Of a stretch of 35,340 nucleotides of DNA, positions 1-35,340 are shown in pieces. The notes beneath the pieces are model-generated. The model was not told the DNA's origin and searched no databases. It saw only the letters and a list, made by a program, of their open reading frames with translations. A program made the position numbers and the translations under genes. Within the stretch, counting starts at the first letter, position 1. Every line of letters begins with the position of its first letter. This DNA comes from Acidobacteriota bacterium (GTDB taxonomy: Bacteria; Acidobacteriota; Terriglobia; Acidiferrales; UBA7541): positions 1 to 35,340 of the forward strand of contig QHYZ01000113.1 of assembly GCA_003225295.1 (NCBI GenBank). Direction: 5' to 3'.

Positions 1-8
1 ACTACAAT

Positions 9-422
9 ATGAAAACCCTATCCGATTACCCAAACCTCCGGCAACAACGTCAGCAACTTCTCCAGCAACTCTCCGGCTTGCAAGAACTGCGGCGTGGCTC
101 GCTCACCGAACAATTTCTCATGGTTAAACGCAAGGACGGTTCGCGCGTCAAGCGCGGCCCTTATCCACTCCTGACTCGCAAGCACGGCCAGAAGACCGTC
201 TCCCGGCGCCTGACCGATCCCGCCCTGGTGCCCTTGTATCGGCAACAGATTCAAGCCATGCGGCAATTTGAAACCGTCGTGGACGGGTTAGTGCGGGTGG
301 GCGAGCAACTCAGTGATTTAGCGGTGGCCGAGGTGGTACAAAAAAAAACTCCAGGTGGAACTGGAACAAGCCGCCGAGGTGCGTCGCCTCGCCGCCGCCC
401 TGGCCACTCGGCAGACGCCTGA
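9..422 (+). CDS. ISKra4-associated accessory ORF (DUF6788-like)
   Basis: A 137-residue, strongly basic and helical protein starting at ATG 9, just inside the element. It resembles the small DUF6788-type proteins often encoded directly before ISKra4-family transposases; the family name is from memory. Its centre carries a Lys/Arg-rich patch (KRKDGSRVKRGPYPLL). The last roughly 25 residues, after the A run at 340-348, are Pro/Arg/Gly-rich and look like out-of-frame reading of the transposase start. The useful part therefore probably ends near residue 112, where translation or transcription may slip into the transposase frame. Its role, if any, in transposition is unknown. Confidence 0.7.
   Translation: MKTLSDYPNLRQQRQQLLQQLSGLQELRRGSLTEQFLMVKRKDGSRVKRGPYPLLTRKHGQKTVSRRLTDPALVPLYRQQIQAMRQFETVVDGLVRVGEQLSDLAVAEVVQKKTPGGTGTSRRGASPRRRPGHSADA
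340..348 (+). other. A9 slippery run at the ORF1/ORF2 overlap
   Basis: Nine consecutive A residues lie where the accessory ORF overlaps the transposase frame. The transposase frame is open from 322 and lies +1 relative to the first ORF. Losing one A by polymerase slippage, or a +1 ribosomal shift, would join the leading part of ORF1 to the transposase as one continuous helical protein. The GTG at 355 has no Shine-Dalgarno sequence before it, which favours expression by slippage or coupling. Confidence 0.5.
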
Positions 423-1674
423 TTTTGAAGCTTGGGAGAGCCTCGTGCTGCAAGCCGCCCGCCAAGGCGGAGCGGGAGTCCTGGGGACTTTGCTGAGTCA
501 CTGGCAGGGACACGCTCCCCGGGAGGTGATCCTCTGCCAGTGTGGCCAGCGCATGCGCAGTCGGGGCCGACGCCGTAAAGGGTTGGTAACGACCCTGGGC
601 CGGGTGCCCTTCGCGCGCTCCTTTTATCAATGCCCACCCTGTTCCCAGGGGCGCTTTCCCGACGACGAGCGTTTGGACATCGTCCAAACCATCTATTCGC
701 CTGGGGTGCGTCGACTCATGGCGCGTGCGGGTAGCCAATCCCAGTTTGCGCAGGCCGCCGCAGATTTGCGCTGCTACGCGGGGCTAACGCTCGAAGCGAG
801 GGAAATCGAGCGGGTGGCCGAAGAGGTGGGCCACCAAGTCGAGCAGTGGCTCTCGGCGCAACAGGAACAGATCTTGCAAACGGTTGGCACACCGGCGCCC
901 GCCGCTGCCTCCGAGGCCAAGTTCTATATTAGCTTCGACGGCACCGGTGTCCCGGTGCGCAAAAGCGAGTTGCTGGGACGGCGCGGCAAACAAGCAGATG
1001 GCTCGGCCCGCACCCGGGAAGCCAAGCTAGGCTGCGTGTTCACCCAAGTGGGCTTGGACAAAGAGGGCTATCCGCAACGCGAACCCCACTCCACCACCTA
1101 TGTCGGGGCCATTGAATCCAGCACGCTCTTTGGCTGGCGCCTGTACACCGAGGCTCTGCGCCGGGGTCTGGAGCAGGCCCACACGGTGGTCGTGCTGACC
1201 GACGGGGCTCGTTATAATCGCACGATTATCCAAACCCATTTCCACGATGCCGTGCATATCGTGGATTTGTTCCACGCCTATGAGCATTTAACCACCCTCG
1301 CGCAGATTCTCTGGGGTCAGGAGGCCAAAGCCCCGAAAGCCTGGCGGGATTGGCTGGAAGCGGGCGACATCGGCCGGCTCATTCGCCAAGCCGGCAAACA
1401 ACTGCCCGCCTCCGCTAAAAGCAAAAAGTCGATGCGCAAACAATTGCGCTACTTCGAGAACAATGCGCCGCAGATGCGCTATGCCGAATATCGTGAAAAG
1501 AAGTTCTTTGTGGGCTCCGGTGTGGTCGAGGCAGGCTGCCGCACGGTAATCGGTGAGCGTCTGAAACAATCTGGAATGCGCTGGTCCGTACGCGGAGCCA
1601 ATGCCATCATTGCCTTGCGCTGTTGCATTCTCTCTGGTCGATTTGAAGACTTTTGGGCTTCTCGCACTCCGTAG
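355..1674 (+). CDS. ISKra4-family transposase
   Basis: A 439-residue transposase (counted from GTG 355; the frame is open from 322). Candidate DDE residues are D195 in SFDGTGVPVRK, D283 in VVLTDGARYN and E392 in SGVVEAGCRT, followed by the family-typical tail with RWSVRGANAI and LRCC. Two CxC/CxxC pairs (about residues 61-63 and 93-96) suggest an N-terminal zinc-binding region. Length and motifs fit an intact ISKra4-family enzyme. It follows the DUF6788-like ORF with an overlap and an A9 run. No RBS precedes the GTG, so the real product may be a slippage fusion with the first ORF. The family assignment is firm; the expression mode is inferred. Confidence 0.88.
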   Translation: MELEQAAEVRRLAAALATRQTPDFEAWESLVLQAARQGGAGVLGTLLSHWQGHAPREVILCQCGQRMRSRGRRRKGLVTTLGRVPFARSFYQCPPCSQGRFPDDERLDIVQTIYSPGVRRLMARAGSQSQFAQAAADLRCYAGLTLEAREIERVAEEVGHQVEQWLSAQQEQILQTVGTPAPAAASEAKFYISFDGTGVPVRKSELLGRRGKQADGSARTREAKLGCVFTQVGLDKEGYPQREPHSTTYVGAIESSTLFGWRLYTEALRRGLEQAHTVVVLTDGARYNRTIIQTHFHDAVHIVDLFHAYEHLTTLAQILWGQEAKAPKAWRDWLEAGDIGRLIRQAGKQLPASAKSKKSMRKQLRYFENNAPQMRYAEYREKKFFVGSGVVEAGCRTVIGERLKQSGMRWSVRGANAIIALRCCILSGRFEDFWASRTP

Positions 1675-1731
1675 CTCCCCCTTTTATCTCGTACACCCCA
1701 TGACTTGCTGTTTGCCCGCATTTCCGGGATC

Positions 1732-4700
1732 TCAGAACGAAAGCCTGGCGCTCAACTGCATTTCGCGTCCCGGCGTCATGGCCATGGTGATCGTTCCGAA
1801 CTGCGGCGTATTGACGAAGCGGTTCGGCGTGCCCAGGTTTACCTTGTTCAGAGCGTTGAATGCTTCGGCACGAAACTGGAAATTGGTTCTCTCGCTGATG
1901 CGGAAGGCTCGCGCCAGCGCGAAGTCCAGCGTTTGCATGGGCGGGCCATACACGGAGTTCCGGCCTGCCTGGCCGTATGTGAACGCCGGGGGCGCAGCAA
2001 ATGCGGCGGGGTTAAACCACTCCGCGGCGGTGCGCGTGCCGGGGCCAAATATAGGCTGGCCGGTAACGTTGGCCCGGATGGGATTCTCGCCTAACACGGT
2101 CCCAGAGTTCGCCGTATCTCCGAACACGGAGATGGTGAAGGGCATTCCCGACTGGACCTGGTAGATGGTCGACAAATGCCAGTCCTCGGAAATGAGGCGA
2201 AGCCATTCCTGCCGCCGGAAAGCGGGAATGTTGTAAACGCTGCTCAGGGCGAAGCGGTGCTGCACGTCGCAACCTGGACCTTTTTCGGCGCTGAGATTCC
2301 TGTTGTCTTGTGGGATGGATGCTTCGTCCATCGGCGACCGGAAGTCCGGAGCGTTGGTCAGATTCTTGGCGAAGGTGTAGTTGGCCAGAATGCTGAGCCC
2401 ATGCGAATAGCGGCGGCGGACATTCAAGTAGCCCGCGTCGTACCAACTCCGCGCGGTGTTCTCCAACAAATTGATGGTGCTGACCGGGAACGTCTCACTT
2501 TGCACCACGGCGGTGGTGCTGCTCGGCGTCAACACCGTGCCCGGCCCGAAAGTGAGCGTCTTGAAGGGGCGCCGCGGGCCAAGAGGACCCGGCCCGGGAA
2601 GGGTGTTGTTGATCAAGTGCGCTCTTTGCAGGTGGAAACCGCGTGAGCCGATGTAGCCGACTTCAAGCGAGGTGTTTTGCCCGAAGCTCTTTTGCGCCGA
2701 GCCGTTCCATTGCTGCACGTACTGCGCGGGAGCGTGCGAATCAAAAGCCGTGAAACTGACCGTGGTGGGCGTCAGAGCCCCCGTGCCCAGAACCGGTGTG
2801 CCGAAATTCATGCCGGTGTTGAAGAGCGCCGCTGGCGGCGTGAAGTTATCGCCTTGCTGCGTCTCCGGAAAAACATAAGGGACGTTGTGCCGCTGGTTGC
2901 ACCAGGTGTTCAGATCTACAGGCGTAAAAAAGATTCCATAGGCCGCATGGAACACGAGGCCGACGCCTGGAAGGTGTTTGGCGATTCCCAAGCGCGGCGC
3001 AAAGTTATGCTTATTGGCGTACATCAGCCCTCGCGGATAACCCAACTGCCCGCCGATAAAAACGGAAGGAACGCCGTTGTTGAAAATCAGGTTGGTGTTG
3101 GTGTTCTGCTTGTCGTAGAGAGGGCTGGTGTATTCATAGCGGAGTCCGAGGTTAAGAGCAGTCGTGGGCGTCACCTGCCAACTATCTTCGGCGAACGCGG
3201 CCGTTCCCCAGGCGCGCAAATCCATTTGCGGTATACCAGCCTGGCGTTGTTTCACGGCGGGCAAGCCAAGCAGCATACTGGCCAGTCCGGAGCCGCTGCC
3301 GTCATTGAAACCAAATTCGGTGGTGTACCCGGTGGTGTATTGGTAGTATCCGCGGTTCTGGAAGAATCCCCACATGGGCCAGATGTAACGGTGGAATTCG
3401 GCGCCGAATTTCGTACCGTGGCGTCCGCGCTGCCACGCATAGGTATCCCGGAGTTCGATCGTCGTGTCCCAGGCATGCATGGGTGTTGCGGCAAAAGTGT
3501 CGCCGATTCCGGTGTACCCCTGAACGGCGAACCACGGGGAACCCCAGGCGTTCTTGCCTCCGAACCCAATTCCCTGAATGCCCAGCGCGCTAACCATATC
3601 GTTGACTCCGTCATTCTGCGAAGTGCGGTCCATCGAAAGGCGTGAAAGTGCGAGGGATACGGTGTTGACCCTGTTGCTGGTAAAAATGTGATTCCACGAC
3701 CCGACCGCCTGCTGGGACAAGTTGTTGAAGTTCACGCCAAAGCCGGGCAAATTTTCCGTCGTGGAGGTCATACCGCTGCTCGGGGAGAAGCCATTTTCTC
3801 CGCCGGCAGAGTAGCGAGCCAGCAGGGTGTCGCCGTTCGAGAAGTTATGGTCCACGCGAAACGTGCCCTGGTCCTGAGTGTGGCTTTCGGTGCGCACGTC
3901 GAGATAATTGTTCGAATCCGCATCGCCCCCCATCATCATCATGTTCGGCTGAGGCAGATATTTCAGTAAAAAGCTTTCGAGAATAGGATTGATCCGGCCG
4001 GGCGGAATCTGGTTGTTGGGAAACTGGGAGCGCGTATACGGGAAATTCGAGGGCCCGGTCGGCAAACTCGGGTTGTAATTTGGGTTACTCACCGCGACGG
4101 TGGGGTCGTAGATTTTGACATTGTTGGTGCTGAAATCACCCTTGATTTCGTCCGGCGTGGGGACAGTCAGAATCTGGGCGTCTGCCTGCGCAAGACGCAA
4201 GCCCTCATAATTGACGAAGAAAAAGGTCTTCTTTCCGATCAGCGGGCCGCCGAACGAGGCGCCGAAATTATTTTGCACCAGGTGATTGTTGCCCATGGAC
4301 GCGAAGGTGCTGGCATCCATTGCGCCGTTGCGGAGAAATTCGTAAATTGTTCCGTGGTATCGGCCGGAGCCGGAATGGGTGACGATATTGATCTGGCCAC
4401 CTCCCGCGCCTCCCATATCGGCGGTGTAGCTGCTCGTTTCCACTTGAAACTCTTTAACCGCATCGGGAGAAGGGCTCAGGTTCTGTGTGTTGAATGTCGG
4501 ATCGGTGTTGGTGGCGCCGTCCAGTAAGAAATAGTTCGCGTTCGGGCGGCTGCCACCGATGACTACGGCGGAGCGCTGCCCCGGACGCCAGTAAAGAGGA
4601 TTGGTGGATCCCGTCTGTGCTCCAAAACCAACGTGGGCTCCGGGCACAGTCAGCACAAGGTCAATCAACATGCGTCCATTGAGCGGCAATTCGCGAATGG

Positions 4701-5109
4701 ATGTGGGCTCGACGACCTCTCCCACGCTGGCGTCGGTGGTTTGCAAAACTTCTCTCCCGGCCGTGACTTCTACTCCTTCAGTGACGGAACCAACCCTCAG
4801 CGTGATGTCTACAGCAAGTTTCTGGCCCACCTCCAGCCGCAAGGACTGCTTTGCCGTAGCCAAGCCGGATGCTTCGACTCTTAGTTCATAATCATCAGGC
4901 AACAGTGCTGGGGCTTCGAAGAGTCCGTGTTGGTTCGTGACGACCCGACGGATTGCTCCGGTGCTCGCGGCCGTCAGCTTGACGGCGGCCCCCACAACAG
5001 GCAGATGCTGCGAATCGGTGACGATACCCGTGAGAACGGCGTAGTTGCTCTGGCCAAATCCGGGCACCGCGAGCCCCAGGAGAAATAGAAGTACGCCGAA
5101 TCGCCTCAT
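1732..5109 (-). CDS. TonB-dependent receptor with carboxypeptidase-regulatory-like N-terminal domain
   Basis: A large outer-membrane protein of about 1125 residues. I place the start at ATG 5109: the next bases encode a clear signal peptide (MRRFGVLLFLLGLAVPGFG, cleavage near residue 19) and a GGAGG lies 8 nt upstream. An in-frame ATG at 5184 would add 25 residues before the signal peptide and is unlikely. Residues about 25-105 form a CarboxypepD_reg-like beta domain (GIVTDSQHLPVVGAAV), about 115-260 a plug domain (SIRELPLNGRML), and the rest a beta-barrel ending in Phe (ARLSF), as expected for Bam-dependent barrels. Such Oar/SusC-like receptors are greatly expanded in Acidobacteriota and usually thought to import polymers or chelates; the substrate here cannot be told. 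An insertion sequence ends just beyond its stop codon. Confidence 0.9.
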   Translation of the reverse strand: MRRFGVLLFLLGLAVPGFGQSNYAVLTGIVTDSQHLPVVGAAVKLTAASTGAIRRVVTNQHGLFEAPALLPDDYELRVEASGLATAKQSLRLEVGQKLAVDITLRVGSVTEGVEVTAGREVLQTTDASVGEVVEPTSIRELPLNGRMLIDLVLTVPGAHVGFGAQTGSTNPLYWRPGQRSAVVIGGSRPNANYFLLDGATNTDPTFNTQNLSPSPDAVKEFQVETSSYTADMGGAGGGQINIVTHSGSGRYHGTIYEFLRNGAMDASTFASMGNNHLVQNNFGASFGGPLIGKKTFFFVNYEGLRLAQADAQILTVPTPDEIKGDFSTNNVKIYDPTVAVSNPNYNPSLPTGPSNFPYTRSQFPNNQIPPGRINPILESFLLKYLPQPNMMMMGGDADSNNYLDVRTESHTQDQGTFRVDHNFSNGDTLLARYSAGGENGFSPSSGMTSTTENLPGFGVNFNNLSQQAVGSWNHIFTSNRVNTVSLALSRLSMDRTSQNDGVNDMVSALGIQGIGFGGKNAWGSPWFAVQGYTGIGDTFAATPMHAWDTTIELRDTYAWQRGRHGTKFGAEFHRYIWPMWGFFQNRGYYQYTTGYTTEFGFNDGSGSGLASMLLGLPAVKQRQAGIPQMDLRAWGTAAFAEDSWQVTPTTALNLGLRYEYTSPLYDKQNTNTNLIFNNGVPSVFIGGQLGYPRGLMYANKHNFAPRLGIAKHLPGVGLVFHAAYGIFFTPVDLNTWCNQRHNVPYVFPETQQGDNFTPPAALFNTGMNFGTPVLGTGALTPTTVSFTAFDSHAPAQYVQQWNGSAQKSFGQNTSLEVGYIGSRGFHLQRAHLINNTLPGPGPLGPRRPFKTLTFGPGTVLTPSSTTAVVQSETFPVSTINLLENTARSWYDAGYLNVRRRYSHGLSILANYTFAKNLTNAPDFRSPMDEASIPQDNRNLSAEKGPGCDVQHRFALSSVYNIPAFRRQEWLRLISEDWHLSTIYQVQSGMPFTISVFGDTANSGTVLGENPIRANVTGQPIFGPGTRTAAEWFNPAAFAAPPAFTYGQAGRNSVYGPPMQTLDFALARAFRISERTNFQFRAEAFNALNKVNLGTPNRFVNTPQFGTITMAMTPGREMQLSARLSF

Positions 5110-5446
5110 AGGGTTTGCCTCCAGAAAAACTTCACGCTGCGCAAAGCGCAGTCTTCGGGGCACAAGAAACGAACGGTTCGGCACGAGATCGACATTCCGC
5201 CCCTTGGCCCGGGACTCTAACTTTCAAGATGGGCACCTACAATAGTAGGAAAGCATTAGCAAGGATCTCGGCTAGATTCGATTCCTCGGCGATAGAGCTC
5301 CTTCCGAGGATCCTCCTGGCTCGCTTGCCCACGGATTTTTCCACAGCCCCCCACTGGACTCCGCCTCCCCCACGAGGTACTCTAGCCACCCTTCGACAGG
5401 GGTCCCTTCCAGGGACATCCGAAGGCACTCGACCAGGATTCTCAAG
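5110..5446. other. Divergent intergenic region between TonB receptor and CHAD genes
   Basis: These 337 bp separate two divergently transcribed genes and must hold both promoters, but I find no convincing -35/-10 pair. Two short perfect hairpins are present: CTGCGC-AAA-GCGCAG at 5137-5151, in the presumed leader of the receptor gene, and GTCCCT-TCC-AGGGAC at 5402-5416, about 30 bp before the CHAD start. Neither is followed by a T run. No credible gene is seen. Confidence 0.5.
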
Positions 5447-6967
5447 ATGGCTACCGTGACTGCCATGCCCTCCGGTTCCCACCAGGAGCACCACGGCCTT
5501 TCCTTCTGGATGGATCGCGTCATCAAGGAGCTGGAAAGCGTCCGCTCGTCCCCCGACGCAGACGCCGTCCATGATCTTCGGGTGGCCATTCGCCGCTGCC
5601 GGTCGGTCGCTGCGGTGATGGAAGAGGTGGACCCCGATCCCGCCTGGCCCGCCATGCGCAAGGTGGCCCGCAAACTCTTCCGCGGGCTAGGTGCACTTCG
5701 CGATGCTCAAGTGATGGACGCGTGGGTAAAGAAACTCGCTCCCGAAACCGACGCCGTGCGCACGTATCTGCAAACCGCGTTCGAATCGAACGAACCAAAG
5801 CTGCGAGAAAACGCGCTCCGCGTGGCCGACAGATTCGACCAAAAGGCGTGGAAGCGCCTCGACCGCACTCTCAGTCAGCGCTCCCGCCTCGTGCCGGTTG
5901 GGAGTCTCGCCGCCGAATGCCTTGCTCTGGAACGATTCGAAAGCACCAGGGAGCTTCACGCCAAGGCCCTGCGCACCGAAAGACCCAAACCCTGGCATGC
6001 CTTGCGCATTGGACTGAAGCGCTTTCGCTACACGGTCGAAAGCCTGCTCCCGGAGCACTATGCCGCCTGGAGTGACAATCTCAAGCGTCTCCAGGACACG
6101 CTCGGCGAGATGCACGACCTCGACGTCCTTGCAGAAGTTGTCAAGAAGTCAGACTTCCTCGAAACCGAAGACTGTCTCAAACTCTGGCAGGAAAACATCA
6201 AACGCGAGCGCAACGATCGCATCGAAACCTATCGCCGGCTCACCCTCGGCAAGACCAGCCTCTGGAACATCAGGCGTTCCGGGCTACCCACGAATGGCCG
6301 GATCGAAGCTGCCGCTCTGGCCCGCTTGCGCGCCACGGCCCGCGCCGTTGATCCCCATGTGCGCCGTACCTCGCAAACCTCGCGTATCGCCGTGGCCCTT
6401 TTCGACGCCTTGAAACGCGCGGGCTCTGCTCCCGCGTTCAACGACCCCGCTCTTCGCCGGGTTTTGCTGTTTGCGGCTCGCTTGCATGGAGTTGGCGACA
6501 CGGACGCCGGCAAGTCACCTCAAAAAACCGCGCGCAAGTTCCTTCTTGGTCTCACGATTCCTCCCGGATGGAGCAACGAAGATTGGGAGTTGCTCGCTCT
6601 TGCGGTCCGTTACCATCGCGGGGCCGAACCCAGAGCAAAGGACGGTCCCTTTTCCAAGCTTTCGGCAGAGCAGCAGAACAGTGTCCGCGCCCTGGCCGGC
6701 GTTTTGCGGCTGGCGCGTGCGCTTCGCAAGTGCGGTGTGGTGAGCGGAGCAGGAATCAAAGCCGAAAAATCCGCCGACGCGATCGTGCTTCGTGTTCCCG
6801 GCCTAGTGGATGATCTCGAAACCGTCGCGCGCCTTGCTGCAGGCAAGCATCTTCTGGAAGATCGCCTTGGCATGCCCTTGATCCTAAAGGCCACCGCGAA
6901 GCCGGAAAAGGTCCTTGCCCTATCGCCCCGGCAAGCTCCCGAGTTCTCGGTCATCGCTTCCGATTGA
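5447..6967 (+). CDS. CHAD-domain protein fused to a degenerate Ppx-type HD domain
   Basis: A 506-residue cytoplasmic protein. Residues about 15-265 form a CHAD domain, a helical duplication with the conserved basic signature twice: VHDLRVAIRRCRS (H42, R45, R49) and WHALRIGLKRFRY (H184, R187, K191). CHAD domains are known polyphosphate binders. Residues about 315-500 align by eye with the C-terminal HD-type domain of the Ppx/GppA protein encoded 2.3 kb away: LLFAARLHGVGDT matches LLEAGALLHDTGH, and LALAVRYHRGAEP matches AALVRYHNRKSEP. The catalytic His-Asp pair is replaced by H347-G348, so this half is probably a non-catalytic regulatory or binding domain. The gene is convergent with the sixA-ppx series. 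A polyphosphate sensor or adaptor role is inferred. Confidence 0.85.
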   Translation: MATVTAMPSGSHQEHHGLSFWMDRVIKELESVRSSPDADAVHDLRVAIRRCRSVAAVMEEVDPDPAWPAMRKVARKLFRGLGALRDAQVMDAWVKKLAPETDAVRTYLQTAFESNEPKLRENALRVADRFDQKAWKRLDRTLSQRSRLVPVGSLAAECLALERFESTRELHAKALRTERPKPWHALRIGLKRFRYTVESLLPEHYAAWSDNLKRLQDTLGEMHDLDVLAEVVKKSDFLETEDCLKLWQENIKRERNDRIETYRRLTLGKTSLWNIRRSGLPTNGRIEAAALARLRATARAVDPHVRRTSQTSRIAVALFDALKRAGSAPAFNDPALRRVLLFAARLHGVGDTDAGKSPQKTARKFLLGLTIPPGWSNEDWELLALAVRYHRGAEPRAKDGPFSKLSAEQQNSVRALAGVLRLARALRKCGVVSGAGIKAEKSADAIVLRVPGLVDDLETVARLAAGKHLLEDRLGMPLILKATAKPEKVLALSPRQAPEFSVIASD

Positions 6968-7229
6968 GCACCCCAGCCACGCCGGATGACCACCTGTGCA
7001 CCCTCTTCGTCCCGAAACCATATTCCTGTCTATGCTTGAACGATGAGCCGCACCGGTTCGCCTCCCAGCCCGCCTTCCACGGCCGCTTGATTCAAGTGCT
7101 CCCGTGGATGAAACTTTGTTTTGTGCTTCCCCTCCACTGCTTCACGGACACCGCGGATTTACGTCTCTTCCGCACCTTGATTCGCAATCGTCACCGGGAG
7201 AAATAAAGCTAGGTATCTGAATTGTTGGC

Positions 7230-7730
7230 TTACTTCCCTGCTCGCCGCAGCAACTTAGGTGTGGCAAGCCACACGAGTTCGCCAATCGGCGGAGAAATAC
7301 GCCTGAGCTCCACGAAAGCCACCCCCGCTTTTTTCATCGCCGTCAGAGGCTTTCTAGAGCCGAGCGCCGTAGCGATGACCTCATCGAGTTGCGGAGCATG
7401 GCCAAAGAGAAAGACCATGGACGCTTGCTTGTCCTTCGCCAGTTCGCGAAATAGAAGGGACGGCTCTGCTCCCGGCAACAGCAAATCCGTCCGCCGAATC
7501 TTCTGTTTGGCGTACGCCAGCGCACTGGCAAAAATTTGCGCGGTCTGCGTAGCGCGCACGTACGGACTTGAAAGCAACAGATCACCCGTCACACCGAGCG
7601 CTGCCACTCCTTTGGCCACCTGTTTGGTCTTCTCGATGCCCGCCTCGGTCAGATACCGTTCCGGGTCGGGAGGGCATTTGGGGTCCTCACGGTCAATGGC
7701 AATCCCATGGCGAACAATGTAAAGCTGCAT
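7230..7730 (-). CDS. sixA: SixA-type phosphohistidine phosphatase (histidine phosphatase superfamily)
   Basis: A small (166-residue) histidine phosphatase. The ATG at 7730 is chosen because a GGAG lies 8 nt upstream and the protein then starts directly with MQLYIVRHG, where H8 is the phospho-acceptor. The other family residues are visible: SPYVRATQTAQ (second Arg) and FGHAPQLDEV (catalytic His). SixA enzymes remove phosphate from phosphohistidine on signalling or PTS proteins; in E. coli the reported targets are ArcB and NPr. It is the last gene of a minus-strand series and starts 59 bp after the Ppx stop, so it is probably co-transcribed. The substrate is not predictable here. Confidence 0.87.
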   Translation of the reverse strand: MQLYIVRHGIAIDREDPKCPPDPERYLTEAGIEKTKQVAKGVAALGVTGDLLLSSPYVRATQTAQIFASALAYAKQKIRRTDLLLPGAEPSLLFRELAKDKQASMVFLFGHAPQLDEVIATALGSRKPLTAMKKAGVAFVELRRISPPIGELVWLATPKLLRRAGK

Positions 7731-7789
7731 CCCTTTTCTCCTTCGAATCAACGAGTCCTCGACAAACGGCACTTCTGCGGCCCGGCAAT

Positions 7790-9334
7790 TCACTCTGCCG
7801 ACGACTGGCGGAAATAGAGCCTCACGTGGAATTCCTTCTCAAACAGCTCCGCGCTGCGATGAGCGTCTCGCAAGTCTTCCGTGGCATCGCCGCTTGCGTG
7901 CACCTGCAATCCCACCGCGCCGCGCTGAAAGGAAGCGCGGATCTTCAACACGCGCTGCCGGTGGGAATGATCCAGAGCCTCGGCGATCCGCAGTATTGCC
8001 GCAAGTCTCCGAGTGACGCGTTGGTCCGTGTTGTTCAGCGAGGAATAAGCGGTGTGATGCCCAGCAGGCTCCGACTTTCGATTGTGATAGCGTACCAGTG
8101 CCGCCGCCACGGCTCGGTCGCGGCCTTCTAGCCCCGCGATATCGCCATTCAGGGCCAGGTACTCCCCATGCTTGTGATGCCCGCGGTGGCTGATCATGTG
8201 CCCGGTATCGTGCAGCAGTGCCCCGGCCTCCAGCAGCACACGCGCATGCGCCGGCAAATGATGCACCGCCTGCAACTGATCAAATAGCTGGATACTCAAT
8301 TCCCGGACGTGTTCCGCATGCTGTTGCTGGTATCCAATCCGCCGCGCAAAACTGCGCGTGCCCACGAGCAACTGGCGCGCCGCGGCGTTGTACCGGTGGG
8401 GCTCCTTGCGCGAGAAGGCTTCCCGGGCAATCTCCTGTAACAGCCCCTCTCGCACGCCGACGCCGGGGAGCGCAAATGTGCGCAAGTTCAGGTAACGCCC
8501 CAAGGTAAGAAACGTGATGGCCGCCACGCCCATCACGTCGGCGCGGTCACGCCGCACCGCATAGACTTTCATGCGTTCCCGCACGTCTCGCCTGAGAATG
8601 TCCGGCAAACGCACCCGCAAGAGCGACAATTCCATCGTTGGCAGGCCGTGTTGACGCGTCCCTGGAGCGATATTCGCCAGCGTTTCCGCGTTCCCACCCA
8701 GCGCCACCGCGATGCTTTCGCCCAAATTCGGGCGCGGCACTAGTTTCGACTCCAGCAGCGCGCGTACGTACCGCCGCACCTGCTCCGCTTCCGCCAGACG
8801 AATCACTCCGGGGAGTTCCAGAGTGGTCATCAGCCGCACCGTGCCCACCGGCAATTGCGCGCCTTGCTCCACGGTGCGATCGCGCAGGATGCTGATCTCC
8901 AGGCTTCCACCACCTAGATCCACGATGCAGCGGGGTGGCGCCTCCGGTCCCAGCGCGGCCAATACTGCTTCCCGGCCGAGACGCGACTCCTCAGCCGCAT
9001 TGATCACTTCCAGCGTGATTCCCGATTTCTGTTTGATGCGGCGCACAAACACCTTGCGGTTTCGCGCTTCACGCGTGGCGCTCGTCGCTACCGCGCGATA
9101 TCGCGTCACTCCGAATTCATCCATCAGTTCTCGAAAATGCCGGAAGGCCTTCGTGGCTTTCTTGAATATCTCTTCGCTAAAGCGGGGACGCACGAAAACG
9201 CTTTCTCCAAGACGTAGCGGGTAGCGTTCTACGTGGACGGGTTCGATATCCAGCGCGGAATAGGCGCGCGCCACGGACAGGCGCACGGCGTTCGAACCGG
9301 CATCGATGGCGGCGATATGAACCGGCTCGGACAT
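7790..9334 (-). CDS. ppx: Ppx/GppA exopolyphosphatase / pppGpp phosphatase with C-terminal HD domain
   Basis: A 514-residue Ppx/GppA family phosphatase, which hydrolyses terminal phosphate from polyphosphate and/or pppGpp. The N-terminal actin-like ATPase fold is shown by DAGSNAVRLS (residues 11-20), AAEESRLGREAV (catalytic Glu near 115-116) and DLGGGSLEIS (about 139-148). Residues about 315-500 form the HD-like domain, with HxxH near 339-342 and the H375-D376 pair in LLHDTGHMISHRGHHKHGE. The length matches long Ppx enzymes. Its start is 8 bp after the stop of the upstream kinase-like gene, indicating an operon. The same HD domain, minus its dyad, occurs in the nearby CHAD protein. Polyphosphate and pppGpp activity cannot be separated from sequence. 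Confidence 0.9.
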   Translation of the reverse strand: MSEPVHIAAIDAGSNAVRLSVARAYSALDIEPVHVERYPLRLGESVFVRPRFSEEIFKKATKAFRHFRELMDEFGVTRYRAVATSATREARNRKVFVRRIKQKSGITLEVINAAEESRLGREAVLAALGPEAPPRCIVDLGGGSLEISILRDRTVEQGAQLPVGTVRLMTTLELPGVIRLAEAEQVRRYVRALLESKLVPRPNLGESIAVALGGNAETLANIAPGTRQHGLPTMELSLLRVRLPDILRRDVRERMKVYAVRRDRADVMGVAAITFLTLGRYLNLRTFALPGVGVREGLLQEIAREAFSRKEPHRYNAAARQLLVGTRSFARRIGYQQQHAEHVRELSIQLFDQLQAVHHLPAHARVLLEAGALLHDTGHMISHRGHHKHGEYLALNGDIAGLEGRDRAVAAALVRYHNRKSEPAGHHTAYSSLNNTDQRVTRRLAAILRIAEALDHSHRQRVLKIRASFQRGAVGLQVHASGDATEDLRDAHRSAELFEKEFHVRLYFRQSSAE

Positions 9335-9342
9335 TCCAGGAG

Positions 9343-10188
9343 CTACCGCCAGAGGTGGGCTAGCGCGGCGGAAGGAGTGTACTTCGTCGCGCGAATTCCC
9401 AATTGCTCGCCGATACGCTGGCGCAGCTGCTTGTTCACGGCGGGAACGCTGGCCTCACCGTCCAGTTCGAGGAAACTATGTTTCTTGGCCATGACTTCGA
9501 ACTCGCGCTTGATCATCGTCTGATAGCGGATGAAAGACCAGTAGAGATCGTGGGAAAGCGACATGTCCCGTCCCGCTTCCCAATAACTGATGGCCTGTGC
9601 TTTCTTGAATTCCCGCCCGAAGGCCGTCTCTGGCCGCACGTTCAGCCAGAAAGTCAGGTGCGGCCGCAAGGCCATGGCGTAGAGCCCGCCCATGTAATCA
9701 CGATTGATGCCCCGCACCACGCCCCGCGCGATGAGCGTGAAGATGAAACGATCCGCCAGCACAATGGTGCCGGATCGCAGCGCCGGCAGAATACGGTGCT
9801 CCACCTGATCGAAGAAATCCGTTGCGTACATCAGCGCCAGCGTCAGCCGCGTCGCGGCGTTCTTGGCAAGAAGTTCATCGATGTCGCGTCCCACCAGATT
9901 CGAACGGCGCAGCCCGCTCGTCTGCACCGCAAACCCCTCCGATTCCAGCCACTCCTGCAATAGGGCAATCTGCGTTGACCGTCCCGACCCGTCCATGCCT
10001 TCAATTACGACCAGGCTGCCGGTTATTTCGCTGGGATCGAATCCGACCAGCGGCTCGCCAAAAAAATATTGGGACGACGCTTCGTCGGCGGCCGCAACCG
10101 CCTTGGCCCCCGCCACTGGAGGCGTTGCCACGGGCGTCTCCGCCGCTGGAACCGCCCCTGACGTTTTCTCTTTTTCCTGGTCCGGCAT
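9343..10188 (-). CDS. Thymidylate-kinase-like P-loop protein with Lys-to-Arg in Walker A
   Basis: A 281-residue protein of the thymidylate kinase-like fold with a roughly 45-residue Ala/Pro-rich N-terminal extension. I choose ATG 10188 over the in-frame GTG 10194 because the GGAG lies 5 nt before the ATG and overlaps the GTG. The P-loop reads VIEGMDGSGRSTQ: Arg (codon CGG, residue 70) replaces the near-invariant Lys. The DRF motif (D146-F148) is retained in LADRFIFT, but the TMK substrate loop (REPGGT-like) is absent. It starts 2-3 bp after the stop of its paralogue, which has an intact Walker A. This may be an inactive or altered partner subunit. True dTMP kinase activity is unlikely. Confidence 0.8.
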   Translation of the reverse strand: MPDQEKEKTSGAVPAAETPVATPPVAGAKAVAAADEASSQYFFGEPLVGFDPSEITGSLVVIEGMDGSGRSTQIALLQEWLESEGFAVQTSGLRRSNLVGRDIDELLAKNAATRLTLALMYATDFFDQVEHRILPALRSGTIVLADRFIFTLIARGVVRGINRDYMGGLYAMALRPHLTFWLNVRPETAFGREFKKAQAISYWEAGRDMSLSHDLYWSFIRYQTMIKREFEVMAKKHSFLELDGEASVPAVNKQLRQRIGEQLGIRATKYTPSAALAHLWR

Positions 10189-10190
10189 GG

Positions 10191-10952
10191 TCACTCCGAG
10201 TCCTGAAGGTGTGGAGCGAAGCGCTTGAGATCGATTTTTGACGCCACGATGTCGCGCATCTGTTTTTGCAGCTTATTCACGGGAAGCGTGCCGTCCAGTA
10301 CGACGAAATTGTCGGTGTCCACCATCTTGTCGTACTCCTCCAGAATCCGCGCCTGAAACAATCGGAAACTCTCCGCGCGGTCGTAGGACATCCCCAAATC
10401 CATGCCCGCTTCGTAGTATTTCAATTTCGGACGCCCGCTCAGGATGCGATGCACGGCCACCTCCAGCGGCGCGCGGAAATAAAACGTAATGTCCGGAATC
10501 GGCGCAAAGCGGTACAAATTTCGCAGCCATCTCGCCGGGCAGCCCCGCGCCGCATCCCTCGCAAACGCCGTGTAAATGTAGCGATCAGCAAGGACTAGAT
10601 AGTCGCCCTGAAGCAACGGCATGATCTGTCGCTCACAACGGTCCGCAAAATCCGCCGCGTGCAGCAGCGAAAATGTCGTCGGCGTCAGCAAGCGCCGCTG
10701 TTTTCCTCGCCGCGTAGCGGATTTCACCAGCGGCGATGAATTCCATTCCGTAAAATGTAAACGGAATCCGCCAATTTCCAGCCAGCGCTTGAGCAAATAC
10801 AGTTGCGTGCTCTTGCCCGACCCGTCCGTGCCTTCAACCACAATCAATGCGCCCGGATACGCGCGGCTGGGAATCGGCCGGCCCGGTTGCGGAAGGGTGG
10901 ATTTCGCCGGCTCGGTTCGCGGCGCTTTCTGCGTTACATCCAGATTTTCCAT
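10191..10952 (-). CDS. Thymidylate-kinase-like P-loop kinase (intact Walker A)
   Basis: A 253-residue P-loop kinase of the thymidylate kinase-like superfamily. Walker A is VVEGTDGSGKSTQ (K47), and the DRY motif is at 123-125 in LADRYIYTAFARD. The position where real dTMP kinases have TREPGGT reads TEWNSSPLVK, so the substrate is probably not dTMP. The first 33 residues are Pro/Lys-rich and probably disordered. It is the first gene of a tight minus-strand series (this gene, its Walker-A-variant paralogue, ppx, sixA) and begins 163 bp after mlaD. The setting suggests a phosphate or polyphosphate-linked phosphotransfer role, but this is inference. PPK2 motifs are not seen. Confidence 0.82.
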   Translation of the reverse strand: MENLDVTQKAPRTEPAKSTLPQPGRPIPSRAYPGALIVVEGTDGSGKSTQLYLLKRWLEIGGFRLHFTEWNSSPLVKSATRRGKQRRLLTPTTFSLLHAADFADRCERQIMPLLQGDYLVLADRYIYTAFARDAARGCPARWLRNLYRFAPIPDITFYFRAPLEVAVHRILSGRPKLKYYEAGMDLGMSYDRAESFRLFQARILEEYDKMVDTDNFVVLDGTLPVNKLQKQMRDIVASKIDLKRFAPHLQDSE

Positions 10953-11115
10953 GATTCTCGTTAGCAGAAGCTGCTCAATTCACAAAGACTAATCCCGCAT
11001 TGTTACAGGGGCATTACAACACACCGCGCCACTTCCGGCAAAGCGCACCAGGTTGGCAGAGCCTAAAGAACCCCGACATGGAGAACGGCGCTTAGAAAGA
11101 TTTTTCCTGTCCTGG

Positions 11116-12204
11116 TCAGAAAAGAGTGATCTTGATGTGCAAGAATTTCTTCGGATTTTGCCGGAAATCTCCAATCAACAGCCGCATATCCCCGGTCAAT
11201 CCCGCCAGGTTGTCGTACAACTTCGGGTCGGAGAAGAGTTTCCCTGCCGTCGTCGTGTTGTCATTCAACTTCGCCGACGCGGTTGCCAGGTTCGAACTCG
11301 TGTCGCGCAATTTGTTGTAAAGAGTGTCGTCCGTGGCCAGTTTCCCCAACGTTCCTATTCCGGCGCGCACGTCTCCGATCATGGCATTGCCGTTGGTGAT
11401 CGCTTGCTTGGCCTGGTCGTAGAGCGTCGGGTCATACATCAGTTTTCCGATCGTCCCTTTCTGCGCCCGCACGTCCGCCAGAATCACATTCACATTGTCT
11501 AAACCCTGGTCCACTTTCGTGTACATCTCGTCCGAGGCCACCAGTTTCCCCAGCGTGCCTTGGCCCGCCTGAATATTCGTCAGCATCACGTCGCCCTTGG
11601 CGAGAATGCTGTTCAAGTGGTGGTACGCTTGCTCGTCGGTCAATAACTGCCCCAGCGAGCCCTTGCCCTCCTTGACGCCCTGGATCAGTTGACGCACGTC
11701 GTCCGAGAGCGCATTGAGGTTTCCCAGTACCTCGGCGCTCCTCTCCACCACCTCTTTCATAGCTTTCTCCTCCGCCCCGGTGATCTCCCCGTCTTCTTTC
11801 AATGGTGCTCCAGTGAAACCTCGTGTGATGTTCACGTAGCGATTGCCCAGCAGCCCTTCGGTCACCAGGCTGGCGGCGGAGTCCGTCAAAATGTCATCCT
11901 GATATCGCTTGTCCACACGCATTACCACTTCGATGTTCTTGTTTTTCCCCGGCCCCTTGCCTGGTGTCCGCGGCAACAGCCGGATCGATTCCACGTTTCC
12001 GACTTCCACTCCGTCCACGCGCACCGGCGCCCCATCCGACAAGCCCGCTACTTCCGGCAGATAGGTCTTCAGCCGGTATTTCGGGCTCAGGAAATTCCCT
12101 CCACCCGTCACATAAAAAATACCCGCCGCCAGCACGAAGAGACCCACCAGCACGAAGAGGCCAACTCGCAATTCCGTCCACGTGAGTTGTTTTCGATTCG
12201 CCAT
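11116..12204 (-). CDS. mlaD: MlaD-like MCE-domain lipid-binding protein with five 34-residue C-terminal repeats
   Basis: A 362-residue membrane-anchored MCE protein, the periplasmic substrate-binding ring component of Mla-type phospholipid transporters. One N-terminal membrane helix (about 13-31) is followed by the MCE domain (about 40-130, including VAGLSDGAPVRVDGVEVG). The C-terminal half is helical and repeats the motif G-x-G-T-[LI]-G-K-L with a following LY: the second Gly of the motif falls at 185, 219, 253, 287 and 321, an exact 34-residue period. Repeats of this sort in MCE tails probably build a helical barrel or needle. It is the last gene of mlaE-mlaF-mlaD; mlaB and mlaC are not adjacent. 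Confidence 0.9.
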   Translation of the reverse strand: MANRKQLTWTELRVGLFVLVGLFVLAAGIFYVTGGGNFLSPKYRLKTYLPEVAGLSDGAPVRVDGVEVGNVESIRLLPRTPGKGPGKNKNIEVVMRVDKRYQDDILTDSAASLVTEGLLGNRYVNITRGFTGAPLKEDGEITGAEEKAMKEVVERSAEVLGNLNALSDDVRQLIQGVKEGKGSLGQLLTDEQAYHHLNSILAKGDVMLTNIQAGQGTLGKLVASDEMYTKVDQGLDNVNVILADVRAQKGTIGKLMYDPTLYDQAKQAITNGNAMIGDVRAGIGTLGKLATDDTLYNKLRDTSSNLATASAKLNDNTTTAGKLFSDPKLYDNLAGLTGDMRLLIGDFRQNPKKFLHIKITLF

Positions 12205-12248
12205 CGCTGCTTCCCTCCCTCGCTACCTTGAATCAGACTACTCTATAA

Positions 12249-13082
12249 TCAAACCAGAAATCGCCTGAGATAGGGGTCTTCCGAGTTTGCGATCTCTGCG
12301 GGTTCGCCTTCGAAATAAACACCACCATCACGGTAGACCAAGAACCGCGTTCTGGCCGAGTTCGCGGCCGCCGCGTTGCCATTAGGCGCGTTGGGAACGA
12401 CCCGCTTGGCTTGCGGATCGAAATGAAAATTCGCCAGCGCAAAACCGTCCTGCAAACGATGCGTGGCTAGCAGGGCCGTTACTCCGTACACATCGCGAAG
12501 GCGCAGAATCAGCGTAATGATGGTCTGTGACGTTACCGGGTCCAGTCCCGCCGTCGGCGAATCGTACAGCACGATGGGCGGGTGGTTGATCAGCGCCCTG
12601 GCAATCGAAACGCGCCGTCTCATGCCCCCGGACAATTCCGATGGGAACTGCTCGAGCGTGTGCTCCAGCTCTACGAATTGCAGCACTTCGCGTACACGCT
12701 GGTCGATTTCTTCCTGGGGAACGTGGTTTTCGCGAAGCCGGTAGGCCACATTGTCTGCCACCGACATCGAATCAAAAAGCGCTCCTTCCTGAAACACAAA
12801 TCCAATCTTATGGCGAAACGCCAGCAACTCTCTCTCTTTCATCTCGGAGACTTCATTCCCGAGCACGATGACGCTTCCCCCGTTCGGAGTCAGCAGCCCT
12901 GCGGCCATCTTCAATGTCAGGGTTTTTCCCGTTCCCGTTTCACCCAAGAGAATTAACGTTTCCCGCTGCTGCACCTGGAACGTCACTCCGCGCAAGACAG
13001 GGCCCTCGTCGAAGCCCATCCACACGTCCTCGAACGTTATGGCCGGTTCGAACGCTGACGCCTCTCTTACCGATGTGCTCAT
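12249..13082 (-). CDS. mlaF: MlaF-like ABC transporter ATPase with unusual Walker B
   Basis: A 277-residue ABC ATPase, the cytoplasmic motor of the Mla phospholipid transporter. Walker A is GETGTGKT (47-54), the Q-loop is Q98 in FVFQEGALFD, the signature is LSGGM (150-154) and the H-loop is H208 in ATHRLQ. Walker B reads VLYDSPTAGLDP: D174 is followed by Ser175 (codon TCG) instead of the catalytic Glu. About 30 extra residues rich in Ala/Asn follow the H-loop. It lies between mlaE and mlaD. No clear RBS precedes ATG 13082, but a promoter-like sequence sits just upstream. Family assignment is confident; whether hydrolysis is impaired is open. Confidence 0.9.
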   Translation of the reverse strand: MSTSVREASAFEPAITFEDVWMGFDEGPVLRGVTFQVQQRETLILLGETGTGKTLTLKMAAGLLTPNGGSVIVLGNEVSEMKERELLAFRHKIGFVFQEGALFDSMSVADNVAYRLRENHVPQEEIDQRVREVLQFVELEHTLEQFPSELSGGMRRRVSIARALINHPPIVLYDSPTAGLDPVTSQTIITLILRLRDVYGVTALLATHRLQDGFALANFHFDPQAKRVVPNAPNGNAAAANSARTRFLVYRDGGVYFEGEPAEIANSEDPYLRRFLV

Positions 13083-13096
13083 AGAACTAGTTCGTG

Positions 13097-13125
13097 ATTA
13101 TAGCGGCAAATCCGCTGCTTGTCGG
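13097..13125 (-). promoter_or_regulatory. Candidate sigma70-type promoter in front of mlaF
   Basis: On the minus strand a perfect TATAAT (13097-13102) lies 17 nt downstream of CCGACA (13120-13125, four of six matches to TTGACA). Transcription would start only about 8 nt before the mlaF ATG, giving a nearly leaderless message. This could allow mlaFD expression independent of mlaE. It rests on pattern matching only. Confidence 0.4.
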
Positions 13126-13167
13126 AAAGGAAACGTGCCCGGAGTTTCAAACACCGGGGCCTTGGGA

Positions 13168-14010
13168 TCAGAAGATTTTGTTAGAGAGATACAGTGAAAG
13201 TTTCGTCAAAAACGCGTCCGCCACGATGATTAGCACCGAGCCCACGACTGCCGCCGACGTGGTGGCGCGCCCCACGCCCTGCGTGCCTCCGCGCACCGTG
13301 AGTCCTTTGTAACACCCGATCGTGGCTATAATGAAACCGAATACCACCGGCTTCGTAAATCCTTGCATCAAGTCCGCGAAATCCAAGGCATCAATCGCGC
13401 GCCGCCAGAATTCCACGGCGCTCAGACGCAATGAAAAAACCGACGCGGCGCATCCTCCCAGCAGACCGATGAAATCCATTATCGCCGTCAATAACGGAAG
13501 CATGAGCAGCGCGGCCAGCAAGCGAGGCGCGACCAGCTTGCGGCCGGGATCCGTCCCCATCGCGCGCATGGCGTCCACCTGCTCGGTCACCAGCATCGAC
13601 CCCAGCTCCGATGCAATCCCCGTCGCGCAGCGGCCGGTTACCAGCAAACCCGTAAAAGCCGGCCCTAGCTCGCGCACCAGGGCAATCGCGACGACGTCTC
13701 CGGTCAGCGATGTCTGTCCAAAACGGATAAATTGCGATCCGGTTTGCAGCACCATGACCGCGCCGATAAAGAACCCCGACAATAGGATGATGGGCAGCGA
13801 ACCGGCGCCGATAAAATCCATCTGTTCGAGAGTGTCTTGAACGTAGTGCGGACTTGTGAAGATGTTGGCCAGCGCTTGGCCGGAGAGCAACGCGTAGTCC
13901 TGGACGGCGGCCACCGCTCGTTTGGCCGCATCCCCCAATACCTCAGCCACGGAGGCGGCTTCTTCCTGTTTTGCCTGGCGGCCGGTGACCTGAAGAGGAG
14001 TGTCTGCCAC
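13168..14010 (-). CDS. mlaE: MlaE-like ABC transporter permease
   Basis: A 280-residue permease of the MlaE family, the inner-membrane part of the Mla phospholipid transporter. After a roughly 60-residue soluble N-terminus there are several hydrophobic helices (SLPIILLSGFFIGAVMVLQ and later segments). The family signature ELGPAFTGLLVTGRCATGIA, followed by SELGSMLVTEQVDAMRAMG, is clear. The start is GTG 14010, preceded by a weak AGG 7 nt upstream. It is the first gene of mlaE-mlaF-mlaD, with 85 bp to mlaF. The acidobacterial system lacks a neighbouring mlaB or mlaC, so the direction of lipid movement and any partners are unknown. Confidence 0.9.
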   Translation of the reverse strand: MADTPLQVTGRQAKQEEAASVAEVLGDAAKRAVAAVQDYALLSGQALANIFTSPHYVQDTLEQMDFIGAGSLPIILLSGFFIGAVMVLQTGSQFIRFGQTSLTGDVVAIALVRELGPAFTGLLVTGRCATGIASELGSMLVTEQVDAMRAMGTDPGRKLVAPRLLAALLMLPLLTAIMDFIGLLGGCAASVFSLRLSAVEFWRRAIDALDFADLMQGFTKPVVFGFIIATIGCYKGLTVRGGTQGVGRATTSAAVVGSVLIIVADAFLTKLSLYLSNKIF

Positions 14011-14574
14011 GAGTACCTGTTCGTGTCGGCTTTCCGCGACGGACTTCTCGGCACAACTACAGCAACGAAAGCCTAACCGTGCGGCACGGGCACGTCAAGT
14101 CAGCGATCGGCCTTCTGCCAGCGAGCGGCCTTCTCAGCAGCTCCACATCGGCGTCGCGCCGCCACGCGGAAAGACCATCCCGCCTTCGTTTCGAGTGATT
14201 TCAACAAGTTGCTGCAAGCTTTGCTCGCAAGCAGGGAAACCGATGACACCTCTGTAGCTGGCAACCGCGCTTTTTCCCGGGCCACCGCCTCACAGGAGAC
14301 GTTTGACGGCGACCCGCCACCTGTCCGCTTCCGCCACAGTATTGTCCCGGAATCGCGCATTCATTCTCGTCACCGCGCCCGCGAAACACAAGTAACTCAT
14401 ATGATTTCAGTAAGATATCGAACCCCGACGGACCGGAGACTTCTTTGCACCTGAGCATTGTCGGGCTGCTAAAGCAGATTTGTTATGTTCAGGGCATTTA
14501 ACCAGGATGCCGGCAACCTCAAGTGTCCGGAGTCACCACAACGTTCGGGATGATTCTTTCGGGGAGGTCAACGG
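14011..14574. other. Divergent intergenic region between mlaE and the first ADOP permease
   Basis: About 564 bp without a credible gene. It must hold promoters for mlaE (minus) and the permease (plus), but I see no convincing -35/-10 pair on either strand. The permease is preceded by a strong GGAGG 7-8 nt before ATG 14575. Short open frames here have no recognisable family and no RBS. Confidence 0.5.
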
Positions 14575-17043
14575 ATGGCAAGTTTCTGGCAAGATCTGCG
14601 CTATGCGTTTCGCGCGTTTGGCAAGTCGCCCTGGTTCGCCTCCCTCGCTGTGGTTACTCTTGCGCTCGGCATCGCCGTAAATACATCCATCTTCAGCATC
14701 ATTAACGGCTTCCTCATGCGACCGATGCCAGTGCCTCATCCGGAGCAGCTCACCGTCCTCAGTTTGCAACAAGCCGGCGACAAATCACTGCAAAGCTTTT
14801 CTTACCCCGATTATTTGGATCTTCGTGACCAATCCAGTTCCTTCAGCGACATCATTGCATACCGCGTCACGCTGGCCGGCCTCACCGCAGATAATCGGGG
14901 CGATCATTGCATCGCCACTCGCGTTACCGGTAACTATTTTTCGATGCTCGGCGTCCAGCCGGCGCTCGGCCGCCTGATTCTCCCCACGGAAGGACAAACT
15001 CCCGGGGCCGATCCCATCCTGGTCCTCGGCTATTCGTATTGGCAGAAGAGATTCACGGGCAACAAAAGCGTCATTGGGAAACAGGTTGAAGCCAACGGCC
15101 ATCCGCTGACCATCGTCGGTGTGGCTCCCAAGGAATTTCACGGCACGTATTCCATCGTGGATTCCGACCTGTACGTCCCGCTCAGCGCGAGCATTGGCAC
15201 GAAAGACGAAAAGCAAGTCGAGAACACCTGGATGCAGCGCTCCGAACGCTCGCTCTCACTGATGGCCAGGCTCAAGCCTGGAACGAAGTTGAAGAATGCT
15301 CAGGCTTCCCTCGATGTTGTCGCCCAGCGCCTCGCCGAGCAGCATCCTGATACCGACAAAGGTATCGCCATCCGTGCCTTTCCCGAACAACTTGCTCGTC
15401 CCGAACCCGATCCCGACAATACGCTCCCTTCCGTCGCGCTCGCCTTTATGGCTCTGGCCGCTCTCGTTCTCCTGGTGGCTTGCTTCAACGTCACCAACGT
15501 TTTGCTGGTGCGCGCCACCGCGCGCCAGCGCGAGATGGCCATTCGCGCCGCCCTCGGCGCGGGCCGGGTGCGCCTCGTTCGCCAATACTTGACGGAAAGT
15601 TTGCTGCTTGCTCTTCTCGGCGCAGGTGGCGGCATGCTACTCGGCTATTGGGCCATGCGCTTCCTTAGCTCCATTCCCCTGGGCACGGACTTGCCCCTTC
15701 AGTTGAAGTTCCTGCCCGACGTGCGAGTCTATTTCTTTGCGCTCGGGGCGGCGCTTGTCGCTGGAGTGATCGTCGGCGTTTTCCCTGCGCTGCGCGTCGC
15801 GCGCCATGATGTCAGTTCGGTGCTGCACGATGGTGGCCGTGGCTCTTCCGGCGGACGTCGCCGCCAATTCCTTCGCGGCTCGCTGGTGGTTGCCCAGGTA
15901 GCAGGCTCGCTGGTGCTGCTCATTGTCGCCGGCCTTTTCATTCGAAGTCTCGGCAAGGCGCAAAATATTTATCTAGGTTTCGAATCAAGCCAGGTTCTGG
16001 ATTTTTCCCTCGACGTTCAACAAATCGGTTATCAGGAATCTCAGGGCCGGGCCTTTTATCGCGAACTGGAGTCACGTCTCCGTGCTCTCCCGGGCGTCGT
16101 CTCGGTCGCCCAGGCCTTCTCCGTTCCCATGGGTGTCATGAGTACCTTCGACTCCCTAAACATTGAACGTCACCCTGCTCAGCCGGGCCAGCAACCTCCC
16201 AGCGTGCAGTACAACATGGTTACACCCGGATATTTTGATACCCTGCACATCCCCGTGCGTCACGGGCGAGCGTTTACCGAGAGCGACGAGGAGAAGACGC
16301 TCGCTGTCGCGGTCGTCAACCAAAGCATGGCCAAGAAATTCTGGCCCGATGAGGATCCCCTCGGTAAGCGCTTCAGCACCAAAGGCCCTTCCGGACCCTT
16401 CATCGAAGTCGTCGGGGTTGTTCAGGACGGCAAGTACAAAGGGGTCATCGAAGTTCCGCAGCCGCACTTCTATCTACCTCTAAGTCAGGCTTACATACCG
16501 CTCCGCACTTTCCACATCCGCACTGCGGTTCCCCCGGAAAGCCTCTCGACGCAGGTGCAGTCGCAAGTCCGCGAACTCGCTCCCAGCTTGGCCATCTCTG
16601 AAATGCAGACTCTGGATCAGGCGCTCCAAGGATTAAATGGATTCTTGTTCTTCCGCCTCGGCGCGCAATTAACCGGCACGATGGGCCTGCTGGGTCTCAT
16701 CCTCGCCGTCGTGGGGGTGTACAGCGTCGCTTCTTATGCCGCGGTGCAGCGCACTCAGGAGATTGGCATTCGCATGGCCATCGGAGCCACGCCGGGCGAC
16801 ATTCTAAAAATGGTCCTGCGCCAGGGTCTCGGCACCGTCGGGATCGGCTTGCTCGCCGGCTTGGTTGCCGCCTTCGCGGGGACACGCCTTCTGGCGGATC
16901 TGTTCTACGGCGTCACCCCGAACGACCCGGTGACCTACGCGGCCGTCGCCGCACTTCTGCTCGCGGTGGTCTTGCTGGCCTGCTGGATACCGGCCAGGCG
17001 CGCCACGCGCGTCAGCCCGGTCATCGCGCTGCGCTTTGAATAG
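14575..17043 (+). CDS. ADOP-type ABC permease (MacB/FtsX, duplicated)
   Basis: An 822-residue inner-membrane permease of the acidobacterial duplicated orphan permease kind. The N-terminus (FWQDLRYAFRAFGKSPWF, then the first membrane helix ending near NTSIFSIING) is typical. The order is MacB periplasmic core domain 1 (about 45-240), FtsX domain 1 (about 285-410, with NVTNVLLVRATARQREMAIR), periplasmic domain 2 (about 440-650) and FtsX domain 2 (about 700-815, with RTQEIGIRMAIGATPGDIL), ending in VIALRFE. Such proteins act with MacB-like ATPases in mechanotransmission or efflux, but none is encoded nearby. GGAGG 7-8 nt upstream supports the ATG. It is convergent with the next ADOP gene. Confidence 0.92.
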   Translation: MASFWQDLRYAFRAFGKSPWFASLAVVTLALGIAVNTSIFSIINGFLMRPMPVPHPEQLTVLSLQQAGDKSLQSFSYPDYLDLRDQSSSFSDIIAYRVTLAGLTADNRGDHCIATRVTGNYFSMLGVQPALGRLILPTEGQTPGADPILVLGYSYWQKRFTGNKSVIGKQVEANGHPLTIVGVAPKEFHGTYSIVDSDLYVPLSASIGTKDEKQVENTWMQRSERSLSLMARLKPGTKLKNAQASLDVVAQRLAEQHPDTDKGIAIRAFPEQLARPEPDPDNTLPSVALAFMALAALVLLVACFNVTNVLLVRATARQREMAIRAALGAGRVRLVRQYLTESLLLALLGAGGGMLLGYWAMRFLSSIPLGTDLPLQLKFLPDVRVYFFALGAALVAGVIVGVFPALRVARHDVSSVLHDGGRGSSGGRRRQFLRGSLVVAQVAGSLVLLIVAGLFIRSLGKAQNIYLGFESSQVLDFSLDVQQIGYQESQGRAFYRELESRLRALPGVVSVAQAFSVPMGVMSTFDSLNIERHPAQPGQQPPSVQYNMVTPGYFDTLHIPVRHGRAFTESDEEKTLAVAVVNQSMAKKFWPDEDPLGKRFSTKGPSGPFIEVVGVVQDGKYKGVIEVPQPHFYLPLSQAYIPLRTFHIRTAVPPESLSTQVQSQVRELAPSLAISEMQTLDQALQGLNGFLFFRLGAQLTGTMGLLGLILAVVGVYSVASYAAVQRTQEIGIRMAIGATPGDILKMVLRQGLGTVGIGLLAGLVAAFAGTRLLADLFYGVTPNDPVTYAAVAALLLAVVLLACWIPARRATRVSPVIALRFE

Positions 17044-17080
17044 CCACCCGGTCGCGCATTTTTATTCCTCAGGAAATAGG

Positions 17081-17214
17081 AGCAACCCTTTGCTTCCATG
17101 AGTCCCTTGCGGCTATTTTCATGGTTAGCTGGTGATTCGAGACAGCCATCATTCCCAAGAAAGAAGGCGTAAACTCCTAGATTTCAGCAACCCTTTGACA
17201 CTTCTTTCATGGTT
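17081..17214 (+). repeat. Imperfect direct repeat between convergent ADOP genes
   Basis: Two diverged copies of a short block: AGCAACCCTTTG occurs at 17081-17092 and 17186-17197, and TTTCATGGTT follows each at 17117-17126 and 17205-17214. The spacing differs (36 versus 19 nt from start to start), so this is an old or partial duplication. The region is non-coding. Confidence 0.6.
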
Positions 17215-17219
17215 CGTTG

Positions 17220-17234
17220 TGGTTCGAAGAACCA
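17220..17234. terminator. Small symmetric hairpin between convergent genes
   Basis: TGGTTC-GAA-GAACCA is a perfect 6-bp stem with a 3-nt loop, 5 bp from the stop codon of the minus-strand permease and 177 bp after the plus-strand one. Its position between convergent genes suggests a transcription end, but no real T run follows, so it is weak as an intrinsic terminator. Confidence 0.3.
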
Positions 17235-17238
17235 TGAT

Positions 17239-19677
17239 TTATTCGTACCGAAGCGCGACGATAGGATCTACACGCATCGCGCGGCGCGCCGGAAGATAAC
17301 AAGCAAAGAGAGCCACACCCGAAAGCAGAATGGCCACGCTTAGGAACGTGATTGGATCGCTTGTCCGCACTCCATAAATCAGTGTGGTGATGAGCCGCGT
17401 CAATCCAAAGGCAGCAGCAAGTCCGATGGCCACACCCATCAGCGTAATTGCTAATCCTTGTCCTAACACCATTCGCAAGACGTCGCGGTTGGACGCGCCG
17501 AGCGCCACACGAACTCCAATCTCGTGCGTGCGCTGGCCAGTCAGATAGGAGATCACACCATAAATGCCAACCGCGGAAAGAACGAGAGCGAGTGCAGAAA
17601 ATATACCCAGCAGAAACATGGTCATCCGTTGCGTGGAGATTGAGCGGGCCACGATTTCTTCCATCGGCCGGACATCGTAGAGAACCGCGCTGCTCGTCAC
17701 TTTCTCGGCGCCCTGTCGAATGGCGCTAGCGATGTCTCCGGTAGCGCTAGCGGTGCGGGCGACATATTGTCCGCCGTTCGCGAGTAACGGCCAGAATCTG
17801 TCGGGCACCTGCCAAACCGGCAGATAGAGTTGGGCCTGCAAATTCTGATGTTCCCGCGAACCCAAACCCCAATGTTCGACGTGACCGACAACGCCGACGA
17901 TCTCCGGCTGAGTATCGAACAGTCCGAGATTGAGATGTTTTCCGATGGGATCCTGATTCGGAAAATACTTGCGCGCGAAACTGGCATCAATTAGCGCCAC
18001 CGCGGGTCCGTGCTCGTTGTCCTGGCCCGTGAATGTGCGACCGCGCTCGACGGGAATGCGCATAGCCTGGTGGTAGCCCGAATTGACAAGATAAAAGAGC
18101 GCGAAAGGCATGTCGTTATCATTTGCCGGCTTGGGTTGGCCTTCGAGCCAGAAAGGAATCTCGGAATCTCCGGTCATGGGCAGCGACCCGCCCATCAGGG
18201 AGACCGTTTCTACACCCTGAATGCTCTCCAATTGCCGCAAGGTCTCGCGGTACATTGTTCGAAGTTGGTCGGGCGTCAAAGCCGCGTTGGAACTCGACGA
18301 GATGCTGAACGTGAGGACATTGCGCGGATCGAAGCCTGGATTGATGTTGCCCAGCGCTGAGACCGTGCGAATCATCAGTCCCGCGCCGATCAGAAGGACC
18401 ACCGCCATAGCCATCTCGACGACGATGAAAACGCTTTGGGTGCGATGACGCGCGCCGCTCGAGCCGCGGCCGCCTTCCTTCAAGGTCTCGTGAGTATCGG
18501 GCCGCAGCGTCTTGAGCGCGGGAATCAACCCAAACACAATGCCGGTCAAGACGGAGATGCCCAGGGTATAGAAGAGCACGTGGCCGTCGAGCGCGATCCC
18601 CTCCGAGCGCGGCAAGCTGCCTGCCAAAGCGGCAACCAGAACGCGCACGCCCAACTTTGCCAGGACGAGTCCGATACAACCGCCGGCAATGCCGAGCAGC
18701 ATGCTCTCCGTAAGCAACTGGCGAATCACTCGCGCGGGATTGGCTCCGAGTGCGGCGCGAATCGCAAATTCGCGGGCTCGGCACGTCGAACGCGCGAGAA
18801 GCAAATTGGCAACGTTGGCGCACGCGATCAAGAGCACAAAGCTGACCGCGCCGAGCAGCACCAGCAGGATTCCTTTCACGTTGCCGACGACGTCGGTCTT
18901 GAGAGGGATCAAGGAGATGCCCGAGCCTTTGTTCGCTTCGGGATAAGCTACGGCCAAGTTCTCGGCGATGCGGCTCATTTCGGCGCGGGCTTGATCGAGG
19001 GTGACGCCCGCTTTCAGCCTGCCGATCGAGTTCATGCCCATGCTGATGCGCCGGTCGCGAAACGTGGGATCGTTCCACTGACCGATGGGCACGAAAATAT
19101 CCGTGTTGCTCAGCCCGGTGAGGTGACCGGGGGCGACACCAATAATCGTGTAGGCTTTGCCGTTCAGCGTGATGTTCTTTCCCAATACGTCCTGCGCGGA
19201 GCCAAATTTGCGACTCCAAAGCCCGTCGCTGAGGATGGCCACGGGGCCGGCGCCAGCTTTGTCTTCCTCGGGGCGAAATGCGCGTCCGAGAACCGGCTGC
19301 ATGCCGAGGGCGGTGAAAAACTCCGCCGAAATCATGTGCGTGTGAACGCGTTCCGGTTCGCCGGCGCCGGTCATATTGAAATTGTCGGACCGGAAGGCAC
19401 ACAAGGAAGCGAAGGACTGGCTGTCTCTTTGCCAGTCGAGGAAGTTGGGATAGGAGATGGAACTTTCCTGGAAGGTCGGAGACTTGGTGTAGACGGCGAC
19501 CAGTTCGTCGGGGCTCGGGAACGGCAGTGGATTGAGGAGCACGCCGTTGACGACAGAGAACAAGGCGGTGTTGGCTCCGATTCCCAGAGCAAGCGTCAGG
19601 ACGGCGATCGCGGTGAAACCGGGATTCTTCGCCAATACACGCAATCCATAACGGACGTCTTGCCAGAAGCTCATCAT
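17239..19677 (-). CDS. ADOP-type ABC permease (MacB/FtsX, duplicated)
   Basis: An 812-residue permease of the same family as the plus-strand neighbour. It starts with FWQDVRYGLRVLAKNPGF and a membrane helix (TAIAVLTLALGIGANTALFS). Periplasmic domain 1 covers about 45-235, FtsX 1 about 280-400 (ANVANLLLARSTCRAREFAIR), periplasmic domain 2 about 430-650 and FtsX 2 about 690-805 (RTHEIGVRVALGASNRDVL), and it ends VALRYE. Two adjacent ATG codons (19677, 19674) both fit an AGAGG upstream. The leader AGAGGTGTCCAATG closely matches that of the third permease (AGAGGTGTTCAATG), suggesting the two share a recent ancestor in control sequence. No ATPase gene is adjacent. Confidence 0.92.
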   Translation of the reverse strand: MMSFWQDVRYGLRVLAKNPGFTAIAVLTLALGIGANTALFSVVNGVLLNPLPFPSPDELVAVYTKSPTFQESSISYPNFLDWQRDSQSFASLCAFRSDNFNMTGAGEPERVHTHMISAEFFTALGMQPVLGRAFRPEEDKAGAGPVAILSDGLWSRKFGSAQDVLGKNITLNGKAYTIIGVAPGHLTGLSNTDIFVPIGQWNDPTFRDRRISMGMNSIGRLKAGVTLDQARAEMSRIAENLAVAYPEANKGSGISLIPLKTDVVGNVKGILLVLLGAVSFVLLIACANVANLLLARSTCRAREFAIRAALGANPARVIRQLLTESMLLGIAGGCIGLVLAKLGVRVLVAALAGSLPRSEGIALDGHVLFYTLGISVLTGIVFGLIPALKTLRPDTHETLKEGGRGSSGARHRTQSVFIVVEMAMAVVLLIGAGLMIRTVSALGNINPGFDPRNVLTFSISSSSNAALTPDQLRTMYRETLRQLESIQGVETVSLMGGSLPMTGDSEIPFWLEGQPKPANDNDMPFALFYLVNSGYHQAMRIPVERGRTFTGQDNEHGPAVALIDASFARKYFPNQDPIGKHLNLGLFDTQPEIVGVVGHVEHWGLGSREHQNLQAQLYLPVWQVPDRFWPLLANGGQYVARTASATGDIASAIRQGAEKVTSSAVLYDVRPMEEIVARSISTQRMTMFLLGIFSALALVLSAVGIYGVISYLTGQRTHEIGVRVALGASNRDVLRMVLGQGLAITLMGVAIGLAAAFGLTRLITTLIYGVRTSDPITFLSVAILLSGVALFACYLPARRAMRVDPIVALRYE

Positions 19678-19776
19678 TGGACACCTCTCTCACGTACACC
19701 AGCGCGGCTGCAGCGCTTCTGGAAGTAGAAACGAGGTCGATCTGACTTTTGTTTCCTGAAAGTGGGAACGGAATGA

Positions 19777-20175
19777 CTGTGCAGCAAGAACATGCTCAAG
19801 AATGGCCGCCTTGCTGGGGTAATTTCGGATGCCGGATTCGGCGATTTCATTGGCATGCTGGAATACAAATGCACATGGTATGGGCGAACGCTCGTCAAGG
19901 TAGACAGGTTCTTCCCATCGTCCAAGTTGTGCTGCATTTGCCATGTCCAGAACGTCGAACTCCAGTGGCAAGACCGCTGGCAATGTCCCAACTGCCAGAC
20001 GGACCACCAGCGGGACGAAAACGCCGTCGTCAATCTGTTTGTCGAGGGCTTGAGAATCTTAGCCGAGGGACGCTCGGTGATAGCCTGTGGAGACACGGTA
20101 AGACTTGAGCGCAAGCCCAAGCACATGTCTGCGAAACAGGAAACATCGTTGGAGACGTGCGGCCATGTCGCCTAG
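19777..20175 (+). pseudogene. tnpB: Truncated TnpB (RNA-guided nuclease of IS200/IS605), C-terminal part
   Basis: The C-terminal part (about 127 residues from Met 19792) of an OrfB/TnpB protein. Recognisable pieces are MLKNGRLAGVISDAGFGDF, the helix LEYKCTWYGRTLVKVDRFFP, the zinc ribbon with four Cys (CCIC and CPNC) and the RuvC-III segment HQRDENAVVNLF. An in-frame stop at 19774-19776 and the absence of the first two RuvC segments, including the Asp and Glu upstream, show that the 5' half is gone. It cannot be an active nuclease. TnpB normally cuts DNA guided by an omega RNA read from this 3' end. Confidence 0.88.
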
Positions 20176-20189
20176 TAACTCCAAAGAAT

Positions 20190-20210
20190 CCCCCGCCTTT
20201 AGGCGTGGGG
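20190..20210 (+). repeat. IS605-type right-end hairpin / omega-RNA 3' stem
   Basis: CCCCCGCC-TTTA-GGCGTGGGG folds into an 8-bp stem with a single bulged T, which is the usual imperfect hairpin at the right end of IS200/IS605 elements. In active elements it is recognised by TnpA and also forms the 3' part of the TnpB guide RNA scaffold. The sequence GAATCCCCCGCC before it and GAGTCTTCAAT after it also fit that family. Confidence 0.85.
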
Positions 20211-20215
20211 AGTCT

Positions 20216-22774
20216 TCAATCAATTCGCAGTGCGTTCATGGGCGAAATGGAAGCGGCGCGGTTCGCGGGAATGATCGCCGCAAAAAAGGAGCAGATCGCC
20301 AGCGCCCCCGCTGCCACAGTCAGTGCGAGCGGGTCCCAGGAGGAAACGCCGTACAGCTGGGCGGAGATTAATCGCCCGGCGCCAACCGCCAGGGGCAAGC
20401 CCAGCATCAGTCCAAGCAACACTCGGTTGAAGGCCCCGCGCAGCACGAGTTGAATCACTTTCGGGCGGCCAGCGCCAAGCGCCATGCGAACGCCGATTTC
20501 ATTGGTTCGCTGGGCAACGCTATAGGCCGTGACCCCGTACAAGCCCACGGCAGCCAGCACGAGAGCTACCATCCCGAACAAGCCGGCCAGGCTGGCTACG
20601 GCGCGCTCCTGATCGAAGGAAAGATCAATCTGCTGCTGCATGGTCCTGATGCTGTTGATCGTCAAGTTGGGATCCAAGTCCGCCAGCATCCTGGTGAGCA
20701 CCGCTTCGAGCGCGCCGGGAGGCATCTTGGTTACCAGCATAATTCCGCTGATAAAGTGCGAGCGCAGCTCGATTTTCTTCATCAACTCGTCGGGGTAGAC
20801 GACGTTTTGGGCCAGCGGGACGTAGAACATCGGACGCGCCGGCCGATTCAAGCCCCAGCCGGCAAACTTGGCATCGCGCACGACGCCGACGATCCGGAAT
20901 GTCCCGGCATACTCGGGCAAATCGAGGCCGAAGTGCTGATCCAGCGGATTTTCGCCGCTTTTGAAAAAGCGCTTTACGAAAGCCTCATTGACGATGGCCA
21001 CCGGCGCCGTGGTTTCGTTGTCCGCTAAGGTAAACATTCGCCCGCGCAAAATCGGCATGCCAAAATTCTGCAGATAGTTGACGCTCACGCGGTCCCACGA
21101 CGCGCCTGCTTCCTCGTTGAGCTTGGCCGCAGGATGGCCGGCTACCATGATGAGTTCGCCCCAGTTGTCGGTAAGCGGGTTATAAAGGGCCAGACCGGAG
21201 CCCTGCACGCCGGGCAGGGCATTGAGCTCTTCTTCAAGCTGACGGTAGAGCGCCGCTAACTTGGGCTGCGTGTAGCTGGCTGGAGGATTGTTCATATCCA
21301 CCACAACGCGCCCTTCGACCTGATACCCGAAATCCTGATGCTCGAGCTTGTTTAGGCTGCGCGCCAACATGGTCGCACCGGCGACGAGGACAACCGACAA
21401 GGTGGCCTGCACAACCAGCAGAGCTTTGCGGACGAAGGAAGAATGATCTGTGGTGCCGCGGCCCGCGCCGCGGAGTGCTTCCGCGGGGTCGGTACGCGTG
21501 GCAATCCACGCGGGAACGGCCCCGAAAATGATTCCTGTCACCAGGGCCAATCCGAAGGCAAACGCCAATACCATGAGCGACGGTGTGGTGCTGATGGGAA
21601 GAAAATGTGAGCTGTGAAACGCCAGGGAAAGCAGCAGCCGCGCCGCTGCCATGGCCACCAGAAGCCCTACTATGCCACCGCCGACGGCGAGCAGGACGCT
21701 TTCCGTGAGCGCTTGCCGAACGATTTGCCAGGGTGTTGCGCCCACCGCCAATCGCACTGCAGTTTGCGCACGACGCGCTACCCCGCGAGCCAGCAGCAGG
21801 TTCGCCACATTGGCACAGGCGATCAGCAGTACCAGACCGCACACGGAGAGCAGGATCTGCAGGCTGCGGCCGTATTCCTCTTTCATCACGGCCACGCCTG
21901 CTCCGGCGGGTATCACCTCGATAACCTGCTTGGGAAGCATGCGGATGACATCCGGCATGAAGTTGGCAGGATACCCGGAATCGTTCTGCAGCCATTGGCG
22001 TAGCAGACCGGTGAGGCGCGGAGCCATTCCGTCTATCGAAGCTCCCGGGCGCAATCGGCCGATCATGCGCAGCCAGGCAGACACAGGCTGATGCAGCAGA
22101 CTACGTTCGGCATTAATCAGGGGTTCTTGTTGAAGGGGGACCCAGATATCGGGAGGATCGCTTTCCAGCGTTTCGCCGAAAAACCCGGCAGGTGCGACAC
22201 CGATGACGGTCAACGGATGGCCCTCGGCGACGAATGTTGAACCCACTACTGAAGTGTCGGATGCATATGCGGTTTGCCATACACGGTGGCTGAGCACCGC
22301 GACTGGAGGGGCAGCAGGCTTGTCGTCATCCGTCGTAAACACGCGTCCGCCGAAGGCCCGCACTCCAAGGGTTGAGAAATAACTGCCGGTGACGTACTCC
22401 GCGCGCAGAGGTCTGGCAGCCGATTCGACGCCCTGACGTCGCACGCTCAGTCGCCAGCGCCCCGCCTGGAAAGCGGTCACTTCTTCGAACTCCGGAGTTT
22501 CGGCCTTCAGCCGCTCGTACAAGGGAAAGGAAAACATTCCCCAGCGGTCCTGAGGACCCCCTTCTACGCAGCATTCGTCGCCTTCGCCGACTCGGTAGAG
22601 CCTGCCGGGATCGGAAACTGGCAACGAGCGGAGCATCACCGCATGGATCAAGGTAAATATTGCGGTGGTCCCGCCGATTCCCAATGCCAGGGTCAGTACC
22701 GCCGCAACGGTAAAAACCGGCGACAGCCAGAACTGTCGTAGGGCGTACCGAAAATTGCCGGGCAGGTTTTGCAT
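20216..22774 (-). CDS. ADOP-type ABC permease (MacB/FtsX, duplicated)
   Basis: An 852-residue permease of the ADOP family, more distant from the other two. The N-terminus is NFRYALRQFWLSPVFT with the helix AAVLTLALGIGGTTAIFTLI. Periplasmic domain 1 covers about 45-260, FtsX 1 about 305-430 (ANVANLLLARGVARRAQTAVR), periplasmic domain 2 about 455-690 and FtsX 2 about 725-845 (RTNEIGVRMALGAGRPKVI). It ends MNALRID where relatives end ALR[YF]E. The last codons and the TGA coincide with the right tip of the TnpB-element remnant, so the insertion seems to have replaced the original end with little harm. AGAGG lies about 7 nt before ATG 22774. Confidence 0.92.
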   Translation of the reverse strand: MQNLPGNFRYALRQFWLSPVFTVAAVLTLALGIGGTTAIFTLIHAVMLRSLPVSDPGRLYRVGEGDECCVEGGPQDRWGMFSFPLYERLKAETPEFEEVTAFQAGRWRLSVRRQGVESAARPLRAEYVTGSYFSTLGVRAFGGRVFTTDDDKPAAPPVAVLSHRVWQTAYASDTSVVGSTFVAEGHPLTVIGVAPAGFFGETLESDPPDIWVPLQQEPLINAERSLLHQPVSAWLRMIGRLRPGASIDGMAPRLTGLLRQWLQNDSGYPANFMPDVIRMLPKQVIEVIPAGAGVAVMKEEYGRSLQILLSVCGLVLLIACANVANLLLARGVARRAQTAVRLAVGATPWQIVRQALTESVLLAVGGGIVGLLVAMAAARLLLSLAFHSSHFLPISTTPSLMVLAFAFGLALVTGIIFGAVPAWIATRTDPAEALRGAGRGTTDHSSFVRKALLVVQATLSVVLVAGATMLARSLNKLEHQDFGYQVEGRVVVDMNNPPASYTQPKLAALYRQLEEELNALPGVQGSGLALYNPLTDNWGELIMVAGHPAAKLNEEAGASWDRVSVNYLQNFGMPILRGRMFTLADNETTAPVAIVNEAFVKRFFKSGENPLDQHFGLDLPEYAGTFRIVGVVRDAKFAGWGLNRPARPMFYVPLAQNVVYPDELMKKIELRSHFISGIMLVTKMPPGALEAVLTRMLADLDPNLTINSIRTMQQQIDLSFDQERAVASLAGLFGMVALVLAAVGLYGVTAYSVAQRTNEIGVRMALGAGRPKVIQLVLRGAFNRVLLGLMLGLPLAVGAGRLISAQLYGVSSWDPLALTVAAGALAICSFFAAIIPANRAASISPMNALRID

Positions 22775-23218
22775 TGAACACCTCTTCCTACTCTACGCAG
22801 TTCAGCCCCGGCGGGTTCCCATGTCCAGCAGACTCGTGAATGTCGCCCAATTCCGCCTGGTGCTGTTCTATTGACGCTTCAAGGAGTCGATCGTCACCGA
22901 GCTCCCATTGGCTAGCGACAATCCGAGGCGCGCTACCGGTCAGGCCAGCGGGCGCACCGACGCGCTCAGAATTTGCTGGGCAATCCTTCTCGGGCTTTAC
23001 CCACTAGAGTGCCGTCTGACCTGCCTAAGGCGGTGGCCTAGATAATGAATTTTCATCGCCAACGGCTCCGGCGGACGGTCTCGTGGCTAAGAACCCGGAC
23101 GAACGCAGGCGAGCCTGGGAGGCGCGCTGGACGCAGAGCGCAGCGGCGGCTACACTGTTTGTTTTGCAGTTGTTTTTGAATCCATCGCGCGCGAATTTGT
23201 GCGCGGGAATGAATCCGC
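22775..23218. other. Intergenic region upstream of aroC
   Basis: 444 bp between the divergent third ADOP gene and aroC. I see no gene, tRNA or insertion sequence. A promoter-like pair lies at 23128-23156. A short inverted repeat (CGCGC, 8 nt, GCGCG) sits just before the aroC start near 23187-23204 and could affect translation initiation. Confidence 0.5.
23128..23156 (+). promoter_or_regulatory. Candidate promoter for aroC-def
   Basis: TGGACG (23128-23133) and TACACT (23151-23156) are spaced by 17 nt, each matching four of six consensus bases, about 60 bp before the aroC start. Pattern match only. Confidence 0.3.
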
Positions 23219-24388
23219 ATGCTTCGCTTTTTCACCGCGGGTGAGTCGCACGGTCAAGCGCTGCTGGCGTTTATTTCCGGGTTGCCCGCGCAACTCCCCA
23301 TTGACGTGCAGTTTATCAATCACCAGTTGCGCCGCCGCCAGCTTGGTTATGGACGCGGCGGGCGGCAGAAGATCGAAAAGGACACTGCCGATGTGTTTGC
23401 CGGAGTTCGCCACGGGAAGACTATTGGGGCGCCCATTGCCTTGCGGATTGAAAATCGCGACTGGGTCAATTGGGAGAAGATGCTGCCGGTGGAGGCCGCG
23501 GAAGAAGATCCGGGCATGCGCAAGCTCGTGGCACCTCGCCCCGGCCATGCCGATCTTGCGGGGTCGCAGAAATTCAACTACCACGATGCGCGCTATGTTC
23601 TGGAGCGAGCCTCCGCCCGCGAGACCGCGGCACGCGTGGCGGCGGGCGCCTTTGCAAAACTGCTTTTGCGCGAATTCGGCACGGAGATCGCGAGTCACAC
23701 GATTCAGGTGGGGCATGTGCGTCTGGAAAAACCAGCCACTTGGAAGAAGATTCAAGCGGTGAGCGCAGACCTGGATTCTCCGTTGCGATGCATCAACGCC
23801 GCCGTACAGGAAAAAATGAAAGCGGAAGTTGACGCAGTGCTCAAGGTGGGCGACACCGTGGGCGGGATTTTTGAAATTGTCGCGCACCATGTTCCCGTGG
23901 GGCTGGGCAGTCATGCGCAATGGGACGAGAAGCTGGATGGGCGGCTGGCGCAGGCACTGATGAGCGTGCAAGCGGTGAAAGCGGTGGAGATCGGAGGAGG
24001 CGTGGCGGGGGCGGGCTCCTTCGGAAGCGAAGTGCAGGATGAGATTTTTTACGAAAAATCAGTGAGGCGGTTTCGGCGCTCGACGAACCGCGCTGGGGGA
24101 CTGGAAGGTGGCATCACCAACGGCGAAGACGTGGTCGTGCGAGGCTACTTGAAACCCATTTCGACGTTGCGCCAACCGCTGCACACCACGGACATGGTGA
24201 CCAAGGAACCGGTGAAGGCCGCCTACGAGCGATCCGATTGGTGCGTGGTGCCGGCCGGCGCGGTGGCCGGGGAAGCCATGGTTGCCCTTGTGCTGGCGGA
24301 TGCTTTTCTGCAAAAATTTGGGGGAGACTCGCTCGCTGAGATGCGGCGGAACTTCGACAATTATGTCCAACAAATCGACGAGTTCTGA
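23219..24388 (+). CDS. aroC: Chorismate synthase
   Basis: A full-length (389-residue) chorismate synthase, catalysing the last common step of aromatic amino acid synthesis: 5-enolpyruvylshikimate-3-phosphate to chorismate, with reduced FMN. Family motifs are visible in order: LRFFTAGESHGQALLAF at the N-terminus, GYGRGGRQKIEKDTADVFAG (about 44-63), ERASARETAARVAAGAFAK (about 129-147), the GGGVAGAGSFGSE region and GGLEGGITNGEDVVVRGYLK (about 292-311). The ATG at 23219 begins exactly at the family N-terminus; the RBS (GGGAA about 10 nt upstream) is weak. Its 3' end overlaps def by 26 nt, indicating co-transcription. Confidence 0.96.
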   Translation: MLRFFTAGESHGQALLAFISGLPAQLPIDVQFINHQLRRRQLGYGRGGRQKIEKDTADVFAGVRHGKTIGAPIALRIENRDWVNWEKMLPVEAAEEDPGMRKLVAPRPGHADLAGSQKFNYHDARYVLERASARETAARVAAGAFAKLLLREFGTEIASHTIQVGHVRLEKPATWKKIQAVSADLDSPLRCINAAVQEKMKAEVDAVLKVGDTVGGIFEIVAHHVPVGLGSHAQWDEKLDGRLAQALMSVQAVKAVEIGGGVAGAGSFGSEVQDEIFYEKSVRRFRRSTNRAGGLEGGITNGEDVVVRGYLKPISTLRQPLHTTDMVTKEPVKAAYERSDWCVVPAGAVAGEAMVALVLADAFLQKFGGDSLAEMRRNFDNYVQQIDEF

Positions 24389-24950
24389 CGCACGGGCCTC
24401 GGCGGCCACCGAGACGCTGCAAACACCGTCTCCCGCGCGCAAGATCTATCCGATCGTTAAGTACGGCGACGCCATCCTGGAGAAGCCGGGCGCGCCCGTC
24501 AGGAAATTCGACGCGGAGCTGGAGCAACTCGTCGAGGATATGTTCGCCTCGATGTACGCGGCGCAGGGCGTGGGACTGGCGGCGCCGCAAATCGGATTGA
24601 GCGTGCGGATCGCGGTGGTGGACGTAACCGCGGGAAAGAATCCCGAAGCCAAGATCGTGCTGGCGAATCCGGAGATCGTTCACGCGGAAGGCGAAGTTCG
24701 GGAAGAAGAGGGCTGCCTGTCAATTCCGGGGTTCCGCGGATACGTGCTGCGGCCGCAATTTGTGACCATCAAGGCACAGAACGCTAAGGGTGAGGCGTTT
24801 GAAATTCGCGGTGAAAACCTGCTGGCGCGCGCGTTTTGCCATGAAATCGATCACCTCAACGGAATCCTGTTTTTGCAGCACCTCGGCATGCTGAAGCGCG
24901 ACCTGATCAAGCGGAAAATCAAGAAACTCAGGAAACAGGGCGAGTGGTAA
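24363..24950 (+). CDS. def: Peptide deformylase
   Basis: A 195-residue peptide deformylase, removing the N-formyl group from new proteins at the ribosome. All three metal-site motifs are intact: GVGLAAPQIG (about 69-78), EEGCLSIPGF (E116-F124, with C118 as metal ligand) and CHEIDHLNG (H160, E161, H164). I choose ATG 24363, inside the end of aroC, which leaves a roughly 25-residue polar N-terminal extension (Ser/Thr/Ala-rich) before the family start RKIYPIVKYGD; a true start further in cannot be excluded but no other ATG or GTG with an RBS is apparent. fmt follows after 148 bp, the usual def-fmt pairing. Confidence 0.94.
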   Translation: MSNKSTSSDARASAATETLQTPSPARKIYPIVKYGDAILEKPGAPVRKFDAELEQLVEDMFASMYAAQGVGLAAPQIGLSVRIAVVDVTAGKNPEAKIVLANPEIVHAEGEVREEEGCLSIPGFRGYVLRPQFVTIKAQNAKGEAFEIRGENLLARAFCHEIDHLNGILFLQHLGMLKRDLIKRKIKKLRKQGEW

Positions 24951-25014
24951 GTGTCGGAGCCGGCAGGACCCCCGCCTTCCCCGACCCGGTCAGAATAACC
25001 GCCAACCGAGGGTG

Positions 25015-25043
25015 GGGCACACCGCTAGAAAAACGGTGCGCCC
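25015..25043. repeat. Hairpin between def and fmt
   Basis: GGGC-A-CACCG, a 9-nt A-rich loop, then CGGTG-C-GCCC forms nine base pairs with one A-C mismatch. It lies in the 148-bp def-fmt gap. There is no T run after it. It may be an RNA-processing structure or a dispersed intergenic palindrome. Confidence 0.45.
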
Positions 25044-25098
25044 GTACAAGAGAAATTCACTCCCATGATCGTGCAGGGTGAGAATTGCAGGTTTAAGG

Positions 25099-26061
25099 AT
25101 GCGAATCGTTTTTTGCGGCACGCCCTCCTTCGCGGTTCCCACATTCCAACATCTTCTCGCACAATCCGAATTTGAAGTGATTGGTGTAATCACGCAGCCG
25201 GACCGGCCGCGGGGACGCGGGCAGGAAATCTCCTTTTCGCCGGTCAAGGAAGCAGCGCTAGCTGCGAATCTGCCGGTGCATCAGCCGGAAAAGATACGGT
25301 CGCCCGAAGCCGAGAGGCTTCTGCAGAAACTCGCTCCCGATTGCGTGGTGATCATCGCCTACGGCCAAATTATCCCGGCAAGATTGCTGCCGGTTCCGAA
25401 ACTTGGCTGGATCAATTTGCACGCTTCCCTGCTCCCCAAGTACCGAGGCGCGGCGCCTATAAATTGGGCCATCGTGAACGGCGAGACGCGAACCGGTGTG
25501 ACGACGATGCGCATAGACGCGGGTATGGATAGTGGGGAAACCCTGTTGCAGCGCGAAATCGAGATTGGCGCAAAAGAAACTGCACCCGAACTCGCGGCGC
25601 GCATGTCCGAGTCCGGCGCGCCGCTCCTGGCAGAGACCTTGCGCGGTTTGGCCGCCGGAACCATCGCCCCAAAACCTCAGAACCACGCGGAAGCCAGCTA
25701 CGCGCCGATGCTGAAGAAGGAAGACGGATGCATCGATTGGAAGCGCCCGGCGATAGAGATTTACAACCGGATGCGCGGATTTGCGCCGTGGCCGGGGGCT
25801 TACACCTCGTTTCGCGGGCAGACCTGCCAGGTGTGGGCCGAGCCGGTGTCGAAAGCGGGGCTCGTTGGCATGCCCAGCGGTATGGGCGGCGGTGCGCCCG
25901 GAACTTTGCTCGGCGAGGAGCATGGATTGTTCGTGTGGTGCGGCGACGCAACCGTTTTGTGCGTCAGCATCGTCAAAGTGGAGGGCCGCAAGCGGGTAAA
26001 GGCAACTGATTTTGCCAACGGCGCGCGATTGAAAAGCGGTGAACGCTTTGGCGACAGCTGA
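25099..26061 (+). CDS. fmt: Methionyl-tRNA formyltransferase
   Basis: A 320-residue methionyl-tRNA formyltransferase, which formylates initiator Met-tRNA with 10-formyl-tetrahydrofolate. The N-terminal Rossmann-type formyltransferase domain carries the catalytic set N106, H108 and D144 in INLHASLLPKYRGAAP and MRIDAGMDSGETLL. The C-terminal Fmt domain follows (about 208-315), including RMRGFAPWPGAYT. I prefer ATG 25099 (protein MRIVFCGTPS, AGG 8-10 nt upstream) over the in-frame GTG 25078, because homologues start here. It pairs functionally with def just upstream. Confidence 0.95.
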   Translation: MRIVFCGTPSFAVPTFQHLLAQSEFEVIGVITQPDRPRGRGQEISFSPVKEAALAANLPVHQPEKIRSPEAERLLQKLAPDCVVIIAYGQIIPARLLPVPKLGWINLHASLLPKYRGAAPINWAIVNGETRTGVTTMRIDAGMDSGETLLQREIEIGAKETAPELAARMSESGAPLLAETLRGLAAGTIAPKPQNHAEASYAPMLKKEDGCIDWKRPAIEIYNRMRGFAPWPGAYTSFRGQTCQVWAEPVSKAGLVGMPSGMGGGAPGTLLGEEHGLFVWCGDATVLCVSIVKVEGRKRVKATDFANGARLKSGERFGDS

Positions 26062-26159
26062 TTGCGCGACGCAAACCACTAGGACATACTTGAAATTTGC
26101 GCCTGGCACTTAAGAGCGGACAGCCTTTGGCGGACTGTAGTAACGGGAGCTCACCTCAC

Positions 26160-27874
26160 ATGAAGATCTCTGAATCCTCAGCAAGACGCGGAATGGTGCG
26201 TTTCCGCGGGAAGGAATTGCGGCGCACGGCAGCATGCTGGATGCTGATTGCGCAGCTTGCGGGAGTGTCTGGTGCGCGGGCTGCGGCCGATAAGTCCACC
26301 CCGACACCAAGTCCGGTAAGTACGGCGGGCGATCCCGTCCTGAAAGCAATGCAAAACGAGATCACCCGAGCGACTGCGGAGCTTGGTAAAGCTGAGCAGC
26401 CGCCTTACTACTTGAGTTATACGGTGTACGACCAAGATTTTGTCGTTTTGGTGGGCGCTTACGGCAGTCTGCTGACCGACACCGTTGCTCAAAGGCGCTT
26501 CGCGGACGTGAACATGCGTGTGGGCTTACCGGAACTGGACAACACGCACGGACAGAGCCGACCGAGCGGAGTGAATTCCGGCAGCCTGCCGCTCGGAAAC
26601 GACCAGGACGCCATCGCGCGCGTCTTGTGGGAGCTGACGGATCGTGAATACAAGCGCGCCGTGCCATCGTTGCTGAATGTGCGCACCAACACGGCGGTTC
26701 GCGCTGAGGAGGAAGATAAATCACCGGATTTCTCCAAGGAGAAGCCGCAGACGCACATCGGTGAGGTGCAGCCGGCTGCGTCATTCGACCGCGCGGCATG
26801 GGAAGGGGAAATCAAGAGACTTTCCGGGGTGTTCCGGAAATACCCGGAAGTGTACTACGCGACGGTCATGATGCAGCTCCAGCGCTCGAACGCGAGGATG
26901 GTTTCGAGCGAGGGAAGCGCGATCGTGTCGCCCAGCACCTCTGCTCGATTGATCATGGAAGCGCAGACGCGCGCCGAGGACGGCATGGACTTGTTACGGG
27001 TTGAAACTTTCCAGGCACCGGCAGCCAGTGGTTTGCCGAGCGAAACGGAACTGATCGGCAAGATCGAGAAAATGGCTGCGGATTTGAGCGCGTTGGCCAC
27101 CGACAGCGCGATGAAGAAGAAGGACAGACATTCACGAAGAAGATCGGGCAGGAAGTGCTGCCGAAATTCCTGAGCGTGATCGACGACCCGACGGTACACG
27201 AGATGGCCGGCGTGAAGCTGGCCGGCACCTATGACTTTGACAATGAGGGCGAACCGTCGCAGCGCGTGGAGGTGATCAAGGACGGAGTGCTAAAGAATTT
27301 TCTGATGTCGCGGATGCCGGTGAAGAATTTTGACCAATCCAATGGACATGGGCGAAACCAGCCCGGACGGATGCCCACGGGACGCCAAGGGAACCTGATC
27401 GTGACATCAACCCAAACCGTTCCCGAGTCGGAAATGCGACAACACCTGATTGATGAAGCCAAGAAGCAGGGGAAACCCTACGGCTTGTACTTCGACGATA
27501 TTCAGGGCGGGTTTACGCTGACGACGCGGGCGCTGCCGCAGGCGTTCCAGGTGCTGCCGGTGCTTGTTTACAAGGTGTACGCCGACGGACGTCCAGATGA
27601 ATTGGTGCGCGGGGTGGACATCGTGGGTACGCCGCTGGCGGCGCTGACGCGGATCTTGACAACCGGAGATCAGCCGCGCGTATTTAACGGCGTATGTGGC
27701 GCGGAGAGCGGGCAGGTGCCGGTCGCGGCGGTGGCTCCGTCGATGCTCTTCTCCGAGATGGAGGTACAGAAGCGCGCGCATGAACATGAGCGCCCGCCAT
27801 TACTGGCGCCACCGGGATTTGAAGATGCTGGTGTTGCCGGAGATGCGCAAGCGATGCCGGGGGTGAAACCATGA
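26160..27874 (+). pseudogene. Secreted TldD-type metallopeptidase, disrupted by internal deletion and frameshift
   Basis: Two overlapping reading frames form one TldD/PmbA family gene. Frame one (26160-27173) has a signal peptide-like start (WMLIAQLAGVSGARAAA) and the N-terminal domain to LIGKIEKMAADLSALATDSAM; it then reads nonsense and stops. Frame two, starting at about 27110 with DEEEGQTFTKKIGQEVLPKF, covers the C-terminal domain to 27874. In intact TldD proteins the segment preceding DEEEGQTF contains the zinc motif HExxxH (FFHEIFGH-like); here it is missing at the junction near 27109, together with roughly 40 residues. The metal site is lost, so the product is probably inactive. The stop overlaps the next gene's start (ATGA). 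The deletion could be real or an assembly artefact. Confidence 0.8.
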
Positions 27875-29589
27875 AGGGTCTTCACCTGCCGACGGCTTTG
27901 CCTACTTACCGACGATTGATGGGGATTGCCATTGCGGCTTCACTGGCGCTGAGCGCCACGCCAAGCCGGGCAACGCCCTCGGGATCGCCACCGTCCCCGG
28001 ACGCGGCCATGGTCGCGGCACATACGGCGGCGAAAGGCGATGGGTTGCTCGAAGCGCTGTTGACGGAATTGGACCGCTCCAAGGCGCAGCTCAAAATGGA
28101 TCAGGTGCAGACGCCGTACTACATCGAGTACCGCGTGAACGAACTCGAGGATATTGGAGCCGAGGCGGCTTTCGGAGCCTTGCGCGAAAACCAGCACATG
28201 CACGTTCGCGTCCTGCGAGTGGTAGTGCGCATCGGCGATTACAAGCAAGACAGTTATTTCGGCAGGGGTCAGGGCGAGTCCAGCATCTTGCCGCTGGACA
28301 ACGATCCGATTGCCTTGCGCCACCAGATCTGGCTGGCAACGGATGACGCTTATAAGGCCGCGGGGCAGGCCCTGGCCGAGAAACAGGCGGCCATGAAGCA
28401 ATTCAGCGCTGACCCGAATCCCGTAGATGACTTCGCGAAGGCGCCGCAAATGATTGCCATAGAGCCGACGGCGTCCCTGAAAATCGACGAAGCGGCGTGG
28501 AAGAGAACTCTGGAGGACGTGACAAGTTTGTACAAGGAGTATCCCGACGTGCAGTCGGTGACCGCGTCGGCGAGGTTTTCGGCGGTCAACGAGTATTTGG
28601 TGAATTCGGAAGGTACGGTCACGCGGAGCGGAAAGACGACATACAACGTGCAATTGAGCAGTTCGGCGCAGGCGGCCGACGGAATGCGGCTGAGTCGGAG
28701 CCCGGCGTTCATGGTGGCACGGCCGGAAGAATTGCCGACGCGCGACGCGCTGTTGGGCGAGGCGAAGAAGATGCTGGAAACGGTGGTGGCGTTGCGGCAA
28801 GCGCCAATCGTTGAGGAAGAGTACCGCGGGCCAGTTTTGTTCGCCGCTGATGCGGGGAACGACATCGTAGCGTCCTTGATCGGCCAGAACGTGCTGGGGC
28901 AAAAGCCTCAGCTTGGGAAACCCAATCGGACCACCGGGGCATTCGCGACGAGTTACAAGACGCGCGTGCTGCCGAATTTTCTGTCGGTTGTGGACGATCC
29001 GACGCTAAAGTATTTTCAGGGAAAAAGCCTGGTGGGGAGTTATGCAGTGGACAGCGAAGGCGTGAAAGCGCAAGCCGTCGATACCATCGAGAACGGGATG
29101 CTGACGAATTATCTGCTGGGCCGCCAACCCATTCGTGACTTCTCTACCTCGAATGGACACGGACGGGCCGCGCCGGGATCTTTTCCCGGGCCGAGCCTTG
29201 GTGTGCTGCTGGTGAAGAGTTCCGAGGCGCAATCGCCCGACGAGTTGAAGAAAAGAGTCATCCAGATGGTCACGGATCAGGGCAAGGCTTATGGCTATCG
29301 TGTAGAGACGCTTGGCCCGGCCAATTCGCCGCGGCTGCTGTATCGCGTGTATGCGAAAGACGGGCATGAAGAATTGGTGCGAGGCGCGGTTTTCAGTGAA
29401 CTGGATATTCGCGCGCTGCGCAGCGATTTGATCGCCGTGGGCAATGATCCGCTGGTGAGCAACCGGGTCGGCGGTGCGCCGACGACGATCATCAGCCCAT
29501 CGCTGCTTTTCGACGAGCTGGAAGTAAAGCGAGCGGATACCAGCAAGGACAAGTTGCCGGATTATCCGCCGCCGCCACTGAAGAAGTGA
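27871..29589 (+). CDS. Secreted TldE/PmbA-like protein (metal-free partner of TldD)
   Basis: A 572-residue protein of the TldD/PmbA family with an N-terminal signal peptide (MGIAIAASLALSATPSRA; cleavage near residue 34). It aligns with the broken gene upstream, e.g. VLPNFLSVVDDPTL with VLPKFLSVIDDPTV and STSNGHGR with DQSNGHGR. Between GPVLFAADAG and the VLPNF segment it has no HExxxH motif, as in TldE/PmbA subunits, which pair with the zinc-bearing TldD to form a heterodimeric peptidase. The start ATG overlaps the upstream stop (ATGA), implying coupled translation and a fixed subunit ratio. With the TldD partner broken, its function here is uncertain. Confidence 0.87.
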   Translation: MKGLHLPTALPTYRRLMGIAIAASLALSATPSRATPSGSPPSPDAAMVAAHTAAKGDGLLEALLTELDRSKAQLKMDQVQTPYYIEYRVNELEDIGAEAAFGALRENQHMHVRVLRVVVRIGDYKQDSYFGRGQGESSILPLDNDPIALRHQIWLATDDAYKAAGQALAEKQAAMKQFSADPNPVDDFAKAPQMIAIEPTASLKIDEAAWKRTLEDVTSLYKEYPDVQSVTASARFSAVNEYLVNSEGTVTRSGKTTYNVQLSSSAQAADGMRLSRSPAFMVARPEELPTRDALLGEAKKMLETVVALRQAPIVEEEYRGPVLFAADAGNDIVASLIGQNVLGQKPQLGKPNRTTGAFATSYKTRVLPNFLSVVDDPTLKYFQGKSLVGSYAVDSEGVKAQAVDTIENGMLTNYLLGRQPIRDFSTSNGHGRAAPGSFPGPSLGVLLVKSSEAQSPDELKKRVIQMVTDQGKAYGYRVETLGPANSPRLLYRVYAKDGHEELVRGAVFSELDIRALRSDLIAVGNDPLVSNRVGGAPTTIISPSLLFDELEVKRADTSKDKLPDYPPPPLKK

Positions 29590-29638
29590 GCAGTGTTCAA
29601 TTCGCTCAGTTTTCAGTTCTTGGTTCTTACTAAAGAGA

Positions 29639-29681
29639 GGACGGACTTCAATCCGCCCCGGGACAGACGGAAGTCTGTCCC
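29639..29681. repeat. Tandem REP-like hairpins
   Basis: Two adjacent stem-loops: GGACGGA-CTTCAA-TCCGCCC (29639-29658, one mismatch), then GGGACAGAC-GGAA-GTCTGTCCC (29660-29681, perfect 9 bp with a GNRA loop). No T run follows. The arrangement resembles repetitive extragenic palindromes; whether copies exist elsewhere cannot be seen from one window. Confidence 0.6.
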
Positions 29682-29748
29682 TCGAGGAAGAGTAATTCCG
29701 CAGAGGAAATCGTTGACGGTTCGGAGCTGAAATTCGAGACTCAGTGCC

Positions 29749-30468
29749 ATGACATTGCGCGAAAGACTGGAATGGCTGGGCCGGATAACCCTGCTAGTCT
29801 TCATTCTGGCGTCGGCGGCGTTTCTGAGTGCCATCACGGCGATGCGTATCGCGATTCACGGGCGCGAAGTAACCATGCCCAATCTTGTGGGCAAAAATGT
29901 TTCCGAGGCCAGTCAGATGCTGCAGTCGCGCGGGCTGGTGCTGCGCGTGGCTGACCGCATCTACAGCGATCAGCCAATCAACGTGGTGGTGCGGCAGACG
30001 CCGACCTCGGGTTTGCTGATGAAAGTGTCGCAGCAGGCGCACGTGGTGCTGAGCCTCGGGCAGCGGCAATTGCAGATTCCGCTTCTGGAAGGCAATTCGC
30101 TGCGCGCTTCGCGAATCGAACTTCTGCGGACGGGGTTGCAGGTTGGCGAAGTCTCCGCCGTCACGATGCCGGACCAGCCGGTGGATGCCGTGCTGATTCA
30201 GAATCCGGAGCCTGGCGCGGGAGCGGCGACGCCGCGAGTGGACGTGCTGGTTTCCCAAGGGGCGCGTGAAACGGCGTATGTGATGCCCCACCTGATCGGG
30301 CTGAGAGAGGCGGACGCGCAGCACCGGCTAGATGTGGCGCGGATGCGCCGCAAGGTAAATTATGTGACAGCGCCACAATGGCCGCACGGCGCGGTGATTG
30401 ATCAGTCACCGATGAGCGGCTCGCGGATTGCCGCTTCCTCCACCATCGAGCTTACCGTCGCAAATTAA
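29749..30468 (+). CDS. Membrane-anchored protein with three PASTA domains
   Basis: A 239-residue protein with a short cytoplasmic N-terminus, one membrane helix (about 12-36, ITLLVFILASAAFLSAI) and three extracytoplasmic PASTA domains: about 41-107 (TMPNLVGKNVSEASQML), 108-172 (IPLLEGNSLRASRIELL) and 177-239 (VMPHLIGLREADAQHRL). PASTA domains bind peptidoglycan fragments or act as spacers in Ser/Thr kinases and penicillin-binding proteins; no kinase domain is present here. The start ATG lacks a strong RBS. Genes of this kind are often found near fmt in Acidobacteriota (from memory). The likely role is in cell wall sensing or scaffolding. Confidence 0.88.
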   Translation: MTLRERLEWLGRITLLVFILASAAFLSAITAMRIAIHGREVTMPNLVGKNVSEASQMLQSRGLVLRVADRIYSDQPINVVVRQTPTSGLLMKVSQQAHVVLSLGQRQLQIPLLEGNSLRASRIELLRTGLQVGEVSAVTMPDQPVDAVLIQNPEPGAGAATPRVDVLVSQGARETAYVMPHLIGLREADAQHRLDVARMRRKVNYVTAPQWPHGAVIDQSPMSGSRIAASSTIELTVAN

Positions 30469-30620
30469 AAATCTAAATCGGATGGCCCGCCGGCACTGGC
30501 ACTACTACCCTGCTCTCCTGAGTGCCTTGTTCAGCCCTTCTGAGCGAGGCGGCGGCCTGCGCACGGTAAGAACCAAAGTGAGGACGACCAGAACAGCAAG
30601 ACAGCAGCGGAGGAAAAGTC

Positions 30621-31596
30621 ATGAGCATCCTCGGAGGAAACACTTACCATTCTTGCTTGTCCGCGCTCGTCGTTGCGGTCGCGATCCTGGCCGGCGGCCT
30701 TTGTTGCGGTCAAGAGCCGATTCATGTTGCCGTCAACCTTGTGAACGTGGCGTTCTCCGTGCAGGTTGCGGGCGGCGCGCTGCTGGACAACCTCACCAAG
30801 GAGGATGTTGAGGTTTACGAGGATGCCGTCCGGCAAAGAATCTCATTCTTTGCCAAGAGCATGGACGTTCCTCTGACGCTGGGGTTGATCGTGGACGTCA
30901 GTGGAAGCCAGGATCGTTTCTCCAAACAGCACGAGCACGACCTCGAAGTATTTCTCAAGGAAGTGCTCGGGCCAAAGGATCGAGTGTTTCTGGTGACATT
31001 CGCAAACCATATCCGGCTGGTCAGCGATTTCTCGCCATCCGGACCGGAAATCATTGAGCGCATGAAGGAGTATAAGGAACGGGGGAAGGGTAAGGGCAAA
31101 CTCGCGGAGGTTCCCGAGCTGGGGCCACTCGAGAACCGGGTCCTGGGCACGGCATTTTACGACTCCATCTATTACGCGGTGACAGAGAAGCTCGCGCGGG
31201 AGAGCGGCAGGCGGGCGCTATTGGTATTCAGTAACGGAGAAGACAATTCCAGTTCGCACGATATGATGACTACCATCGAGACGGCGCAAGCCGAAAATGT
31301 CCTGGTTTACGCCATTCGCTACACCGAAAAAGAACATGGAAAACTGACGGCGCGAAACAAATATGGGACCAGGGTGATGGACCGCATCGCCAAGGAGACC
31401 GGCGGGGCACATATCGACACGGAAACAACCGGTCCGCACACGTTTTCAGCACATCGCGGAGGAACTGAGGACTTCGTATGAGCTGGCGTACTATCCGACC
31501 AATTCAGGTAAAGATGAAACCTTCCGGAAGATTGTCATTCGGCCGAAGCAGGCGGGATTGAGGGTCCGGACGAAGACTGGATATTTCTCGAAATAG
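30621..31596 (+). pseudogene. Secreted VWA-domain protein (acidobacterial VWFA-related type), frameshifted near the C-terminus
   Basis: The first frame (30621-31481, 286 residues) starts with a signal peptide (SALVVAVAILAGGLCCG) and the family N-terminus (LTKEDVEVYEDAVRQRISFF). The VWA domain covers about 85-275, with the MIDAS motif DVSGS at 92-96 and the VFSNGEDNSS strand. At a TTTT run (31443-31446) the frame departs; one base on, the expected family C-terminus continues as FQHIAEELRTSYELAYYPTN and further to LRVRTKTGYFSK, stop 31594-31596. One extra T thus replaces the last roughly 50 residues with a 9-residue unrelated tail. GGAGG 7-8 nt upstream supports the start. It may be a real mutation or a sequence error; function may be retained in part. 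Confidence 0.82.
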
Positions 31597-31729
31597 TCTG
31601 CCACCTTTCGAAGACGAGCGGGCCAAGGCAACCCTTTGTGTGACTTGGCGGCATCAGAAAGAGGGGGTAATCTGGCGGGAACTGGCCGAAAGGGCAAAGT
31701 AGTTGTTCGGCTTGGCCTTTCGTTCAGGC

Positions 31730-31780
31730 TATACTTGAGAGTTCGCAGCCGCGGGGAGCCCGCCGGAACATCGCGGGCTC
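31730..31780 (+). promoter_or_regulatory. Leader of the bamD-like gene: -10-like element and strong hairpin
   Basis: A TATACT preceded by GGC (31730-31735) could be a -10 element, although no good -35 is present. About 20 nt further on is a perfect 8-bp hairpin GAGCCCGC / GCGGGCTC (31756-31763 and 31773-31780) with a 9-nt loop. It lies about 47 nt before the start codon and would be in the 5' leader. No known riboswitch is recognised. Confidence 0.4.
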
Positions 31781-31827
31781 TGATGGACGGGTGGCGCGGA
31801 ACCCCAGATTCGAGAGAGAGGTGAAGT

Positions 31828-33264
31828 TTGCGCCGTACTTCATTGCTGGCGACCGTAAGACGGTCGACATTCCTGCCGACCACCATGCGGTGGACTCTAT
31901 TCGTGATGATTGGACTGTTTCTGCTGAGCGCCACGCGGTCGGATGCACAAGTGTTGCATAAGAAGAAAAAGGTCAATAAGTCGACCAGCGCGGAGAATAC
32001 CGCCGAGCCCGACAAGATTCTGTATGACAAGGCGATAGATGACGTCAAGCACGGACGGCATGAGGTCGGCCGGCTGAACCTGCAGACGCTCATCAACACC
32101 TACCCGGACAGCGACTATCTTGCCAAAGCCAAGCTGGCCATCGCCGATTCGTTTTACAAAGAGGGCGGGACGGCGAATCTGACCCAGGCTGTCCAGGCCT
32201 ACAAGGATTTCGACATTTTCTTTCCCATGTTGCCTGAGGCGGCGTACGCACAGTTGCAGGTGGCCATGACGCACTACAAGCAGATGGAGAAACCAGACCG
32301 CGACCGCACGCACGCCCGCGCGGCTGAAGAAGAGTTCCAAACGTTCCTGTCAAAATATCCGACTGATCCGCTGGCACCGAAGGCGGAACAGCATCTCCGC
32401 GAAGTACAAGAACTACTGGCGGAAGGCGATTTCCGCATTGGTTACTACTACTACGTGAAGGAAGACAAGAAGGCCGCAGAATCCAGACTGAGAGCGATCG
32501 TAAACCGCTACCCCCTTTACAGCAAGTCCGACCGCGCGCTGTGGATGCTTGGGAATATCTGGGAATCCACCGAGAAGAAGGAGATTGCCGCTCCTTACTA
32601 TGCGAGAATCGTCCGCAATTATCCGCTATCGTCTTTGGTTCCCGATGCCAAGAGCCGACTGAAGGCACTTGGAGCACCGGTCCCACAGGCCGATCCTCAG
32701 GCCGTCGCCTGGATGACGGCAGAACAGAATGCCCCCCGGCAGCGTGAACTGTTCATCAAGAAGCCGCTGGCTCTGATTCATACCGGCCCGGGGCAGGAGT
32801 TGCGGGCGGCGGCCATAAACGGAAAGCCGACGATGACGCCGGAGGCGGAGAGCGAAGCGGGAATTGATGTTTTGGCAGGCGGGAGTCAGCCGCGAATCGG
32901 CGGCGGTGGCCCCGGCACAGGAATCGTCGCGACTGTCAGGGCAGGAGGCGGCAGCGTGACTGCTGACGGAGCGGAGAGTGTGGCTCCGACGACAGTGGGA
33001 AGCGAGGCAACTCCCGCGACGCAACCAGATCCGAACGCGCCGGCGGCGACAGAGACTTCCGACGGTGGTACCACTGCAGCAGGAACTGCCGATGCCGCTC
33101 CCAAGACCGACGCAACGCCGCCTACTGCGGCTCAGGGATCCGATGCCCTCAAGACGGACGGCTCGACGGAGCACGACGGAACCCAAAATGGAACCAACGG
33201 GAGCGGCAAGAAAGAATCGAGCAGCAAGAAAAAGAAGGGACTGAGAAGAATCGTCCCCTGGTGA
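31828..33264 (+). CDS. bamD: BamD-like TPR protein, outer-membrane assembly
   Basis: A 478-residue secreted TPR protein. TTG 31828 is taken as start because AGAGG lies 6-8 nt before it (AGAGGTGAAGTTG); the next Met, 31885, lacks an RBS and would start directly at the signal peptide (MRWTLFVMIGLFLLSATRSDA). Residues about 62-280 carry the tetratricopeptide pattern of BamD/YfiO, including HEVGRLNLQTLINTYPDSDY and AEEEFQTFLSKYPTDPLA. Unlike proteobacterial BamD there is no lipobox Cys after the signal peptide. A Gly/Ala/Thr-rich low-complexity region (about 345-465) and a Lys-rich tail (KKESSSKKKKGLRR) follow. BamD helps BamA insert barrel proteins such as the TonB receptor. The gene symbol is by similarity. 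Confidence 0.8.
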   Translation: MRRTSLLATVRRSTFLPTTMRWTLFVMIGLFLLSATRSDAQVLHKKKKVNKSTSAENTAEPDKILYDKAIDDVKHGRHEVGRLNLQTLINTYPDSDYLAKAKLAIADSFYKEGGTANLTQAVQAYKDFDIFFPMLPEAAYAQLQVAMTHYKQMEKPDRDRTHARAAEEEFQTFLSKYPTDPLAPKAEQHLREVQELLAEGDFRIGYYYYVKEDKKAAESRLRAIVNRYPLYSKSDRALWMLGNIWESTEKKEIAAPYYARIVRNYPLSSLVPDAKSRLKALGAPVPQADPQAVAWMTAEQNAPRQRELFIKKPLALIHTGPGQELRAAAINGKPTMTPEAESEAGIDVLAGGSQPRIGGGGPGTGIVATVRAGGGSVTADGAESVAPTTVGSEATPATQPDPNAPAATETSDGGTTAAGTADAAPKTDATPPTAAQGSDALKTDGSTEHDGTQNGTNGSGKKESSSKKKKGLRRIVPW

Positions 33265-33313
33265 GATGTTGCCGTAGGCGAAGATCAGGAGAAAGACCGC
33301 GGGGTGCAGGCTG

Positions 33314-33339
33314 ACAGGGCCGCACCCTGTGCGCTTTTT
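33314..33339 (+). terminator. Intrinsic terminator after the bamD-like gene
   Basis: ACAGGG-CCGCA-CCCTGT forms a 6-bp stem (33314-33330) followed after four bases by TTTTT (33335-33339), 50 bp downstream of the stop codon. An alternative pairing GGGTGC/GCACCC overlaps it. A modest but plausible Rho-independent terminator. Confidence 0.5.
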
Positions 33340-33405
33340 GGCTGGGCCGGTGGCAGGGGCCAGAACGCTAGTATTCACTTCCGACACACGCCTGCCCTGT
33401 TGAGA

Positions 33406-33434
33406 TTGACGCGTACTTCCACGGGTGCTCCAAT
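33406..33434 (+). promoter_or_regulatory. Candidate promoter for the response regulator gene
   Basis: TTGACG (33406-33411, five of six matches) and TCCAAT (33429-33434, four of six) are spaced by 17 nt, giving a leader of about 70 nt before GTG 33512. It lies after the terminator of the previous gene, consistent with a separate transcript. Confidence 0.4.
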
Positions 33435-33511
33435 ACTCAAGAGTAGGTCATTCGGCATGGTCGCGCGCTGAGTGTGGCACACGTGGGTAGAGTATCGTCG
33501 GAGGACGTTCG

Positions 33512-35140
33512 GTGGCCAAGATTCTGGTTGCGGACGACAACAGCAACATCCAGAAGATGGTGGGGCTGGCCCTGCGAGATCAGGGCATCGAAGTCGTTGC
33601 CGTTGGCAACGGTGAGGCGGCGGTACGTAAGATTTCAGATATTCGCCCAGACCTGGTTCTCGCTGACGTATTCATGCCAGTTCGGAACGGGTATGAAGTT
33701 TGCCAGTACGTAAAGTCGGATCCCTCGTTAGCACATATCCCGGTCATCCTGCTGGTGGGCGCATTTGATCCGCTCGATGAGCAAGAAGCCCAACGAGTTG
33801 GAGCGGACGGCGTGTTGAAGAAGCCGTTTGTTCCGCCGGATCCCCTGATCTCGATGGTTAAGTCCGCTTTGCAACGCGCAGCGGCGCTTCACGGAAACAC
33901 CAGCGCCGCTAAAGCGCCGGAACCAGTAGTCATGAAAGCCTCGGACCTCCTTACGCCGAGTGGTGCGGCCGGGCCAGCGATCGGCGGTACGCCTGTCGAG
34001 ACGGATGCACCCCACGCGGCGATTGTGTCCTCGAATGAAGAAAGTTTTGTGGATGAAGTGCCAGCGCGCCCTGAACCTGTGCGAATTGATAGCGGTTCGC
34101 AGATGGTGGCTTTCGGAAGCCTCCTGGAAACGCCTGCGGAGGAGAGGGAGGAAGATATCGGCTTTCTGCCGCCGGCGCATCCGGAATTGGCGACGGAGCG
34201 CGATTGGCGCGATCCGGATTTGGAGGAAATGGACGAGGAAGCGGAAGAAGAGAAACCGGATGCGCCATGGCGGCGCGAGGAAGCGGATAGTTATACCGAT
34301 GCCGGATCCACGAGCGGGGCGAAGGATTGGCGCTCCGGTAGTTTCGAGCAGATCCTGGCAAGGAAGGCTAAGGGAGAATCGTGGGAACCGACAGACGAAC
34401 AACCGGAACTGGTTGAGGCCGCGCCCGCGGCGAGCAACCTTATGACGGAAACCCCCGTCCCGGCCAGCATCCCGGAGGCCATCGAGCTCACCCGAGTGAT
34501 TTCGACTACGCCATTTGCGGTCGACACGTGGGCCACCGCGGCTTCGCCAGTTTCGCAGGAAAACAGTGCCACGGAGACTGTCACGGCGGTGGAAGAAGTG
34601 AAAGAACGCGGGCCATCTTCCGCGGAACCGGTAGTTGCCACTGTACCTGAAGTGCAGCCAGTCGAACCGGAGACAAAAACCTCCAAGGAGTCGTGGTTTT
34701 CTGTTCCATCAAACCCCTGGAGCGCCGAGATGGAAAAGGCGAACCGCCTTGCTTCGGCGTGGGATGCTGCGGTGCCAGTGGCTGCTCTTCCGGCTTCGAG
34801 CAACGGAGCGGAAAAAGCTGCCGGTGCGGCCAGCGAGACGACTCAGAAGGCGCTCGAGGAAGCGGCCCTGCCCGCGGCCGCTGTTGAGGCCGTCCGTGAG
34901 GAGGCGGCTTCGGTTGCCGAAGGCGCGAGACTTACAGCGGAGGAACAAGCTGCCAGCGAAAACTCCTATGCCCGACAAGAGGCCGCAGAGGCCGCCGCAT
35001 CCAAAAACAACACGGACGACCTCGTTGCCAAAGTACTCGCCAGGATGAGTCCTGAAGTTCTGCAGGCGGTTACACGAGAAATCCTTAAACCTGTCGTGGA
35101 AGCAATGGTCAAAGAAGAGATGAAGTTGAAGAAGTCCTAG
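33512..35140 (+). CDS. Response regulator with N-terminal REC domain and long acidic/Ala-rich tail
   Basis: A 542-residue protein starting at GTG 33512 with GGAGG 8-9 nt upstream. Residues 1-122 are a receiver domain: acidic pair D8-D9, phosphoacceptor D52 in LVLADVFMP, and the conserved Lys in LKKPF. The usual Thr/Ser switch residue after strand 4 is Val82 (VILLVGAFDP). No DNA-binding or enzymatic domain follows. Instead residues about 130-495 are Glu/Ala/Pro-rich and probably disordered, ending in a well-formed amphipathic helical segment (about 505-540, DDLVAKVLARMSPEVLQAV onwards). The shape suggests a scaffold or localisation protein rather than a transcription factor. No kinase gene is adjacent. 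Confidence 0.85.
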   Translation: MAKILVADDNSNIQKMVGLALRDQGIEVVAVGNGEAAVRKISDIRPDLVLADVFMPVRNGYEVCQYVKSDPSLAHIPVILLVGAFDPLDEQEAQRVGADGVLKKPFVPPDPLISMVKSALQRAAALHGNTSAAKAPEPVVMKASDLLTPSGAAGPAIGGTPVETDAPHAAIVSSNEESFVDEVPARPEPVRIDSGSQMVAFGSLLETPAEEREEDIGFLPPAHPELATERDWRDPDLEEMDEEAEEEKPDAPWRREEADSYTDAGSTSGAKDWRSGSFEQILARKAKGESWEPTDEQPELVEAAPAASNLMTETPVPASIPEAIELTRVISTTPFAVDTWATAASPVSQENSATETVTAVEEVKERGPSSAEPVVATVPEVQPVEPETKTSKESWFSVPSNPWSAEMEKANRLASAWDAAVPVAALPASSNGAEKAAGAASETTQKALEEAALPAAAVEAVREEAASVAEGARLTAEEQAASENSYARQEAAEAAASKNNTDDLVAKVLARMSPEVLQAVTREILKPVVEAMVKEEMKLKKS

Positions 35141-35218
35141 TCCCCTGCCCCGTAGCTTCGAAGGCCTACTTTGTATTCATCCGCATGGAACCGTGCTTCG
35201 CAGGGCTGTGCCTGGGCC

Positions 35219-35340
35219 GGGTGCGCGACTTACAAATGGAAGTTAAGCCGCCCTGCGTTCCTCCCAGTAGTCTTCAAACTCACCATTCATATGGCAGCAG
35301 CGGAGAGCCAGGATCGCGTTGGCTCCTCGAACGGTCCAGA
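35219..35340 (-). mobile_element. Second ISKra4-type insertion sequence, right end only
   Basis: The transposase 3' end and probable terminal repeat of another ISKra4-type element, oriented opposite to the element at the left edge. The tip is placed near 35219, where GGGTGCGCGAC matches GGGTGTACGAG at the tip of the first element. The rest lies beyond the window. By eye only about two thirds of the bases agree with the first element, so these are not copies of one insertion sequence. Confidence 0.75.
35243..35340 (-). CDS. ISKra4-family transposase, C-terminal fragment (cut by window edge)
   Basis: The last 32 residues of a transposase, read on the minus strand and ending at TAA (35245-35243). 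WTVRGANAILALRCC, then a tail with EFEDYWEERRAA, matches the C-terminus of the ISKra4 transposase at the left end of the window (WSVRGANAIIALRCC, FEDFWASRTP). The 5' part is outside the window, so integrity cannot be judged. Confidence 0.85.
   Translation of the reverse strand, partial: WTVRGANAILALRCCHMNGEFEDYWEERRAA

Follow-up and report, generated by a model that had tools for sequence, protein, structure and literature searches.

A conserved fusion of a CHAD domain with the C-terminal half of Ppx in Acidobacteriota, and the apparently lineage-specific loss of its HD site

Domain III of Ppx is usually regarded as an accessory part, and the domain of E. coli PPX1 used to probe for polyphosphate (polyP) is the C-terminal part of that protein. 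According to PMC6537752, CHAD domains bind polyP, about half of the annotated CHAD proteins carry an N-terminal TTM/CYTH domain, and the polyP-binding domain of E. coli PPX1 serves as a probe. For Ppx, excerpts of PMC11234463 assign the C-terminal domain a role in domain contacts and in the dimer form and describe the N-terminal part alone as much less active, and the part behind domain III is named domain IV in E. coli Ppx (excerpts of PMC12248826). The activation of an archaeal Ppx by metals has been tentatively ascribed to an HD motif, on the sole basis of a BLASTp match (excerpts of PMC6821655). The excerpts of the Ppx literature cited here contain no assay of the HD domain for enzymatic activity.

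The window, i.e. the whole analysed stretch of 35,340 nucleotides from an Acidobacteriota bacterium, encodes a protein in which these known parts are joined in a new combination (Table 1), and this domain fusion is conserved. Compared with Ppx, it has CHAD in place of the catalytic N-terminal half, and its HD site is without three of the ligands, namely the first His, the Asp of the dyad and the last Asp. Compared with the CHAD-TTM proteins of the ygiF type, the partner of CHAD is a C-terminal Ppx tail and no N-terminal TTM/CYTH domain is present. No description of a CHAD–Ppx-tail fusion was found in the open-licence PMC literature, subscription journals and databases lying outside the scope of this search.

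Table 1 Features of the fusion gene and its neighbours in the window
Feature	Position	Strand	Basis or remark
CHAD–Ppx-tail fusion protein, 506 aa	5447..6967	+	open ORF
CHAD domain, residues 24-231	5516..6139	+	Pfam PF05235
Ppx-type C-terminal half, residues ~284-490: HD-like helical domain III and trailing beta-beta-alpha-beta part	6296..6916	+	
H347-G348, at the HD dyad position	6485..6490	+	
SixA-type phosphohistidine phosphatase gene	7230..7793	-	TIGR00249, 79.6 bits (cut-off 74.5)
Ppx, 514 aa, HD ligands intact	7790..9334	-	PF02541, PF21447 and HD matches (Pfam)
Two tandem thymidylate-kinase-like genes	9343..10952	-	each barely over the dTMP kinase cut-off

Domain layout and homology of the tail

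The CHAD domain was recognised with E 1.4e-33 and 117.2 bits (curated cut-off 25.6), and residues 310-428 matched Ppx-GppA_III (PF21447) with E 3.2e-8 and 34.0 bits (curated cut-off 27.3). No other Pfam family was found in the 506 aa up to E 0.1; neither the HD model PF01966 nor a TTM/CYTH domain matched up to this value, CHAD starting at residue 24, and the catalytic N-terminal Ppx domain PF02541 was not found by Pfam. The fusion is the single CHAD match in its own genome, where PF21447 has two matches, Ppx and the fusion. Among the 27 members from the genus, the near-invariant CHAD positions include R45, R49, R50, R52, H184, R187, K191, R194 and Y195. The fusion resembles the CHAD proteins or phosins (PF05235), which are associated with polyP granules, in its conserved basic and His residues and in the place of its gene beside ppx/sixA.

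The likeness of the C-terminal residues to the C-terminal domain of Ppx, which the earlier note had seen by eye, was borne out by the Pfam match given above, by BLASTP against the window Ppx (56/187 columns identical, 30%, E 9e-10) and by the profile comparison on which that note had let the likeness stand or fall. In this comparison (hhalign) the 27 fusion tails of the genus matched Ppx tails with a probability of 99.6% and E 4.7e-23 over 198 columns, and two unrelated control pairings (the CHAD part against the Ppx tail, the fused tail against the Ppx N-terminal half) gave a probability of 0.06%. Since the profile alignment extends beyond the HD part up to the C-terminal end of Ppx, the whole C-terminal half, domain III together with what follows it, is present in the fusion, and the tail matches the Ppx/GppA half (PF21447 and domain IV) along its whole length in sequence, profile and fold.

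For the fold, the tail was modelled (pTM 0.67, mean pLDDT 63.9) as helices followed by a strand, a strand, a helix and a strand. When this model was searched with Foldseek, the first 25 PDB rows were all Ppx/GppA (best E 1.5e-4, query TM 0.58), and D. radiodurans Ppx aligned with it at Z 14.2 over 152 residues. The HD proteins SAMHD1, HD-GYP, PDE4 and a SpoT orthologue reached Z 5-6, and unrelated ribosomal proteins were equally high. A structure prediction had been proposed as a check, and it put Ppx/GppA first among the fold matches; as the alignment given to the model contained Ppx tails and may have pulled it to the Ppx fold, this match is taken as support and not as independent proof. A full-length AlphaFold model from 6 sequences (mean pLDDT 55.3) was set aside.

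Relatives were found within the genus and beyond. In the class sample, 86/349 genomes had a match at E 1e-20 or better, some by CHAD alone, and within the window's genus this was so for 30/36. In family f2, a fusion of that family was matched at E 1e-30 by 49/150 genomes, in some cases in part only, and 9/297 genomes of the phylum had matches across both halves. A fusion was counted only if its ORF had at least 400 aa; fragments or split copies (L035/L064, L036/L066, L037 and L055) were left out of the counts, and L035 and L037 were included in the structure-prediction alignments.

The HD site in fusions and in Ppx

The dyads are as previously described, H375-D376 in the window Ppx and H347-G348 in the fusion, and the loss in the fusion reaches further. 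By alignment to the relative L101, its ligand positions are R307, H347-G348, P358, Q359, H390 and R427; besides the dyad Asp, the first ligand His (now R307) and the last Asp (now R427) are lost, the HH of GHHK has become P358-Q359, and H347 and H390 remain. The four positions H, HD and D, which we take to be the core ligands of the HD superfamily, thus read R, HG and R, and the window Ppx retains all seven compared ligands (H339, H375-D376, H386, H387, H417 and D455). The dyad position is occupied by His-Glu in the four solved Ppx that were aligned, those of E. coli, K. pneumoniae, A. baumannii and D. radiodurans, and likewise in one further solved-Ppx fragment. Judging from these alignments, an absent HD dyad also occurs among Ppx enzymes, and it therefore does not in itself single out a sensor or a competitor.

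The fusions belong to the same fold family as the HD phosphohydrolases (PF01966). In the families f1, f2 and f29 there are relatives that have the core ligands and match the HD model, whose cut-off was exceeded by 5/5 core-intact fusions tested (L101, L091, L086, L105 and L104), whereas the fusions of the window's genus are without the core metal ligands. L075, which is without the dyad, gave no HD match at E 0.001. Altogether, the four core ligands are kept by 40/98 fusions and by 0/27 in the window's genus, where L044 keeps the dyad itself, though not all four ligands. As read from these ligand positions, the loss of the HD site is lineage-specific and not general to fusions.

The history of the tail was followed in quickly searched trees that either had no root or were rooted on an outgroup of doubtful value. 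In the tail tree, for which 29/98 fused tails and 40/129 Ppx tails were picked by hand (the 129 contain genome G508 twice), all fused tails lay on one side of a branch separating them from the Ppx tails with support 100. A recent duplication of the tail of Ppx at this locus is ruled out, the sampled fused tails forming one group apart from Ppx tails. Of the earlier description, the joining of CHAD to an HD domain of Ppx type that lacks the metal dyad is retained, but an origin as a dead copy of the adjacent Ppx is not supported, since the fused tails form a separate clade and 40/98 fusions are intact. For the same two reasons the fusion is most likely older than the decay. It apparently had a single origin, and no later exchange with Ppx was seen in the sampled tails. 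A tree of the CHAD part with 69 rows (intact 14, degenerate 45, absent 10) needed at least 7 state changes, intact meaning six ligands on this tree and four ligands in the counts of 98 fusions and 73 genomes.

These 73 genomes are those in which both proteins were read. The core ligands were kept in the fusion only in 35, in Ppx only in 18, in both in 3 and in neither in 17; with Glu accepted for Asp, the numbers in the same order were 41, 21, 4 and 7. By family they were 5, 18, 1 and 4 in f1, 30, 0, 0 and 13 in f2, and 0, 0, 2 and 0 in f29, so that 0/43 Ppx of f2 in the table keep the core ligands. For this table 81/98 fusions were assigned to a genome, and 8 assigned genomes had no Ppx read (G567, G395, G446, G517, G196, G609, G612 and G600). 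The 17 fusions that were not entered, their Ppx being unfetched or unmapped, were 15 members of the window's genus (none core-intact) and two G661 copies (one core-intact). In genus g172 the fusion was intact and Ppx had lost its ligands in 4/4, and in the related genus g169 the fusion had lost them in 5/5 and Ppx was intact in 3/5. In members of the window's genus without a fusion match, Ppx keeps the core ligands in three (L248, L249 and L250).

Such numbers could arise if an HD function were shared by the two proteins and lost reciprocally, one copy being sufficient, so that the dead site in the window's genus would be the permitted loss of a redundant copy; the many genomes with a single intact site and the opposite ways taken by g172 and g169 speak for this. 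However, 17/73 genomes keep neither site, and where f2 and f3 genomes have no fusion match, their Ppx had lost the core ligands in 18/18 read, which means that the function, if shared, would be dispensable. The independent-pairs test on the tree gave 6 supported differing pairs for the fusion, with Ppx differing in ~0.5 of them (median p 1), and 3 supported differing pairs for Ppx (median p 1), the fewest changes on the tree being 12 for the fusion and 5 for Ppx. As the pattern rests on few independent changes, it finds no support in the tree test, and reciprocal loss is considered a possible but doubtful explanation. The opposite loss of the HD site in fusion and Ppx is a pattern, no proven dependence. 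Among Ppx of f2 and f3 (L152-L166, L202-L247) none was read as core-intact, the commonest reading being H-YE-RH-L-N.

Gene neighbourhood

In the window, the sixA gene sits between the fusion gene and ppx and overlaps the ppx 3' end by 4 bases, the fusion gene is convergent with sixA–ppx, and an OMP gene lies upstream, divergent from it. From this layout, the fusion gene is probably transcribed alone. The distance of 2.3 kb to ppx reported before corresponds roughly to that from the fusion start to the nearer end of ppx; the two ORFs themselves are 0.8 kb apart. The pair of thymidylate-kinase-like genes accompanies ppx in most fetched f1 loci.

The nearness to ppx, for which a survey across fusions had been recommended, was found in f1 but not in f2 and f29. 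The same stretch contained ppx at 18/24 fetched f1 fusion loci, one of the six others being a contig of 3.9 kb, and ppx was found at 0/16 fusion loci of f2 and f29 with about 7-8 kb fetched on each side. A linkage of the fusion to ppx everywhere is thus ruled out, and an obligatory partnership, though possible, is not favoured within these flanks. In genera g170 and g171 (L107-L116), a CHAD-only protein of 296-346 aa is encoded beside sixA-ppx in the same place at 10/10 loci, the absence of the tail being found by Pfam for L107; the tail is therefore dispensable in those genera. In other families of the phylum, ppx lies within ~2 kb of CHAD genes without a detected Ppx-type tail at 7/16 loci.

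These loci bear on the role in which the fused tail would regulate Ppx or compete with it, by forming mixed assemblies or by occupying the polyP site of Ppx. The frequent proximity of the genes in f1 would suit this role, as would the part taken by the Ppx C-terminal domain in domain contacts and in the dimer form (excerpts of PMC11234463). But the genes are convergent and do not follow one another, ppx is absent from all the fetched f2 and f29 loci, and the CHAD-only proteins of g170 and g171 indicate that the neighbourhood is independent of the tail, so a regulator or competitor of Ppx seems improbable.

Some neighbours in f2 were recognised by eye, as recR, dnaX and a Nudix-like gene. Genes that fall into a single cluster (c18) adjoin the fusion in three f2 loci (L097, L098 and L099), and the copy in L097 is Nudix-like by eye. 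Two genes are split over frames, the fusion gene of L036 (3045-4581) and the ppx gene of L077 (10150-11601), which may be an assembly error or a true break. In the window, the ORF at 355-1674 matches UPF0236 weakly (PF06782, E 9.1e-7), and the search against plasmid records gave no match.

Constraint, charge and possible function

In the window's genus, the median dN/dS was 0.124 for the dead tail and 0.087 for CHAD (14/27 sequences, 91 pairs, 84 and 76 usable), and for Ppx (8 members, 28 pairs) the values were 0.084 (N-terminal half) and 0.065 (tail), all these ratios being rough since dS is near saturation (median ~1.5). A pseudogene or decaying tail is ruled out for the genus, given the dN/dS of ~0.12 and the full-length open frames in 27 members. 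The median net charge of the tail, as a raw value without correction for kinship or GC, was +17 in fusions of the genus (n=27), +14 in core-intact fusions (n=40) and +11 in other degenerate fusions (n=31), compared with +7 in core-intact Ppx (n=47) and +8 in the other Ppx (n=82). Since the other degenerate fusions are less charged than the intact ones, the high charge is not simply tied to a dead site; by these calculated charges it is a trait of the fusions, highest in the window's genus, and not of site loss generally.

The loss of the ligands, the selection on the tail and its more basic character than that of Ppx tails suggest that the tail in the window most likely serves binding or assembly. 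We give about an even chance to the reading that the fusion is a non-catalytic, basic scaffold for polyanions, derived from a CHAD-HD protein and held under purifying selection, with polyP as the presumed ligand. According to this reading, CHAD would have been fused, probably once and early in the sampled f1, f2 and f29 lineages, to the C-terminal half of a Ppx, which from the tail tree and the ligand table probably still had a metal-binding HD site at that time; the trees being unrooted, the direction of change is deduced from finding the site intact in separate lineages. The HD site would then have decayed in the window's genus, while the basic domain stayed under purifying selection. The tail would most likely be a second module for polyanion binding or assembly next to CHAD, without catalysis, and the protein would coat or cross-link polyP, or hold polyP enzymes on it. 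Any HD activity, irrespective of the substrate, would then fall in this genus to Ppx with its complete HD site.

A wider reading, that an HD phosphohydrolase function of Acidobacteriota is housed either in Ppx or in the CHAD fusion and has been shifted between them by reciprocal decay, the emptied domain of the genus being re-used as a basic polyP-binding scaffold, is speculative and rather unlikely. If it were true, the HD domain of Ppx would itself be an enzyme wherever its ligands are intact. Domain III is found with a complete metal site in many Ppx and also in a CHAD protein distinct from them, its fate being opposite in different lineages. This provides natural pairs of dead and intact domains, joined to CHAD or not, for testing whether the role of the HD domain in Ppx is enzymatic, binding or structural, which the solved Ppx, having His-Glu at the site, are unable to reveal.

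As to the ligand, the fusion's own genome has no match to PPK1 and one match to PPK2. PPK1 was present in 3/17 f1 genomes tested (own included), 8/8 in f2 and 2/2 in f29, and PPK2 in 13/17 of the f1 genomes tested; in three g172 genomes (91-97% complete) with an intact fusion, neither PPK1 nor PPK2 was matched. Because PPK1 is rare in f1 and these three genomes are without both enzymes, polyP as ligand is not assured. The same g172 genomes, together with the 14/17 tested f1 genomes (own included) that gave no PPK1 match, would agree with a ligand or substrate other than polyP, for example another polyphosphorylated or anionic compound. Yet the CHAD residues are conserved in the genus, and the own genome carries ppx, sixA and a gene for PPK2; such a ligand is thus considered quite unlikely, and polyP is kept as the presumed ligand of the scaffold. 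In 6/8 f2 genomes, the PPK1 match lies within ~2.6 kb of the ppx match.
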